This document shows positions 1 to 64,000 of a DNA stretch of 64,000 bases, in pieces. This stretch comes from Halobacteriovorax marinus (GTDB taxonomy: Bacteria; Bdellovibrionota; Bacteriovoracia; Bacteriovoracales; Bacteriovoracaceae). Location of the stretch: assembly GCA_002163155.1 (NCBI GenBank), contig MAAO01000008.1, forward strand, positions 124,001-188,000, given 5' to 3'. Made by a program: the position numbers and the translations under genes. The notes beneath the pieces were generated by a model. It was not told where the DNA came from and did no database searches. It saw only the letters and a program-made list of their open reading frames with translations. How positions within the stretch are numbered: position 1 is the stretch's first letter; every line of letters begins with the position of its first letter.

Positions 1-2574
1 TCAACGATAAAAGATCCACTACTTACAAGTGTACAATACCTTTCTAAGTCTCCAGTTATTTTTAGTTATATAGATTCAGCGAAGAAAGAAAAGAGATATT
101 ACCGAAAAAATGTTGAATCCTTCTTTTTAAATATTATTAAATCTAATAACACACTTATTAAATCTATATCCCTGGCAAATGAAAACGGTAAAAAAAGTAT
201 TAGTATAGTGGGAAATAAGAGATATAGACATAGTGAGACTTCCCTAGGAGATTCATCTATTTTCTTAAACTACATAGATAAGAACTTAACAATGGATTTA
301 AAACAGAATTCACACATTCAAAACTATATTTCTAATTTAAAAGCACACACTGACAATCCAGGGTACTTTACGCTCGGTATTTCTATCAATGAACCCCTTT
401 ATAATACCTTCGTAGGTCTTCTAACGATTACGTTTGATATTACTCAATTTCTTGACTATATAAAAGAATTTGAATTTAGACATGAAAATATATTCTATGC
501 ATTTAACAGCAATTTTATAATTCTTCAAAAGGGATACTCAGACAATGCTGTTATTAATGCTAAACATATACCTAAAAGCCCTATCGTTAATAAGCTCTCT
601 ATTACTGAGAGCAACAATTTACTTTTAGGGCTTCTTCCATTAAACCTCTACGATAATTCCAAAAAATCAATGCTTATAGTTGCCACAAGGTTTGATCCAC
701 AATTACTGGAAGACACAAATGAAAATTTCGATAATAATGTTCTCATTCTTGCCTTAATTTCATGTCTGTTAATTTTCATCGTGACCATAATATTTAACAG
801 AAACGTCATCTCCCCCATCATAAAGCTTTCAAAGTACTTTGAAGACTATGTTTCGCAAAATCGTACAAGTGACTTGCCTTGCCCAATCGTTAGCACCTCT
901 AGCGATGAGATAGGGATTCTTAACCAATCCTTAGTCAAGATGACACTTGGTTTAGATAACCTACAACAAACAAGAGATATATATGAAAAGAACCTAAGTG
1001 ACAAAATTTCTCAGAGTACGAAACAAATTGCAGATGAGAGAAAATTACTTCGTACAGTAATCGATGCTGACCCTACTTTAATTTTTGCCAAAAATAGAGA
1101 TGGCAAAATAATTTTTGCTAACCATTCATTTGCAAGCCTATATCAAGAAACAGTGGAAAATATTGAGGGTCTATACTTGCGAGACTTTCATCCACAAATC
1201 CAAGAAATTGATAAATTTTTAGAAACAGACAAAGAAGTAATTGAAAATCAAGTTGAGATTTATATTCCAGAACTCTGCCTTACTCGACATGACAAATCAA
1301 AGATTTGGCTCGAAATCATAAAAGTTCCTGTCTCACTTACAGATAATGAGCAATGTGTTCTTATAATTGCAGTAGATATTACACAATCACATAAAAATGA
1401 AGTTCTACTCACAAAAGCAAAGATTGAAGCAGAGAGAATTAGTTACTTAAAAACTCAATTCGTGGCCAACATGAGTCATGAAATACGAACTCCTCTAAAC
1501 TCAATTGTTGGATTTGGTAAAATACTACTAACTATGGCCAAAGAGTATGGTCTTGAAAAAGATGCTCTAAAGTATGTAAACAATATAGTTTCTAGTTCTA
1601 TTCATTTAAAAAGCCTCGTAGATCAAACTTTGGATTTAAGCAAGTTAGAAAGTTCTGGAAAAGATCTCATTATAGAAGAAATTTCTATTAAAAAATTAAT
1701 AGAACCAGTTTATGAAGTGGTCTCACAAGTGGCCCGTACAAAAAAAGTCACTTTCACTTGCGATTACGATAGTAATCAAGATTCGTTAATAACCACAGAC
1801 GTCACAAAACTTAGACAGACACTTATCAATTTAATTCACAACGCAATAAAGTTCACAACAAAAGGTAGGGAAGTTAAATTAAGCATCACTACTGAAGATA
1901 AATACATTATATTCAAAATCATAGATCAAGGGATAGGCATTGCTAAGACAGAAATGAGTGATATCTTTATGCCCTTTCACCAACTAGATGACTCTCTCAC
2001 AAAAGGACACGAGGGGGCTGGTTTAGGACTCGCTCTATGCAAGAAACTGATTGAAGCGCTACAAGGCGAAATATGGGTAGAGAGCGAATTAAATATTGGG
2101 TCACAATTTACCATTAAACTACCACAAAGCATTTGCTCAAATGAAAATGTCACAAAAGTAGAAAACAAAGATTATATTCCCTTAAATGACCCTTTCTTAA
2201 AAAAGGGTCAAATTGCATTAATCATTGATGATCATCCATTAAATCAAGAAATGCTAAAGGTCACATTAAATATGTTCGGTCTTGTAGTTCATCAAGCGTA
2301 TCGAGTCAAAGAAGGTATAACCGAAATCAAGCATAGAAAACCTGATATTATTTTCATGGACCTGCATATGCCCGACCTTGATGGATTTGAGGGAATTCAA
2401 CTAATTAGAAAAATGGAAGGTTTTAAAAAAATTCCTATAGTGCTAGTCACTGCAAATGTTTTATCAGAAACTAAAGAAAAGGCATTTCAATTGGGTGTTG
2501 AAGATTTTCTTGAAAAGCCTATAGATCATCAAAAGCTAAAAGTCATTCTTGAAAAGAAACTCGTTATGCTTTAA
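1..2574 (+). CDS. Hybrid sensor histidine kinase (5'-truncated by window edge)
   Basis: The reading frame is open from base 1, so the gene starts before the window; the GTG at 208 is only an internal codon. In order the visible part holds a probably periplasmic sensor region, a transmembrane helix at about nt 733-790, a HAMP-like linker, a PAS domain (about nt 1040-1390), HisKA with the phospho-acceptor His codon at 1477-1479 (motif MSHEIRTP), an HATPase domain with the N box NLIHNAIKF, DQGIGI and GAGLGLAL, and a C-terminal receiver whose Asp is at 2359-2361 (FMDLHMPD) followed by the usual EKP lysine. It therefore autophosphorylates and relays phosphate to its own receiver. The signal sensed is unknown. 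Its 3' end overlaps the next, convergent gene by 11 bp. Confidence 0.93.
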   Translation, partial: STIKDPLLTSVQYLSKSPVIFSYIDSAKKEKRYYRKNVESFFLNIIKSNNTLIKSISLANENGKKSISIVGNKRYRHSETSLGDSSIFLNYIDKNLTMDLKQNSHIQNYISNLKAHTDNPGYFTLGISINEPLYNTFVGLLTITFDITQFLDYIKEFEFRHENIFYAFNSNFIILQKGYSDNAVINAKHIPKSPIVNKLSITESNNLLLGLLPLNLYDNSKKSMLIVATRFDPQLLEDTNENFDNNVLILALISCLLIFIVTIIFNRNVISPIIKLSKYFEDYVSQNRTSDLPCPIVSTSSDEIGILNQSLVKMTLGLDNLQQTRDIYEKNLSDKISQSTKQIADERKLLRTVIDADPTLIFAKNRDGKIIFANHSFASLYQETVENIEGLYLRDFHPQIQEIDKFLETDKEVIENQVEIYIPELCLTRHDKSKIWLEIIKVPVSLTDNEQCVLIIAVDITQSHKNEVLLTKAKIEAERISYLKTQFVANMSHEIRTPLNSIVGFGKILLTMAKEYGLEKDALKYVNNIVSSSIHLKSLVDQTLDLSKLESSGKDLIIEEISIKKLIEPVYEVVSQVARTKKVTFTCDYDSNQDSLITTDVTKLRQTLINLIHNAIKFTTKGREVKLSITTEDKYIIFKIIDQGIGIAKTEMSDIFMPFHQLDDSLTKGHEGAGLGLALCKKLIEALQGEIWVESELNIGSQFTIKLPQSICSNENVTKVENKDYIPLNDPFLKKGQIALIIDDHPLNQEMLKVTLNMFGLVVHQAYRVKEGITEIKHRKPDIIFMDLHMPDLDGFEGIQLIRKMEGFKKIPIVLVTANVLSETKEKAFQLGVEDFLEKPIDHQKLKVILEKKLVML

Positions 2575-3352
2575 TTCTTAAACATTTAGCAATTTTCTTC
2601 AACAACACATCATGATCAATGGGCCTTGGAACATAATCGTTAACACCAAATTCAATTAGCTTTTTCACATTACTTAAATTTTCTTGCGAAGAGACTACGA
2701 TGACAGGCAATTCAGTTTTATTGTATTTCTTTCGAATGACTCGCAGGATATCATCTCCCTCTATTCTTGGAAGAATGTAATCTAACAGAATAAAATCGTA
2801 AGAGTGCTTTTTAATTTTAGAAATGCATTGAACACCATCTTCCGCTTCGTCAATTGTAATACCTTTTTTATTAAAATGGTTATTAAGAAAGTCTCTTAGA
2901 AAGGCCCTATTAATTTTTGCATCGTCTACAACAAGGACTCTAGAATGTACAAGAAGCTTACTTAAGTCGAGTTCACGGTTCTTTGCAGAGTGAACAAAAT
3001 TTAATAATTTATTTTCGATTTCATTTTCTTGCTCGTCTTCATAAATTTCTAAGTTACAATCTAACTCGGCCAAAGATGAAAAATGTGCAACTTTATCTGT
3101 CTTTGAGACAATACAAATTGGTACATTATTAAAATAGTCGCGTACATGATTGTACACTTGTAAAGCGTCAATAGAGTCCTGCTTATGTTCTATTATAATA
3201 ACGTTGAAACTTTGATTTTTTAGCATTGAAGTAGCACGACTAAACAAGTGAGTGGCAAGAAACTTATATTCTACTTCCTGAGAGAATTCCAAATGTATTT
3301 TTTTAAGAAACTCTGGGCTACCAATAGAGAGAACAAATTTATAATCAAACAC
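2564..3352 (-). CDS. Double-receiver response regulator with a degenerate first receiver
   Basis: This 262-residue protein has two receiver-like halves and no DNA-binding or enzymatic output domain. The second half (about 135-262) is near canonical: VLVVDD acidic pair, phospho-acceptor Asp191 in ILLDYILP and a Ser pair after strand 4. However, the conserved lysine is replaced by Arg243 (PRPID). The first half (about 1-120) lacks the acidic pair and carries Glu55 (IIIEHK) where the phospho-Asp should be, so it is probably not phosphorylatable and may mimic the phosphorylated state. The start is GTG at 3352, preceded by GAGG. The gene is convergent with the hybrid kinase and overlaps it by 11 bp. 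Partnership with that kinase is plausible but inferred from position only. Confidence 0.88.
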   Translation of the reverse strand: MFDYKFVLSIGSPEFLKKIHLEFSQEVEYKFLATHLFSRATSMLKNQSFNVIIIEHKQDSIDALQVYNHVRDYFNNVPICIVSKTDKVAHFSSLAELDCNLEIYEDEQENEIENKLLNFVHSAKNRELDLSKLLVHSRVLVVDDAKINRAFLRDFLNNHFNKKGITIDEAEDGVQCISKIKKHSYDFILLDYILPRIEGDDILRVIRKKYNKTELPVIVVSSQENLSNVKKLIEFGVNDYVPRPIDHDVLLKKIAKCLRIKA

Positions 3353-3473
3353 TAAAACCTCAACTTATTGAATCATTATTCTTATGATTATTTATCGGAG
3401 GAATAATTTATTTTAGAAGTTGATTAACCTAAATTAATCTATAAATTTTCATAAAATACGTATCAATGAAGAT

Positions 3474-5189
3474 CTACTTATAGACTCCAATTGCATCTTC
3501 AAAACTAATAGTTCTGCCTTTTGGCTTTTCATTTATAAGTCTAGCTTTCGGAGAACCAGCTTTATACAACCAATAACTTCTCTTTCGCTTCTTATTGAGC
3601 TTAGGAGCGCAAGCAATTTTTCCTTCTTTCTCAAGAAAAAGTAATTTATCATCTAAGAAATCAGCTAGTTCATCCATGGCCTCTTGAGGTGATAATTCAC
3701 CAGTAATCGCCTTAGGCATAGTCTTCCACCACCCTGGAGACATGAGAGGATAATCAGGAACATTTGTACCTGTTGGAGTCCAATAGTTTCTAGCATTACT
3801 ACGATAAAACTCAACTAACCCTCCCAATCTAGGAGACATGTCACTCATAACTTTAGAATTTAGATCTGATTTTCTAATTGGAGTTAAACCTACAATTGTT
3901 TTTTTAAGAGAAACTGTTTTAGAAACAACAAATTGAGCATAGAGCCATGCTGGTTTTACTTTTTCAAGTGGGGTAGATTTTAAAAATGTCCAAGATCCAG
4001 CATCTTGATAACCTAGCTTCATACCTTTTTGCCAATAAGCACCATGCGGGGATGGAGCGACTCTCCACTTTGGCGTTCCGTCGGGATAAACAATAGGTAG
4101 TCCCTTTTGGGTCAACGCACTCGTGAAGGCCGTATACCAAAATATCTGTTGAGCAATATTGCCTTTCTTTGAAAGAGCACCACTTTGAGTAAAGTTCAAT
4201 TTATTAGATCCAGGAGGTGCGTACTTCTTTAACCACTCTATGAATTTTGTAAGAGCATATACAGCGGCCGGTCCATTTGCTGCTCCTCCTCTCTCTACCG
4301 AAGCACCTACAGGACGACAATTCTCTACTCTAATCCCCCATTCATCTACAGGTGTACCATTAGGCAGACCCTTGTCTCCAGCGCCCGCCATTGAGAGCCA
4401 AGCATCGGAAAATCGCCATCCTAAAGAGGGACCTTGATATCCATAATCCATGTGCCCATAAACCTGTTGTCCATCGATGGATCCAACATGAATAGTAAAG
4501 AATTCAGCTATATCCTCATAGGCAGACCAATTAACAGGTATATTCAATTCATATCCATAGAGATCTCTAAATTTTCTCTTTAAATCAACTCTAGCGAACC
4601 AATCTGCTCGGTACCAATACAAATTGGCAAATTGTTGATCAGGAAGTTGGTAGAGAATTCCATCAGGACCAGTTGTAAATTTTAAACCAATAAAATCATC
4701 TAAGTCCAAAGTTGGTAAGGTGACTCTTCGCCCTTCTTTTTTCATAAATACAGATAAAGGTCTAACTCTTTGTGATCTAAAGTGAGTTCCAATCAGGTCA
4801 CTATCATTTATATATGCATCATAGATATATATTCCTTTTTTAAACTGAGTTTCAATTTTTCTTACAACATCATCCTCACCAGTAGTCTCATGAATAACAG
4901 ATATTCCTGTAATCTCTTTAAATGCCTTTGCTAGGACTTTGGCTTCATATATATGTGTGTCAATACGTTCAGAGATAACATGAATAGTAGTACCTCTATA
5001 GGGTCTAGAGGCCTTAATAAACCAATCGAGTTCCTTTATTTGCTCTTTCTTTGAAAGAGTAGATGGTGAAAATTCATTTTCAATCCAAAATAAAGCCCGC
5101 TTCTTAAACTTCTTTTCAGTACTCTGTGAAAAAGCAGTAGTCATAAAGAATATACAAATCATCAAAATTAAATTTCTATGAGCATACAT
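3474..5189 (-). CDS. Large periplasmic solute-binding protein, resembles glycerol/sugar-binding GlpV type
   Basis: This 571-residue protein has a signal peptide (about 1-21, cleaved near AFS-Q) and the length and style of extracellular solute-binding family 1 proteins. The N-terminal stretch, with ENEFSPSTLSKKEQ and a WFIKA segment, resembles the large glycerol or carbohydrate binding proteins called GlpV in rhizobia and pseudomonads. That comparison is from memory. Such proteins normally feed an ABC importer, but no permease or ATPase gene lies nearby. The start at 5189 has a GGGGTG ribosome site. It lies 24 bp downstream of a second binding-protein gene on the same strand, so the two are probably co-transcribed. 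It could import through a distant transporter or act as a sensor ligand carrier. Confidence 0.75.
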   Translation of the reverse strand: MYAHRNLILMICIFFMTTAFSQSTEKKFKKRALFWIENEFSPSTLSKKEQIKELDWFIKASRPYRGTTIHVISERIDTHIYEAKVLAKAFKEITGISVIHETTGEDDVVRKIETQFKKGIYIYDAYINDSDLIGTHFRSQRVRPLSVFMKKEGRRVTLPTLDLDDFIGLKFTTGPDGILYQLPDQQFANLYWYRADWFARVDLKRKFRDLYGYELNIPVNWSAYEDIAEFFTIHVGSIDGQQVYGHMDYGYQGPSLGWRFSDAWLSMAGAGDKGLPNGTPVDEWGIRVENCRPVGASVERGGAANGPAAVYALTKFIEWLKKYAPPGSNKLNFTQSGALSKKGNIAQQIFWYTAFTSALTQKGLPIVYPDGTPKWRVAPSPHGAYWQKGMKLGYQDAGSWTFLKSTPLEKVKPAWLYAQFVVSKTVSLKKTIVGLTPIRKSDLNSKVMSDMSPRLGGLVEFYRSNARNYWTPTGTNVPDYPLMSPGWWKTMPKAITGELSPQEAMDELADFLDDKLLFLEKEGKIACAPKLNKKRKRSYWLYKAGSPKARLINEKPKGRTISFEDAIGVYK

Positions 5190-5213
5190 TTCAGCACCCC
5201 TATTTATACATAC

Positions 5214-5933
5214 TCATTTATTCGAGTGATAGGCTACAGTCTTAAGATATTTATTGCGTATTCTCTCAATTGTCCCATCTTTATACATTCTAGTTAATAC
5301 ATCATTCATCACTTTTACTATTTTTGGATCAAGATTTTTATTACAAGCTAGTGCACGAAGTGATTTCCTAAATATAATTTTTTTCCGAATACTAACTCCT
5401 GTTCTTCCCGCGAGAAAAGGTGCAGCTAATGAATCCGATGCCCAGTATTTAAATCTTTTAGATCGAAGTTTTCTTGCATTCAGAATTTCATTATGGGCCT
5501 CTTCGACCTGCAATCCTCTATTTTTCAAGTACGTTATATCAGAACTACCAAGCAAGACCCCAATCACTGCCTGTCCAACATCATCTAATACAGTTATATC
5601 TACTTTCGAATTCTCTAGAGTGAAAATAGCTGATTGTGATATAAAAATGGGTCCAATCCACGAGAATTCACTCTCCCTCTTCTGTGACCTTTGAATGGGA
5701 AAGGCACAGGAAGACAGACTAATCTGAGCTTGATGAATAGCTCTTGCGTTGGGTGTAAGTAAAAGCTCCGCCTTAATTTTTGATCTAAGAAAGAGCTCAT
5801 TTAAAATATCAACTGCAATACCTGACTCACCATTATTCATGACATAGGGAGGAAGCTCTGAGGTATAGATAGTAAGATCTGCTCGAGATGAAATCGAGGA
5901 AAAAAGAAATAAAAACATTACAATTTTTAACAT
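5214..5933 (-). CDS. Periplasmic binding protein, SBP_bac_3 / amino-acid-binding type
   Basis: A 239-residue exported protein with a signal peptide ending near SSRA (about residue 18). The first mature strand (LTIYTSELPPYVM) and the following GIAVDIL are the usual opening of family 3 (PBP2-fold) binding proteins. The C-terminal segment has the typical MYKDGTIERIRNKY motif. The likely ligand is a small polar solute such as an amino acid, but the sequence does not say which. AGGAAG precedes the ATG at 5933. It is the first gene of a probable two-gene unit with the large binding protein downstream. No transporter components adjoin it, so a sensing role is possible. Confidence 0.8.
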   Translation of the reverse strand: MLKIVMFLFLFSSISSRADLTIYTSELPPYVMNNGESGIAVDILNELFLRSKIKAELLLTPNARAIHQAQISLSSCAFPIQRSQKRESEFSWIGPIFISQSAIFTLENSKVDITVLDDVGQAVIGVLLGSSDITYLKNRGLQVEEAHNEILNARKLRSKRFKYWASDSLAAPFLAGRTGVSIRKKIIFRKSLRALACNKNLDPKIVKVMNDVLTRMYKDGTIERIRNKYLKTVAYHSNK

Positions 5934-6081
5934 ATCTACTTCCTAAAGATAAAATACAGATAAAAATGGAAAACAGAACAGATATTCAATTAATTCCTAA
6001 GAAAACTTCTACACTATTTTAATTCCACAATTACAAAGATTTAGTATGAAATCATGAGGATGTATTGTTACTTCCATGAGC

Positions 6082-6534
6082 TTAAGAAACCTTCTTCAAT
6101 CCCTGCAGAGCTAAGTTCATATTTTTAAGCCTCTTTGTTACCAATCTAGTAATGTTCAAAACAAGCAAAGAAAACACTTTAGGATTCTTATGATAGAACG
6201 AATAAAAATCTTCATATTTAATTATGAGAACATCTGCACTCTTCTTACAAATAATATTTGCAGTACGCTCAGTTTCATTAATGAGAACAAGCTCTCCAAA
6301 TATATCACCACTCTTTATAGTTGTAATATGGTGATTTTCGTTTCCATCAAAAACAGAAATATCAGCAACACCAGAAAGCATGATACAAATATCTGTACTC
6401 ACATCTCCCTGCTTTATGATGAGATCATCTGGCTCATACGATGCAACAAGACAATGCTTAACGATATTTTCTATTTCTGTGTCGTAAATTTCATAGAAAA
6501 GGCTACAACCTTTTACAAGACTAACCATTGACAT
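6082..6534 (-). CDS. Cyclic-nucleotide-binding-domain protein (stand-alone Crp-type sensor fold)
   Basis: This 150-residue protein is essentially one cNMP-binding beta-roll. It has the phosphate-binding-cassette pattern GDIFGELVLINETERTANI, in which the FGE and the Arg before Thr-Ala match residues that contact cyclic nucleotide phosphate in Crp-family proteins. There is no helix-turn-helix, so it is not a transcription factor of the usual kind. Its ATG follows immediately after the TAA of the MotA-like gene with no spacer, showing tight coupling. The inference is a cytoplasmic regulator that couples a nucleotide signal to the MotA/MotB-like channel. The ligand could be cAMP, cGMP or none. 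Confidence 0.85.
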   Translation of the reverse strand: MSMVSLVKGCSLFYEIYDTEIENIVKHCLVASYEPDDLIIKQGDVSTDICIMLSGVADISVFDGNENHHITTIKSGDIFGELVLINETERTANIICKKSADVLIIKYEDFYSFYHKNPKVFSLLVLNITRLVTKRLKNMNLALQGLKKVS

Positions 6535-7431
6535 TTATGAGGCCTTTTTTAATTGTTTATCAATCTGAGTTCGAATCTCCTTCACTTCTGAAATCAATTC
6601 AGGAATCGCTTGGTATAGACCTTGTTCAATATTCTGATGTCCATGAAAAGTTATCCAAATATTTTCAAAGCATTTTGATAATTTCTTAAAAGTTTTATTG
6701 CGAAGACCACGTACAGGTGCCAAAGTATTTAACATTGTCATAATCACAGAAAACAAAATACCTGCAATTGAAGTTTTCATGGCAAAGGTGACACTTAAAA
6801 CAAAATTAGTAAGTACATCACCTGACTTTTCTAAATCACTAAAGTCTATATTTGCAATTTCTGGTAGGGCCATACTAATACCTATAAATGTTCCAAAAAT
6901 TCCAAAGACAACGAAAATACTCGGTAAAATATCATTCAAACGTGAAATAGGAGCGATAGGTAGAATACCAAATATTTTAGTCCAGTTTTCATCTTGCTCT
7001 AATATTCTCTCAGTAAGCTCCGCATAGTTTGGAGGGTATTTAGACTGTAAAGTAGTAGATTCCAGAGCGATTGCATGAAAGAGTCCCTTTTCACCAGAGA
7101 TAAACTCTCTTAGAGAAACAACATTTTCAGAATTGTATTCACTCTTTCCTTTGTCTTTGCCTTTCTTAGTTCTACGCACTGAACGTGATGGAAGTTTATC
7201 TTTGATGGATGCTAATAACTCTTCAATATATTCAGGAATATCGACATTATCTCTCTCCTGTTTTTCTGAAAGGGACTTCTCAATCTCACTTACAAAAGAA
7301 GAAAAGTATCGATCCTCTCTCAAGCTTTTTCGATAATTTGACCAACGAAAGAGCAGACCAAACACCAACATTCCTCCCATAAACTCAATGAGATAATTAG
7401 ATAAAAAGTAAAGTACAATATTCATAGTCAT
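6535..7431 (-). CDS. MotA/TolQ/ExbB-like proton channel subunit
   Basis: A 298-residue membrane protein with an N-terminal helix (about 4-29) and two further helices at about 170-190 and 208-236. The motif LPSIFVVFGIFGTFIGI resembles the channel helix of MotA/TolQ/ExbB proteins, including ZorA of Zorya. Between helices 1 and 2 lies a cytoplasmic insert with a strongly basic patch around 86-95 (RRTKKGKDKGK). Expected role: forms a proton pathway with the MotB-like partner. Its ribosome site (TAGGA) overlaps the partner's stop codon, which lies 5 bp upstream, so the two are translationally coupled. It lacks a long coiled-coil tail and is not a typical flagellar MotA. Confidence 0.82.
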   Translation of the reverse strand: MTMNIVLYFLSNYLIEFMGGMLVFGLLFRWSNYRKSLREDRYFSSFVSEIEKSLSEKQERDNVDIPEYIEELLASIKDKLPSRSVRRTKKGKDKGKSEYNSENVVSLREFISGEKGLFHAIALESTTLQSKYPPNYAELTERILEQDENWTKIFGILPIAPISRLNDILPSIFVVFGIFGTFIGISMALPEIANIDFSDLEKSGDVLTNFVLSVTFAMKTSIAGILFSVIMTMLNTLAPVRGLRNKTFKKLSKCFENIWITFHGHQNIEQGLYQAIPELISEVKEIRTQIDKQLKKAS

Positions 7432-7436
7432 TTTTC

Positions 7437-9134
7437 CTAGTTTATATTTTCAACTTTATCCCAGATTCTTCTATCTTCTTTTAAGGTAAAACGAATTTCA
7501 ACTCTACGAGAACTAGTACAGTCAAATTTTCCGCAATCATCATGACTTGTTGAGGATGGCGCACGAGAGATAGGATCAGAAAAGGATCTACCTATTGCTG
7601 AAATTTTTTGTCTAAATTTTGATTTATTGTTAAATTGACCAAAGTCCTTACTGAAAATATATTTAACAATTTCTTTGGCTCGATTAGTACTCAATTCCAT
7701 ATTATAAATATAGGCCTCTTCATTTTCTAATCTATTAGGAGAGACAAACTCTTTCTTATATCGAGGGGATGCATGACCAATAATATTGACACACTCAATA
7801 TATTTATAAGTTTTTGGATCATTAAATATCGCTTCAACATATAGTGGAATTATTCTCTTTAAGGTGTTTTTAGCTTTTGTACTTAATTTAAAATCATTTC
7901 GTTTAAATTGAAACTCATCATCCATCTTTAAGGTCACACTTCCCGTTGCAGGATCTACCTTCACCTTCAGATTTTCATTTTGTAACTTAAGTGCAATATT
8001 CTGTCCTATTTTTGAACGTATATTGTTTCTAACACTAGCAATTCCCCTTGAGATTCTACGATTCTTCTCTTGAGCATCTGCAAGATTCGATCTTGCCTGA
8101 CTTAACTTCTTGGCCATTGAGCCACTTGAGTTCTTCATATTCTCTATTTGATTTTCTTGAGAATTATTCTTTGAATGCAATCCTTTTATTCCACTTTCTA
8201 ATTTTTGTATTTCAGAGTTTGACTGATTCACTTCATTTCTATATTTGTTGGATTCCATTTTAAGAGTGCTAAGCCTTCCTTTTAGATCTTGAATACTTTT
8301 AGACTTTATTTCGATTTCGTTCTTTAAATTTTCCGTGTAATTTTGAACATACTTCATTTTCTTGCTAATCTTAGACAACTCGATATCTCGATTATTTATT
8401 TTCTTAGAAAAAGTTTCAATTGACTGGTCTTTTTCTTTTATCTTAAGCGTTAAGCTAGAATTAACATTCTGTAATTGTCCATTCTCTTTCTCTTTACGTT
8501 CGAATGATTTCTTTATTTCTTTGACGGATTTCTCTGTATTCTTTACAGTTACTAATTGTGTTTTGTTTTCTTTCCTAAGTTCACTTACCTTATGTGCAAC
8601 TTTACTCTTCGCTTTAATAAGATCAATCTTCTCCCTCTTGAGCCTCGTGATCTCTTTGTGAAAAGACTCTATGTGAGTATTTAATTTTTTAAGTTCTTTA
8701 GATTGCCTATCAACAATTTCGTTTTTCTTAGTTAAATTCTTTTGAGTTGAATTTAGTGCGACCTGTGCCAGAGTTTGCTTATTAAGTGACTTTGCAACGA
8801 GAGTCTTGTGTTTTTTCATCTTTTTAGCAAACTTATTAATTTTTTTCATTTTATCATCAATAACTTTACTGAACTCTTGCATATCATTTATTTCATTTTG
8901 CATATTCACTAAGATTTTATTATTTTCGTTTTTATTTTTTTTAGATATGCTTCCTTGAATAAAAGCTTCTTTTTCTTTTTTTTCTTTTATAGCTGTCAAA
9001 GTACTCACACCACTTCTAAGTAGCGCAAAAACAAATAAAACAAGAAAGATAATCGCCATAGTGGTAAACATGTCACTATAGGAAGTCCATACTGATCCAT
9101 CTTCTTTGTAGTCATCATCATCATCATCATTCAT
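7437..9134 (-). CDS. MotB/OmpA-like protein with a very long periplasmic coiled coil
   Basis: This 565-residue protein starts with a cytoplasmic acidic tail (six Asp, encoded by a trinucleotide run) and a transmembrane helix (about 24-42). The helix begins with SYSDMFTTM; Asp21 aligns with the proton-carrying Asp of MotB. Residues about 50-375 are Lys/Glu/Asn-rich heptad-like sequence, predicted as a coiled coil. Residues about 400-555 form an OmpA-like peptidoglycan-binding domain with NMELSTNRAKEIV and RRVEIRF. Flagellar MotB has only a short linker here. The gene opens a tight three-gene operon with the MotA-like and cNMP-fold genes. The ribosome site AAGGAG precedes the ATG at 9134. The machine it powers is unknown. 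Confidence 0.85.
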   Translation of the reverse strand: MNDDDDDDYKEDGSVWTSYSDMFTTMAIIFLVLFVFALLRSGVSTLTAIKEKKEKEAFIQGSISKKNKNENNKILVNMQNEINDMQEFSKVIDDKMKKINKFAKKMKKHKTLVAKSLNKQTLAQVALNSTQKNLTKKNEIVDRQSKELKKLNTHIESFHKEITRLKREKIDLIKAKSKVAHKVSELRKENKTQLVTVKNTEKSVKEIKKSFERKEKENGQLQNVNSSLTLKIKEKDQSIETFSKKINNRDIELSKISKKMKYVQNYTENLKNEIEIKSKSIQDLKGRLSTLKMESNKYRNEVNQSNSEIQKLESGIKGLHSKNNSQENQIENMKNSSGSMAKKLSQARSNLADAQEKNRRISRGIASVRNNIRSKIGQNIALKLQNENLKVKVDPATGSVTLKMDDEFQFKRNDFKLSTKAKNTLKRIIPLYVEAIFNDPKTYKYIECVNIIGHASPRYKKEFVSPNRLENEEAYIYNMELSTNRAKEIVKYIFSKDFGQFNNKSKFRQKISAIGRSFSDPISRAPSSTSHDDCGKFDCTSSRRVEIRFTLKEDRRIWDKVENIN

Positions 9135-9307
9135 ATAAAAATACTCCTTAAGACTCTACATCTTTCGGAGAAATAATTGATGAGCTAAATATGAAAAAAA
9201 AGTAATTTGTATTTTTGACTAACTTTACTGACTTAGCTTATGCAAGCTCTACAGTAACTCAAGAAACAAAAGTAGAGAAAAAACTAGAAACTTAAATGAT
9301 ATAGTTC

Positions 9308-10498
9308 TTAAGACTCAGATAGCTGAGAATCAAAATTAGTATTTGTTACACCAGGAACCATTTGAGACAAGAATAGAGAGATAAGTGCCATCCCCGATCC
9401 CGCTAAAAAAACAAATTCAGGAGAAGTACTCCATATAAGTCCAAAAAGAGCAGGAATAATAACAGCAGCTATATGATTAATTGTAAAACTAACAGCACTT
9501 GACCCAGCTATATCCTCGGCGTTTGCTATTTTTTGAAAGTATGTTTTTATGGAAATCCCCATAGAGAAGAATAAATGATCTACAATATATAGTCCTGCAG
9601 CAACATATCTATCACTTACAAAGGCATAGGCCGTAAATACAAAGATTAAACCTATATATTCAATGGTTAGCGCCCTTTTCTCTCCTACTCTCCCAATGAA
9701 TTGACCAATACGAGGAGCAATAAAGAAATTAAGAATATGATTTAATATATATATTAACGTAATACTAGAGGCGCTGAAACCAAACTTCTGCACCATCATG
9801 AAGCCAGCAAATACCATGAAGATTTGTCGTCTAGCACCACTCATAAATGTTAGTGCATAATAGAGCCAGTACTTCTTTCTTAAGATTATTCCACTTTTTT
9901 GAATATTTATTGAATTAAAAATAGGAAACTTTATTCGAATTATGATCACACTCAGAATACTGGCCACCCCTCCTAGAGCATAAATAATTTCGTAGGGCAT
10001 ATTCATTAATTCTAAAAATATCCACACGAGTGCATAGGTAACTAGAGAGCTAGCCGAGCGCATGGCCATCACTTTTCCCAAGATGACGGGCGTATCTTTC
10101 TTATCAACCCATTGTAACGTTAGTGAACTCTGTATCGTTTCGAGATAGTGAAAACCCACTGACATTATGACTGTTGTTATGTAAAATCCCATATGGCCCT
10201 TAAAGAACCCAGTAAAAGCTATCCCAAACCCTAAAAGTAAGATTGATAGATACGCTAATTTCTGCTCTTTGATAAACATCAATACAAAAACAACACTAAA
10301 GGCCAATAATCCAGGAATTTCTCGTATACTGTGCAAAATACCTATTTCTACTCCCGTAAAATTAAGTGTTTCCACTGCATAATTATTTAAAAGGCAGTTC
10401 CATGTGGCGAATGAGATAGTAGAAAATGATGCCATAAGCAAAAGAAGCTTAGTCTGACTAGAAGTATTGTTGAATATATTAAAAGTCTGTTTAAACAT
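9308..10498 (-). CDS. Major facilitator superfamily transporter
   Basis: A 396-residue integral membrane protein with about 11-12 hydrophobic helices spread over the whole length. Two halves are separated by a basic loop near residues 200-210 (ILRKKYW), the usual MFS pattern. Short basic loops such as GRVGEKRA match the cytoplasmic loops of the family. The substrate cannot be read from sequence, and drug or metabolite export is possible. It is transcribed divergently from a binding-protein gene at 10633, with a 134 bp shared upstream region containing a 12 bp palindrome. No partner gene follows within its own transcription unit. Confidence 0.85.
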   Translation of the reverse strand: MFKQTFNIFNNTSSQTKLLLLMASFSTISFATWNCLLNNYAVETLNFTGVEIGILHSIREIPGLLAFSVVFVLMFIKEQKLAYLSILLLGFGIAFTGFFKGHMGFYITTVIMSVGFHYLETIQSSLTLQWVDKKDTPVILGKVMAMRSASSLVTYALVWIFLELMNMPYEIIYALGGVASILSVIIIRIKFPIFNSINIQKSGIILRKKYWLYYALTFMSGARRQIFMVFAGFMMVQKFGFSASSITLIYILNHILNFFIAPRIGQFIGRVGEKRALTIEYIGLIFVFTAYAFVSDRYVAAGLYIVDHLFFSMGISIKTYFQKIANAEDIAGSSAVSFTINHIAAVIIPALFGLIWSTSPEFVFLAGSGMALISLFLSQMVPGVTNTNFDSQLSES

Positions 10499-10578
10499 GT
10501 CTGCCTCATAGGTGTAGAAAGACGTAAATTAACACACGATAAAACATCTGTAACTTTAACAGTTATAAAATGACCTCG

Positions 10579-10590
10579 ACACTTAAGTGT
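10579..10590. promoter_or_regulatory. 12 bp perfect palindrome in a divergent promoter region
   Basis: ACACTTAAGTGT is fully self-complementary and sits between the divergent MFS and binding-protein genes, just upstream of a possible -35-like TTGTTT (10594) and a TATAAT at 10623. A dimeric repressor or activator site is the likeliest reading. The T run that follows would also fit a weak terminator, but no gene ends here. Confidence 0.35.
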
Positions 10591-10632
10591 TTTTTGTTTA
10601 CAGAAATTCCCAAGTATATTAGTATAATATAG

Positions 10633-11403
10633 ATGATTATTCGAATCCTTTTATCTTTTTTGTATATTTCAACAATGTCTTTTGCTGGAGAAATATCACC
10701 AAATCAGGAGATATTTATTTGTGCCGAAGATGCCGGCTGGCCGCCTTTTAGCATTCCTGCGTCTGAATCTAAAGAACAGTTCAGAGGATATAATTTAGAT
10801 CTTATTAAAATCATCTTTAAAAAACATAACATTAAATATAAAATTATTATTAGACCCTGGAAGAGATGTCTATACGATGGAAAGAATGGTGATATAAATA
10901 TAGTACTCGATGCTGCTAAAAATCCTCAGCGAACCAAAGACTATCTTTTAACAGAACCCATCTATCAACTAACACCTATATTCTTTTTTTCTAATGAACA
11001 CCTTAAATCTATGCATAAACCTGCTACCGTAAAAGAACTTTTAGAGCTTGGTACTATTTGTGGTCAAAAAGGATACACCTATAATAATTTTGGTTTCAAA
11101 AATAGTGATGTTGTTATGATTTCAAAAGAAATTACCAATGTATTTGATTTGGTGGTAAAAAAGAGATGCGTTGTTGGCTTAACCAGAAAAGAAGTCTTAC
11201 TCTCTAAACTAAAGAACTACAAACAAGCAAAACTCATTTCACATCAGAGTATAGTAAACGCCACCAAAGAACCATTTTACTGGTTAATAAACAAGAATTT
11301 CAAATACGCTAAAGACTTAAAGAAGATAATTGATAGTGAAATAAAACAATTATATAGAAGTGGAAAAGCTCAAAAACTTTTAAATGATTATTATCGTTTG
11401 TAA
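10633..11403 (+). CDS. Periplasmic binding protein, SBP_bac_3 / PBP2 type
   Basis: A 256-residue exported protein with a signal peptide (about 1-18, cleaved near SFA). The mature start (IFICAEDAGWPPFS) and GYNLDLIK match family 3 binding proteins, and the C-terminal ends with the common IDSEIKQLYRSGKAQKLL helix. No ABC permease or ATPase lies nearby. No ribosome site is visible before the ATG: TATAAT lies only 4 nt upstream, so the transcript may have a very short leader or none. The ligand is unknown. It may act with a sensor rather than a transporter, as other orphan binding proteins in this window might. Confidence 0.82.
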   Translation: MIIRILLSFLYISTMSFAGEISPNQEIFICAEDAGWPPFSIPASESKEQFRGYNLDLIKIIFKKHNIKYKIIIRPWKRCLYDGKNGDINIVLDAAKNPQRTKDYLLTEPIYQLTPIFFFSNEHLKSMHKPATVKELLELGTICGQKGYTYNNFGFKNSDVVMISKEITNVFDLVVKKRCVVGLTRKEVLLSKLKNYKQAKLISHQSIVNATKEPFYWLINKNFKYAKDLKKIIDSEIKQLYRSGKAQKLLNDYYRL

Positions 11404-11442
11404 CTCCAATTCCCATTACTTCTAGGCATCAACCAAATTTAT

Positions 11443-12264
11443 ATGTATGCTGAGCACATGTTAATTATAGTATTAATTTGTATGATCATAGGAATGATAG
11501 CAGGAACCCTAGCTGGACTATTTGGTATAGGAGGAGGGCTGATTCTTGTTCCCTCAATTATTATTTGTCTTAATATTATTCAGGTTCCCCATCAAATACT
11601 CATGCATATGGCGCTTGGAACTTCTCTAAGTTGTATATTAGTAAATAGCTCCTTTTCCGCTTTGACTCACTATAAGAAAGGAAAGATTGATTGGAAAACT
11701 TTTAATAAACTCATCATTGGAATCATTTTAGGAGTTCTCTTTGGAGGAAAAATTGCGAGCGCACTCTCCTCAAAAACTCTCGAAATGATCTTTGCCTCAT
11801 TCTTAAGTTTAATAACGTTAAAGATGTGGCTCCACTTAAATATCGAGCCAAAACCTAAGAAAATCGCGACACCAATTTATTGGCTAGTAGGTTTGCTCAT
11901 CGGCTTAAAGTCTGCTGTTCTGGGGCTAGGAGGAGGAACTATCAGTGTCCCCTTTCTCACATGGGGAGGAAAGACAATGAAAGAAGCTGTAGGGGTTTCT
12001 GCATTCATTGGAATTCCCATCGCTCTAATTGGCAGCCTATCCTACATCTATAATGGGTATGGACAGAATTTACTTCCTGAATATTCCCTAGGTTTTGTCT
12101 ATCTTCCTGCCTTTCTAGGAATAATTATAACAGGTCCAGTCTTTGCCAAAATTGGAGCACACTTCTCTCACTCTCTTCCACAAAAGAAGCTCTATAGACT
12201 ATTTGCTTGCTTCTTAACCATTATCCTCTGTAAAACCCTTTATGACATTGTCACAACATTTTAA
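11443..12264 (+). CDS. TauE/SafE family permease (sulfite/organosulfur exporter type)
   Basis: A 273-residue membrane protein with about eight helices and an internal duplication. The first half carries GLFGIGGGLILVPS and the second GLGGGTISVPFL, the twin glycine-rich signatures of the TauE/SafE (DUF81, UPF0721) family. Members move anions such as sulfite, sulfoacetate or other organic acids across the inner membrane, but the substrate here is not evident. Met6 is an alternative start. It lies 39 bp after the binding-protein gene and 58 bp before a MOSC gene, all on the plus strand, so read-through is possible, though an AT-rich dyad lies between it and MOSC. Confidence 0.87.
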   Translation: MYAEHMLIIVLICMIIGMIAGTLAGLFGIGGGLILVPSIIICLNIIQVPHQILMHMALGTSLSCILVNSSFSALTHYKKGKIDWKTFNKLIIGIILGVLFGGKIASALSSKTLEMIFASFLSLITLKMWLHLNIEPKPKKIATPIYWLVGLLIGLKSAVLGLGGGTISVPFLTWGGKTMKEAVGVSAFIGIPIALIGSLSYIYNGYGQNLLPEYSLGFVYLPAFLGIIITGPVFAKIGAHFSHSLPQKKLYRLFACFLTIILCKTLYDIVTTF

Positions 12265-12278
12265 AATTCGCCAAAGGG

Positions 12279-12297
12279 AATTATAAAATTTATAATT
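12279..12297. repeat. AT-rich inverted repeat between TauE/SafE and MOSC genes
   Basis: AATTATAA, a three-base loop, then TTATAATT forms an 8 bp perfect dyad 15 bp after the permease stop codon. It lacks G-C pairs and a T tract, so it is a poor terminator. It may be a binding site for a regulator of the MOSC gene, or chance in AT-rich DNA. Confidence 0.3.
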
Positions 12298-12322
12298 GCT
12301 AAAACTTAATCTCAGGAACGCT

Positions 12323-12808
12323 ATGAAAGTCAAAAATATACTCACTTCAAAAGACTCACAGTATTACTCTGGTAAAAAAAAGAATGGTATAGTTGAGTCA
12401 GCTGAAACGGTATTTAATGACTTTATTGAATGTCATAAAGATAAGGGGCTCGTTGGAGATCGATTCTACAATTATGCAAAAGACTACAATGGTCAAGTCA
12501 CTTTCATCTCTCACGATCTCCACTTAAAATTCCAAGACCATATGAAAAAAGAAATCCCATTAGAGCTCTATAGAAGAAATATTTTTGTTACAGGACAAAA
12601 CCCCCTTGATTTTGTAGGGAAGATATTTCGTATCGGAAATGTAGAATTCAAAGGAATAGAAGACTGTGCTCCCTGTATCTGGATGGAAAAAACGATTGGA
12701 GAGGGAGCCCTCAAATGGATGAAAGAAAATCACTCAGGAGGTCTTAGGGCCAAAGTCCTAAATGACGGACATTTAAAAGTTGGTGATGAACTAAACTCTC
12801 CAAACTAA
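12323..12808 (+). CDS. MOSC domain protein
   Basis: This 161-residue protein is a single MOSC (molybdenum cofactor sulfurase C-terminal) domain. It shows the family signature GLVGDRFYN and the conserved cysteine region CAPCIWME. MOSC proteins bind molybdenum cofactor or deliver sulfur and can act as small oxidoreductases, so the exact activity is uncertain. The frame also opens at a TTG at 12296, but the ATG at 12323 has an AGGA ribosome site at the right distance and begins the conserved part, so it was chosen. It follows the TauE/SafE permease; a shared link to sulfur chemistry is attractive but inferred. Confidence 0.85.
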   Translation: MKVKNILTSKDSQYYSGKKKNGIVESAETVFNDFIECHKDKGLVGDRFYNYAKDYNGQVTFISHDLHLKFQDHMKKEIPLELYRRNIFVTGQNPLDFVGKIFRIGNVEFKGIEDCAPCIWMEKTIGEGALKWMKENHSGGLRAKVLNDGHLKVGDELNSPN

Positions 12809-12942
12809 ATAAAATCTCAATACGACCCTCTAGACGTAGTCTTTAAACTTGTTTACTCAACAATATTTTATCAAGGATATAACTCGATCTTCTTTAATAA
12901 ATTGATTAGAATAATAGGGCTTAATTTATAATGGAGAATACG

Positions 12943-14013
12943 ATGGCACCACAATTTACATTAGAACAGATTTTAGAAAAAATAGAAGGTGCCAGCTTAA
13001 AAAATTGTCCCAATCCTGAACTTGTAACCATCAAAAAGATCGTCACATTAGATAGTAAGGAAGAGTGTGCAATCTCCTATTTAGCAACTCCTAAAATGCT
13101 AAGAGAGGCCTTAGATTCAAAAGTTTCAGTACTCGTTATTAGTAAGAAATTTGAAGAAAAATTTGATGATACGACTCCTCTAGTTATAGTAGAAGATGCT
13201 GAATATTCACTGATTAGTCTCTTAAATTTATTTCATCCTGAAAGAGAGGCCAATGGACAAATATCTAAAACAGCGGCCATTGATTCCACAGCAATCATTG
13301 GAGAAGGTACAGAGATTGAAGATTTTGTCATTATTGGCAAGAATGTAAAGATTGGTAATAATTGTATCATCCAAGGAGGAAGTCATATTGGCCACAATGT
13401 GACACTCGGAAACAATACAATAATTGGACCAGGAAATGTCGTTCACCATGGAGTCACAATTGGAGAGCGTTTTAGAAGTTTTGGAAATTGTACTATAGGT
13501 TCCGACGGCTTTCGTTTCACTCACAAAGGCGGAGCTTTTCTCAAAATCTCACAAGTGGGAGGCGTTGTTATTGGTGATGACGTTGAGTTTGGAGCAAACT
13601 GTTGTATAGACCGTGGTGGTTTAACTGACACTTTGATTGGTAACGGAGTTAAGTTAGACAATATGGTTCATATTGCTCATAACTGCATCTTAAAAAATCA
13701 TATAGTCATTGCGGCCCAATCTGGAGTGGCCGGTAGTTCTACCATCGGTAACTACGTTATGATTAGTGGGCAATGTGCAATTACAGATCACATAGAAATT
13801 GCTGATGGAGTAAGATTAGGTGGAAAAACTGGAGTACGTCAGTCTATTGAAGAAAAAGGGACTGCCTATGCTGGAGTGCTGGGACTTCCAATAAAAGACT
13901 TTCATCGCTATCTTCACAATGTTAAACATGTAGTAAATTTTAGATCATGGGCCAAACGTATCGTAAATATTGAAAAGAACCTCGGTATCGAAGACACAAC
14001 AACCAAGAAATAA
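12943..14013 (+). CDS. lpxD: UDP-3-O-acylglucosamine N-acyltransferase LpxD
   Basis: LpxD transfers a 3-hydroxyacyl chain from ACP to the amine of UDP-3-O-acylglucosamine, the third step of lipid A synthesis, in the cytoplasm. The N-terminal uridine-binding domain (about 1-100) is followed by a left-handed beta-helix of hexapeptide repeats and a C-terminal helix. The family signatures IGSDGFRF, VEFGANCCIDRG and DNMVHIAHN are all present; the last carries the catalytic His. At about 356 residues it is of normal length. An ATG at 12931 is in frame, but the second ATG at 12943 has GGAG at 7 nt spacing and was preferred. It stands alone, not next to fabZ or lpxA as in enterobacteria. Confidence 0.95.
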   Translation: MAPQFTLEQILEKIEGASLKNCPNPELVTIKKIVTLDSKEECAISYLATPKMLREALDSKVSVLVISKKFEEKFDDTTPLVIVEDAEYSLISLLNLFHPEREANGQISKTAAIDSTAIIGEGTEIEDFVIIGKNVKIGNNCIIQGGSHIGHNVTLGNNTIIGPGNVVHHGVTIGERFRSFGNCTIGSDGFRFTHKGGAFLKISQVGGVVIGDDVEFGANCCIDRGGLTDTLIGNGVKLDNMVHIAHNCILKNHIVIAAQSGVAGSSTIGNYVMISGQCAITDHIEIADGVRLGGKTGVRQSIEEKGTAYAGVLGLPIKDFHRYLHNVKHVVNFRSWAKRIVNIEKNLGIEDTTTKK

Positions 14014-14046
14014 AAGACACTTCTCATTACTAGTCATTATATAAAT

Positions 14047-14196
14047 CTAATCAGTCTCAGGACTCCACTCGGGAGTGGGTCCTACTGGAAAAGGATCAGT
14101 TATAGGAGAGGGAATACCTTCTCGCTCAGGCATGGGATCACCACTAGGAGTCCATTCAGGATCTGTTGTTTCTCCACTACTTGGTAGTTCGAACAT
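14047..14196 (-). CDS. Small acidic proline-rich protein (49 aa), uncharacterised
   Basis: A short frame on the minus strand fills most of the gap after lpxD. The 49-residue product is rich in Pro, Glu, Asp and Thr and almost lacks Lys, unlike its neighbours. It contains a repeated motif: DPEWTPSGDP near the start and PTPEWSPETD at the end. It has no signal peptide or hydrophobic segment and is probably disordered. A strong ribosome site lies 5 nt before the ATG. Its codon-level order and biased composition argue against chance. I do not recognise a family, and its function is unknown. It has 89 bp of untranscribed-looking DNA upstream, so it may have its own promoter. Confidence 0.6.
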   Translation of the reverse strand: MFELPSSGETTDPEWTPSGDPMPEREGIPSPITDPFPVGPTPEWSPETD

Positions 14197-14201
14197 AAGC
14201 A

Positions 14202-14209
14202 CCTTCCTT
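14202..14209 (-). promoter_or_regulatory. Ribosome binding site of the 49-aa mini-gene
   Basis: On the minus strand this reads AAGGAAGG, close to the ideal anti-16S complement, 5 nt before the ATG at 14196. It is the main evidence that the short proline-rich frame is translated. Confidence 0.6.
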
Positions 14210-14285
14210 TTCTATCCATTATAGCATTCAAGAAATATTGGAAAAAAAATCAAAAAAGTTTATTTAGCAAAATGGCGAAAATATT

Positions 14286-15008
14286 TTACCCATAATTTTC
14301 CATATGAATTTTAGACTTATCAATCTCAGCCTCGAGTAAAATTTCTTTCGCCTCTTTTACCATTCCTTCAAATCCACAGATGAAATATTCTACATCTTTA
14401 TTGTCTTTAAAAAGCTTTTGATAAATTGGGTGAACATAACCTCTCTCTCCAGACCAATTCTCTTCACTCTCCCTAGAAAGAGTTGGAATAAATTTAAAGT
14501 TTTTATGAATAGCTTCTAATGTATTAAAATCATCATAATATAGAATATCTTTTTGAAAACGATTTCCAAATATTAAAGTAATATTCTTCTTGTATCCTTG
14601 TTTCAAAAGTTCAACTAACATTCCTCTTATGGGAGCAATACCTGTTCCTGTTGCAACTAAGCAAATTTCGCAATCTATATCATCTGGAATGACAAAGTGT
14701 CCGTAGGGTCCCGAGACTTTTAAACTAGAACCAATATTGATATTATCAAAAATATAAGGAGTCCCCATACCATCTTCTTTTAAAACAATACAAAGTTCGA
14801 TTTTATTAAGACCCGAAGAGTGTGTTCCTATAGAGTAACTTCTCAATATATTTTTGTCCTTTTTCTTTATAGGAAGTTCAAGCATCACAAACTGACCTGC
14901 TTTAAAGAAAAAATCAACTTCAGGCTTAAACTCTAAGAAATACCTCTTAGTGTTATGAGACTCATTGATAATTCCAAATACATTTGCTTCAAACCAAGTC
15001 CTTGCCAC
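14286..15008 (-). CDS. Ferredoxin/flavodoxin-NADP(+) reductase-like flavoprotein
   Basis: This roughly 240-residue protein has the two-domain FNR fold. The N-terminal FAD domain shows RSYSIGTH (the RxYS flavin-binding motif) and GPYGHF. The nucleotide domain shows VATGTGIAPIRGM and CGFEGMV. The C-terminus ENYG resembles bacterial class FNRs that stack an aromatic residue on FAD. It probably moves electrons between NAD(P)H and ferredoxin, flavodoxin or another carrier. The frame begins with two GTGs. The inner one at 15008 has TAGGAG 5 nt upstream, whereas the outer one (15014) directly abuts that site, so 15008 was chosen. It is divergent from the transhydrogenase operon, so both units serve NADP redox balance. 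Confidence 0.85.
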   Translation of the reverse strand: MARTWFEANVFGIINESHNTKRYFLEFKPEVDFFFKAGQFVMLELPIKKKDKNILRSYSIGTHSSGLNKIELCIVLKEDGMGTPYIFDNINIGSSLKVSGPYGHFVIPDDIDCEICLVATGTGIAPIRGMLVELLKQGYKKNITLIFGNRFQKDILYYDDFNTLEAIHKNFKFIPTLSRESEENWSGERGYVHPIYQKLFKDNKDVEYFICGFEGMVKEAKEILLEAEIDKSKIHMENYG

Positions 15009-15172
15009 AATCACTCCTAAGTCAAAAAAGTATTAATAATATAATTAATCAAAAAGGAACAAATGGAAAACTAAAGAATTATTTTCCTTGAGACTTCCTT
15101 TAGCTCAAGAGTAACTAAATCGTTAGAGTATAAATGGATTGTGAAAAGTTCTTGTAATGTTAACATCAAAAT

Positions 15173-16315
15173 ATGAATCTAGGATTTCCAACAGAGAAAA
15201 ATATATTTGAAAAAAGAGTTGCCCTTACGCCTAAGAGTGCAAAAGAGCTCATAGCGATTGGCATAAGTGTTTTCATTGAAGCCGGTTATGGTCTTACCTG
15301 TCACTTTTCAGATGAAGACTACTCAATGTTTGGAGTCGTTGTTTTACGCGACAAAAACGAACTATACAAGTTGTGCCAAATTATCGCCAGAATAGGAATT
15401 CCAAGTTTAGAAGAAATTAGTGCAATGAATGAAGCTACAATACACATTAGCTACCTAGATCCTTTTAATCAAACACAAGTCATTAATAAATTTTTGGAGC
15501 GAAACATTTCAGCTTTTAGTTTGGAAATGATTCCACGTGTGTCGAAGGCCCAAAAAATGGATGTTCTTTCCTCGCAGACATCTCTTGCTGGCTACACTGC
15601 TGTCATAATGGCCGCAGATAGAAGTCCCCTAGTCTTTCCAATGATGATTACTCCGGCAGGGACAATAAGTGCTAGTAAAGTCTTTGTCATAGGAGTTGGA
15701 GTTGCAGGATTACAGGCCATTGCAACAGCAAAGAGATTAGGAGCTATCGTAGAAGCTTTTGATACGAGACCTGTTGTTGAAGAACAAGTAAAATCACTCG
15801 GAGCAAAATTTGTAAAAATGGATCTAGGAGATACCGGACAGACAGCCGGAGGTTATGCCAAGCAATTGACCAAAGAACAAGTGCAAAAACAAAGAGATCT
15901 AATGGCAAAACATTGTATTAATGCAGATATTGTTATTACAACAGCACAACTCTTTGGAAAAAAGGCGCCAATTATAGTGACTAAAGAGGTTGTATCAAAA
16001 ATGAAGCCAGGTAGTGTAATAGTGGATTTGGCAGCTTCAACAGGAGGAAATGTTGAAGGAGTTATTTTAAACAAGGAAACTAATATTGGAGGAGTTCTCC
16101 TTATAGGTCATGAGAACTATCCCGCAAATGTTCATGTACACGCCAGTCAAATGCTTGCTTCAAATATAGCAAGCTTTATTGAAGATTTTTGGGATAAAGA
16201 AAATTGTAAACTTGTTATAGATCAAGATAATGAAATAATAAAAGGTAGTTTAATTTCGCATAACGGTGAGATTGTGAATTCAATTATTAAAGAAGTGAGG
16301 TTTAAGAATGGATGA
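15173..16315 (+). CDS. pntAA: NAD(P) transhydrogenase alpha subunit, part 1 (NAD-binding domain)
   Basis: This 380-residue cytoplasmic subunit binds NAD(H) in proton-translocating transhydrogenase, which drives NADPH formation with the proton gradient. It has the alanine dehydrogenase/PNT fold with the Rossmann motif GVGVAGLQAIATA, followed by EAFDTRP. The loop with AKQLTKEQ and the segment VIVDLAASTGGN are typical of PntA. The protein stops before the membrane part, which is the separate next gene, as in many alphaproteobacteria. The ATG lacks a clear ribosome site but is preceded by a small palindrome ATGTTAACAT (15157-15166). It overlaps pntAB by 8 bp, so the subunits are translationally coupled. 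Confidence 0.95.
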   Translation: MNLGFPTEKNIFEKRVALTPKSAKELIAIGISVFIEAGYGLTCHFSDEDYSMFGVVVLRDKNELYKLCQIIARIGIPSLEEISAMNEATIHISYLDPFNQTQVINKFLERNISAFSLEMIPRVSKAQKMDVLSSQTSLAGYTAVIMAADRSPLVFPMMITPAGTISASKVFVIGVGVAGLQAIATAKRLGAIVEAFDTRPVVEEQVKSLGAKFVKMDLGDTGQTAGGYAKQLTKEQVQKQRDLMAKHCINADIVITTAQLFGKKAPIIVTKEVVSKMKPGSVIVDLAASTGGNVEGVILNKETNIGGVLLIGHENYPANVHVHASQMLASNIASFIEDFWDKENCKLVIDQDNEIIKGSLISHNGEIVNSIIKEVRFKNG

Positions 16316-16598
16316 AACAACTCTCATTTATTTGAGCTTTATTTTACTGCTGGCCATAGCTTTAGGATTTGAAATAATCTCAAAAGTTCCCTCCACCCTC
16401 CATACTCCCCTCATGTCAGGTGCTAATGCTATATCTGGAATTACCTTACTGGGGGCGCTAATACTTACAGGAAGTGAGGGTAATTCAACACTTGTATCTG
16501 TTGTCGCTATTTCAGCAATAATATTTGCGACCATTAACGTTGTCGGTGGATATTTAGTAACAGATAGAATGCTTAAGATGTTTAAGAAAAAGAAGTAA
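16308..16598 (+). CDS. pntAB: NAD(P) transhydrogenase alpha subunit, part 2 (membrane domain)
   Basis: A 96-residue membrane subunit carrying three hydrophobic helices (about 5-22, 36-55 and 60-82). The conserved segment STLHTPLMSGANAISGI is diagnostic of the membrane portion of transhydrogenase alpha. It forms the proton channel with the PntB membrane helices. It overlaps pntAA by 8 bp and is followed after 5 bp by pntB. The length is typical of stand-alone PntAB. Confidence 0.95.
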   Translation: MDETTLIYLSFILLLAIALGFEIISKVPSTLHTPLMSGANAISGITLLGALILTGSEGNSTLVSVVAISAIIFATINVVGGYLVTDRMLKMFKKKK

Positions 16599-16603
16599 GT
16601 TTT

Positions 16604-17974
16604 ATGAACATTATGACTAATATGTTTTATTTATTCTCTACCTTTTGCTTTGTAATCGGCTTAAAGTTTTTAGGCAGACCCGCCACAGCAAGAAAGGGAA
16701 ATCTCTTCTCATCCATTGGTATGTTAATTGCCGTGGTTGCGACCCTGTTTTCAAAAGACATTGTATCTTTTGAAATGATAGCTGTAGGAATAAGTGTTGG
16801 ATCTATCATAGGTTTTGTTGCTGCAAGAGTTGTGGCCATGACTGCTATGCCTCAGTTAGTTGCTCTCTTTAATGGTCTAGGAGGTCTTGCAAGTTTATTA
16901 ATTGGTATAGGTATTTATTTAAAAACTTTTCAGTATACTCTCCTAGATGCAATTATAGTATGTCTTGCTGTAACTATAGGAGGAGTCACATTTACGGGAA
17001 GTTTAATTGCTTGGGCAAAACTAAGTGGAATAATCTCAGGGAAGCCTATAACTCATATACTTTTAAAAATATTATACTTTTTATTTATATTAACAACATT
17101 AATTATAAGTGTTCTTTTCTCAATTCATTGGTCAGCAGATCCTAATCTCTTTTATATACTAGTGACCTCAGCATGCTTCTTAGGAATATTGGGAGTCCTC
17201 TTCATTGGCGGAGCAGACATGCCCGTAGTTATTTCACTCCTTAATAGTTGTTCAGGCCTAGCTGCATCGGCTACAGGTTTTGTTGTTCACAACAATCTCT
17301 TAATCATTGCAGGAGCTCTCGTTGGCGCTAGTGGTATCATACTAACTAAAATCATGTGCCAATCAATGAATCGGTCATTAAATAATGTTCTCTTTATGGG
17401 TATTCTCAAAAAGAAAAGTCATGCAAAAACCATTGAAGGGGAAACACAACCCATAAATATTGAAAATACATACTATCTTTTAGAGGCGGCTAGAAATGTA
17501 CTCATCGTACCAGGTTTTGGTTTAGCCGTTTCGCAGGCCCAGCACTCAGTAAAGGAATTGACTCAAATATTAGAAGATAATGGCGCGATCGTAAATTTCG
17601 GAATTCACCCTGTGGCCGGTCGCATGCCTGGACATATGAATGTCCTCTTAGCAGAAGCCAATATTGACTACGATCAATTACTTGAAATGGATCAAGTGAA
17701 CTCTACTATGGAATTGACTGACGTATGCATAGTGATAGGTGCTAACGATGTAGTAAATCCCTCTGCCAGAGAGGATAAATCAGGACCTATATATGGCATG
17801 CCAATTATCAACGTAGATAAGGCCAAGACTGTTATCGTTCTAAAGAGGTCTATGGCCACGGGATACGCAGGTATTCAAAATGGCCTTTTTTATAAGGACA
17901 ATACTCGCATGCTATTTGGTGATGCGAAAAGTTCAATCCAAGAGTTGATTAATGAATTCAAAAGCTCAGCTTAA
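16604..17974 (+). CDS. pntB: NAD(P) transhydrogenase beta subunit
   Basis: A 456-residue subunit with an N-terminal membrane domain of eight or nine helices (about 1-265) and a C-terminal NADP(H)-binding domain (about 280-456). NADP-site motifs include PGFGLAVSQAQH, GRMPGHMNVLLAEA, GANDVVNPSA and KRSMATGYAG. The membrane part lines the proton channel with PntAB. The likely start is the ATG at 16604, with further ATGs close behind. It ends the pntAA-pntAB-pntB operon. A weak AT-rich hairpin with a T run follows at 18002. Confidence 0.95.
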   Translation: MNIMTNMFYLFSTFCFVIGLKFLGRPATARKGNLFSSIGMLIAVVATLFSKDIVSFEMIAVGISVGSIIGFVAARVVAMTAMPQLVALFNGLGGLASLLIGIGIYLKTFQYTLLDAIIVCLAVTIGGVTFTGSLIAWAKLSGIISGKPITHILLKILYFLFILTTLIISVLFSIHWSADPNLFYILVTSACFLGILGVLFIGGADMPVVISLLNSCSGLAASATGFVVHNNLLIIAGALVGASGIILTKIMCQSMNRSLNNVLFMGILKKKSHAKTIEGETQPINIENTYYLLEAARNVLIVPGFGLAVSQAQHSVKELTQILEDNGAIVNFGIHPVAGRMPGHMNVLLAEANIDYDQLLEMDQVNSTMELTDVCIVIGANDVVNPSAREDKSGPIYGMPIINVDKAKTVIVLKRSMATGYAGIQNGLFYKDNTRMLFGDAKSSIQELINEFKSSA

Positions 17975-18001
17975 TACTGTAAATGATGAACGAACATGAA
18001 G

Positions 18002-18029
18002 ATATTTTGTTATTATTAAATATTTTTTT
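18002..18029 (+). terminator. Weak AT-rich terminator-like hairpin after pntB
   Basis: ATATTT pairs with AAATAT across a 10-base loop and is followed by six T on the plus strand. The stem contains no G-C pair, so it may be inefficient, but its place just after the pnt operon supports the reading. Confidence 0.35.
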
Positions 18030-18070
18030 GTCATTATAGCGCTAATATAACATGTATAAAAGGAGGACCC

Positions 18071-18526
18071 ATGGTTAACTACACGCCAGAATTCGTAAAG
18101 GTTACAAGTGATATAGATAAATCTTCAAATCTAGAAATATCTGAAATTATGCTAGGAAATTTCATTTGCATTCAAGAAGATACATCCATTAGTGAAGCCA
18201 CTAAAATTCTCTTAAAGAATAACTTCACTGGTGCGCCTGTTGTAGATAAAGAGAATAAATTAATTGGATTCCTATCTGAAAGGGAGTGTTTAAAATACAA
18301 TTTTGACATGCAATATTACAATGAATGCCCTTTGACTGTTAACCACCATATGAGTACTGGAATTATTACCCTAGATCCCCACGATAAATTCTTTCATGTA
18401 GTAGAACTATTTTTCAAGCATCACTATCATATGTATCCTGTTCTTGAGGACCAAAGAGTCATTGGAATTGTCACAAGACAATTAATCTTAAAGAAATTAT
18501 TTGAGTTAAATCAAACAACTTGGTAG
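18071..18526 (+). CDS. CBS-domain-pair protein
   Basis: A 151-residue protein made almost wholly of two CBS domains (about 22-80 and 92-148). Each shows the strand-helix pattern with motifs such as TKILLKNNFTGAPVVD and HYHMYPVLEDQRVIGIVT. Such pairs bind adenine nucleotides and act as small regulatory modules, often of transporters or enzymes encoded elsewhere. The ATG is preceded by AAGGAGG at ideal spacing. It follows pntB by 96 bp with its own likely promoter region, so a direct link to transhydrogenase is not shown. No extra catalytic domain is present. Confidence 0.87.
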   Translation: MVNYTPEFVKVTSDIDKSSNLEISEIMLGNFICIQEDTSISEATKILLKNNFTGAPVVDKENKLIGFLSERECLKYNFDMQYYNECPLTVNHHMSTGIITLDPHDKFFHVVELFFKHHYHMYPVLEDQRVIGIVTRQLILKKLFELNQTTW

Positions 18527-18554
18527 AGCTATAGTTAAATTGCTCTCTAAAAAG

Positions 18555-18905
18555 TTATTTTTTGTTTTCTTTTTCAGGGAATCGGTAAGAGAACTTAACA
18601 AGAATACCATTCACTTTCTTTTCATTGGATAGTTCTTTAACTAGTTCTATCACCTGAGTTTCATACAATTTCTTTGTATCACGAGTTAATTTAACTGAGA
18701 TTTCAGCGTCGGCGAAAATAGTTGCAGGAGCAACTGCTCTAAACTCAAGAGCTATGACTTCACCAAAGCCTTCTGAAATGTCTTCACTAATATTAAGATA
18801 GAGATTTACTAATTCTAACTTAGTAACTTTTGCGACATCACTTGGTTTAGACGCCAAAGAATTAAAAGATAACAAAATAAGCGCTACGAAGGTAAATACT
18901 TTCAT
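18555..18905 (-). CDS. Exported protein of unknown function (116 aa)
   Basis: A small protein with a clear signal peptide (about 1-18, cleaved after SLA). The mature part is a roughly 98-residue alpha/beta domain without Cys and without a motif I recognise. An upstream in-frame ATG exists at 18947, but the ATG at 18905 opens the signal peptide and has TAGGA at proper spacing, so it was chosen. It lies downstream of the papain-like protease gene on the same strand, but a terminator-like hairpin separates nothing here (it sits between this gene's promoter region and the protease end). Function unknown. Confidence 0.7.
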   Translation of the reverse strand: MKVFTFVALILLSFNSLASKPSDVAKVTKLELVNLYLNISEDISEGFGEVIALEFRAVAPATIFADAEISVKLTRDTKKLYETQVIELVKELSNEKKVNGILVKFSYRFPEKENKK

Positions 18906-18998
18906 AAATTGTCCTAAAGAGAATATTAAATAAGAACTGTTCCTCAATATTATATATAGAATAAATCAAATATCAAGGAGCTATAAGTGAAAAGACCA

Positions 18999-19022
18999 GA
19001 CAGGGTTAAGAAACACCCTATC
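18999..19022 (-). terminator. Hairpin downstream of the papain-like protease gene
   Basis: On the minus strand GATAGGGT pairs with ACCCTGTC (one G-T pair) across an 8-base loop, followed by a short TCTTTT. It begins 14 bp after the protease stop codon. The weak T tract makes it a moderate candidate. Confidence 0.5.
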
Positions 19023-19035
19023 TAGAGAATTTTTA

Positions 19036-20145
19036 TTATTTAAAGAATGAATGACTCATCTGATAGAAGCTACCCATTTCGTGAGCATATTTCATTGTAA
19101 TCATCCCGTAGCCCGGTTTAATTTCATCTTTAATATTAATACTCTTACCAAAACCAGTTATTCCCCAGCTGTTTTTAAAGTAGTAAACGCCTTTATAACT
19201 GAATTTCTTTTTAGTACCGTCTTCCATTAATACCTCAGTTTCAACAACTTTATTCTCGTCATAACCAACAATGAGAATAGAGTGTCCAGCTGCAGCTTCC
19301 TTAGACTTTACACGATCCACTGAACCAACTTCTGGGTAACCAACAATACCAGCTTTCCAATTAGCATCAGAGCGTCCAATTCCTAACTCATCGGCTTTTC
19401 TATGATTCCAAGCTCCGTAGTAGAATGAAATTCCCATAGTAAGTGGACGACCAGCATTTAGAACTCTTCTTAAATTTGCAAGAGTCGTAATTCTTGAATT
19501 GGGAGTTCTTGATCTCTTTGATAGGTATTCTGATCTGAATTCACGTCCTTCAACTTTTGCGGCCACAAGTTCAGGATCAAAAGTAGGAAGTGTTTGATCT
19601 AAAATTTGTCGATCATTCATTCTCTTAAGAGCTGGATCTCTATGAACTAAGAGACAAGCTGTTTTTGGATCACCACTTAAATGGCCACATCTCTTAACTG
19701 CAAGAGCAAGCATTGGCATATCTACCCAGCTGACTCCAATATAAGGAAGAGTCGTTTCAGATGGAAGTCCTCTTTTGTAAATAACTCTAAAGTTAGCTCC
19801 AGAAGAAGAACCATCACTAGTTCTACCACCTACAGCATAGAATTCTAAAAATTCTTCAGAGAGGTCTAGTGTTTCATCTTTTGCAAATTTAATTCTTAGC
19901 ATTCCCTCAAGCATGGCGGTTGCTGAGAAAATTGAACATGTTCCACGGCTCACCTGTGCTCTTACAGGAGTCATATTATCGATAACACTTAGAACATCGT
20001 TCTTAGAAAATCTCTTATTGTCTAATTTTTCAATTTTTATTTGTACGGCATCTTTATATGGGGCATCTAAAAATGCTCCATCAATATTGGCCATAGATTT
20101 TGCTGATAGAAATAAAAAGGCCGTTAAGATAATTGTGTTCTTCAT
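19036..20145 (-). CDS. Secreted papain-family (C1) cysteine protease
   Basis: A 369-residue protein with a signal peptide (about 1-19, cleaved near SMA). It carries the complete papain catalytic set: oxyanion Gln64 and nucleophile Cys70 in AQVSRGTCSIFSA, His288 in GHSILIVGYD and Asn325 in YYFKNSWG. There is no long inhibitory propeptide, as only about 45 residues precede the catalytic domain. A roughly 100-residue insert between the first and second halves contains an 'SKRSRTPNSR' basic loop that could be a processing site. The role is probably protein degradation in the periplasm or outside the cell; for a predatory bacterium, prey protein digestion would fit, but that is inference. Confidence 0.9.
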   Translation of the reverse strand: MKNTIILTAFLFLSAKSMANIDGAFLDAPYKDAVQIKIEKLDNKRFSKNDVLSVIDNMTPVRAQVSRGTCSIFSATAMLEGMLRIKFAKDETLDLSEEFLEFYAVGGRTSDGSSSGANFRVIYKRGLPSETTLPYIGVSWVDMPMLALAVKRCGHLSGDPKTACLLVHRDPALKRMNDRQILDQTLPTFDPELVAAKVEGREFRSEYLSKRSRTPNSRITTLANLRRVLNAGRPLTMGISFYYGAWNHRKADELGIGRSDANWKAGIVGYPEVGSVDRVKSKEAAAGHSILIVGYDENKVVETEVLMEDGTKKKFSYKGVYYFKNSWGITGFGKSINIKDEIKPGYGMITMKYAHEMGSFYQMSHSFFK

Positions 20146-20229
20146 ACTTTTCCCCTAAATTTTATGTCTTAAATCTAGGAGCAACATACTAAACTAATCA
20201 AGTATTGTTAAATGTTTTGTGTCTATACT

Positions 20230-20248
20230 TTAAGTAATTTTTACTTAA
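20230..20248. promoter_or_regulatory. 8 bp perfect dyad in the divergent region before the 323-aa gene
   Basis: TTAAGTAA, three T, then TTACTTAA form a perfect inverted repeat between the divergent protease and unknown 323-aa genes. It has no following T run on either strand in transcript context, so an operator is more likely than a terminator. The rest of this 275 bp gap shows no convincing gene. Confidence 0.35.
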
Positions 20249-20420
20249 TTATATGCGGAGCATTAAGGAGTTGTATTCACAGTACCTACGCACAGCAGCA
20301 GCAAGTGCAACAGAACCTTCTAACTAAACTTTATGAACATTAACCGTATTATTAGGCTAAAATATACTAGAACGAAACTCTCTAATAGATAAACCATCTA
20401 TCCAACTTCATAGAGCAAAA

Positions 20421-21392
20421 ATGAGTACTTCTGCAATTCTAAATATTACTTTCTGCAATCATGAAAATAGAGCAAAGACTAAAGTCCTAAAATGGAATAT
20501 AGAGCAACATCCAGCTGCCCTCCTGTGGTTAAAGTTATTAAAGAACTATTTAATCCAATCACAATCTATTCATACCCGATTCAATGGATTTATTCACGGC
20601 TACAGAGATAAAGACTTTTTAACTTTAAAGTTAAATAACTGCATAGAAATCATTAATAAATGGGACTTTTATAAGGAAGTCATACCCCATTTAAAAGCTG
20701 AAGAGTTCTCTCAAAAGTATTCAAACATCATTCATCATCACTTTGAAATACTTATGGGACCCGTTGAAGACTTATCTAAATACTACAAATTAGCGGACGA
20801 TTTAACTCGCAGAGCGATTTGTGGTTTAAATCACTACATCCATGATTTAGAAACCATCCATAGAGCGCAAGAACTTGGCCTTATTGACAAGAACTCCACT
20901 ACAGCTGGAGTTGTCACAGAATTTTACGATGCAAGAAAATATATTATCCCAGAACCTTTCTTAGATTTTTTCACAACAGATTTAGAATTTGGTGATTTAT
21001 GTCTACACTATTCACAAATTGGAAAAACTTGGCTTGAAGTTTTCCTCGATGGTGACGAAGAAATACATATTGAGTCTATTTTACCACACAAGTATATTAC
21101 AGGAGAATTTGACATTTTCTTTGGTGAATCAATTTACACTAAAGACGATAAAGAAAAACTCAAGAATTTTCTAAATAACTATGGCAAAGATATAGCTGAT
21201 CCCAAACTCGCACTTGGCTATATGCCAGTGGCCAAACTCATTAGAGAAACTAAACAATCACAATATGAATTTGTTAAAGAAATGTCTCACTATATGGCCA
21301 TATCAAATATTGAAATTTTAGTTGAAGATAAATCTATAGCAAGTAGGGATTTAATTTCGAATGATGATATCTACTTAAATCAATATATTTAA
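20421..21392 (+). CDS. Protein of unknown function (323 aa)
   Basis: A soluble, probably cytoplasmic protein with no signal peptide or membrane helix. I do not recognise its family. The N-terminal two-thirds look helical and rich in His, Tyr and Leu (for example around 105-125, HHHFEILMGPVEDL). A central segment with RRAICGLNHYIHDLE is notable for its spaced His residues. The C-terminal third looks alpha/beta. The ATG at 20421 has only a weak GAG upstream. It stands alone between divergent and unrelated genes, so context gives no hint of function. Confidence 0.7.
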   Translation: MSTSAILNITFCNHENRAKTKVLKWNIEQHPAALLWLKLLKNYLIQSQSIHTRFNGFIHGYRDKDFLTLKLNNCIEIINKWDFYKEVIPHLKAEEFSQKYSNIIHHHFEILMGPVEDLSKYYKLADDLTRRAICGLNHYIHDLETIHRAQELGLIDKNSTTAGVVTEFYDARKYIIPEPFLDFFTTDLEFGDLCLHYSQIGKTWLEVFLDGDEEIHIESILPHKYITGEFDIFFGESIYTKDDKEKLKNFLNNYGKDIADPKLALGYMPVAKLIRETKQSQYEFVKEMSHYMAISNIEILVEDKSIASRDLISNDDIYLNQYI

Positions 21393-21511
21393 TCCATTAT
21401 TCACAAGAAGTTCTTTAGAGATGCTCTTAGGCCACAATTAAATTCAAAATTTCATTCAAACTCCGAATAGTAAAATGAAACTTAAACATCATTATTGCTA
21501 CTGGAGTAAAC

Positions 21512-22519
21512 TTGAAGAAATTCTATCTATTGATAATAGTTTTCTTATGTGTAATGCCTACTTGTCTTGGAAAAACAAAAATTTTCTATGCAAATAGTTA
21601 CAATGAAGGTTTCTTTTGGACAGGTTGGATTGTTAATGGATTTGAAGATGTATTAAAAAAGAATGGCTACAAACTAGAAACTCAACATGGATTTCTTAAC
21701 GCATTTACTGAGTCTAAGCTTGCTCAAAAAGAACGGGCAAGAAAAGTATTAAAGCAAATCAAATTATTTAATCCAGACCTTATCATTTGCACAGATGACG
21801 ATGCTATGGCACTAGTCTGTTTAAACATAAGAGATAGAAAAGTTATATTCACAGGAATTAATGGTATGGATAAGTACCTAAGTTCAGAATTTATCAATTC
21901 ATTATCTAAGCCTGGTCATAACATGACAGGTATTTTCCAAAAAACCTATTACAGCGAGAGTCTTAATCTTATAAAGAAACTTTTTCCGAAGGCAAGAACA
22001 TTTGCAGTAGTGAAAGATCTATCAACAACAAGTAATGAACAATTTAAAGAATTACAAGCAGAGAAAACGACTCTACCACTTAAATTAATTAAAATGATTG
22101 AAAGTAATAAATATGAAATCTGGCAGGAAAAATCCAAAGAATTAGCACTTAAGGTTGATGTCATATTTTATTTAAACGCAAACAGCGTTTTTGATAAAAA
22201 TGGTAAACAGGTTCAGTATACTGATGTCTATCGGTGGCTCGGTAACAATATTAAAATACCTACTGTTGGAACATGGCGAGGCCAAATTGAAAATGGATTA
22301 TTACTTTCTGCTTCTGACGATGGTCCCAATCAAGGAATTTATGCAGCCTATCTTGCCTTAAAAATTTTAGAAGGCACCTCTCCTGGAAGTTTAGAAATAA
22401 AAAGTCCTCCAAATGGAATCCCCATTATTAATATTGGTACTGTAAAAAAATTAAAAATACAAATTAAGCAAGAGCACATGAATATTTTTATTGATAATGG
22501 AAAAATTTACGGAAAATGA
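21512..22519 (+). CDS. Periplasmic binding protein of ABC_sub_bind type, coupled to a histidine kinase
   Basis: A 335-residue exported protein with a signal peptide (about 1-20). The mature protein opens with IFYANSYNEGFFW and has DLIICTDDDAMAL and VIFTGINGMD, the pattern of the ABC_sub_bind (type 1 periplasmic) fold. The start is TTG at 21512 with GGAG 5 nt upstream. The stop codon overlaps the ATG of a histidine kinase (ATGA), so the two are translationally coupled. There is no permease. The simplest model is a periplasmic ligand-binding partner that presents its ligand state to the kinase sensor domain. Confidence 0.82.
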   Translation: MKKFYLLIIVFLCVMPTCLGKTKIFYANSYNEGFFWTGWIVNGFEDVLKKNGYKLETQHGFLNAFTESKLAQKERARKVLKQIKLFNPDLIICTDDDAMALVCLNIRDRKVIFTGINGMDKYLSSEFINSLSKPGHNMTGIFQKTYYSESLNLIKKLFPKARTFAVVKDLSTTSNEQFKELQAEKTTLPLKLIKMIESNKYEIWQEKSKELALKVDVIFYLNANSVFDKNGKQVQYTDVYRWLGNNIKIPTVGTWRGQIENGLLLSASDDGPNQGIYAAYLALKILEGTSPGSLEIKSPPNGIPIINIGTVKKLKIQIKQEHMNIFIDNGKIYGK

Positions 22520-24042
22520 TGAATACAATAAGAAACAAACTTATAACTGTCTTAGTCGGAGCAATTCTATGTACCACAATGGTTGTGGTCTATTACAGTA
22601 TTCAAAGTATGGAAAACATTCTAAATAAGGAATTAGAGAGATCCTATTCATCTCAACTCAAAACAATTCTCCTAAGTCTAGAAAAAAAACACTCTCATCT
22701 AAAACGATCAGGACTAGAGGGTCTTTATAAAGAAGGGTACAAAGCGTCTCAAATAAAATCCATAAAGGAGCAGTATTACAATAAATCGAGCAAAATTTTT
22801 CCTATTATAATAGACAGGCAAGGAAAGCTTCTACTCTCCCCTTTTAAAACCACATCTTTACCTATTGATATTATAGGCAAAGGTACTACGTCGTTTGTAG
22901 TCAATGAACAAGAGTGGTGGCTTGTTCACAAGAGCTTTACCCCATGGGGATGGACCATAGGACATACGATCCTAACTAAGGATAAAAATTCAGGCTTTTA
23001 TGAATTTACAAAAGCTCTCATCATAGTGTTTTGTATAGTCTCTCTCTTCTTCATTTTCATCTTCGCTGCAATTATTTCAAGGCTGTTATTTCCAATTGAA
23101 GAGTTGAGTAAAAAAGTTACAGACATTCCAGATGGAGAATTTGATTTAGATATAAGAATTTATAATCCAAACGATGAGGTGGGAGCTCTAGCTATTGCCT
23201 TTAAACAAATGTTAGAAAAAATGTCACAGTATATTACTGAGAAGATAGACCAAGAAAAGAAATTAAATCTAAGACTTGAAGAAAAGGTTAAAGAAAGAAC
23301 CATCCAACTAGAGAGCTTAAATAATGAACTCTCCATGGCCGTCACCAATAAAAGAAGTCTACTCCGGGTACTTGCTCACGATCTAGCGAATCCTTTGTCT
23401 ATAATCAATCTAAGTACTAGAAAAATAAAAAAAATGGTTCACGAGGACGCAGTCATAGATATTGTAAACAAAGTAATTAAGGCCGAAACAACTCTGTCTA
23501 CCATTACAAAATCTATTATCAAAATGGAAAGTATAAAATCAGGAAAAATTCATCTAATTCTTGAAGAGGTTTCTTTAGAAGAAATCATCAATCAAGCAAA
23601 ATTCATATTTGAAGAACAGCTTAAAGAGAAAAACATAATATTAGAATGTGACATTGGCATCCTCGAAAAGAGTTTTATTATAGCGGAGAAGAACTCATTC
23701 AGTAATCAGGTTATGAACAACCTATTGTCAAATGCCATTAAGTTTAGCAATTGTGGAAGCGTAATCAAAATTATAGCTAAAATTGAAAACTCAGAAGTTT
23801 GTATCTCAATAATTGACGAAGGTGTTGGAATGCCTGAAGAACTCTTAAAAAAGGTCTTTGAGGATAACGCTGAAACTTCACGTCAGGGAACAACAGGGGA
23901 AATTGGAACTGGTTTTGGCATGCCACTTGTAAAAAGCTACATTGATCACTACGGAGCTCGAATAATAATCAACAGTAAAGAGCAAAGAAAAAATTCTAAA
24001 GATCATGGAACTACAGTAGAGTTGTACTTTAAGCTAGACTAA
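22516..24042 (+). CDS. Membrane sensor histidine kinase paired with a binding protein
   Basis: A 508-residue kinase with membrane helices at about 8-28 and 166-190 that flank a roughly 135-residue periplasmic sensor (Cache-like, with paired Trp residues around 134-147). A HAMP linker (about 190-245) and a coiled coil lead to HisKA with His288 in VLAHDLANPLS and an HATPase with NNLLSNAIKF, DEGVGM and GTGFGMPL. No receiver is fused and no response regulator is adjacent. Its ATG overlaps the binding-protein stop by 4 bp; the ATG at 22519 is an alternative. It probably senses the ligand bound by the upstream protein. It ends 4 bp from the convergent DUF455 gene. Confidence 0.92.
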   Translation: MMNTIRNKLITVLVGAILCTTMVVVYYSIQSMENILNKELERSYSSQLKTILLSLEKKHSHLKRSGLEGLYKEGYKASQIKSIKEQYYNKSSKIFPIIIDRQGKLLLSPFKTTSLPIDIIGKGTTSFVVNEQEWWLVHKSFTPWGWTIGHTILTKDKNSGFYEFTKALIIVFCIVSLFFIFIFAAIISRLLFPIEELSKKVTDIPDGEFDLDIRIYNPNDEVGALAIAFKQMLEKMSQYITEKIDQEKKLNLRLEEKVKERTIQLESLNNELSMAVTNKRSLLRVLAHDLANPLSIINLSTRKIKKMVHEDAVIDIVNKVIKAETTLSTITKSIIKMESIKSGKIHLILEEVSLEEIINQAKFIFEEQLKEKNIILECDIGILEKSFIIAEKNSFSNQVMNNLLSNAIKFSNCGSVIKIIAKIENSEVCISIIDEGVGMPEELLKKVFEDNAETSRQGTTGEIGTGFGMPLVKSYIDHYGARIIINSKEQRKNSKDHGTTVELYFKLD

Positions 24043-24046
24043 AATA

Positions 24047-24865
24047 TTACTTCCAGTTCTTTCGATCTGTTACAGAGAAATCATCTCGATAAGTTAATAT
24101 CTTATTAATAAAACCTTCATCTAGACCAGCTTTGCGTCGTCCCTCGTGATCAAAGACCATTCCCTTAGCTCGTGCAGGAGTAATGAGTTCCGGAAGATTT
24201 TCGATATAGAAGGCCCAAAGATCAAGATTTCCACGCCAAAGATCAAGCCAACTTCTTCCAATTGCTACGTGACGAATCTCATCTTCATAAACTATCTTCA
24301 TAATATTAGATGTTTTCTCATCACCTATTTCCGAAAAAAGCTCACAGTAGTATTTTGCAAAATCAAGATTTGCTGCTTCTAGTGTCAAGGCCAAGAAACT
24401 ATAGAATTCTGCTTTGGTATTAATCTTGGCAAGTTGTCTCCAAAAGAAGTCCCCTACTGAAAAATCCCCAAACTCCACTCCAAGTTCATTAAAACGATTC
24501 ATGTAAAGAAGGAAGTGTTTCTTCTCATCCTGTATTGTATTCATTAATGAAAGTTTAAATTTATGATCTGCTTCATTTTCAGTTGGAAAGATAAGTATTC
24601 CTGCTGCCATTAACTCAATTGCCTGAAGTTCATGATTAGCAAAGAAGTGTAAAGCTTGGGCCTTCTTGTCATTCTCATGTAGGGTATGTTTTTTTGGAAA
24701 TTTGATTTTCTTATTCGAAAATTGAATAATCTTACTTCTACTAGGATTGGAAGGTTTTTCAACAGAGGAAGTAAGTTTGAAGCTAGTATCTAGATCAATG
24801 ATAGCTAGCTTATCCTCTAGATTACCCGAAAAAAGAATTTGTTTGGCATGTTCATGTAGATCCAT
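24047..24865 (-). CDS. DUF455 family ferritin-like diiron protein
   Basis: A 272-residue protein with the carboxylate/histidine pattern of a ferritin-like four-helix bundle: HELQAIEL, DEKKHF, EAANLDFA and DEIRHVAIG. This spacing and these segments match the DUF455 family. Members are thought to be diiron oxidases or hydroxylases, and relatives include tRNA-modifying MiaE, but the substrate is not established. The start is the ATG at 24865. It ends 4 bp from the convergent kinase gene. The first 70 residues are less conserved and contain a Lys-rich stretch. It is transcribed alone. Confidence 0.82.
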   Translation of the reverse strand: MDLHEHAKQILFSGNLEDKLAIIDLDTSFKLTSSVEKPSNPSRSKIIQFSNKKIKFPKKHTLHENDKKAQALHFFANHELQAIELMAAGILIFPTENEADHKFKLSLMNTIQDEKKHFLLYMNRFNELGVEFGDFSVGDFFWRQLAKINTKAEFYSFLALTLEAANLDFAKYYCELFSEIGDEKTSNIMKIVYEDEIRHVAIGRSWLDLWRGNLDLWAFYIENLPELITPARAKGMVFDHEGRRKAGLDEGFINKILTYRDDFSVTDRKNWK

Positions 24866-24978
24866 AAATCAACCTAACATGAAGGTCTCAAATATCAAAC
24901 AAAAAGGAGTTTATAGAATACTTAGCCAAGTATTTAAAATAAAACTATTTAGCCTATAGTATATTTACATATGAATAT

Positions 24979-25006
24979 AAAAAAAGGGAGATTAAAAATC
25001 TCCCTT
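24979..25006 (-). terminator. Rho-independent terminator of the sucA-odhB-lpdA operon
   Basis: On the minus strand a 9 bp perfect stem (AAGGGAGAT / ATCTCCCTT) with a 5-base loop is followed by seven T. It lies 27 bp after the lpdA stop codon. This is the clearest terminator in the window. Confidence 0.88.
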
Positions 25007-25032
25007 AGTAAGTATAAATGAATTTATCTATC

Positions 25033-26436
25033 TTATAAATTTAAAGCACGATCATCTGTTGCCATCAGAGCAGCTTCTTTGAAGGCCTCTGAATAAGTTG
25101 GATGTGGATGACAAATTCTTCCAATGTCCTCAGCGGATGCCCTAAACTCCATCGCTACAACTGCTTCTGCAATAATATCTGCAGCACGTGGCCCCACGAT
25201 ATGTACAGCTAGAATCTCATCAGATTCTTTATGAGCAATAACTTTAATCATTCCAGCGGATTCATTTGAAGCTTTAGCTCGCCCTGAAGCTTTGAAAGGA
25301 AATTTCCCTACTTTATAAGCTACCCCATCGGCCTTTAATTGCTGCTCAGTAGGTCCCACACTCGAGACTTCAGGCCAAGTATAGACAACACCAGGAATAA
25401 GATTGTAGTTAATATGAGGTTTTTGACCAGTCATAAACTCTGCAACATAAACACCTTCTTCTTCGGCCTTATGTGCAAGCATTGCACCTTTAACAACATC
25501 ACCGATGGCGAAAATGTGATCAATATTTGTCTGAAGATGAGTGTTCGTTTCAATCCTTCCACGATCATCTGCTTTTACACCAGCATTCTCTAGGTCCAGC
25601 TTATCAGTATAAGGTTTTCTTCCTACGGCCATTAAACAGTAATCACCTTCTATAGTAACTAAGCTTTCATCTTTCTTAGATTTTGCAACTACAGTTACTT
25701 TCTTTCCAGAAACTTTCGTAGAAGTCACACCGTGTCCAAGCACAAACTCCATTCCTTGCTTCTTTAGAACTTTTTTCATTTCTTTAGAGCAGTCTTTATC
25801 CATAGTGGCCAGAATATCATCAGCATATTCTACTACTGTAACTTTTGAACCTAATCTTAGATGTACTGAACCTAATTCAAGACCAATAACACCGGCTCCG
25901 ATAACAATTAAATGCTTTGGAGCTTCTTCAAGTTTTAGAGCTTCAGTTGAAGTAATAACTCTTTTCTTATCAATTTCAATACCAGGAATAGAAGTTGGTT
26001 TTGACCCAGTAGCAATAACTATCTTCTTTGCTTTAAGAGTTTCCTCTTTGTCGCCAGATACTTTAATTGTATTAGCATCAATGAAAGATCCATGCCCATG
26101 GAAGACATCGATTTTATTTTTCTTCATTAGATACTCAACACCAACAGTCATTTCATTTACAACTTTTGAAACTCTTTGAGACATTTTTGAAACATCTAGT
26201 TTAATTTTACCTAGAGAAAAACCATGATCTTCTGCATGATGAACAGTTTCGTAGTATCTCTCACTAGAATCTAGCCATGCTTTTGAAGGAATACATCCAA
26301 CGTTTAAACATGTACCACCAAGAGAATTATATTTTTCGACAATGGCAGTCTTCATTCCCAATTGGGCACATCTAATGGCACAGACATATCCACCTGGACC
26401 TGAACCAATTACAACTACATCGTAATCATTACTCAT
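25033..26436 (-). CDS. lpdA: Dihydrolipoyl dehydrogenase (E3)
   Basis: This FAD flavoprotein reoxidises the dihydrolipoyl arm of E2 and reduces NAD(+). All signatures are present in its 467 residues: the N-terminal FAD motif VVIGSGPGGYVCAI, the redox disulfide in GGTCLNVGCIPSK, the NAD motif VIGAGVIGLELGS, the second FAD motif FAIGDVVKG, and the C-terminal HPHPTYSEA with the His-Glu pair. The gene is third in the order sucA-odhB-lpdA with a 60 bp gap to odhB, and is followed by a strong terminator. This makes a dedicated E3 for 2-oxoglutarate dehydrogenase likely, though it may serve other lipoyl complexes too. Confidence 0.96.
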   Translation of the reverse strand: MSNDYDVVVIGSGPGGYVCAIRCAQLGMKTAIVEKYNSLGGTCLNVGCIPSKAWLDSSERYYETVHHAEDHGFSLGKIKLDVSKMSQRVSKVVNEMTVGVEYLMKKNKIDVFHGHGSFIDANTIKVSGDKEETLKAKKIVIATGSKPTSIPGIEIDKKRVITSTEALKLEEAPKHLIVIGAGVIGLELGSVHLRLGSKVTVVEYADDILATMDKDCSKEMKKVLKKQGMEFVLGHGVTSTKVSGKKVTVVAKSKKDESLVTIEGDYCLMAVGRKPYTDKLDLENAGVKADDRGRIETNTHLQTNIDHIFAIGDVVKGAMLAHKAEEEGVYVAEFMTGQKPHINYNLIPGVVYTWPEVSSVGPTEQQLKADGVAYKVGKFPFKASGRAKASNESAGMIKVIAHKESDEILAVHIVGPRAADIIAEAVVAMEFRASAEDIGRICHPHPTYSEAFKEAALMATDDRALNL

Positions 26437-26496
26437 ATCTTATTCCTATACAATAGACCTGACTGCAAGAATAATCCCACAGTCTGTAGTCAAAAA

Positions 26497-27705
26497 TTAA
26501 ATATCTAAAAGCATTCTACTTGGATCTTCAATCAATTCCTTAACCATTTTTAAGAAAGTCACTGATTCTTTTCCATCAACAATTCTATGATCATATGAAA
26601 GCGCTAAGTACATTATAGGATGAATTACTACTTCACCATTGATAGCGATTGGTCTTTCTACAATATTATGCATTCCAAGAATAGCAGATTGAGGAACATT
26701 AATAATTGGAGTCGATAACATTGATCCAAATACTCCACCATTTGTAATAGTGAATGTCCCACCAGTCATTTCATCAACTGTAAGTTTCCCGTCTCTTCCC
26801 TTAAGAGCAAGACGCCTAATTTCTTTTTCAATCTGTGCAAGACTTAAGCTTTCTGCATTTTTAACAACAGGTACAACAAGACCTTTTGGAGTTGAAACGG
26901 CAATCCCAACATCAGCGTAGTTGTGATATTTGATTGTATCACCTTCTAATTGAGCATTAACGCCTTTGATCTCCTTAAGGGCCATAGTACAAGCTTTAGT
27001 AAAAAAACTCATAAACCCAAGACCAATGTCATGTTTTTCTTTGAATTGATCTTTATACTTAGATCTAAGCGCCATTACATTGAACATATCAACTTCATTA
27101 AAAGTTGTAAGCATTGCTGTAGAGTTTTTAGCTTCTGTGAGTTTCTTAGCAATAGTCTTTCTAAGACGAGACATTTTTTCAACAGTTACTTCTCTAGTAA
27201 CGCCACCTGCTGGAACTTGGGCACTGATTTCAGCTGCGGCTGGAGCTGCAGTTTTTGCTGCAGGAGCATTAGCGGCCATGGCATCAGCTTTAGTAATTCT
27301 TCCATCTTTTCCAGAACCTGCTACAGAGTTTGCGCCAATTCCTTTTTCTGCAAGAATTTTTCCTGCAGCCGGGGAAGGATAATTCTTATCTCCACCTGTT
27401 GGAGCAGAGGCCTTTGCTGTTGCAACTGGTGCACTAACTGCTTCTTCCTTACCAGCAGGAGCTACAGCAGAAGTATCCAATTCAGCAATGACAGCACCGA
27501 TTTCTAAATCAGTTCCCTCTTCAACTAAAATTTTCACAACACCTGAAAGTTCTGCAGGAAGTGGAAGAGTGGCCTTGTCAGATTCAACCTCTACAAGCTC
27601 TTCACCTTCTTCAACATAATCACCATCGGCCACCATCCAGGCACCTAGTGTGACTTCAGTAATAGACTCTCCAATTGGAGGTATAACAATTTTTACAATA
27701 GACAT
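26497..27705 (-). CDS. odhB: 2-oxoglutarate dehydrogenase E2, dihydrolipoyl succinyltransferase
   Basis: This 402-residue core enzyme transfers the succinyl group from its lipoyl arm to CoA. The lipoyl domain (about 1-76) carries the lipoylated Lys44 in ESDKATL. An Ala/Pro-rich linker leads to the peripheral-subunit-binding domain (about 108-145, [12 protein letters not shown]). The C-terminal catalytic domain (about 170-402) ends with SYDHRIVDG (His at about 373). [15 protein letters not shown] matches the succinyl type rather than the acetyl type. It sits 17 bp after sucA. A second, strongly Ala-rich linker (about 142-165) gives the swinging arm its flexibility. Confidence 0.96.
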
Positions 27706-27722
27706 GTTTAATCCTTTAACTA

Positions 27723-30452
27723 TTATTTATTAAATGCTTTTTCAACTAGTTGTGCTTGTTCCTTAAGATGAACTGCCGCATATCCTGTGGCAGGTGAGGC
27801 CGAAGCTTTTCTAGAGACACAATCAAAGTCACTAAAATGATCTCTCCATCTTAAAAGAAAAGTCCAAGCTCCCATATTAAGAGGTTCTTCTTGAACCCAT
27901 ACTTGCTTAGCGGATTTGTATTTTTTAGTAATGGCTTCAATTTGTTCAACAGGAAGAGGATACAATTGCTCTAATCTTACAATGGCAACATCCTTTCTCT
28001 TATTTTCTTGTTGATACTTTCTTAAGTCATAAAAGATTTTACCTGAACAAAAGAGAACTTTCTTAACAGCACTTGCCTTTACCCAAGAATCATCAATCAA
28101 CTCCTGAAAAGAACCAGAAGTAAATTCAGAAACTTTGGATACACACTCTGGGCTCCTGAGTAGAGACTTAGGAGTAAAGACAATCAATGGTTTTCTAAAT
28201 TCCCAACATTGTTGTCTTCTAAATGCATGAAACAAGTTGGATGGAGATGTAATATTACAAACAACCATATTATATTCAGCACATAACTGAAGATATCTTT
28301 CTGGCTTACATGAAGAATGTTCTGGCCCTGCTCCTTCATATCCATGGGGAAGTAGAAGAACTAAATCACTCATTCTTCTCCATTTACTTTCAGCAGCGCA
28401 AATAAATTGATCGATAATAATCTGAGCACCATTTGAGAAATCTCCAAATTGTGCTTCCCAAATATTCAAAGAACTAGGTGAGGCCTGAGAGTAACCATAC
28501 TCAAATCCAAGAACTGCATATTCAGAAAGAAAAGAATTATAAATATGCATTCTTCCCTGATCTTTTTGGATATTATCTAATCCACAATAGGCAGTATTAG
28601 TGTTTTCATCAAAAACTTTTGCATGTCTATGAGAGAAAGTTCCACGGATAACATCTTGTCCAGTAAATCTGATGTTATTATTATCTAAGAGAATCGACCC
28701 ATAAGCTAACATTTCACCTAAGGCCCAATCCACTGTATCCGAATCGAACTTCTTGACTCTTTCATCTAAAATTTTCTTAGCTTTACGTAGAGTTTTAAAT
28801 CCTTCAGGAACTGTTGAAACAGCAGTAAGGACCTTTTCTAGAATCTCTTTCTTTACACCTGTCTTAGGAGATTTTACAAAGTCTTCAGGAGTTGAGAAAC
28901 GTAGATTCATCCACTCAGTATGTGGACCTTTCTTTCTCTTAGGAAGTTCTTTTTGTTTTACATTGTTAAAACGATCAGAGAGCAGAGATTTAAATTCATT
29001 TTGCATCTCTTTAGCAAGAGACTTATCAAGGTCACCCTTAAGCGCCAGCTCTTCCATATATAGCTCTCTTGGATTCTTCTGCTTAGCAATTAATCCATAG
29101 AGATGAGGCTGTGTATACTTAGGCTCATCACCTTCATTGTGACCATGTTTTCTGTAACAAACCATATCAACGAAAACATCTTTCTTAAATTTCTGTCTAA
29201 ACTCAATGGCGAATTCACACGCGTAAACTACGTCTTCAGGAGAATCTCCATTCACGTGAATGATAGGAATGTCCAACATTTTGGCCACAGAAGTACAATA
29301 GTTTGAACTTCTTGCATCTACGAAGTCTGTAGTAAATCCAATTTGATTATTAATAATAAAGTGAATAGTTCCACCGGATCTATACCCATCAAGCTCAGAC
29401 ATTTGCAGACATTCATAAACAAGTCCTTGTCCAGCAACAGCAGCATCACCGTGAATAATAATAGGAACCATTTTAGACTCATCACCCTTATAGGCGATAT
29501 CAATTTGTGCTCTTACATAACCATTTGCCACGGCCGCAACTGCTTCCAAGTGAGAAGGGTTCGGTAAGAGTTTTAAGAAGACCTCACTACCTTCTGGAGT
29601 CTGTTGTACAGAAGTATAACCCATGTGATATTTAACATCTCCATCTCCATTTTGAGTGGTTTGTTCAATAGAGTTTCCTTCGAATTCAGAAAAAATATAC
29701 TCGTAAGTTTTACCTAGAGTATTGGCGAGAACATTTAGACGACCTCTGTGGGCCATACCAATAACAAACTCCTTGCTTCCAAGCTCAGCACCCTTATTAA
29801 TTATGGCGTCAATTGCAGGAATTGTACTCTCTCCACCTTCAAGGGAGAATCTCTTCTGTCCCGTATACTTAGTTTGGAGAAAGTTTTCAAAAACATTAGA
29901 TTCATTTAATTTGTGAAGAATTCTTTTCTTCTTATCAACTGAATATTTCTTTTCAAGAAATGATGATTCAAATTTATTACGAATCCATCTTCTCATATCT
30001 GTATCATTAGAATGCATATACTCAATACCAATCTTTCCGCAGTATAAAGCTTTCATACGCTTCATAATGGCACCAAGAGTAGCAGGACCTAAACCTACAA
30101 AATCTCCACAAAGAAAGGTTTTATCAATATCACTTTCTTCAAGATCATAATCTTTGAGAGAGATTCTTGCGTCTCTATTCTTTCTCTCTCTGATAGGGTT
30201 TGTATCTGAAAGTAAATGTCCTCTTGATCTAAAAGATTGTATGAGCCTAAAAACATTAAATTCTTTTCTAATGGCCGATTCATCAAAATCTCCATCCACA
30301 CCATTGCTCTTATTCGCTCCAAACTCAAAGCCTAGAAAGAAATGTTTCCAACTATCTTCTGCTTCTTCGGGGTTTTGTTGATATTGATCATAGAGAGAAT
30401 CAATATAAGAAATATCAGAACTACTTAAATGAGAAAAATCTATTGTTTTCAT
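27723..30452 (-). CDS. sucA: 2-oxoglutarate dehydrogenase E1
   Basis: This thiamin diphosphate enzyme of the TCA cycle decarboxylates 2-oxoglutarate and reductively succinylates E2. At about 909 residues it has typical length. Signatures include the N-terminal E2-contact region ([18 protein letters not shown]), [23 protein letters not shown], the ThDP/Mg segment NGDSPEDVV and [11 protein letters not shown]. The frame extends to another ATG at 30476. Neither start has a good ribosome site. The inner one begins the conserved MKTIDF part, while the outer one sits against an inverted repeat, so 30452 is preferred with moderate confidence. It is the first gene of the operon. Confidence 0.95.
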
Positions 30453-30479
30453 AGTAAATTGAAGTCCATTTAACATTAG

Positions 30480-30499
30480 GAGTATTCAAATAAATACTC
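30480..30499. promoter_or_regulatory. 7 bp inverted repeat upstream of sucA
   Basis: GAGTATT, six bases, then AATACTC form a perfect inverted repeat 27 bp before the preferred sucA start. It could be an operator for the TCA-cycle operon or a leader hairpin. Position is the only support. Confidence 0.35.
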
Positions 30500-30963
30500 T
30501 TGTTAGTATAGTGTTTATCGACGAAATTGTTTATTACATGATATCAGTTATTTGCAAGAGTAACAATAATCAAAAAGTGATAAGCCAGTTAATTTTTTCA
30601 TGAAATAAATTAAATAAACATCCACATCACTACAGCAATAAATCGCTCCTAGGAATCTGAGAATCAATACTCTACAACGCAATACTGATGGTACATAACG
30701 AAATGCTCTCAAAGAGACTAAAGCTTTTAATCAGGTATTAAGTTAAATATTTAATAATCTAACGCTGTACAAGATATTTTAATTGCAACCAAACTAACCA
30801 ACAAAAGACATCAGCTACTCTACACAACAAACGACACCTCGAGTCAATAAAGTTAAATATAGCTAAGTATAATTTTATATTATTACTTCATCTAAATTGT
30901 ATCTCATGTAACATTTCCCTAATTAATAACTTCAAAATAATAATTCTTAACCAGGATGAATTT
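30500..30963. other. Intergenic region with no gene seen (about 460 bp)
   Basis: This AT-rich stretch between the divergent sucA operon and the DUF899 gene has only very short frames (17-21 codons) without ribosome sites. It must hold the two promoters. I see no tRNA-like fold, large repeat or clear sRNA terminator. Its length is unusual for this otherwise compact region. Confidence 0.6.
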
Positions 30964-31563
30964 ATGAATGTTGGTGAACCAAGAAATCCAGTAGAAAAAG
31001 AAATCTGTATTCTTGAAAATCAAATTTTAGAATTAAAGAGTAAAATCATCGAACTCGCACATAATCTTCCAGAAGAAGAAATAACTAATTACAAACTCTT
31101 AAGTCTCGACGGTAACAAGAAAAGCCTTTTGGAACTGTTTGGAGATAAAGATGAAATGATCCTCATACACAACATGGGCCCCTACTGTCCTTACTGTACT
31201 TTATGGGCCGACGGGTTCACTGGACATACAGCTTACCTCGAAAGTCGCTGTGCCCTAGTACTAGAAACAGATTTTTCCGTAAATGAATTAAATGATTTTA
31301 AAAGTAAAAGAAACTGGAATTTCAAAACTCTTTCTTCTCATGGAACTACCCTTAAAAAAGATATGGGCTACAAAGACGACAAAGGAGACAATCACCCAGG
31401 TTTCTCCACACTCTTTAAGAAAGATGGAAAAGTCTATCGTCACGCAACAGCACCATTTGGCCCAGGTGATGAATACTGCGCCGTATGGCCCATGTTCTCT
31501 CGCTTGAAAAATGGAATAAACGGCTGGCAACCAAGTTATAATAAATCAACTTGTTGCAAGTAA
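30964..31563 (+). CDS. DUF899-type thioredoxin-like protein
   Basis: A 199-residue cytoplasmic protein with a thioredoxin-like core. The motif GPYCPYCTLWADGF contains a CxxC pair followed by the WADG that marks the DUF899 family, and a later segment (FFKK-like, GFSTLFKKDGKVYRH) fits the last strand of the fold. The first 45 residues are a helical extension seen in the family. The role is unproven; peroxidase- or thiol-linked chemistry is a reasonable guess. The C-terminus carries two extra Cys (TCCK). AGGATG precedes the ATG at good spacing. The gene seems monocistronic. Confidence 0.8.
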   Translation: MNVGEPRNPVEKEICILENQILELKSKIIELAHNLPEEEITNYKLLSLDGNKKSLLELFGDKDEMILIHNMGPYCPYCTLWADGFTGHTAYLESRCALVLETDFSVNELNDFKSKRNWNFKTLSSHGTTLKKDMGYKDDKGDNHPGFSTLFKKDGKVYRHATAPFGPGDEYCAVWPMFSRLKNGINGWQPSYNKSTCCK

Positions 31564-31647
31564 AGAAGGATATTTAGACCACGTATCTCTATTAGGAGTG
31601 AACTTGTATAATTTTAATTTAAGTAAACTTTAAATAGGATATGAAAA

Positions 31648-32094
31648 TTGCTTATTCTTCTTTTCTCTCTCATTTCACTTAATTCGTTCGCCCTAGATTG
31701 CACAGACTTCTCTGGAAGCTGGATTGGAGAATGCAGAAATGAAAACAATGCCTTTTATTCAACTAGAACTATTGTTCAAAATGATTGTTCTGAAATAAGC
31801 GACGCAGGTATATCAAAGAAGATTGGTAAACTTACTCTATATGAAGGCGAGAGACTTATTGATTATTCAAGAGTGATTTATGATTATCAATGGATGAATA
31901 AAACAGAAAAAAAGGAGATTGTTTTTAAAAAGAACTTTGTGACATGGATGAAGAATCATTCGTCGTACACAAATGCAGAACATATTGGAAAGCTTTATAT
32001 GAGTGACTCTGAAAATCTAACGTTGGAAATAAATATTTACAAGAAGGGGTCTCTAATGAAACAAACTTGCCAATACAAACGAAGAGATCAATAG
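31648..32094 (+). CDS. Exported protein of unknown function (148 aa), TTG start
   Basis: The product has a signal peptide (about 1-15, SLNSFA) and a mature domain with Cys pairs (DCTDFSGSWIGEC and QTCQYK), so it probably forms disulfides in the periplasm. The opening DFSGSWIG resembles small beta-barrel lipocalin-like domains, but that is weak. The frame starts with TTG at 31648, with AGGA 8 nt upstream. An ATG at 31641 (ATGAAAA) lies one base out of frame; removing one A would give a classic MKLL start. So either TTG is the true start or a one-base indel exists. It is convergent with the next gene, 3 bp apart. Confidence 0.68.
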   Translation: MLILLFSLISLNSFALDCTDFSGSWIGECRNENNAFYSTRTIVQNDCSEISDAGISKKIGKLTLYEGERLIDYSRVIYDYQWMNKTEKKEIVFKKNFVTWMKNHSSYTNAEHIGKLYMSDSENLTLEINIYKKGSLMKQTCQYKRRDQ

Positions 32095-32097
32095 AAA

Positions 32098-33546
32098 CTA
32101 CTCTGATATTTCAGACTCTAGCCCTAAGTATCTACCATTCCTATCAAATAATAGACTAAGCTTCTTTCCCTCAGGTGTAATTTTATAAACCTGACCACCA
32201 TCTAAACTTCTTAGAGACCCCATTTCATCGATAAAGAATGAACTAATGAGTTTTGAAATATTTGAAAGATTAGTCATTTCAAACTTTTCACTTTCAATTG
32301 TTACAGAATCATTAAACTGAACTAAATCAAGCTCCACAGGAGTATAACGCTTTTTCTGATTTATACTTATATTAAACGCTGATTCATAAACGTTTACCAA
32401 AAAAATCTTATCTTCCATTTTCTTAGCTTCATTAAATGCACTATAGAAATTTGAAAATGCCCTTTGCGATCTAAAATCGTTCAACACAGCTTCTCTTGTA
32501 TTGGTAATTTTATCTTTTGCTTGTAAGAGAATATATTCTACATTTTGTATATCTTCAAAACCACTGTCTTGAAACTTCTTTACCACTTCTTCATCTAAAT
32601 AAGGCAGCAATAATTCAACTTTCGTTTTCTTTTCATTAACAATGTCTTTTACATTATTAAGATAAACATCAACTCTAAGAAAGTATTTATCCTGTAACTC
32701 TACAATTTCAATATTAAAGTACTTTCCAACCCGACTAGCTTTACTCATATCGAGACGATCTGTATTAACTCGTTTTAAGATATTTCTCATTCCAGTAGAA
32801 ACTCTGGCACCACTTTTTATTTTCTTTTTGAAACTTGTTGACGTTTCCTCTAAGAGAATTTCATCTCCATTTATTAATGAGTTCTTCATGCGCAAAAAAA
32901 GCCTCTGAGCATCTTTATTGAAGTTTTTAGATTCTTCAAAATTAACGTATTTCTTATAACTAGATTTTTCAAGCTCAGGAATAAAGTCTGCTTCCACGAC
33001 TCTTATGGCCCCTTGATAATCATGCTTCATTCTAAGGATATTTAAATGGGAATACATTGAATGCCTAGCCTCATGAGAAAGAGTCTGAAACCCTCTATTA
33101 TTTAGACTAAGAGCAGTCTTCTGACTTAAATAAACGAAGTTTTGAGTCTTGGTATAAAAACCTAATGAACTTGATTTCTCTCTAGGAAAGATAAAAACTC
33201 TCGTCCCACCAAATCGTCTATAAATACTACCTATATATTTATTAATTTTATTTCCACTCTTCTCTGGAAGAATCTCTAAGGCCGCACCTTCATAATTTTC
33301 TGAATTTAAATAAACTGAACGATAAAGTATTTTTGATTTATTTAGGTAAACTTCAACTGGTGAGAAGAATTCTTTTTCCAAAGGAGACATGAGCTCTAAT
33401 TCTCTAGTGTTGAAATCAAGACTAGTTCTTAAAAAATCCCGAATCCTTATACTGCAACTATTGACTTCATCAATAGATGCAATTCTTCTCTCTATTTGAG
33501 AACAAGAAGCAAAAAGAATAGTAATAAGTAAGACTCTAATTAGCAT
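32098..33546 (-). CDS. Putative lipoprotein metalloprotease (HExxH), uncharacterised
   Basis: A 482-residue protein with a lipoprotein signal (LFASC, lipid-anchored Cys15). Residues 158-162 are HEARH in the context TLSHEARHSMYSH, an HExxH zinc motif inside a predicted helix. A possible third ligand is Glu in VVEADF about 20 residues later, which would make it gluzincin-like. The C-terminal half (about 200-482) shows no motif I recognise. If active, it would be a surface or periplasmic protease or a zinc-dependent hydrolase. The family is unknown, so the activity is inferred from the motif alone. It is convergent with the exported protein gene 3 bp away. Confidence 0.7.
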   Translation of the reverse strand: MLIRVLLITILFASCSQIERRIASIDEVNSCSIRIRDFLRTSLDFNTRELELMSPLEKEFFSPVEVYLNKSKILYRSVYLNSENYEGAALEILPEKSGNKINKYIGSIYRRFGGTRVFIFPREKSSSLGFYTKTQNFVYLSQKTALSLNNRGFQTLSHEARHSMYSHLNILRMKHDYQGAIRVVEADFIPELEKSSYKKYVNFEESKNFNKDAQRLFLRMKNSLINGDEILLEETSTSFKKKIKSGARVSTGMRNILKRVNTDRLDMSKASRVGKYFNIEIVELQDKYFLRVDVYLNNVKDIVNEKKTKVELLLPYLDEEVVKKFQDSGFEDIQNVEYILLQAKDKITNTREAVLNDFRSQRAFSNFYSAFNEAKKMEDKIFLVNVYESAFNISINQKKRYTPVELDLVQFNDSVTIESEKFEMTNLSNISKLISSFFIDEMGSLRSLDGGQVYKITPEGKKLSLLFDRNGRYLGLESEISE

Positions 33547-33610
33547 AGCTAGCTTATCGGTTACTTACTCATTTAGTATGAACTAGAAAGAAAGGGATAA
33601 GTGACTGATA

Positions 33611-34219
33611 TTACAATCTTTTATTGATAAAGTCAGTATGTATTTCCGTGACAATCTTAGCACGCTGTGAAAACTTTCGAATAATAACTTCGTTTGAGAG
33701 AAGGACTTCAATCAGAACAGGTTTAGTAGCGAAGTTTTGCAGATAATTTAATTGAATATTTGTATGCCGACCATTTTTAAATTCAAATTTCTGTATAATT
33801 CTTTGTATACCATTAGGCCCTGTGACTCTTATATTTCCAGAAACAATATTCTTATCTACAGGACTACTCTTCTTCAAAAAGAAATAGAGATTCATTTTCT
33901 TATCTTTTATTCGAAGAGATTCTTGTATTATCTTTATCCTTTTAGAGGAAAGGTTTACTGCAACAGGAACTTCGATAGGTGATTGTTTAAGTTTTTCTTC
34001 GATATTAGTCTTTGGTGCGATAATTATTTTTGAAACTCTTTGAGGATCTTCTTCATGAGACTTAGGAACTAATTCATGAAGAGAGAAATATACACAAAAA
34101 CTCAAGAATCCAAGAGTGATTACAGAAATGAAGAGGACCAAGAAATCTTTATTTAACTGTAGATGAACCACTGAGTTGTCAGTAAAATGAATATTGATTG
34201 ATATTTGTTTTAAGGCCAT
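33611..34219 (-). CDS. Single-pass membrane protein of unknown function (202 aa)
   Basis: The protein has about 26 N-terminal residues, one hydrophobic helix (about 27-50) and a roughly 150-residue probably periplasmic domain. The latter looks beta-rich with a basic, Ile-rich end. I recognise no family. It lies 64 bp upstream of the HExxH lipoprotein gene on the same strand, so the two may be co-transcribed and act together in the envelope. No metal-binding or catalytic motif is visible. Confidence 0.65.
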   Translation of the reverse strand: MALKQISINIHFTDNSVVHLQLNKDFLVLFISVITLGFLSFCVYFSLHELVPKSHEEDPQRVSKIIIAPKTNIEEKLKQSPIEVPVAVNLSSKRIKIIQESLRIKDKKMNLYFFLKKSSPVDKNIVSGNIRVTGPNGIQRIIQKFEFKNGRHTNIQLNYLQNFATKPVLIEVLLSNEVIIRKFSQRAKIVTEIHTDFINKRL

Positions 34220-34572
34220 AAACTAAGTATATACACGTCATTATTTATTTCAATTTAAGAAAACTATGAGATTTTATTTAAATTTCTTTCTTGGTTTATC
34301 TTGTCAGCTACTTATTTTGTAAAATTTCGGTAACTCAAGTTTGAAAATTATCGTTAGTGCTTGACTCTTTTTTCGGATAATTAAATTAAATATTCTTAGT
34401 TTTTTTGTAGGACAAGGTTCACAAAAAGAAATTTGAAAAATACTCTTCATACTTCCTCTCCATGAAGGATAGTTTTTATATAAATGAATATTCGTTCAAA
34501 TAGAGAAAAATCTCAACTTACAAATTTGTAAGAAGAGTCTAGAAGTAAACAAAATGCAACTACGGAATTATC
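34220..34572. other. Intergenic region without a gene (353 bp)
   Basis: I see no coding frame of substance here; the longest sensible one is 18 codons. It contains a 16 bp perfect palindrome (listed separately) and several T-rich runs. It should carry the promoter for the downstream membrane-protein gene. Confidence 0.55.
34517..34532. promoter_or_regulatory. 16 bp perfect palindrome CTTACAAATTTGTAAG
   Basis: The site is fully self-complementary. It lies 40 bp after the end of the HEFGH protein gene and about 300 bp before the next start on the same strand. Dimeric regulator binding sites often look like this. There is no T tract, so it is not an obvious terminator. Confidence 0.4.
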
Positions 34573-35196
34573 TTACAAGACGTCATTTTCTACATAGTAA
34601 GATCTACGTAGAGGAATATTTCGAAAAGTTCTATAGGCATTTTCAAAGAGACGTGCCGCTCTTAATTCTTCTTGCCTAATTTTCTTTCTACTAAAAGTCG
34701 TCACAACATTTCCAGTTGAGACAGATGTTGAAACATAGGGATCTATAACAGAGAGACCTAGCGCTATACGCCCTACTCCAGTATGACCAAACTCATGAGC
34801 AAGTAAGACATCTAATTCTATATTGTGTAAATTTGCACCTTTTGGAAGATCTGGAAATTCAATCAACTTATTCTCATACCACTTCTCTATTTCAAAAGTG
34901 TAAACAATTGTATTATCAAAAGCTTGAAATGCATCATCCACATAGAAGCCTTGTATAAAACCAACTGTAACATCGTTTTCAATTGTAGTTCGAATAACTA
35001 TTTTACCAATGGGACTTTCTGCGAATTTTCTTATGTACTTGATGAGAGATTCTGGAGCTTTTGAGGCAAATTCATCACCTTCTGAATCATAATTAAAATG
35101 TTCAATATGGTTCTCTATAAAGATGTCAATATCACTATTAACGGCAAAAGAGCTTAAAGAAGTAAAAATGAGAATTGAAAATAGCAGCTTCTTCAT
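34573..35196 (-). CDS. Exported putative zinc metalloprotease (HEFGH motif)
   Basis: A 207-residue protein with a signal peptide (about 1-18). It has an HExxH motif at residues 134-138 (LLAHEFGHTGVGR), the usual zinc-protease arrangement, with the surrounding helix well formed. A third ligand is not obvious. It is too small and divergent for me to name a peptidase family. It is separated from the HEARH lipoprotein by one gene on the same strand, so this stretch carries two unrelated putative zincins. In a predator they could act on prey, but that is inference. Confidence 0.7.
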   Translation of the reverse strand: MKKLLFSILIFTSLSSFAVNSDIDIFIENHIEHFNYDSEGDEFASKAPESLIKYIRKFAESPIGKIVIRTTIENDVTVGFIQGFYVDDAFQAFDNTIVYTFEIEKWYENKLIEFPDLPKGANLHNIELDVLLAHEFGHTGVGRIALGLSVIDPYVSTSVSTGNVVTTFSRKKIRQEELRAARLFENAYRTFRNIPLRRSYYVENDVL

Positions 35197-35283
35197 AAGA
35201 CATTCCTATAATTGAGAATTGTTATCTTATGATTATAGAGTTATTTGAGAGTGTTTGGGTGAGCTTAGAAATGATTACAGCAG

Positions 35284-35303
35284 GGTGTTTGATTTCTAAC
35301 ACC
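35284..35303. terminator. Hairpin downstream of the methyltransferase gene
   Basis: GGTGTT pairs with AACACC across 8 bases just after the methyltransferase stop codon. It lacks a following T run on the minus strand, so it may be a transcript-end stabiliser rather than a true terminator. Confidence 0.3.
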
Positions 35304-35309
35304 TAGCTA

Positions 35310-35933
35310 TTATTTCGATACCTTACGAAAGATACAGGCCAACCAAGGGCACTGTTCAACGGGTCTTCCTTTTGGCCTATAATAGTGATCAATAAGTTCA
35401 AAACCCTCGCGCTCTACAATTTCTTTGTATTCATCTAATTCCATGAAATTGGCATAGCGTGTTCCCGTAAAGTCTTCACCATGACCTCTAGGATTTGAAG
35501 AAAAGAGAATTCCATCTGTCGCAAGGCAGACATGAAGAGACTTCAAAAGAGTACTTAGCTTTTCCTTAGGAACATGAAAGAGCGAGGCGTTAGCAAAGAT
35601 ACCATCAAAGAAATCCTCTTCTAAATCCAAATTGATGAAATCTTGATGAAACACCTGGCAATTCGAGAGTTTAGTGGCCATGTGACAAAATTCTTCACAG
35701 CCATCTAGTCCAAAGGCCATATGCCCCAAATCTTTAAAGACTAGTAAGTCCCTACCTGGGCCACAACCAAAATCTAAAATCTTAAAAGGTTTTTTCCTTT
35801 GAATATTGTCTAGTAATGCTCTAATATTTTGAGAGACATCATGATCCTTAGTACCTTCCCAAAATCCAATGGGATTATCGGCGTAGTGTTGAATCGTTTT
35901 ATGGGTCAATATTTTTGGATGATACTTTTTCAT
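35310..35933 (-). CDS. Class I SAM-dependent methyltransferase
   Basis: A 207-residue cytoplasmic enzyme with the SAM-binding motif ILDFGCGPGRDLL (about 55-67), the acidic residue LDGC after strand 2, and FDGIFANASLFHVP (motif IV region). The N-terminal region, with a NPIGFWEGTKDHDVSQN signature, matches a family of small methyltransferases related to UbiE or tellurite resistance types. The substrate is unknown. Its ATG lies only 13 nt from the ATG of the divergent acyltransferase gene, an unusually tight head-to-head pair, so its promoter must lie inside that neighbour. Confidence 0.86.
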   Translation of the reverse strand: MKKYHPKILTHKTIQHYADNPIGFWEGTKDHDVSQNIRALLDNIQRKKPFKILDFGCGPGRDLLVFKDLGHMAFGLDGCEEFCHMATKLSNCQVFHQDFINLDLEEDFFDGIFANASLFHVPKEKLSTLLKSLHVCLATDGILFSSNPRGHGEDFTGTRYANFMELDEYKEIVEREGFELIDHYYRPKGRPVEQCPWLACIFRKVSK

Positions 35934-35946
35934 ATGAAGTAAATTT

Positions 35947-37026
35947 ATGTCAATTAAAGTGATAAATCAAATTGAAGATACAGGTTGGGAAAAATTAGAC
36001 AACACAGATTCTCCCTTCTTATCTTATGACTTCTTTCAATCCTTGGAAGAGAGTCATTCTATCGGAGCGAGCTCAGGTTGGAAACCCGTATACATTACTG
36101 ATCCTGGGAAGTCTCTTCTCTACAGTTTTATAAAAGATCATAGTTACGGAGAATATATTTTCGACTGGGACTGGGCACGAGCGTATGACCATCATGGCAT
36201 TCCCTATTACCCAAAATTAACCTCTATGATCCCCTTTACCTCGGCCACAACTCCTCACTTTCTAGGAGAGGCCAAAGATAAAGTGATGGATCACTACGAA
36301 GAGTATTACCAAAGTCACGCTTTCTCCTCTTCTCACTTCTTATTTCTTCCAAAGAATGAATTAAGTTTCTTTGAATCCTATGATTACACAATGAGAGAGA
36401 GCTTTCAGTATCACTTTATCAATGATTCCTACGGGTCCTTTTCTGACTTTCTAGCAAAACTTAAAAATAGAAAAGCTAAACAAATCAAAAAAGAGAGATT
36501 ATTCTCAGCAGACATTCAATTTAAGCAGTTTACTGGAGTTGACCTTACACTAGCTCACGCTAAAGAGATGTATCAATTCTATTTAACAACGATTGATAAT
36601 AAACAGGCCATTCCCTATTTAAACGAAAGTTTCTTTGACAAGATTTTTGTTAAACTAAGAGATCAAATCTGCTACGTTCAGGCGACAAGAGATGAAATCC
36701 CCATTGCTGGAGCTCTTTACTTCTATAGTTCCGATCGTCTCTATGGACGGTACTGGGGAGCAACTGAGACTGTACCTAATCTTCATTTTGAACTTTGCTA
36801 CTATCAAGGAATTGATTTCTGTATAAAGAAAGGACTAGAAGTTTTTGAAGCAGGGGCCCAGGGTGAACATAAAATTTCAAGAGGGTTTAGACCTGTCAAA
36901 ACCTATAGTGCTCACAAATTAAAACACGAAAGTTTTCATGAGGCGGTTAAGAAGTATGTCCTTGACGAGAAGTTAAATATTGATCGCATCTTGCCTCAAC
37001 TGAATGATCGACTGCCATTTAAATAA
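35947..37026 (+). CDS. COG3146/DUF482 GNAT-fold acyltransferase-like protein
   Basis: A 359-residue protein with the patterns of the COG3146 (DUF482, sometimes called peptidogalycan biosynthesis/recognition) family: SPFLSYDFFQSLEESHS, the SYGEYIFDWDWA block, YYPKLTSMIPFT and FEAGAQGEHKISRGF. These proteins have a FemAB/GNAT-like fold and probably transfer an acyl or amino-acyl group. The true substrate is not established. It starts 13 nt from the divergent methyltransferase, without a visible ribosome site, so the transcript may be leaderless. It ends 64-109 bp before the exporter gene on the same strand and may be co-transcribed with it. Confidence 0.85.
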   Translation: MSIKVINQIEDTGWEKLDNTDSPFLSYDFFQSLEESHSIGASSGWKPVYITDPGKSLLYSFIKDHSYGEYIFDWDWARAYDHHGIPYYPKLTSMIPFTSATTPHFLGEAKDKVMDHYEEYYQSHAFSSSHFLFLPKNELSFFESYDYTMRESFQYHFINDSYGSFSDFLAKLKNRKAKQIKKERLFSADIQFKQFTGVDLTLAHAKEMYQFYLTTIDNKQAIPYLNESFFDKIFVKLRDQICYVQATRDEIPIAGALYFYSSDRLYGRYWGATETVPNLHFELCYYQGIDFCIKKGLEVFEAGAQGEHKISRGFRPVKTYSAHKLKHESFHEAVKKYVLDEKLNIDRILPQLNDRLPFK

Positions 37027-37135
37027 CGAAAAGGTCCCTTTTGTCTCAGTACCAGAGAATTGATTTTCCTTCTAAATAGTCTATTATAAAGTGTATCAAA
37101 AAGTTTTATTCAAATATAGCAATCTGGTAAATGAA

Positions 37136-39415
37136 ATGATCAATAAATTCTTTAATTTCATGTTTCAAAATCCAAAGAGATGGATAGCGTCTCTTGTACT
37201 TCTCACTCTTTTTATAAGCTCTGGCTTATTTCAACTCTCCAGTAAGTTTGGTCCAGAAGTTTGGTACAAGAAGAATGATCCCCTTATGCAAATGTACCGC
37301 TTCTTTGAGCAAGAGTTTGGTAGAGATGACACTATAGTCATCGCTATTCATCATCCAGATGGAGTCCTAAACCCACAAACAATCAAACTTTTAAAAGAGC
37401 TCACAGATAAACTCTATCTAGTACACGATATTATTCAGGTAGACTCATTAACAAATTTCAATTGGGTACACTCCTTTGACGATGTCATTGAAATAGAACC
37501 TATGTTTGGTGATGAAGAAGTAGAGCTCAGTAAGAATTATGTGAATAAAAGAGCAGAAATAGTTATGAATCATCCAGAGTTACCTGGGGCCCTTATTTCT
37601 AAAGATGCCACAACAACTTTTGTCACAGGATTTCTAAAACCTAGATTTGGTAAGAATATAAATAACAAGAAAATAGTAGAAGAAACGCAGGAGCTTATTA
37701 AAGCTTACAACATCCCTCCTTTAAAAATTGTCATCACAGGCTCTTCCTATCTCACTCATTCAGTGAAAAGTGTTTCAAGTGGAGACCTCGCATTCTTGTT
37801 ACCAGTTCTTTTTCTAGTTATTACTTTTCTCATTTACTTTATCTTTCGTTCATTTCGAGTAGTCATAATTTCTTTATCCATATTGGTCATGACTAATATC
37901 TTAACTTTTGGAATTTCAGGATTCTTTGGATTTGCCTTCTCCAATTTAACTTTCACCATCCCCATTATACTACTCGCTATTTGTATAGCAGATGCCGTAC
38001 ACCTTTTAAGTTCCTTCTTTTCTTCTTACAAAGTTAATAACGACATATTGCAATCATTAAGAGATTCCTATAAAAAGAATTTTAAGCCTACTTTAATGAC
38101 TTCAATAACGACCGCCATTGGATTTTTTAGCCTGGCCACATCCAACTCTACACCACTTGTGGAAATGGGTATGGTGAGTGGTTTAGGAGTACTCCTGGCC
38201 TGGTTTACATCCTATGCCCTCATAGGTCCTCTAATTCTCACCTTAGGAGTGAGAACTAAAATTAGTAAAGTTCTGCACAATGATTTCTGGTGGAGGTATA
38301 GTAAATTCATTGTTGAATATAAATGGCCTATAACCGGCGTATTTATCCTGCTCACAATCGGAACACTAAACTTTGCCCTTAAAAATAGAGTAGACTTCAA
38401 TCCCTATGATCAATTTTCTAAAACTAGTAAAATTTGGCAAACTAATCAATTCATAAAAGAGAGGATTGGAGGCGTTAATGGCCCTGAGATAGTCATTGAT
38501 AGTGGATCTCCAGAAGCTGCAAAAGATCCGAGCTTTCTTAAAAAAGTCGAAGAGCTAGCTATTTGGATTGGGAACATTGAAGGTGTGAATAAAGTTTCCA
38601 CGCTGATCGATATCTTAAAACAAATGAATAAAACTCTCCACAATGATGATGACTCATTTTATAAGATACCAGCTTCTTCAAAGGCCGTAGCCGAAGAATT
38701 ACTACTTCTCTCCATGGACTCACATCAAGCGGATATGATTAAGAGTAAAATCTCAGTTGATAGGCGCTATTTAAGAATGACTATTCTTTGGAATATTTCT
38801 AATTCTAAGAAAGGTCTAGATGTTTTAAATCAAATCATGGAAAAAGCGCAAGAGCTGGGTTTAAAAGCTAGTGCAACAGGTAAGCAAAGTTTAAGTATTA
38901 ATATGATTAGTTATATCTTTGCGACATTCAAAAGCTCATTAGCGCTTTCTATGATTGTCATAACTCTTATAATTATCATAGGTCTTCGTAGTATAAGAAT
39001 GGGTGTTTTTTCTTTAATCCCTAACATACTACCTCTTCTCGTGGGTGCGGCCTGGATTTACTTGGGAGGCTATTTCATTGATTTTAGTTGCGTCGTCGCA
39101 TTTGTGATCTCACTAGGAATTGCTGTGGATGATACTATTCACTTTCTTGTGGCCTACAAAGAAAATGAAAAAGAGAATTCAATATCAGAGTCACTTTTTT
39201 TGACTTTTAAAAAATGTGGTAACGGAATCGTTCTAACTACTCTCATACTTATCTTAGGGTTTTGGATTTTAACTTTCTCTGATTTCTTAGTAAATTATAA
39301 ACTAGGTCTTCTCACCATGATCGTGCTCGCTACGGCCCTCATAGGAGATCTTCTCTTCCTACCAGCACTACTAGCGATAATTAAAAGTAGATTTTCTAAG
39401 AAGCTTTCAGACTAG
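37136..39415 (+). CDS. RND/MMPL-family exporter (COG1033 type)
   Basis: A large membrane protein (about 759 residues) with an internal duplication. Each half has one N-terminal helix, a big periplasmic domain and a cluster of five helices. The SSD/MMPL-type segments contain IADAVHLLSSFF in the first half and GIAVDDTIHFLVAY in the second, where the Asp residues carry protons. COG1033 relatives move lipids or hopanoid-like compounds. A GTG at 37091 is in frame, but the ATG at 37136 just before the first basic residues and helix is a more usual start. It overlaps the convergent MATE gene by 20 bp at the 3' end. Confidence 0.87.
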   Translation: MINKFFNFMFQNPKRWIASLVLLTLFISSGLFQLSSKFGPEVWYKKNDPLMQMYRFFEQEFGRDDTIVIAIHHPDGVLNPQTIKLLKELTDKLYLVHDIIQVDSLTNFNWVHSFDDVIEIEPMFGDEEVELSKNYVNKRAEIVMNHPELPGALISKDATTTFVTGFLKPRFGKNINNKKIVEETQELIKAYNIPPLKIVITGSSYLTHSVKSVSSGDLAFLLPVLFLVITFLIYFIFRSFRVVIISLSILVMTNILTFGISGFFGFAFSNLTFTIPIILLAICIADAVHLLSSFFSSYKVNNDILQSLRDSYKKNFKPTLMTSITTAIGFFSLATSNSTPLVEMGMVSGLGVLLAWFTSYALIGPLILTLGVRTKISKVLHNDFWWRYSKFIVEYKWPITGVFILLTIGTLNFALKNRVDFNPYDQFSKTSKIWQTNQFIKERIGGVNGPEIVIDSGSPEAAKDPSFLKKVEELAIWIGNIEGVNKVSTLIDILKQMNKTLHNDDDSFYKIPASSKAVAEELLLLSMDSHQADMIKSKISVDRRYLRMTILWNISNSKKGLDVLNQIMEKAQELGLKASATGKQSLSINMISYIFATFKSSLALSMIVITLIIIIGLRSIRMGVFSLIPNILPLLVGAAWIYLGGYFIDFSCVVAFVISLGIAVDDTIHFLVAYKENEKENSISESLFLTFKKCGNGIVLTTLILILGFWILTFSDFLVNYKLGLLTMIVLATALIGDLLFLPALLAIIKSRFSKKLSD

Positions 39416-40742
39416 TGGATTTACCCCATTGGTCTTTTTTCCATATAAGAGCAAGAATAAGGGTCTGCAAACATCTAAAAACTGTTTGCACTAACCAAAT
39501 TTCAGTCAAACCATAACCAAGCACCGGTCCCACGACATAGGAAAGAGGAAGTATACCTAACCACTGAATGGGTATAGTCACTTTTAAAATGACTGAGGGA
39601 TCTCCACTTCCAAAGAATTTATATGTGTAAACATATCCCGCAATATCGATCGCGAGTGAGACTGCAAAAATAATGAGTGGCCATTTTGCAATAGCTAGAA
39701 CTTCTGAATCATGGATAAAAATGGAGAGAATCTCACTTGGAAAGATCATGATAGGAATAGAAATAATTGCTGCAGCGATCACAGTGAATTTTACTATTTT
39801 TCTTCCCCAAAAACGGGCCTGATCTCGGTCATTTTCCCCTAAGGATCTACTTACAAAAGTAGAAGCAGTCATCCCCATGGACATTCCAAGATAAATCAGA
39901 AAAAGCGAAATCGTAATGAGAACATTGGCCGCTGCAAGTTCATTTGAACCAATAGTTCCTATTATAGAAAAGAAAACGAAAAAGCCAAGAGCAAAGAGAA
40001 ACTGTTGCAGTCCACTGGGAATTGCTTGCTTTAAAAGTTTCTTCCATACATCCCTATCAAAGAACACCTTACTAAAGCCATGTTCTCCAGCAGCAATAGA
40101 AGCTAATCCAAAATGAAGAATCGCTCCTAGAATAGTTGCAATAGTTGAACCCATCCCCGCGCCTGCAATCCCCATAGTAGGAGCACCCCACTTACCAAAT
40201 ATGAGCGCATAACTAATGAATGCGTTAGAGACGTGCATGATTATCATAATTCCTAGATATATAGTTGTGCGACTTATACCATTCCAAAAACCTCTAAAAC
40301 TATGAGTGATACCAATAGCAAAAATACCGATGAGGCGGGCATCCATATAGGATACACCTTCTCTTACTACAACACTGTCATTAGTCATAAATGAGAGTAG
40401 ACTCTCCATATAGAAACTTGCCACAAAAGCTACTATTCCACCAAATACAATGGATATAATAATGGCACTATTTAAAGGAGAGGCCGATTGACTTTTTCTA
40501 CCTTCACCCATAAATCTAGCACTAAGAGTTTGGACTGCAATCGCCAGTCCCATAAGAGGAGCTGTGTGGATAAATAAGATAAAGAAAGAAAGCCCAGCTG
40601 CGGCGAGAGAACTTGTGCCAAGTTTTCCAATTAAGAAAGTATCCACAAGTCCCATCATATTTTGTGAAATCATACTCAATAAAATGGGCATGGAAAAAGC
40701 AATGATTTCTCTATAATGTGGTTTAATAAATTTCCTTAACAT
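39396..40742 (-). CDS. MATE-family efflux transporter
   Basis: A 448-residue protein with 12 hydrophobic helices in two similar halves. The N-terminal MPILLSMISQNMMGLVDTF and the internal VQTLSARFMGEG pattern are typical of MATE (NorM-like) transporters, which export cationic compounds or lipid-linked molecules with Na+ or H+. It is the last of five overlapping genes, with a 7 bp overlap to the glycosyltransferase, and its end overlaps the convergent exporter by 20 bp. In this context, export of an assembled envelope component is possible, but drug efflux is the default. Confidence 0.88.
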   Translation of the reverse strand: MLRKFIKPHYREIIAFSMPILLSMISQNMMGLVDTFLIGKLGTSSLAAAGLSFFILFIHTAPLMGLAIAVQTLSARFMGEGRKSQSASPLNSAIIISIVFGGIVAFVASFYMESLLSFMTNDSVVVREGVSYMDARLIGIFAIGITHSFRGFWNGISRTTIYLGIMIIMHVSNAFISYALIFGKWGAPTMGIAGAGMGSTIATILGAILHFGLASIAAGEHGFSKVFFDRDVWKKLLKQAIPSGLQQFLFALGFFVFFSIIGTIGSNELAAANVLITISLFLIYLGMSMGMTASTFVSRSLGENDRDQARFWGRKIVKFTVIAAAIISIPIMIFPSEILSIFIHDSEVLAIAKWPLIIFAVSLAIDIAGYVYTYKFFGSGDPSVILKVTIPIQWLGILPLSYVVGPVLGYGLTEIWLVQTVFRCLQTLILALIWKKDQWGKSTSLKAS

Positions 40743-41803
40743 TCATTTATAGCTTTTCTAATATCATCACATAATAGATCATTATCAAAAATATCTAATT
40801 CACTTACCTTCTGCTTATAACTCTCTAAATTAGTTGAAAATTCACTTATACTCTCCACTGTCAATTCAGTTAAGAGTTTAGCCACTCCAAGGGATTCAAA
40901 CATTTTACCGCAGTAGTATTGTTCGAATTGACCACTGGTTGGAACATACAAGAGAGGTTTATTAAAAGCTAAGGAATCAATGGCAGATGAATTAGCAGAG
41001 ACTATAACAAAGGGAGAACTTTGAAGCGACTTGATGAATTCAACTTCATCAAAGGCGCGGTACTCAACGTTCTTATCAATTCTAGGGTTATCACTTCCAT
41101 AAATAATAAAGTTGTGATGACTCTCTCCTAGAACACTAGAGAGCGATGCCGGTGCGAGATGTCCCATGGAAACAACAATCGGTCCTTGATCAGAAATATT
41201 TTCACCCGCTTGTAAAAAAGTATCTCTAACTGGTGTTGGAACATACTTAGCTCTATCATCGCTGAGTTTCGTTTTCATAGTTCCATGAACAAGATATCGA
41301 TCAGCACTTGGTGCTACCATCTTAATGGTCTTTTGCCATTTCTCTAAACTAGTCATTTCAGAATCAGTGAATGAAAAAGGTCTCTCACTCAATCTAATTG
41401 TTGTCCAATGATCACAGGAGATTATAGGCACACGAAACAGCGGGCGAACTAACATGGCCGCATAGACACTATGGGCCTCAAAATCAGAGATGACTGCTTT
41501 TGGACGATGCCATAGTATAAAGAAAGCAATTCTTAATATATAAAATAAGGTTTTAGGAATTTCTAAAAGGGCCCTGGCAACGACGAGTCCAATACTTATC
41601 TTGCCACCTACTGATGCGCTTTTAATGGCATGGTTTTGGTGAAGGTGATCAAATTGTTTTCCTAGCCATTTATTCGCCTGACCAGAACAGAAAATATGCA
41701 CCTCATAGTCTTTACTCAATCTCTGAATGATCGGGACATCTCTAGTGGCATGACCCATTCCTGCACTTGCAAGAGCAAAGATAATTTTTGGTTTCTTTTT
41801 CAT
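40736..41803 (-). CDS. GT-B glycosyltransferase (GT28/MGT-like)
   Basis: A 355-residue enzyme with an N-terminal nucleotide-fold start (FALASAGMGHATRDVP) typical of the UDP-sugar glycosyltransferase families GT1/GT28, and a C-terminal domain with ISANSSAIDSLAFNKP and LYVPTSGQFEQ, which normally bind the nucleotide sugar. It has a hydrophobic patch around 85-100 that may attach it to the membrane. The acceptor is probably a lipid, given the neighbours, but this is inferred. It overlaps the acyltransferase gene by one base (TAATG) and the MATE gene by 7 bp. Confidence 0.85.
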   Translation of the reverse strand: MKKKPKIIFALASAGMGHATRDVPIIQRLSKDYEVHIFCSGQANKWLGKQFDHLHQNHAIKSASVGGKISIGLVVARALLEIPKTLFYILRIAFFILWHRPKAVISDFEAHSVYAAMLVRPLFRVPIISCDHWTTIRLSERPFSFTDSEMTSLEKWQKTIKMVAPSADRYLVHGTMKTKLSDDRAKYVPTPVRDTFLQAGENISDQGPIVVSMGHLAPASLSSVLGESHHNFIIYGSDNPRIDKNVEYRAFDEVEFIKSLQSSPFVIVSANSSAIDSLAFNKPLLYVPTSGQFEQYYCGKMFESLGVAKLLTELTVESISEFSTNLESYKQKVSELDIFDNDLLCDDIRKAINEC

Positions 41804-43008
41804 TAAGTTGTTTCCTCTGTAGTAGAGATGATATGTTTAGTTTCACTTTCCTTAGGAATCGGAGCAAAGTTTCTCTTCTTAGCAAGAGACTTAAGAATTG
41901 GCCCCTCCACAAATCTAAAAGAAAAGTAGGCGATAATGAAGGCCACGGAAAAACGAATAAATGTCTTTAAGGCCCAGAGTGCTGGAGTGCGATTAAAGGA
42001 TTTTAAAAGAACTTCTATGCCGCCAAAAACAGTCGTATGCCATAGATAAATACTGTAAGACATAATCCCCACACGTACTAACCACTTTGGTGACAATAGT
42101 TTTGAAAGAAGAGAGTTTGGAAATTGCACCAAGTGAATAATCACCATCACACCAACTAAGGAAAATACCGTAAATCCACCAGTCATAAGAAATTCTGTAT
42201 AGAAAGAGTTTTCCGCAATATGATAGGCCACAGGCAAATCTCTTATTAATAAACACAGCAGTATTAAAACCATGGAAGTCATGCCAAGCTTTGGACCAAT
42301 TCTAATTTTATCTCCATAGAGCTTTAAAAATAGTGCTGAGAGGCAACCTACTAGTAAGGAATCCCCTCTAGTGTCCAGCCCATAGAAACAGCGCTTCCAA
42401 GCGAGCATAATACCCTTACTTTCCATTAAACTATGAAAGAGTTGATAACGATGAATATTTACGCCTATAATTAAAGCGATTAATATATACATGGTCGTCT
42501 TCTTACTAAAGTATTTAAAACTAAAGAGAAAGAATAACGGACATAAGAAATAAAATTGTTCTTCTAAACTTAGTGACCAAGTGACCGCAAAAATTCCTAA
42601 ATTATATCCCTGTCCCACTGCCCAGTTAGAGCCATAGAATGCAGTTGAAAGAAGAGTCACCACACTATCTGTTCCCACAATGGGCTGAAAGCCAGAGGCA
42701 AAGAAGATAGTTGCTCCAATCGCAAAATAGACATAGAAAGCAGGAAAAAGTCTGATTGCTCTTCTCTTCCAAAAGCGAATGAGTTCAATGGATCCAGTTT
42801 TATCTTTTTCATTTATAATTAAACCAGTAATGAGAAACCCACTCAAGACAAAGAAGATATCCATAGCAATCACCGCCCCTGGTAAAATAGTGACACTATT
42901 CCACTGGGTGTGACCTATGAGAACGAGAAGACAACCAAGTCCACGTAAACCATCTAGCGCCTTATTTCTATAACTTGGTTTTGTCTCTTTTACTTGGATA
43001 TCACTCAT
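41803..43008 (-). CDS. Acyltransferase 3 (OafA/YrhL-type membrane O-acyltransferase)
   Basis: A 401-residue protein with about ten helices. It starts with the family signature ALDGLRG and a conserved His (LIGHTQWN). VLSGFLIT and the charged arginines (RRAIRLFPAFY) complete the acyltransferase-3 pattern. These enzymes acylate sugars of lipopolysaccharide, peptidoglycan or other glycans. It overlaps the SDR gene by 4 bp and the glycosyltransferase by 1 bp. A cytoplasmic C-terminal tail of about 35 residues is Lys/Thr/Glu-rich. Confidence 0.9.
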   Translation of the reverse strand: MSDIQVKETKPSYRNKALDGLRGLGCLLVLIGHTQWNSVTILPGAVIAMDIFFVLSGFLITGLIINEKDKTGSIELIRFWKRRAIRLFPAFYVYFAIGATIFFASGFQPIVGTDSVVTLLSTAFYGSNWAVGQGYNLGIFAVTWSLSLEEQFYFLCPLFFLFSFKYFSKKTTMYILIALIIGVNIHRYQLFHSLMESKGIMLAWKRCFYGLDTRGDSLLVGCLSALFLKLYGDKIRIGPKLGMTSMVLILLCLLIRDLPVAYHIAENSFYTEFLMTGGFTVFSLVGVMVIIHLVQFPNSLLSKLLSPKWLVRVGIMSYSIYLWHTTVFGGIEVLLKSFNRTPALWALKTFIRFSVAFIIAYFSFRFVEGPILKSLAKKRNFAPIPKESETKHIISTTEETT

Positions 43009-43784
43009 GACTCTTCTTTTCCTTTCTTAATAGCACTGGCCGTATCCATGAGAGGTAGACCTCCACTAACATTAAGAGCAGCTCCGGTGATATAACTTTC
43101 TCTATCAAGAAATGGTAGACAGGCCTTAGCTACTTGCTCCGGTTCACCTAATTTACCTAGTGGAATCCCAGCAGACATTCTTTTTTGGTAGTATTCTCTT
43201 TCCCAAAATCGTCTGGTTCTTTCCGTCTTTGTAATCCCTGGGCGTAACGTATTTGCTGTAATATTATATTTTCCGTAATCAACTGCGAGGTTTAACATAA
43301 GTCCTTCCATAGCAGCTTTTCCCATGCAATAGAGTCCATACTTACTCGCACCACTGATGGCGCCAATACTAGAAATGAAGAGAATTCTTCCCATCTTATT
43401 TTCTTTCATATGGGGAAGAAGAGTCGTCAGTAGTTTCATATTACCTTTTAAATTACCGTTCAGTTCTTCATCTAATTCCACTTCATCAATATCTTCAAAG
43501 AGTTTGAGTTTTTCTACTTTTATCCAAGCATTTAGGACTAGAGCATGTACTTTTTTATCTTTAATAAGTTCTGTAATATTTTGAATTGTATCCGCAGACT
43601 TAGTCAGATTATATTCGACTAGAGAAACTTTTCCTTCAAGACTATTTTCGACGAGATACTCACTAGTACTTTTAAGACTCTCCTTAGAGCTACAAGTTAA
43701 AATGACTTCCTCACCGTCCTCTACAAGTTTAATCATTAGAGCTCGAGCCACATCGGAGTGCGATCCTGTAATTAAAATACTCAT
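43005..43784 (-). CDS. Short-chain dehydrogenase/reductase
   Basis: A 259-residue NAD(P)-dependent oxidoreductase. Motifs are the N-terminal TGSHSDVARAL (a variant of TGxxxGxG), the ALVLNAWI replacement for NNAG, the catalytic Ser in ISSIGAISG and YCMGK (YxxxK). The nucleotide motif is a little degenerate (no third glycine of the TGxxxGIG form). It resembles FabG-like ketoreductases. In the operon it lies between the hexapeptide acyltransferase and acyltransferase-3 genes, so its substrate may be a sugar or lipid building block. It overlaps both neighbours by 4 bp. Confidence 0.87.
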   Translation of the reverse strand: MSILITGSHSDVARALMIKLVEDGEEVILTCSSKESLKSTSEYLVENSLEGKVSLVEYNLTKSADTIQNITELIKDKKVHALVLNAWIKVEKLKLFEDIDEVELDEELNGNLKGNMKLLTTLLPHMKENKMGRILFISSIGAISGASKYGLYCMGKAAMEGLMLNLAVDYGKYNITANTLRPGITKTERTRRFWEREYYQKRMSAGIPLGKLGEPEQVAKACLPFLDRESYITGAALNVSGGLPLMDTASAIKKGKEES

Positions 43785-44374
43785 GTAGATTTTCCTTTGC
43801 CGATAATCTCATTATCAGAAGCTTTAGTACCAGGGGCAACGACAGTGTTTGCAAGGACTGTACAATTCTCACCAATGGAAATTGGTTTTAAAATAACTTT
43901 ATTCTTATTGAAGAAATGACAAGACAATTTTGCATGATCACCGACGAGAGTTCCTCTTCCAACAGTAATGAGAGGCAGATCTGTAATCTCAGCATTGAGT
44001 GCAAAAATTGAAACGTAACTCACCTTAGCTCCAAGAGATCTAAAAATTAAATATCTAGACCAAGACATTGAGTAAAGAAAATTAGAGATACCTGAACTTA
44101 GAACTGCTCGTGTAAGCGAGAGATTTAAAAACCAACTTATGTACTCTTTATTAAATCCTATTGGGAATACACTCTTTCTAAGTTTTTTAAGGGGAAGTCG
44201 TAATAGTAGAATTACAAGACAAAGTGTTAGCGTAAAAATTAGGGGAGATAAGAGAATTCCCAAGACTTTACAATAGTAGATACAAGTAATGGTAACAAAC
44301 CAACTAGTGAGTATAGGAATCGCTAGGTATAAAGTTGAAAATATATCTATTAACAGAAAGCTTCTAGTCTTCAT
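43781..44374 (-). CDS. Membrane-anchored left-handed beta-helix (hexapeptide) acyltransferase-like protein
   Basis: A 197-residue protein with two N-terminal hydrophobic helices (about 10-60) and a C-terminal hexapeptide repeat domain. The repeats include NAEITDLPLITVGRG and ISIGENCTVLANTVVAPGT. These proteins usually transfer acetyl or acyl groups, often to sugars. It is the first gene of the five-gene operon, divergent from the fatty acid desaturase 178 bp away. A similar helix-plus-hexapeptide protein is encoded at 58791, so the genome has at least two of this design. Confidence 0.78.
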   Translation of the reverse strand: MKTRSFLLIDIFSTLYLAIPILTSWFVTITCIYYCKVLGILLSPLIFTLTLCLVILLLRLPLKKLRKSVFPIGFNKEYISWFLNLSLTRAVLSSGISNFLYSMSWSRYLIFRSLGAKVSYVSIFALNAEITDLPLITVGRGTLVGDHAKLSCHFFNKNKVILKPISIGENCTVLANTVVAPGTKASDNEIIGKGKST

Positions 44375-44552
44375 TTACTCTCACTTAGGCCATGTATCCT
44401 AATATTTTCAGCACCTTAAGTGGTGTAAAAACTTTAATCAGGCATAAATTATTTACAAACAAAGTCTATAATAACACAATTGGTCATATACTTGAGGCTA
44501 AGGAAAAAAAGAACAGTAATAACACCTACTTGCTAGCTGCAGAGGACAAGAA

Positions 44553-45500
44553 ATGAAGAGAAATATCAATCCAGTGAATCCCCTAGACCGTGAAACATTG
44601 AAGAAGTTCACGACACTATCCACCTTTAAAGGTGTGGGATTTATTCTCTTAGACTATATTATGATTGCGGCGATGATTTATACAGCAATTAGAATTGGTC
44701 ACTGGGCCGGATATTTAATTGCAATTCCTTTAATTGCCAATAGACAACATTCCCTTTTAATTCAAATGCACGATGCTGCTCACGAAAATATTTCAAAGAA
44801 CAAGAAATTAAACGACTTAGTAGGAGAGGTTCTCACGGCGTGGCCTATGTTTATCCGAATGGAATCCTATAGAACGATTCATAATAAACATCACTCTTTT
44901 ACTAATACAAAGAAAGATCCTGACTACATTGAAGAGAGATTTCCGCAAAGTAGAGAAAAAATAATTCCTATGCTTTTAAAAGATATTTTAGGACTTGGTA
45001 TTTTTGGACAATTTAAAAATATGAAGAGACTTAAGGCCCCTATTACACTTAGAACTAAGATTGCGAGACTGGTTTTCTTTACTACGCTTGTAGCGACAAT
45101 CACTTACTTTGGTGTTTGGAAGCATTACTTGCTACTTTGGATAGTGCCGCTCTTTACTTGGTTAAAATTTATCCTACATATTAGATCTATTGCAGATCAT
45201 TCAGGACCTGATTTACAATTAAAAGCACATCCATTTAATACTCGTACAATTGTTCCGAGCCTCTTTGATAGACTCTTTCTAGCACCTAGAAATTGTAGTT
45301 ATCACATGGCCCATTCAATTTACGCACGAGTTCCTAATTACAATTTAAAGGCATGTCATAAAGAGATAATGAAACTAGAGGTTTTTCAAAAGGAATCACG
45401 TATAACCATGGGTTACCACAATCTCATGAAAGAATTTCCTAAGAATGAAAGTGATGTGAAAGAAGCCAGTTTTGACTTCTTTGCAGCTTCTAAACTTTAA
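44553..45500 (+). CDS. Fatty acid desaturase-like membrane diiron enzyme
   Basis: A 315-residue membrane protein with the three histidine boxes of the desaturase/hydroxylase superfamily: HDAAH (73-77), HNKHH (110-114), and a C-terminal YHMAH (251-254) in CSYHMAHSIYARVP. It also has RSIADH. Helices flank the boxes. It would insert a double bond or hydroxyl into a fatty acyl chain, using O2. The exact substrate is unknown. GAGGA precedes the ATG. It diverges from the five-gene lipid/sugar operon, suggesting joint work on an unusual envelope lipid. Confidence 0.9.
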   Translation: MKRNINPVNPLDRETLKKFTTLSTFKGVGFILLDYIMIAAMIYTAIRIGHWAGYLIAIPLIANRQHSLLIQMHDAAHENISKNKKLNDLVGEVLTAWPMFIRMESYRTIHNKHHSFTNTKKDPDYIEERFPQSREKIIPMLLKDILGLGIFGQFKNMKRLKAPITLRTKIARLVFFTTLVATITYFGVWKHYLLLWIVPLFTWLKFILHIRSIADHSGPDLQLKAHPFNTRTIVPSLFDRLFLAPRNCSYHMAHSIYARVPNYNLKACHKEIMKLEVFQKESRITMGYHNLMKEFPKNESDVKEASFDFFAASKL

Positions 45501-45513
45501 ATCAATTAAGCGA

Positions 45514-45543
45514 TTATCTCATTCACCAACGCGAATGAGATAA
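45514..45543. terminator. Bidirectional 11 bp hairpin between convergent genes, overlapping a CDS end
   Basis: TTATCTCATTC pairs perfectly with GAATGAGATAA across an 8-base loop. It lies between the desaturase (ends 45500) and the convergent repeat-protein gene. One arm encodes the last residues of that gene (stop at 45519). No long T run follows on either strand, but the stem is strong. Confidence 0.6.
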
Positions 45544-46715
45544 ATTGCATTTCCAAGACTATTTTTTCCGTACTTATCTTTTAGAATACAATTAAAAACG
45601 ATATCCCCAGAACTATTCATGGAGATACCACCAGAGAGACCAGGAAACCCCTTCTTCAATTGAATTCGACCCGTTTCACGATCAGTTGTAACAATATCGT
45701 CTTCACCAATAAGAGCAGTCACAACGCCTCTACGTGCGAAGAATATCTTTCTCTTTCCCTCTTGGTTAATACCTCTAAAGGCTATGTCACCATTTGCGTT
45801 TACCACGGGAGAAAATTGCTCAAGAGTTTTTAATCCGTCCTCGCCTTCAGTAGCGATTCTCGTAAGTTTACCACCATGTGACACGTAAAGAGCACGAACC
45901 TTATGAGCTAGTTTCGCCACAAAAACCACATGACCATTATCTGAAAGAGCCACCGAATTAAAAAATCCTTTAAAAAGAGAATTCTTATCTACATCTTGAT
46001 CAGATGCAATAGTAGTCATTTTTCCTTCTAAATCCCAAACACGAATTTCATCACCTTGTGACTCATCGTATTCTCCTCTTTCACCTAGGCGAACCTTTCC
46101 AGCTATCATACCTTGATTATTAAATCTTGAACCGAAGATATAAGATATTTTCGAAGCTGTGCGAGAATTACCCTCACGAAAAATTCTTCTATCTCCATCA
46201 GTTTCATTGTAGAAAACAACACTATGAGTTCCACGGTGACTACGACCTCGAAAGAGTAATTCATCTTGCTCATTTAAACTTATGTATGAATATTGCTTAT
46301 AGGGAAGATCTTCAGGATCAAGAATTAAACTCACATTATCCAGAACTGAATCGTATTTAAAAATCCCATCGCTGGCAGTTGTATCGTAAAGATTAAAGGC
46401 CAAATTACCACGGTTATTTAGGGCCGGAACTGAAAGATACTTATCTCCAAAGATACGAAAAACAGACTTACCAATTTTCTCACTTCCTTTTCTAAGCCAA
46501 ACACCTTTTTCTAATTTTTCATTTTCATATGTGACAAAATTAAAAGATATATCACCACGATCATTAATGACCGGGCTTACGTTGCTTAAGTAGCTAGGAA
46601 AGGGCAATTGAAAACTATCATAGTCATTAGCACGGGCCACTAGTTCTAAATGAGTTACTTTTAGCGCCATTACAGGCGTAGATAGGAGTAAAAAGATGAG
46701 TACCAAATTTTTCAC
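45519..46715 (-). CDS. Secreted repeat protein with NxxGxxxF-type units
   Basis: A 398-residue exported protein with a signal peptide (about 1-17). It contains at least seven units built on Asn-x-x-Gly-(Asp/Asn)-(Ile/Val)-x-Phe, such as NDRGDISFNF, NNRGNLAFNL, NEQDELLFRG, SDNGHVVFVA, NANGDIAFRG and NSSGDIVFNC. These look like blades of a beta-propeller-like or choice-of-anchor repeat protein. It is probably a binding or structural surface protein, with no catalytic motif. The start is GTG at 46715 with AAGGAA upstream. Confidence 0.8.
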   Translation of the reverse strand: MKNLVLIFLLLSTPVMALKVTHLELVARANDYDSFQLPFPSYLSNVSPVINDRGDISFNFVTYENEKLEKGVWLRKGSEKIGKSVFRIFGDKYLSVPALNNRGNLAFNLYDTTASDGIFKYDSVLDNVSLILDPEDLPYKQYSYISLNEQDELLFRGRSHRGTHSVVFYNETDGDRRIFREGNSRTASKISYIFGSRFNNQGMIAGKVRLGERGEYDESQGDEIRVWDLEGKMTTIASDQDVDKNSLFKGFFNSVALSDNGHVVFVAKLAHKVRALYVSHGGKLTRIATEGEDGLKTLEQFSPVVNANGDIAFRGINQEGKRKIFFARRGVVTALIGEDDIVTTDRETGRIQLKKGFPGLSGGISMNSSGDIVFNCILKDKYGKNSLGNAIYLIRVGE

Positions 46716-46756
46716 GACGATTCCTTGTTGTGTAAGTGTAATTGAACTTTAATTGA

Positions 46757-46778
46757 AAAGAGTTTGGTATGTCAAACT
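46757..46778 (-). terminator. Terminator-like hairpin after the sugar-type binding-protein gene
   Basis: On the minus strand AGTTTG pairs with CAAACT across 6 bases and is followed by CTTTTC. It lies about 24 bp after the stop codon of the binding-protein gene, so it may end the extended pst/pho operon. Confidence 0.5.
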
Positions 46779-46801
46779 TTCTAGATAATGAGCTTTGATG
46801 A

Positions 46802-47773
46802 CTACAGGCAGTGTTGGTACTTCTCTGGTGTGCAAACTACGACTCCAGTTGAGTTGATTTGTTTAACATTTTTATTTCTTACAATGTCATGAAGTACATT
46901 GATTACTTCTCTACCCATTTCTACTGGCATCTGCCCCACATTCCCCTGAGAAAGACCATTCACAAGCAGATCTATCTGCACAGGCAGTGCATCTATAGAA
47001 TAAACAGAGACTAACTTATCCTGCATAAGACTCTTGTATTTACCCATAACTTTCTTATATTGATTTGGGATCAATTGCGGCCATCCACCCATGAGGATTA
47101 TTGAAGGAATGACTTTCTTAGAAACACCCAAAGAAAGCATATGATCCATTTGTTTTAAGGAGTTTTTAGAGTTCTCTAAACTATAGAGCGGACATCTAGG
47201 ATTTTGCGAGTAGAGATCACCCTTAGATTTATTCACTGAGGATAGAAAGCCTTTAATACGTTGATTTAAATTATCCGTATAACGATGGCCACTGATGATA
47301 CAAAACTCACTCTTAGTAGTTGTTGATTTCTTATATAACTCACCTAATTGAAAACCCAATGCGTAATTATCAGTTCCCACATAAGCTGCGCGAATACTTG
47401 GCTTACCTTTCAAAATATCTTCTGAGAAATCAGCATCAACGGTAATAACAGGAACATGCTTAGGAACGAACTTACTTAGAGATCGTTGAAGAAAATCAGC
47501 ATTAATAACCGCCACTGCAAGACCATCAATTTTCTCTTTTAGAATGAAGTTTTTTATGGCCTGTTCTTGCAGACGAGCACTTGCTTCACTGATATCCGCA
47601 AAGAGACATTCCACATTCTTAAGTTCTCTCGCTCTTGTTACACAGCCTTTTTTTATAGCCTGGAAAAAAGGAAGTTGTGACTCTTTGGTAACTACACCAA
47701 AACGATAGACCTTATCTACCGCCAGAGAGCAAAATGAAATGAGAAAAAGAGTAGTAAGAGCTGTTAATTTCAT
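46802..47773 (-). CDS. Sugar-type periplasmic binding protein (Peripla_BP_4), orphan
   Basis: A 323-residue exported protein with a signal peptide (about 1-18). The mature part has the two-lobe type 1 periplasmic-binding fold: FGVVTKESQLPFFQAIKKG, DGLAVAVINADF and PVITVDADF match RbsB/TorT-like proteins. There is no permease or ATPase gene next to it. It lies 39 bp downstream of phoR on the same strand, so it may be co-regulated with phosphate genes. A sensing role beside PhoR (as TorT does for TorS) is an idea without proof. Confidence 0.8.
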   Translation of the reverse strand: MKLTALTTLFLISFCSLAVDKVYRFGVVTKESQLPFFQAIKKGCVTRARELKNVECLFADISEASARLQEQAIKNFILKEKIDGLAVAVINADFLQRSLSKFVPKHVPVITVDADFSEDILKGKPSIRAAYVGTDNYALGFQLGELYKKSTTTKSEFCIISGHRYTDNLNQRIKGFLSSVNKSKGDLYSQNPRCPLYSLENSKNSLKQMDHMLSLGVSKKVIPSIILMGGWPQLIPNQYKKVMGKYKSLMQDKLVSVYSIDALPVQIDLLVNGLSQGNVGQMPVEMGREVINVLHDIVRNKNVKQINSTGVVVCTPEKYQHCL

Positions 47774-47812
47774 AGAATTAACCTACCAGTGAAGAGTGAA
47801 TAGATCAACAGA

Positions 47813-49642
47813 CTATATTGACTTCTGAGGTAATGAAATTTTAAAAGTTGTCCCTTTTAGAGCATTTGCATAAACTTCAATATGACCATTATGTTTTTGG
47901 ATAATATGTTTTACTATACTAAGACCTAATCCTGTTCCACCAAGGTTTCTTGAACGAGAAGAGTCCACACGATAGAAGCGCTCAAAGATACGAGCTTGAT
48001 GCAAAGAAGATATTCCAGGACCATCATCTTCAATCTTTAAAACCACAACATGTTCTAAACGTTCCCACGTTATTGAAATTTGCCCCGCATCGTTTCCATA
48101 TTTATAGGCATTATCTATAAGATTAGTAAGAACTTGTTCTATAAGAGCCGGGTCTAACCAAACTTCTTCTGCACTATAAGTTGTCTTAATCTCACGCTGA
48201 CTCTTACCATGAATTTGTTGCATATTCATCAGAACAGTTTCCGTTAACTCTCTAGTTGAGGTAAGATGTCCTTCAATTTTCTGCTGGGATTCAATGACAG
48301 ATAAGTTTAAAATTTCTTGAAACAATAGAGCAAGTCGACTTGAATTGTGTTCAATTTTTGAGAGCGCTTCTCTAGCAATGTCTGCTGACAAATTGTCCTT
48401 GGAATTTTGTAAGATTTGTACATAGCCCTTGATGGCCGTCAGAGGTGTTCTAACCTCGTGTGAAACATTAGTGACAAAGTCTTCTCTCATTTGATCGGCG
48501 AGCTTCTTTTGTGAGACGTTATTGAAACTACAAACAGCTCCTAGCACTTCTCCGTTCTCCAAGAAGAGCGGACTTGCAGTAATATCAAACCAACCTGTAG
48601 AGTTCGCACCTTTCATATCGAGTCTTACTTCCCTCTTCTTTAGAATTTCTTTGTTCTTTATAGCATTAGTAAGTAAACTTCCTATTTCTCTATCTCTAGT
48701 CACTTCAATTAATTTTAAATTTTTCAATTCTCTAATTTCAATAGCACGTTCTTTTGAGTGAAAGTTCTTAAGAAATCTCTTATTCATAAAAAGAATATTT
48801 CCACTGTTATCAATCGCCAAAATAGCATCTGAAATAGATTCCATTAAAATTGAGAATTTCTTGTTTTGAAGTTTTAACTCTTCAACAAAACTTCCTAACT
48901 CATCTTCTGCTTTATCTAAAGTCCTCTCTACAAAATTCCATTCATCATCAATTGAAGGTGAGTTTTCAAAGGTCTTTGGAGTGAGTTTAAGACTATCAAG
49001 TTTTGAAATTTTTCTTATGAGACTGCGCATGGGAAATGAGACCTGCAAAGAAGTGTATAAACTTAAGAGAGAAGTTATGATAAGAAGAGGAAGAATACTG
49101 ATAAGTATAGATCGATCCAAATCTTTCATTGCTATATCAATTTGCTCCAGCGGAACTGCTTGTCTTATGTACAAAGATGTCTTCTGCTCATTAACATGTA
49201 TAAGCATCGCCCCGTAGATCATATCAATACTTGCACTATCACTATATCTGACTGAAGTTCCAACACCTAACTTGGTAGCGTCTTGTAACTCTGGTCTATA
49301 GAGATGATTGTCTAGTTCTTTTATATCTAAGAAATTATCACAAATAACTTGTCCAGCTCCATCTATTAGAGAATATCTTGTGGACAAATTCTTCTTAAGG
49401 GATTGACACCACTTTAAGGGATCCATCTGCTGAGATTCAATTGAACTTTTGATAAGTTTAAGCGATTCAAGAACCTGAGTTTTAGATTGATTAGTAATAT
49501 ATTCTTTTAAAAAATATCTTGCTGAAAATGCCGTAATAAGAATAACGATAGTTGTAAGAATAATCTGCGAAAGAGCAATTCTCTTAAAGAATCTCCAAGG
49601 AATGGAATTAAAAAGCTCGCTAGTTTTTTCCTTAAATATCAT
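47813..49642 (-). CDS. phoR: Phosphate-regulon-type sensor histidine kinase PhoR
   Basis: A 609-residue kinase with two membrane helices (about 22-42 and 178-200) flanking a roughly 135-residue periplasmic region. A HAMP-like segment and a PAS domain (about 260-375) follow, then HisKA with His395 in NVSHEVRTPLTAIKG and HATPase with NLIDNAYKYG, DDGPGI and GTGLGLSIV. E. coli PhoR lacks a large periplasmic domain, so this is the longer type found in Gram-positives and others. It overlaps phoB by 11 bp and lies in the pst operon, which supports the phosphate assignment. It controls PhoB in response to the Pst transporter via PhoU. Confidence 0.9.
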   Translation of the reverse strand: MIFKEKTSELFNSIPWRFFKRIALSQIILTTIVILITAFSARYFLKEYITNQSKTQVLESLKLIKSSIESQQMDPLKWCQSLKKNLSTRYSLIDGAGQVICDNFLDIKELDNHLYRPELQDATKLGVGTSVRYSDSASIDMIYGAMLIHVNEQKTSLYIRQAVPLEQIDIAMKDLDRSILISILPLLIITSLLSLYTSLQVSFPMRSLIRKISKLDSLKLTPKTFENSPSIDDEWNFVERTLDKAEDELGSFVEELKLQNKKFSILMESISDAILAIDNSGNILFMNKRFLKNFHSKERAIEIRELKNLKLIEVTRDREIGSLLTNAIKNKEILKKREVRLDMKGANSTGWFDITASPLFLENGEVLGAVCSFNNVSQKKLADQMREDFVTNVSHEVRTPLTAIKGYVQILQNSKDNLSADIAREALSKIEHNSSRLALLFQEILNLSVIESQQKIEGHLTSTRELTETVLMNMQQIHGKSQREIKTTYSAEEVWLDPALIEQVLTNLIDNAYKYGNDAGQISITWERLEHVVVLKIEDDGPGISSLHQARIFERFYRVDSSRSRNLGGTGLGLSIVKHIIQKHNGHIEVYANALKGTTFKISLPQKSI

Positions 49643-50354
49643 TTTTTACTCTGTAGCCAATTCCTCTGATAGTTTCAATAACTTCAGAAGCACTTCCTAG
49701 CTTTTTTCTCAGTCCAAAAATATGAGTATCAATAGTTCTATCAGTGACGTGAACAGGGCCATCTTGAATAAATTCTACTAATTGATTTCTAGTGAGAACT
49801 TTTCCAGGCTGATGCATAAAGGCCACCATTAGTTTATACTCACTAAGAGTTAGATCAATTTGTTTATGATCAAGACTGACTTGGCATTGTGTTGTATCTA
49901 ACTCGAGAGCACCCAATTTAATAACGTCGCTATTCACGGCCGTATGTGATCTTTGAACTGATCTTCTAAACAGAGAGCGAACCCTAGCAGTTAGAACATT
50001 TATATCAAAAGGTTTATTTATATAATCATCTGCGCCAGCATCAAGTCCTTCCACTATTTGTTCAGGCTTTGTTAGGGCCGTCACCATGAGAATCGGTTGA
50101 TCTTTAGTCTCTTTATACATTCTTAGAAATTTACAAATCTCTAGGCCATCAGTTCCTGGTAACATGCGATCTAAAATATAAAGTCCTATAGGATTTTTTA
50201 CAACTCTTTCACTTAGCGGAGCTTGAATAAATTCTAAGGCCTTTGTACCGTGATCAACCACAGTCACCTCATATCCACTAGTAGTGAGCTGAAGTTTAAG
50301 AAGATCAGAAATATCTCTTTCATCTTCTACTACTAATATATGTCCCTTATTCAT
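49632..50354 (-). CDS. phoB: Response regulator PhoB (OmpR family)
   Basis: A 240-residue regulator. The receiver (about 1-130) has the acidic pair VVEDERD, phospho-acceptor Asp62 in LDRMLPGTDG and INKPFD. The winged-helix DNA-binding domain (about 145-238) shows LTLSEYKLMVAFM, NQLVEFI and VTDRTIDTHIFGLRKKLG. It activates phosphate starvation genes when phosphorylated by PhoR. A roughly 10-residue insertion near 45-55 in the receiver (APLSERVVKN) is unusual. It overlaps phoR by 11 bp and phoU by 8 bp. Confidence 0.92.
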   Translation of the reverse strand: MNKGHILVVEDERDISDLLKLQLTTSGYEVTVVDHGTKALEFIQAPLSERVVKNPIGLYILDRMLPGTDGLEICKFLRMYKETKDQPILMVTALTKPEQIVEGLDAGADDYINKPFDINVLTARVRSLFRRSVQRSHTAVNSDVIKLGALELDTTQCQVSLDHKQIDLTLSEYKLMVAFMHQPGKVLTRNQLVEFIQDGPVHVTDRTIDTHIFGLRKKLGSASEVIETIRGIGYRVKNDI

Positions 50355-51024
50355 GATTATCCTTTAATTTGTCAGTTACGACTTGGTCTTCTTTTCTTCT
50401 GCCAAACTTAATATGGGCGTTATGACGAATATCAGTTCCCGACTCTAGAAATATAACATCTTCTGCAATATTAGTAGAGAGATCTCCAATTCTTTCTAAA
50501 CACTTTGCTAATCTTATTACCGAAAAACCCTCATCAAAGTCAATAAAATCTGCCTTTATTTGTCCTATAAAAGTCTTCATGATATCTCGATATAAATCAT
50601 TGACCTCTTGGTCGTGATGAATCACATCGGTAGCTAGTTTTGAGTCATGCTTCACAAAGGCATCGATACTATTTCTAAGCATCATTTTAACTTCTTCACT
50701 AAGAGAATCAATACTTGGGTGAAGTTTTGCTATTCGCTTCAAATTTCTCTTTATATTAACCGCTTGATCGCCAATTCTCTCTAATTCAGAGTTCATTTTC
50801 ATGACAGAAAGAGCAATTCTAAGGTCTGTCGCCGCAGGTGTCTTTAGAGCAATATATTTAAAAACACTATCATCAATAGAAGTATGAAACTTATTGATTT
50901 CATTTTCTAAGACAAAAACATCTTTCAATTCAACTTCAACACGCAGAGCTTGCTCTAAGTTTGATTCAACAATTGAGGCCATTTTCAATATATCTTCTCT
51001 TAAATCTGAACTTGTAATATTCAT
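50347..51024 (-). CDS. phoU: Phosphate-signalling protein PhoU
   Basis: A 225-residue helical protein with two similar three-helix repeats. The conserved E/D-rich segments appear as KMNSELERIGDQAVNIKRN and RLAKCLERIGDLSTNIAEDVIF, the metal-binding motifs of PhoU. It links the Pst transporter to PhoR, restraining signalling when phosphate is plentiful. It overlaps phoB by 8 bp and lies 9 bp after pstB. Confidence 0.94.
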   Translation of the reverse strand: MNITSSDLREDILKMASIVESNLEQALRVEVELKDVFVLENEINKFHTSIDDSVFKYIALKTPAATDLRIALSVMKMNSELERIGDQAVNIKRNLKRIAKLHPSIDSLSEEVKMMLRNSIDAFVKHDSKLATDVIHHDQEVNDLYRDIMKTFIGQIKADFIDFDEGFSVIRLAKCLERIGDLSTNIAEDVIFLESGTDIRHNAHIKFGRRKEDQVVTDKLKDNHE

Positions 51025-51033
51025 ATATTCCTC

Positions 51034-51795
51034 TTAACCAAATTTACCTGTAATATAATCTTCTGTTTTTTGTTCTTTCGGATTTGTAAAAATATCTGAA
51101 CAAGCTCCGTGTTCAATCAACTCCCCTAATACAAAGAAGCTAGTATAGTCAGCTACCCTAGCAGCTTGTTGCATATTGTGAGTCACAACAATTACCGTGT
51201 AGTCCTTTTTTAAATCGCTCATGAGATTCTCTATTTTTAAAGAAGCAATGGGATCAAGAGCTGAAGTTGGCTCATCCATCAAAAGAACAGGTGGATCAAT
51301 AGCTAGCGCTCTAGCTATACACAAGCGCTGCTGCTGCCCACCAGAAAGACTTGTCCCTAACTGTGACAATTTATCTTTAACTTCATCCCAAAGAGCTGCT
51401 TTTCTTAGACATTGTTCGGCAACTTGCATGAGCTTAGATTTATCTCTTACTCCTAGGAGTCTAACACCTAGAGTGACATTCTCTAAAATGCTCATAGAGG
51501 GAAAGGGATTTGGTTTTTGGAAAACCATTCCGATGCTTCTTCTCACTTGAACTGGATCAATTTTACTCCCTAAGATATTTCTTCCTTTTAGAAGTATTTC
51601 TCCTTCTGCTCTGGCACCTGGAACCTCTTCATGTATTCTATTTAAGCATCTTAAAAAAGTAGACTTCCCACAACCAGAAGGTCCAATAATAGCGGAGATT
51701 GATTTTTCAGGGTAATCAATAGAAATTCCCTTAACGGCTTGAAAGTCGTTATACCAAACATTGAGATCTTTAACTGACAGTACGATGTTATTCAT
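51034..51795 (-). CDS. pstB: Phosphate ABC transporter ATPase PstB
   Basis: A 253-residue ATPase. Walker A is GPSGCGKST (about 38-46), the signature is LSGGQQQR and Walker B is [12 protein letters not shown]. PstB-specific features include [16 protein letters not shown] and [15 protein letters not shown]. It powers phosphate import through PstCA. It lies 4 bp after pstA and 9 bp before phoU. Confidence 0.96.
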
Positions 51796-51799
51796 TTCT

Positions 51800-52654
51800 T
51801 TAACCTCTATATCTAAATTTTATGTGTTTTAATGAAATAAGAGTTCTAGCAAAAATATTGATTCCAAGAACAAGAACTATTAAAACTAAAGACCCGGCCC
51901 ATGCTTGTCTCTGCCAGTCATCAAAAGGAGAAATAGCATAGTTGTAAATTTGAACGGGTAATGATGCCATTGGCTCATCAATTTCATAACTTAAATACAT
52001 ATTGCCAAAAGCAGTAAATAAGAGCGGAGCTGTTTCTCCCGCTGCTCTTGAAATTGCCAACATAACCCCAGTAGTTAACGAAGAGAGGTTCCCCTTAACT
52101 ACAATATTGAAGATAACTCTCCACCTAGGAAGTCCTAGAGCGAGTCCTGCTTCTCTTATATGACCAGGAACAAGTTTTAAAATTTCCTCAGTTGATCTAC
52201 AAACAATGGGAAGAATAATTATGCTAAGAGCGACTCCTCCGGCCATGGCCGAAAAACTCTTTAATGGCACCACAATAGTGATATAAGCAAAAATCCCGAT
52301 AACGATAGAGGGGACACCTGTTAACATGTCAATTGTTAAACGCAACAGAGTGGCCACTTTACCTTTACCAAATTCACTTAGATAAACCCCACACAAGAGA
52401 CCAAGAGGAATTGAAATAACACTGGCGATGGAAACCATATAGAGAGTTCCAAGTATGGCGTGTTTCATTCCTCCCCCATCTTCACCGACAGGTTTTGGAA
52501 GAGATGTAAAAAAATCTAAATTTATTGAAGTAGCGCCCATTTTAAAAACAAAGAATATAATCAGCACCAATGGAATCAATACAAGAGCAGCACATAGATA
52601 GAGAGAGAAGTGAAAAATAAGGTTTTTTAGTTTTCTATATTTTAAATACATCAC
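51800..52654 (-). CDS. pstA: Phosphate ABC transporter permease PstA
   Basis: A 284-residue membrane protein with about six helices. The EAA loop reads [17 protein letters not shown] and the [12 protein letters not shown] segment is typical of PstA. It forms the channel with PstC. It starts 2 bp after the pstC end. A longer N-terminal helix is present as in other PstA proteins. Confidence 0.95.
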
Positions 52655-52656
52655 TA

Positions 52657-53661
52657 CTAACCTCCTACCTTTTTACTTTGATTCCACACAATGAAACGAG
52701 CGAGACCATTAATGGTAAAAGTGACAATAAAAAGAAGAAACCCGACATAACATAGCGCCGATAAATGGAGATCACTATCTGCTTCGGTATATTCATTTGC
52801 AATAACTGATGCCATAGTTGCTGCGGGAGAAAAGAGCGAAGCGCTAATAGAAGGAGAATTACCTATCACCATAGCAACGGCCATAGTTTCACCAAGAGCT
52901 CGTCCAAGTCCCAATACTATTGCTCCCATAATTCCAGAAAATGAAGGACGTAATAGAGCAATCTTAATCATTTCAAATCTTGTGGATCCAAGGGCCAGTG
53001 CCGCTTCCTTCTGCAGAGTGGGAACTGTTTTAAAAACGATTCTACAAATAGAAGTTATAGTAGGAATGATCATAAGAGCTAAAATCAATGACGCCGTTAA
53101 AATACCAATACCAAAACTAGCGCCTTGAAAAAAGGGAAGAAACCCAAGAGAGCTCTTCAAAACAGGCGTGAGTGTTTCTTTTACAAATGGAGCTAGGTAG
53201 AAAACACCCCAGAGTCCAAATACGATGCTCGGAATGGCAGCGATCATTTCTACAAAAAGCGATACAACCGCAGCGAGTTTCTTAGACAGGACTTCATTTA
53301 TAAATAAGGCGACACCAACGCTAACTGGTGTAGCTAGCATAAGAGCTAGAAAAGAAGTGATGAGAGTTCCAAATAGAAAAGGAAGAGCTCCAAACTCATC
53401 CTCAACAGGATTCCAATCATCTCCAAAAGCAAAACCTAATCCAAATTCTTCCATGGCCGGAAGAGCTGAATAAATCAGCATCGCCACAAGACCTATAAGT
53501 AGAAGAATTACTAAACAAGCGAAAGACTTAATTAGGTAGTAATTGATTTTATCTTGTAACTGATAGCTAAAATTAAATACTTTTGATTTCGTGCAATTAG
53601 AATCAACTAAGTTATTAAACTTAGTCGATTCTTCTATAAAACTTTCGTTTTCATTTATCAC
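52657..53661 (-). CDS. pstC: Phosphate ABC transporter permease PstC
   Basis: A 334-residue membrane protein with about six helices and a polar 40-residue N-terminal extension (NENESFIEESTKFN). The PstC patterns EMIAAIPSIVFGLWG and LQKEAALALGSTRFEMI (EAA loop) are present, and GRALGETMAVAMVIGN is highly characteristic. It pairs with PstA. It lies 17 bp after pstS. Confidence 0.95.
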   Translation of the reverse strand: MINENESFIEESTKFNNLVDSNCTKSKVFNFSYQLQDKINYYLIKSFACLVILLLIGLVAMLIYSALPAMEEFGLGFAFGDDWNPVEDEFGALPFLFGTLITSFLALMLATPVSVGVALFINEVLSKKLAAVVSLFVEMIAAIPSIVFGLWGVFYLAPFVKETLTPVLKSSLGFLPFFQGASFGIGILTASLILALMIIPTITSICRIVFKTVPTLQKEAALALGSTRFEMIKIALLRPSFSGIMGAIVLGLGRALGETMAVAMVIGNSPSISASLFSPAATMASVIANEYTEADSDLHLSALCYVGFLLFIVTFTINGLARFIVWNQSKKVGG

Positions 53662-53678
53662 TTACTACTCTTTGTAAA

Positions 53679-54668
53679 TTAACGAATTTCTTTTAACATT
53701 CTCTTGGCCAAAGCTTTTGGTAGTGGAGCGTAATGGAGCTCTTTTGTCATGCCCTGCCCTTTGGTAAGTGCCCAGTTAAGAAAGTTTTTAACCTCTTTAA
53801 GTTCTACTGTTTCTTCTTTGATTGGTAGAAGAATGTAAGTAAACGCTGAAATTGGATAAACACCTTTTCCTGGAGCATTAACTATTGAAGTAGTTACTTT
53901 CCCGCCCTTATTCTTTAAAGAAGCAGCCGAAAGAGATACACCCTTAACTGAAGGTTGAATAAACTCACCTGCTTGATTCTTTAAAGCTATAGTTTTTAAA
54001 TTATTCTTTAGAGCATAGGCCAATTCGATATAACCAATTGTTCCGGTAGTTTGCTTAACAGTGGCAGTAACCCCTTCATTTCCTTTAGAACCAATTCCCA
54101 CTGGCCATTTAAGAGATTTTCCCTGTCCTACCTTCGACTTCCATGCTTTAGAGATTGTTGAAAGGTAATCAGAAAATATTGCAGTCGTTCCTGATCCATC
54201 AGCTCTTCTAACTACAAGAATGTCTTCTTTTGGAAGTGTGACTCCAGGGTTGAGTTTACTAATTTCGGGGTGACTCCAGTTTGAAATTTTTCCCAAAAAT
54301 ATCGATGCTAAAGTTTGTCCATCAAGTTTTAGCTTCTTTACACTAGGTAAATTGTAAGCAACTGACACGGCTCCTAGTACTGTAGGTATGTGTTTTATAG
54401 GCCATGCTGCTTTCTTCTTGTCTTTCTCTTTCATAGGCGCATCTGAGGCACCAAAATCAACAGTCTGTTTAATCAACTGACGAATTCCGCCACCAGAACC
54501 AATAGATTGATAATTAAATTGAACCTCTGGCTTAACTTTCTTATATTCTGAGAACCATTTTGAATAAATTGGATAAGGGAAAGTGGCTCCCGCTCCATTG
54601 ACTTTGATAGTGGCCATTACTTGAGCTGACAGTATTAGAGAAATGAAAAGTGTTACTAGCTTCTTCAT
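53679..54668 (-). CDS. pstS: Periplasmic phosphate-binding protein PstS
   Basis: A 329-residue exported protein with a signal peptide (about 1-19, cleaved near VMA). It opens with INGAGATFPYP-like KVNGAGATFPYPIYSKWF, has YQSIGSGGGIRQ, DFGASDAPM, and RADGSGTTAIF, the residues that bind phosphate. It is the first gene of the operon pstS-pstC-pstA-pstB-phoU-phoB-phoR, with AAGGAG upstream. The region upstream carries a candidate PhoB site. Confidence 0.96.
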   Translation of the reverse strand: MKKLVTLFISLILSAQVMATIKVNGAGATFPYPIYSKWFSEYKKVKPEVQFNYQSIGSGGGIRQLIKQTVDFGASDAPMKEKDKKKAAWPIKHIPTVLGAVSVAYNLPSVKKLKLDGQTLASIFLGKISNWSHPEISKLNPGVTLPKEDILVVRRADGSGTTAIFSDYLSTISKAWKSKVGQGKSLKWPVGIGSKGNEGVTATVKQTTGTIGYIELAYALKNNLKTIALKNQAGEFIQPSVKGVSLSAASLKNKGGKVTTSIVNAPGKGVYPISAFTYILLPIKEETVELKEVKNFLNWALTKGQGMTKELHYAPLPKALAKRMLKEIR

Positions 54669-54733
54669 TCAGATGACTCCTTGGAACGAAGGGATTTAAT
54701 TCTTAGAATTTATATCAAGTAAGTTGAACAAGA

Positions 54734-54751
54734 GTGTTAGGGTTGTGTTAG
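54734..54751 (-). promoter_or_regulatory. Candidate PhoB box upstream of pstS
   Basis: On the minus strand two 7-base repeats CTAACAC are separated by AACC, giving the 11 bp period and 7-4-7 arrangement of a Pho box. They lie 66-83 bp before the pstS start. The bases differ from the E. coli CTGTCAT consensus, so the assignment rests on spacing and position. A TATAAA lies 19 bp downstream of the repeats. Confidence 0.45.
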
Positions 54752-54921
54752 ATGAACATTCGATTTTCATTAAGTCAGAGGTTAAGGAAAAGGTTAATAT
54801 TCCTCTTATGATATTCCTGCTAAGTGTCTATTATTACTATGTTACTAACTTAGTTAAGTCTGTATATTTTATCACATTGCAAGTTTCACATGATTTACCC
54901 AATTCTTTCACATATATTACT

Positions 54922-54934
54922 CTCCAATCTGGAG
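54922..54934 (+). promoter_or_regulatory. Small hairpin covering the ribosome site of the alpha-oxoamine synthase
   Basis: CTCCA pairs with TGGAG across 3 bases; the second arm contains the GGAG that is the ribosome site for the ATG at 54939. The fold could limit translation unless opened. The stem is only 5 bp, so the effect may be small. Confidence 0.35.
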
Positions 54935-54938
54935 TTTT

Positions 54939-56306
54939 ATGAAAAAGACAAAGAGACCTACGAGTCACATCATTAAGTTAGAAAAAATCACTGACTACTC
55001 AAGTCCTCTTACGAAGACACTTAATGCTAGGCTTGATAGTCCAGCGATTAAAAGAATGAAGACATTTTCTTCACTTCTAAAGTCCTTTCATTTAAAAAAT
55101 ACCGTCACAACTGACGTAAATGGAAGAAAAGTCACCATTGATGGAAAAGAAGTTATTAATTTTTCTTCTGCCAACTACTTAGGTTTTGATCAACACGAAG
55201 AAGTTATAAAGGCCGCTATTTCTGGCCTTAAAAATCTTGGTAACCACTCAGGTTGTTCAAGAATCTTTTCTTCACACGAAAACATAATAAGACTCGAAGA
55301 AGAAACTTCTAAATTAGTTGGAAGTGAAGCTTCCATGATTTGTGCTAACGTAAGCCATACTCATACAGGTGTTATCCCTGCACTTTTTTCAAATGAAGAA
55401 AGTGAAATCTTCATTGATCGCTATGCACACACAAGCCTACATCAAGCATCTCTCATTGCTGTAGCTAAGGGAGCAACTTTAACAAGAGTTGATATTTCGG
55501 ACCTAAAAGAAACTGGTCGAATCATAAGTTCAAGTAAGAAAGCACATAAGACAGTATTAATTGATGGACTCTACTCCATGCAAGGAAATATTCCCGAAAT
55601 TCCGAAGTTACAAGAATTATGTAATTTACACGATTGTATCCTCTATGTGGATGATGCCCATGGACTTGGAATCTACGGAGAAAATGGAGGGGGTGTTGTT
55701 GAACACTTTAACCTCTCTTTTGAGAATATGATTCTAGTAGGAAGTTATCAAAAAGGTCTTGGTGCCTTTGGAGCTTTTGTCGCAGGACCACAAGCTCTCA
55801 TAGATTTTTTAAGAGTGACAAGTAAATCCTATATTTTCTCAGGAACACTACAACCGCAAAGTGTTGAAGGCGCTCTTAAGGCCATTGAAATTTCAAGTTC
55901 AGACGAAGGTCGTGAACTTAGAAATTTACTGTGGGCCAAGTCAAAGTATATTAGATCAGAACTTGCCAATATGGGATATAAAGTCATAAGTCAATTCTGT
56001 GACTCACCTATTATTAGTGTAGAAATTGGAGATGATTTAAAAACAATCATGGCCGGTAGAAAAATCTATGATTGCGGCGTGTATTTAAATTCTGTTATGT
56101 ATCCAGCAGTTCCTAAGAACGGCGGAATTCTAAGAATATCATTAAACTCTATTCATTCAGCCGAAGATATCGAGGCTCTACTTGGAGCCTTTAATAAACT
56201 TTCAGCTGATATTCTCACTAAGAAATCAATTGTAACCTCACCCATAAAGAATCTTATTGCAATTGGTAAATCGCACATTCAAGGTGAAGATTACAATGGA
56301 CTTTAA
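54939..56306 (+). CDS. PLP-dependent alpha-oxoamine synthase (KBL/BioF/SPT/CqsA family)
   Basis: A 455-residue fold-type I PLP enzyme that joins an amino acid to an acyl thioester with loss of CO2. Motifs: NFSSANYLGF, SGCSRIFSSHE, His140 in ANVSHTH, Asp238/His241 in VDDAHGLGIYGENG, and Lys272 in GSYQKGLGAFGAF for the PLP Schiff base. A roughly 60-residue N-terminal extension exceeds the BioF length. BioF is less likely as no biotin genes adjoin; serine palmitoyltransferase or a CqsA-like signal synthase fits better with the lipid neighbours. It overlaps the next gene by 11 bp, implying joint action. Confidence 0.88.
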   Translation: MKKTKRPTSHIIKLEKITDYSSPLTKTLNARLDSPAIKRMKTFSSLLKSFHLKNTVTTDVNGRKVTIDGKEVINFSSANYLGFDQHEEVIKAAISGLKNLGNHSGCSRIFSSHENIIRLEEETSKLVGSEASMICANVSHTHTGVIPALFSNEESEIFIDRYAHTSLHQASLIAVAKGATLTRVDISDLKETGRIISSSKKAHKTVLIDGLYSMQGNIPEIPKLQELCNLHDCILYVDDAHGLGIYGENGGGVVEHFNLSFENMILVGSYQKGLGAFGAFVAGPQALIDFLRVTSKSYIFSGTLQPQSVEGALKAIEISSSDEGRELRNLLWAKSKYIRSELANMGYKVISQFCDSPIISVEIGDDLKTIMAGRKIYDCGVYLNSVMYPAVPKNGGILRISLNSIHSAEDIEALLGAFNKLSADILTKKSIVTSPIKNLIAIGKSHIQGEDYNGL

Positions 56307-57390
56307 AGCTCTCTCAGTAAAAGAGGCCTACCCTTTTTATAAATCTTTATATAAAGAAGTGAAAAGGGATTACTTTAGCTTTAATGGTTTAGATTTCTTT
56401 AATTTAAGACTGTTCAAAGGAGACTTTCTCTTACTAAAGAATCGTTTTGATTCAAAAGTTTACGGTTTATTTGAAAAAGGTGTACCGAAAATCTTGGCCA
56501 CTCACTATCAAGCAAAAGACTCAACTCTTGGAATTGCTAATTCACTTGGATCAATTCTTGTAAATAGCTCAGTTTCACAATCAGAAATCACAACTTTTGT
56601 AAGTAATTTAAAAATTCATTTAAAAGATATTGATGGACCCATTTATGCTCCAATTAACGCTCATTTTAATTTAGGATTTACTCTCCCAAATCCGAGCATA
56701 GATTCAACAAAACTCACCTTTCTCACCTCCGCATCAAGTGAAGGTTTAGAAAAACTTTTCTATAACAATGATGGATTTAAACAAGAGAGAAAGTTTTATT
56801 CGCTCTCTTTTAAAGTAGCTGATTGTCCTGAATATGTAGAGAAGATTAAAAGTGGCCTAAGTGAAAGACCTCCAGAATACACTGTCGAGAAGCTTTCACT
56901 CACAAATTACAAACAAGATATAAGAGACTACAATAGAATCATTAATGAGAGTTTTAAAGATCATTGGAATTTCTTTCCTCTAAGTTTTGAAGAAGAATGG
57001 GACCTCATGAAAACGGCTATCCTTGTATTAAAAAGAGATTACGTACGTTTTCTAGTGCATAAGAATACAAAAGTAGCTCTCAATATGTTCATGCCAGATT
57101 TTCACCAAGTTTTCACAAATGGTGATGATACGAAAAATATGATGAGATCTATGTTCTACAAAAAAGCACCTAAGAGAGTTCGAGGCGTCACTACCTGTAT
57201 CATTCCAGAGTATAGAGGAAAGGGCCTATTAAAATACGTTCGAAATGAGAACCTCTTAGGAATATTTGCAGATGGTGTTTTAGAAGTTGAGTCTAGTTAT
57301 ATAGATCAAGATAATATCAACTCTCTTGAGAACTCTAAATCAACGGGAGCAAAGTACTCCCATGAATTTAATCTCTTTTCTCTAAACTAA
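56296..57390 (+). CDS. GNAT-like N-acyltransferase coupled to the oxoamine synthase
   Basis: A 364-residue protein with a GNAT-type C-terminal half: TTCIIPEYRGKGLLKYV resembles the acyl-CoA binding R-x-x-G-x-G loop. The N-terminal 180 residues look like a second, degenerate GNAT lobe. The frame opens at 56257, but the ATG at 56296 has a GGTG ribosome site and overlaps the synthase stop by 11 bp, so it was chosen. An N-acyltransferase acting on the synthase's amino-ketone product would make a ceramide-like or acylated amine compound. That is inference from coupling. It overlaps the convergent P450 by 23 bp. Confidence 0.72.
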   Translation: MDFKALSVKEAYPFYKSLYKEVKRDYFSFNGLDFFNLRLFKGDFLLLKNRFDSKVYGLFEKGVPKILATHYQAKDSTLGIANSLGSILVNSSVSQSEITTFVSNLKIHLKDIDGPIYAPINAHFNLGFTLPNPSIDSTKLTFLTSASSEGLEKLFYNNDGFKQERKFYSLSFKVADCPEYVEKIKSGLSERPPEYTVEKLSLTNYKQDIRDYNRIINESFKDHWNFFPLSFEEEWDLMKTAILVLKRDYVRFLVHKNTKVALNMFMPDFHQVFTNGDDTKNMMRSMFYKKAPKRVRGVTTCIIPEYRGKGLLKYVRNENLLGIFADGVLEVESSYIDQDNINSLENSKSTGAKYSHEFNLFSLN

Positions 57391-58720
57391 GGTGGACGCC
57401 ATTTAGTGGTCTAAGCGTTAGAACTTGTTCCATGACGACTTCTACTTTCTTTGAAGGGATAAGCCTAAAGTTCCTAATAAGAGTTGAAAGAAGCATTTTC
57501 ATTTCCATGCGAGATAGTTTTTCACCAATACAGGCCCTTGGTCCTAAACCAAATGGAAGAAAACTCACTGGATGTCTTTTTTCTGTTTCTTCTCTAGTAA
57601 AACGCATGGGATTAAATATGAAAGGGTCTTCCCAATATCTTTCGTCATGATGAAGAAGATATGGACTAATTGAAACCACATCACCTTTTTTAATTTGATG
57701 TCCTAAGATATCATCATCTTCCAATGCTCTTCTAGCAAACGACCAGGCGGGAGGATAAAGTCTCATAGTTTCATTAGTAAACATTTCAAGCTCTACTAAC
57801 TCATCAAGTTTGCTTGCGCGAATATCACCATCACTAAACACCTCTTCAATTTCTTTACAGAGTCTCTCTTGCCACTCTGGATGAATAGAAAGAAAGTGCA
57901 AGGCCCAACTTAAAACAGTGGAAGTCGTTTCATGACCAGCGAAGATCATAGTTTTAACTTGATCTAATAGAAATTGGTGATCAACTTCAAAAGGAGCATC
58001 TAAGAATGCATGAATCATGTTTCTTTCAGGATTATGCTCTTTAGTCTTAGCTTCTTCTATGAATGTTGTAATCAATCTCTCAAGATTTTCTACTGCAAGT
58101 TTGAATTCTCTCTTTTGCTTCATTTTGGAAATAAGATTTAGAGAGAGTTTTTGAGTGATCACCTTATTTGTAATATCAATTAACTTTCCAAGATGCTGAT
58201 CAAAAACTTCAACATGTTCCCCTAGATCTTTATCAAAAATAGTTTCCCCAAGAACTCTTAAAGCATATTGAGTCATTTTAGGAGAGAAGTTTACCTCATC
58301 ACCCTTAGTTGAAATCTCTTTACAATTCTCTAAGAAATCAGCGCAAACAGATTCAACGATTCTTTCCCAGTTCTCGGTTTGTTTATTTGAAAAAAAAGGT
58401 TGTGAAACCTTTCTCAACTTTAACCAAGGTTTTTCACTTTGTGTGAAAACTCCTTTTCCAGTAACTGATTCAACAACCTTGTAGGCCGGAGTATTCTTTG
58501 TATAATTCTTAGTGTTTTTCTTTAATACATAATTTACAGCTTCAGGATCAGAGACCATGAGGACATTAAGAGAAGCAATTTTAAGATGAACAAAATCTCC
58601 ATACTCCCTATGACAGTGTAAGAAATAGTCCAATCTCTTAGATAAACCAAGGATATGACCTGATAGAAATCCAATAATAGGATCTTTTGGGGGCATAATG
58701 AAGTTATGATTACAACTCAC
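57368..58720 (-). CDS. Cytochrome P450
   Basis: A 450-residue soluble P450. The I-helix motif is FAGHETTSTVLSW, the K-helix ExxR is ETMRLYPP, and the heme loop FLPFGLGPRACIGEKL has Cys397 as the thiolate ligand. It resembles bacterial CYP102-like or fatty acid/sterol-type monooxygenases, without a fused reductase. Redox partners are not adjacent, though an FNR-like gene is at 14286. The GTG at 58720 has AAGGA upstream and is preferred over the ATG at 58696. Its 3' end overlaps the GNAT gene by 23 bp. A hydroxylase role in lipid or signal synthesis is plausible. Confidence 0.93.
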   Translation of the reverse strand: MSCNHNFIMPPKDPIIGFLSGHILGLSKRLDYFLHCHREYGDFVHLKIASLNVLMVSDPEAVNYVLKKNTKNYTKNTPAYKVVESVTGKGVFTQSEKPWLKLRKVSQPFFSNKQTENWERIVESVCADFLENCKEISTKGDEVNFSPKMTQYALRVLGETIFDKDLGEHVEVFDQHLGKLIDITNKVITQKLSLNLISKMKQKREFKLAVENLERLITTFIEEAKTKEHNPERNMIHAFLDAPFEVDHQFLLDQVKTMIFAGHETTSTVLSWALHFLSIHPEWQERLCKEIEEVFSDGDIRASKLDELVELEMFTNETMRLYPPAWSFARRALEDDDILGHQIKKGDVVSISPYLLHHDERYWEDPFIFNPMRFTREETEKRHPVSFLPFGLGPRACIGEKLSRMEMKMLLSTLIRNFRLIPSKKVEVVMEQVLTLRPLNGVHLSLEKRD

Positions 58721-58790
58721 GTTAATTTCCTTTTAAAAACTCTTTGCATTTACTATAATTGACTAAAATCATACAAGAAAAGGGAAGAAA

Positions 58791-59447
58791 ATGAAAGCGA
58801 CCGCAAAAGACAAAGTCATGAATACATTGTTTAAATTTCAGCTTCCGTTCTTCTCATTATTTGTTCTTATATTGAGTGTCACACTCTTTTATAAATCCTA
58901 CCAACTCTCTTCAACGAGATTATTCATAATAGCATTTCTAACCCCATACCTAGTCCCTCTTTTGACTTGGAGGCTAATTCACTTTATATACCCTCTAAAA
59001 GAAGGAAGTTGTGAATACTTGGCCGAAAAAACTTTTTCTCCATGGTTATCAAGTTATCGTATTCAAGAAATTTATTTAAAGTTACCTATTTTAGAAAGAC
59101 TCATTCATTTTGTACCTTTCCTATTCAACCTTTGGCTAAAGGCCTGGGGATCACAAATTGGCAAGAGAGTCTTAATTCCACCAACAGTGAAAATTGTCGA
59201 CAGGGCGTCACTCAAGATCGGAAATAATGTCTACTTAGGAGATGAAGTGTATTTCTCTTCTCACTTTATTGTACAAAAGAATGGACGTATTTTCTGTTAT
59301 CACAAGAGTGTCACTATTGAAGACAATAGTTTCATTGGGGCCTTTACAAAACTAGGACCCGGAGCATGCGTTAAGGCCAATTCCAAAGTGAAGGCCTTTT
59401 CTTATTTCTCTATGAACTCTTCTAAAGCTGGGAACTTTGCAGATTAG
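58791..59447 (+). CDS. Membrane-anchored hexapeptide acyltransferase-like protein
   Basis: A 218-residue protein with two N-terminal hydrophobic helices (about 13-60) and a left-handed beta-helix (about 120-205) with repeats such as ASLKIGNNVYLGDE and VTIEDNSFIGAFTKLGPGA. The layout is the same as the first gene of the operon at 43781. It may acetylate or acylate a sugar or lipid. It diverges from the P450 gene by 70 bp. AGGGAAG precedes the ATG. Confidence 0.78.
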   Translation: MKATAKDKVMNTLFKFQLPFFSLFVLILSVTLFYKSYQLSSTRLFIIAFLTPYLVPLLTWRLIHFIYPLKEGSCEYLAEKTFSPWLSSYRIQEIYLKLPILERLIHFVPFLFNLWLKAWGSQIGKRVLIPPTVKIVDRASLKIGNNVYLGDEVYFSSHFIVQKNGRIFCYHKSVTIEDNSFIGAFTKLGPGACVKANSKVKAFSYFSMNSSKAGNFAD

Positions 59448-59458
59448 AAGTTCGTAAG

Positions 59459-59656
59459 CTAGTTTTTTACTTTAGGATCCAATCCAGCGTCGAAACTCTT
59501 TGCAAGGGCCTCAGTTAGGTCCTTCTTAGCAGCTTTAGCCTCTTCACGACCAAGTAGACCCTCATTAAAAAACAGTTGCTCTAAAGTTGTCTCTGTATTT
59601 GATTTATTTATTTCTCCGCCACGGGACAAGAATTCTTCAACAGTTTCTGTTTTCAT
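59459..59656 (-). CDS. Small cytoplasmic protein of unknown function (65 aa)
   Basis: A small charged protein beginning MKTETVEEFLSRGG. Its first residues (VEEFLSRGGEINK) recall short DksA/TraR-like leader peptides, but no zinc motif is seen. The rest is a helix with Ala/Lys/Glu. GGAG lies 6 nt before the ATG at 59656, which was chosen over an upstream frame start at 59692. It is convergent with the hexapeptide protein gene, 11 bp apart. Function unknown. Confidence 0.65.
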   Translation of the reverse strand: MKTETVEEFLSRGGEINKSNTETTLEQLFFNEGLLGREEAKAAKKDLTEALAKSFDAGLDPKVKN

Positions 59657-59844
59657 AATATCTCCAATTTTTAAGAGATTTATCATACACAACGATTGAA
59701 GCCTAGCTATAAAAAAATTATCTAGCAGAACCTCGGCATTAACTATCTAATATCATATAAAAATAGATACATATTGTTACAAATCGCTGCAATCTTGAAA
59801 ACTTCAAAAGCTATAAAAGTTCTATTCTAGTTCTAGGAGTTAAC

Positions 59845-60219
59845 ATGAAAGTACTATTAACCATTCTATTATTATTTACTCTAGTCTCCTGCAAGGATGA
59901 ATTAGAGAATAAAGAAGTTAAAATACTAGGAAGATTTGCCTACATAAAAGATATTCCTTTTACAGGGCAATATATTAAGACTAGTACAAATGGCAGTATT
60001 TCTTTCGTCTTTAACTTTAAAAATGGTGTAAAGGATGGAAAGCAAATAGGTTTTTATAAAGAAGGCCAAAAGAGATTTGAATCTTTCTATGCGAGAGGTC
60101 TAAAAGATGGCCCCTATAAAGAATGGTATAAGAATGGGCAACTCTATAAAGAACAGGTGAATATAAAGGGTAGAGAAATAAGTATGAAGGTTTTTCAAAT
60201 TAATCTTAAAAATTACTAA
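59845..60219 (+). CDS. MORN-repeat-type lipoprotein (124 aa)
   Basis: A small protein with a lipoprotein signal (LVSC, anchor Cys17). The mature part has MORN-type repeats: FNFKNGVKDGKQIGFYKEGQ, FYARGLKDGPYKEWYKNGQ. Such repeats are found in YwqK-like antitoxin proteins and outer membrane lipoproteins that bind membranes or other proteins. It probably sits on the periplasmic side of a membrane. AGGAG precedes the ATG. It is convergent with the porin-like gene. Confidence 0.8.
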   Translation: MKVLLTILLLFTLVSCKDELENKEVKILGRFAYIKDIPFTGQYIKTSTNGSISFVFNFKNGVKDGKQIGFYKEGQKRFESFYARGLKDGPYKEWYKNGQLYKEQVNIKGREISMKVFQINLKNY

Positions 60220-60237
60220 GTGTTAAATTTGAATTAG

Positions 60238-60256
60238 AGGGTCCAAAAAGGACCCT
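60238..60256. terminator. Bidirectional hairpin between convergent genes
   Basis: AGGGTCC pairs with GGACCCT across 5 A's. It lies between the MORN lipoprotein gene (ends 60219) and the porin-like gene. There is no strong T run, but the G-C rich stem is stable. Confidence 0.55.
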
Positions 60257-60266
60257 TGGAAATATA

Positions 60267-61316
60267 TTAAAACTTAAACGCCACATCAAGGTGAAGTTTA
60301 TCGTAATGAGCTTTTGGATTAGCTCTCTCTCTCATTCCAAAATAGATCACCTTGGCCGAGATATGTTTATGAAGCTTCTTACCAAGAGAAATTCTATGAC
60401 CTTGACAACCAGTTCCACCACCACAAGAATCACCATCAGCTATTGCGCCTAGAAAAGCATCATTTTCTGACCAGCGATAATCGTAACCTAGTTTCCATTT
60501 TTTACATTTAAGTTTAAATCCTAAGAGGTATGCTGCATCTTCTTTGTTAGTTGTAGTTAGAGCAGTATTCTTTACTAGATCAGCAAAGAATGAGTACTTA
60601 ACTTCTTTAACTTTTCCTTTAACTTCAGCAAAGAATTGAATGATCTTGTATTTCTCACTGTAATTAGAAGAAAGAGTTGAATTTCCCTTGGCATTTGCTG
60701 CTGAAGATCCTTCTACGCTAGAGTAATTATAGAAACCTGTACCAAGAACAACTTTCACAGGTAAATTTACTGTTAGGACTAGTTGTGGTGCAACGAGATT
60801 AACACTAGCAGTGTTAGCCGCCTGAGACATTCTATAATAGGAAAGGTTAAACTGCGCATCTAACATGCCGAATGATTTATTTAATCTAGTAGCAAGTCCT
60901 TCTGGTGTCCAATCACCATCAAACATAAGATCTGATTTCCCAGGTTTGTAAAAGACATTCTTCATCTTTCCAAGGTAGACATTTGCCCAAGAAGTTGCAC
61001 TCCAATCAGCATAGGCCATATCGAGACCAATAGAATCGTTAGCCCCTTGGTCATTTAAAGTTTCATTAGTAGAAGTAATTGAAGTACCACCTGTGGCAAT
61101 TCTAAGTGTGGCCTTGACAGTATCGCTTATTTTAGTTGTGGCCTTTAATCTGGCACGAATCCTGTCTCTCTCAACGTTACTTTTAGAAGCACCAGAGCCT
61201 TCAGAAATTGTTTCATGACGGTAGCGTAAATCTCCATTAAATTTAATATCCATTTCTGCTAATGCTGTTGAGGACAACAGAGTTAAAGCGAGTACTGCCA
61301 ATAAGTTTTTTTTCAT
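60267..61316 (-). CDS. Porin-like outer membrane beta-barrel (Porin_5 type)
   Basis: A 349-residue exported protein with a signal peptide (about 1-20, cleaved at ALA). The mature chain is made of alternating amphipathic strands (for example DIKFNGDLRYRHE, VKATLRIATGG, WANVYLGKMKN) and ends in DVAFKF, a C-terminal Phe as expected for BamA-inserted barrels. The style matches putative porins of PF16930. It likely allows diffusion of small solutes. A Cys pair (CGGGTGC) in a late extracellular loop is unusual for a porin. Confidence 0.85.
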   Translation of the reverse strand: MKKNLLAVLALTLLSSTALAEMDIKFNGDLRYRHETISEGSGASKSNVERDRIRARLKATTKISDTVKATLRIATGGTSITSTNETLNDQGANDSIGLDMAYADWSATSWANVYLGKMKNVFYKPGKSDLMFDGDWTPEGLATRLNKSFGMLDAQFNLSYYRMSQAANTASVNLVAPQLVLTVNLPVKVVLGTGFYNYSSVEGSSAANAKGNSTLSSNYSEKYKIIQFFAEVKGKVKEVKYSFFADLVKNTALTTTNKEDAAYLLGFKLKCKKWKLGYDYRWSENDAFLGAIADGDSCGGGTGCQGHRISLGKKLHKHISAKVIYFGMRERANPKAHYDKLHLDVAFKF

Positions 61317-61412
61317 TTTTTTCTCCCTAAGTATTGTGACTTAATATAGTGAGAGTTAAAACTAAAATTTATCGTTATACAAACTTAAAACTCAATATAA
61401 GAGTAAGAAAAC

Positions 61413-61431
61413 AAGATCAAAACGAGATCTT
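61413..61431 (-). terminator. Hairpin after the DUF2207 gene
   Basis: On the minus strand AAGATC pairs with GATCTT across 7 bases and is followed by GTTTTCTT. It lies 24 bp after the stop codon. The short stem makes this a modest candidate. Confidence 0.42.
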
Positions 61432-61454
61432 AATATAACTTTTGGGAAATGGTT

Positions 61455-63302
61455 TTACCAGCCACCACCGCCACCTCCTCCGCCACCTCCGCCGGATGAA
61501 CTCGAAGAAGAAGAAGAACCTGTAGATGAAGACATGGCAGAGTTAATTGTACTTCCAATTGAGGAACCAATAGAAGAGACATCAAAGCTTGAGTAATTCC
61601 CTCTATGCCAGTATGGAGAATAATTGTAATTACTATTTTGAATGGCCACGAATTTATTTTGAAAGTATTCTGCCCAACCGTTTTCTTCTCCTAAGGCATG
61701 AGCATAAGGAAGAAATTTCTCAAACACTTGTGGAGTAATTTCTGGAGGGTTTAATTTATCAAGTCTATGAGTCTCAGCATAGGATAAGTACATTTTAAAT
61801 CCATCAATTTTATCAATGATTCTTTGACCTTTCTTTGTAGGAGACGGCATTACGCTAATAAAGAATCCCGTAGGAATAGTGAATAGCACAAAGAATAATC
61901 CATCAATAATCCCTCCTCCTCTAGCTATAACTCCAAACATATATCCATGGACAATCATAAAGAGCGCCACAAAGAGTAAGGTGAAGAACGTCTTAACTTT
62001 GGAATCAGTACTTCGTCTAAAGAGAAATAATCCTACGATAATTCCTAGAATTAAATATTCAATGAAGCCAATAATTGAAAATACAGCCGTAGCCCCTAAA
62101 TGACGATTGGACATATAAAAGAAGAATATCGCTAAACCACCTGCTAAGAAAGAGTATACCAAATTCTTGCTATGATATTTCTTTGAGCTTTGTTCTAAGT
62201 CTTTTGTAAAAGCTTTCTTGGCGGACATTAGTATTGTGCGATTGAAACGACTAAACTTTGTTCCACCACCTTTACATAATTCATTATAGAGAATTTTTTC
62301 TTCCGAAGTTAATAGTTTCAATGCCTCTTCATTATTTTCAATTGGAAGAACTGTCAAAGTCCCTTCTTGGTTAATTTCAATTGCACCTTTAACTGCCATA
62401 TTTATAAGAGCAGAACTTAAGGCATCATTGGAATACTTACCAAGATAGATATAATTTAATTTAGCAGGAGACATTTCTTTAGGTGACTCAAAGTGAGGAA
62501 AGATACTCTTTCTCTTAGGATCAATGCCATGAATATACCAAATTCCAAAACTACAAAATAAAGTCAGTAAGAGCCAAAGCAGTTCTTGGGTTTTATTCAA
62601 CAATTTCATGTCGAGCATAAAGGCCTTAAAGCCTGTAGGAATGAGAACTTCAGACTTAGGAAACTGTACCGCCACAGACCAGCCCTCACGAGGAGCAAGA
62701 GAGCGTGTTAAATCTAGAGTTACAATATGACTCTCAGACTTTACTGAAAAGTCTTCCCCTCTAGTTCCCGTCTTGCCAGTGTAAGCAGTGAAGAATTCTA
62801 ATTTTTCAGGAAAATCTGTTGCGAGTTCAAAACTCGCACTAGATTTTTCAATAGGGAAGGCCCATCCATCTCCTGTTATATTCCAAAATAATTCAATCTT
62901 TCCATTTTCCTGCAGCCGTAATTGCCTTGAGGTTTGATAGGTTATTTCAAAATGATGAATACCTTTTTTAAGATAACGATCCTTATTACCAATTTTAATT
63001 CTCTTGCCACCACTTATAGATTCTAATTTGTAGTTCTCTTTTCTTTCATCACGCAGCACAGAGAGAACTTTAAGACCTATTGTTGATATAGCTCCCGACT
63101 TATTCATTCTCTTAAGAGGAAGGTCTCGAAAAATTCCTCTCTTAATATTTTTTCCTTCCACCATGACTGTGATATTTTCTGTCACAGTTATAGTTGAATC
63201 TTTATTTATAACAATATGACTATCAAATTGTTTGATGCTTTCTTTGGCTTGAATATGAAAACTCACTCCAATAAGGAGCAGAATAATTTTTAAAATTTGC
63301 AT
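61455..63302 (-). CDS. DUF2207 membrane protein with glycine-rich tail
   Basis: A 615-residue protein with a signal peptide, a periplasmic beta-rich domain (about 20-215), and several helices (about 233-250, 370-400, 405-425, 430-475). It matches the DUF2207 family, often found next to LemA. It ends with a Ser run and a tail of Gly residues closed by Trp (SSSGGGG..GW), typical of this family. The function is unknown; a role in cell envelope is likely. It lies 9 bp after lemA. Confidence 0.88.
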   Translation of the reverse strand: MQILKIILLLIGVSFHIQAKESIKQFDSHIVINKDSTITVTENITVMVEGKNIKRGIFRDLPLKRMNKSGAISTIGLKVLSVLRDERKENYKLESISGGKRIKIGNKDRYLKKGIHHFEITYQTSRQLRLQENGKIELFWNITGDGWAFPIEKSSASFELATDFPEKLEFFTAYTGKTGTRGEDFSVKSESHIVTLDLTRSLAPREGWSVAVQFPKSEVLIPTGFKAFMLDMKLLNKTQELLWLLLTLFCSFGIWYIHGIDPKRKSIFPHFESPKEMSPAKLNYIYLGKYSNDALSSALINMAVKGAIEINQEGTLTVLPIENNEEALKLLTSEEKILYNELCKGGGTKFSRFNRTILMSAKKAFTKDLEQSSKKYHSKNLVYSFLAGGLAIFFFYMSNRHLGATAVFSIIGFIEYLILGIIVGLFLFRRSTDSKVKTFFTLLFVALFMIVHGYMFGVIARGGGIIDGLFFVLFTIPTGFFISVMPSPTKKGQRIIDKIDGFKMYLSYAETHRLDKLNPPEITPQVFEKFLPYAHALGEENGWAEYFQNKFVAIQNSNYNYSPYWHRGNYSSFDVSSIGSSIGSTINSAMSSSTGSSSSSSSSGGGGGGGGGGGW

Positions 63303-63311
63303 ATTTTCTCT

Positions 63312-63875
63312 CTATAGAAGTTCTTGAACCTTAGGTAGGGCCTTTTGTGATTCTTCGACTTCGAAGAATTCTCTCTTAGTGAAATTAAACTTATTTGCGA
63401 TTAAATTTTGAGGAAATGAGTCTATGGATATATTTAAATCCCTTGTCGTTCCATTATAATATCTTCTGGCCATTTGAATATGATCTTCAATGTCAGAGAG
63501 CTCATTTTGAAATTCTAAAAAATTCTTATCACTTTTTAACTCTGGGTAACTCTCCGCAATCGCCAATATAGATTTAAGTCCCATGGAAATCCCACTTTCA
63601 GCTTGTGATAAATTCTTAACATTATCGCCTGCACCCATACATCTTTCGCGGGACTCAGCTAGTTTAGTGAAAACTTCACTTTCATGGGCAGCGTACTTTT
63701 TCACCACTGCACTTAGATTAGGAATAAGGTTATGTCTTCTTTTCAGTTGCACATCGATCCCGCTCCAACCTTCATCAACCATGACTCGTTTCTTTATAAG
63801 ACTATTGTAGATTGAAATAATATAGAACGAAATGATGAGTAAAGTAGTAAAGAAAATACTGAGTACAACTGTCAA
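63312..63875 (-). CDS. lemA: LemA family protein
   Basis: A 187-residue protein with one N-terminal membrane helix (about 3-24) and a helical bundle typical of LemA: NSLIKKRVMVDEGWSGIDVQLKRRHNLIPNL is the family signature region (given here in parts: VDEGWSGIDVQLKRR, HNLIPNL). The start is TTG at 63875 with an AGAGG ribosome site 5 nt upstream. It is the first gene of the lemA-DUF2207 pair. The role of LemA proteins is not known. Confidence 0.92.
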   Translation of the reverse strand: MTVVLSIFFTTLLIISFYIISIYNSLIKKRVMVDEGWSGIDVQLKRRHNLIPNLSAVVKKYAAHESEVFTKLAESRERCMGAGDNVKNLSQAESGISMGLKSILAIAESYPELKSDKNFLEFQNELSDIEDHIQMARRYYNGTTRDLNISIDSFPQNLIANKFNFTKREFFEVEESQKALPKVQELL

Positions 63876-64000
63876 AATAACCTCTTTTAAATATTGTTAG
63901 TAAATAGTTATCGGTTAGTTTGAGTTAAAACCTATGGTAAATAATTGAAATTTATCAAGTTTTCCCTTTTCTCCTTAAATATTTCAAATCGTTAACCTCT

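Follow-up and report, generated by a model that had tools for sequence, protein, structure and literature searches.

Ion-driven 5:2 motors form a small set of well-studied machines. The question of whether this set has a further branch is raised by three adjacent genes in the window (i.e., the whole stretch of 64,000 nucleotides that was analysed, which is part of contig C9 in a 4.55-Mb genome), where a wall-binding subunit with a very long coiled coil (B) and a channel subunit (A) are accompanied by a small cyclic-nucleotide-binding (cNMP) protein. To answer it, it must be asked whether the genes belong together, to which known machines the subunits are closest, and what the third gene contributes.

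The gene unit and its distribution

The spacing of 0-5 bp reported in an earlier reading made from the sequence only was confirmed, given that all three ORFs are intact on the minus strand, with a gap of 5 bp between B and A and of 0 bp between A and the cNMP gene (Table 1). The neighbours of the block in the window are solute-binding and transporter genes, and a scan for promoter and terminator signals at the block gave no more than was obtained from shuffled sequence.

By its relatives, the window belongs to the order Bacteriovoracales of the phylum Bdellovibrionota. When A was used as the query, relatives were found in 71 of the 129 genomes of the order and in 184 of the 369 genomes of the phylum. 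Among the 89 distinct A genes in the loci fetched around these relatives, 88 are directly preceded by B and 42 are followed by a cNMP gene, with a spacing of -38 to +43 bp; some loci stop at contig edges, where a missing third gene carries no weight. The neighbouring genes vary between loci and the B-A(-cNMP) unit is conserved, so that the block is kept as one in relatives, the lack of which the sequence-only reading had named as a refutation. A second copy of the block is found in the window genome, on contig C7 (L010), and its cNMP protein has 63% identity to its counterpart in the second copy of another genome, versus 38% to the first-copy protein of its own genome, which indicates that the three genes have been inherited together. 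The cNMP gene of one locus (L059, 7781-8275) points the other way, converging with A, but is still adjacent and intact.

Table 1. Positions in the window of the three genes and of the features discussed in the text
Feature	Position	Strand	Basis
B subunit, 565 aa	7437..9134	(-)	ORF; PADLOC ZorB1; AlphaFold/Foldseek ZorB 8vvn_B
B transmembrane helix, W16-x-S18-Y19-S20-D21-x-F23	9009..9089	(-)	Alignment A3
B D21, expected ion-carrying Asp	9072-9074	(-)	Alignment A3; ZorB analogy
B coiled coil, ~residues 48-386 (about 320 residues)	7977..8993	(-)	Periodicity; AlphaFold helices
B OmpA-like peptidoglycan-binding domain, residues 392-565	7440..7961	(-)	Foldseek
B C534-x4-C539, probable disulfide	7518..7535	(-)	Cys conservation
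A subunit, 298 aa; ion-channel subunit with three helices and no ZorA tail	6535..7431	(-)	ORF, ZorA profile and VIA
A cytoplasmic domain, ~residues 40-160	6952..7314	(-)	Clade-wise identity
A transmembrane helices 2-3, invariant T181 and S221	6697..6951	(-)	Alignment A1 columns
Stand-alone cyclic-nucleotide-binding protein, 150 aa	6082..6534	(-)	PF00027
Phosphate-binding cassette GDIFGELVLINETERTA	6259..6309	(-)	Alignment A2

The channel and the wall-binding subunit

B is made up of a short N-terminus, a single transmembrane helix, the long coiled coil and the OmpA-like domain. It matches the PADLOC profile ZorB1 at 8.4e-39, and the best match of its AlphaFold model is ZorB (8vvn_B, E 4.5e-10), with Pfam scores for OmpA (22.6 bits) and MotB_plug (14.9 bits) that are below the curated cut-offs. 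The PRK09039-type peptidoglycan-binding proteins of NCBIfam (NF006543 and NF006542, with 350 and 627 positions) are also B-like, and their N-terminal or coil part gives a weak match to the window B (E 0.005-0.007, with cut-offs of 305 and 388 bits). The Asp21 that had been read as proton-carrying is present, and together with W16, S18, Y19, S20 and F23 it is invariant in alignment A3 (D21 in 23 aligned homologues); its expected role in ion transport is taken from D24/D21 of ZorB (PMC11890865).

The OmpA-like domain proposed for B was recovered by Foldseek, with matches to the ZorB, YfiB, MotB and OmpA domains. In ZorB, H186/H141, S143, L199, R203 and R254 are needed for peptidoglycan binding and for defence, and these residues have their counterparts in H454, S456, L481, R485 and R544 of B. 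Both cysteines of the CX4C motif are present in 85 of 86 B homologues, which fits an oxidising periplasm and suggests a disulfide, and hence a periplasmic location of the C-terminal domain.

A scores 12.9 bits against the Pfam family MotA_ExbB (PF01618), which is below the cut-off of 22.9, but ZorA structures are found at 2e-7 with the family profile A1. The AlphaFold monomer (mean pLDDT 82) has three membrane helices, and ZorA is its best Foldseek match (probability 1.00, E 1.3e-3). In VIA, the Z scores are 11.1 for ZorA, about 10 for ExbB and TolQ and about 7 for the flagellar stators. Differences of up to 1 in Z count as ties, and Z is raised by long helices, so that sequence carries more weight than fold in placing A nearer to ZorA than to TolQ. 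At the expected ion path, the invariant T181 and S221 match the Ser/Thr ring described for ZorA (PMC11890865). The fold of A, these ion-path residues and the aspartate of B place the pair in the 5:2 motor superfamily (MotAB/TolQR/ExbBD/ZorAB). Of the earlier description of a MotA/TolQ-like channel, the TolQ half stands, as the TolQ/ExbB fold is close, and the MotA half does not, given that the nearest type is the three-helix one of ZorA, TolQ and ExbB and not the four-helix one of MotA. The name “MotA/MotB-like” is equally imprecise for the pair, both subunits being closest to ZorA and ZorB.

TolQ and ExbB are almost as close in fold to A as ZorA is, but A falls below the PF01618 cut-off in sequence, and TolR and ExbD are short proteins without an OmpA domain or a coil. 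Flagellar MotAB and PomAB share with the block the aspartate in the B helix and the OmpA-like wall-binding domain, but their fold match is weaker, and MotB has no long coil. Flagellar MotA has four helices with a torque interface. By its Pfam score, the three helices of its model and the low stator Z, A is not of the flagellar-stator type.

The best matches of both subunits, in sequence and in fold, are those of Zorya ZorA-ZorB (types I and II; PDB 8QYD, 8VVN, 8VVI; PMC11890865), with which the block shares the three-helix A subunit, the aspartate in the B helix (essential in ZorB) and an OmpA-like domain with the same peptidoglycan-binding residues. The long tail of ZorA lies in the cytoplasm, where it recruits a nuclease, and Zorya defence requires it (PMC11890865), whereas the A of the block has only about 50 residues after its last membrane helix. 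The long rod is instead on the periplasmic B, as the sequence-only reading had stated, and the block also differs from Zorya in the CX4C motif near the C-terminus of B, in a partner-specific cytoplasmic domain of A, in the gene order B-A-cNMP and in having no ZorC/D/E beside it. The scores are far from the curated Zorya cut-offs (30 bits versus 100 for NF033915, and 35 versus 400 for NF041788) and, with the ZorA tail absent and no ZorC/D/E found next to it, the block is not Zorya.

The coil of B had been put at about 325 residues, which agrees with the length found here, and its periodicity of 3.5 residues stands out at z = 12.9 over 60 shuffles (z = 5-32 over shuffles for the coils of the B family). 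It would span a nominal 47 nm if fully extended. The AlphaFold monomer has helices at 65-227 and 244-386, and its confidence is low at 215-250. An antiparallel hairpin was considered and rejected, given that the helix-breaking segments of 70 homologues show no concentration at mid-coil; the helix breaks are found near the OmpA end and not in the body, and the prolines almost only near that end. In the full-length B homologues, the coil varies from 251 to 1514 residues, i.e., 37-225 nm if extended, and this wide variation speaks against a rod cut for one fixed gap. The earlier idea of a rod that reaches the wall or a second envelope finds no direct support, as rods of about 250 to 1510 residues in the homologues of similar bacteria do not match any single distance.

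The longest B gene (L066, 10235-13144; 1758 aa) shows one mode by which such coils grow, since it contains tandem units of 63 and 186-189 bp, or 21 and 62-63 residues, which are near multiples of seven and keep the heptad register.

An ordinary periplasm is not deep enough to take a coil of 47 nm upright, nor the 225 nm that the coil reaches in one homologue, so that it would lie flat or fold, unless the topology differs from that indicated by homology. In the window B, the N-terminus is acidic and the membrane helix is followed by a basic stretch, so that the orientation would be reversed if charge alone decided; this acidic N-terminus on the cytoplasmic side sets it apart from most ZorB and MotB proteins. 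A reversed topology was nevertheless rejected, given that the N-termini of the relatives are positive and that the homology to ZorB and the CX4C motif both stand against it. The acidic N-terminus is encoded by a GAT run of six Asp codons at the start of the window B (9111-9128).

The third gene and its replacement in a sister clade

The third protein is, as had been read from the sequence, a cyclic-nucleotide-binding fold that stands alone, consisting of a PF00027 domain only (57.8 bits versus a cut-off of 27.5, E 1.1e-15). G80, E81 and R90 of its phosphate-binding cassette are invariant in 25 cNMP homologues (alignment A2), and its best PDB relatives are cGMP-dependent kinases. The threonine after the cassette arginine is of the type seen in cGMP sites; by these residues, both cGMP and cAMP are possible ligands. 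Two class III cyclase genes are present in the window genome. The proposal that a nucleotide gates the machine is made plausible by the conservation of the ligand-binding residues.

In a tree of the A subunits, which is a quick tree with long branches, the cNMP clade (47 rows, 43 of them with a cNMP gene) has an SH-aLRT support of 93, with 98 at an inner node, and is separate from a second clade, and both clades are separate from the long ZorA proteins and from TolQ/ExbB. This second clade is spread across Bdellovibrionota, and its third gene, in most members with enough sequence, encodes an FHA-domain protein of 733-1652 aa with a long coil of its own. The position of H454 in B is occupied by Phe in much of this clade. 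Within the two clades, identity in the cytoplasmic domain of A is 41% and 54%, and between them it is only 15%, versus 38% for the membrane core. Since this domain is kept within the clades and not between them, we infer a docking platform for the third protein, which would have changed together with the partner. Longer ZorA-like proteins of 458-669 aa from a few Bdellovibrionota genomes (L189, L190, L191 and L193) fall outside both clades. Two loci of the second clade (L151 and L157), in which no FHA gene accompanies B and A, are in bins labelled Gammaproteobacteria, by transfer or binning error.

Most Bdellovibrio genomes carry a single copy of the FHA version, and two complete ones have the gene order around it in common. 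Such a distribution is unlike that of a defence island and is consistent with a core role for this clade, argued from distribution and synteny only. One of these two genomes, with its sister B-A-FHA operon in L209 (6725-11617), is, we assume, that of B. bacteriovorus HD100, in which the operon lies at about 1,107,724-1,112,616. The trio lies near smc, which is Bd1158 (PMC11318664), and by counting ORFs from smc it may tentatively be assigned to about Bd1165-Bd1167. Bd1167 has been described as a crescentin-like gene with a coiled coil, the expression of which falls as predation begins (PMC2797640).

A probable motor anchored in the wall

Taken as a whole, the block probably encodes a peptidoglycan-anchored, ion-driven 5:2 motor of the ZorAB branch, with a periplasmic rod on B and control by the cNMP protein through A. 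By analogy with the known motors, five A subunits would surround the transmembrane helices of two B chains, which would continue into the periplasm as a long parallel coiled coil, and the paired OmpA-like domains at the end of this rod would hold the peptidoglycan. The flow of ions past Asp21 would turn A relative to the wall-tethered rod, and the cNMP protein, if bound to the cytoplasmic domain of A, may switch or couple the motor depending on the cyclic nucleotide; in the sister clade, the FHA protein with its own coil would take its place. Given that the long element is on the periplasmic B and that a signal receiver is present in the cytoplasm, a regulated envelope motor is to be expected, and the most likely use, still weakly supported, would be a load in envelope mechanics or surface force in a predatory cell, rather than DNA-directed defence.

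The kinship with ZorA and ZorB may also be read in another way, which we consider unlikely, i.e., as a divergent Zorya-type defence sensor, in which the B arm would sense wall damage by a phage or a competing predator, ions would flow, and the cNMP or FHA protein would relay the alarm to effectors encoded elsewhere. Its distribution would suit such a system, as the cNMP clade is patchy (38 of the 129 genomes of the order): some genomes have two copies, whereas their congeners lack it. The same patchiness speaks against the wall-anchored motor. Against the defence reading, the tail of ZorA is absent, nearly all Bdellovibrio have the sister FHA clade, and no match to the block was found in known plasmids and phages or in viral contigs. 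The absence of nuclease, helicase and ZorC/D/E genes from the block, already remarked from the sequence, extends to its surroundings, where no effector recurs consistently among 115 flanking proteins of 32 loci; taking two flanking proteins per side, the PADLOC matches listed (25 of 46 families) include none to ZorC/ZorD, ZorE or ZorF/G. A defence-island context was rejected as well, the PADLOC matches of the flanking proteins being scattered and generic.

A histidine kinase and a DEDDh exonuclease lie upstream of B in seven close relatives (L041-L045, L049 and L053). The exonuclease was considered as a hidden effector and rejected, given that its orthologue in the window genome is found away from the block, beside the same kinase (C1:1034344-1036912), and the arrangement therefore represents old synteny.

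It is improbable, on the other hand, that the block encodes a stator, for gliding or for a flagellum, to which the neighbouring cNMP gene is unrelated. The general 5:2 architecture and the several stator-like pairs in the same genome would agree with this, as would the FHA and coiled-coil proteins that are also part of the Myxococcus gliding machinery. However, the seven PF01618 loci found in the window genome do not include the A of the block, ZorA surpasses the flagellar stators in the fold comparison, and a cNMP gene kept in nearly the whole clade is not an unrelated neighbour. A passive, ion-gated tether or sensor between the inner membrane and the wall, whose coil would be a length-tolerant leash rather than a strut, would fit the widely varying length and the growth by in-register repeats, but we give it little credence, as a passive tether has no need of the invariant Asp21 and Ser/Thr ion path.

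The wall-anchored motor may be extended to a more ambitious and distinctly tentative proposition, i.e., an undescribed motor family that reverses the roles of ZorAB, with the force-bearing rod on the wall-anchored B and a swappable signal receiver in the cytoplasm. The rod, from tens to more than 200 nm long, would run along the periplasm or twist through it, and the signal received would be a cyclic nucleotide or a phosphothreonine. In the open-licence literature, no description of a Zorya-like motor with a cNMP or FHA partner was found, and an earlier one may exist elsewhere.

Finally, the block probably represents a conserved and apparently undescribed ion-driven membrane motor of Bdellovibrio-group predators that is kin to a phage-defence motor. 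A predator branch with its rod on the side opposite to that of Zorya, and with a signal partner, would widen the known roles of 5:2 motors, and the branch is present in the apparent model strain B. bacteriovorus HD100. It would also help to decide whether an envelope motor with a housekeeping role gave rise to Zorya or was derived from it. If the reversal of roles is true, the family would provide a new way of driving envelope movement in predatory bacteria.
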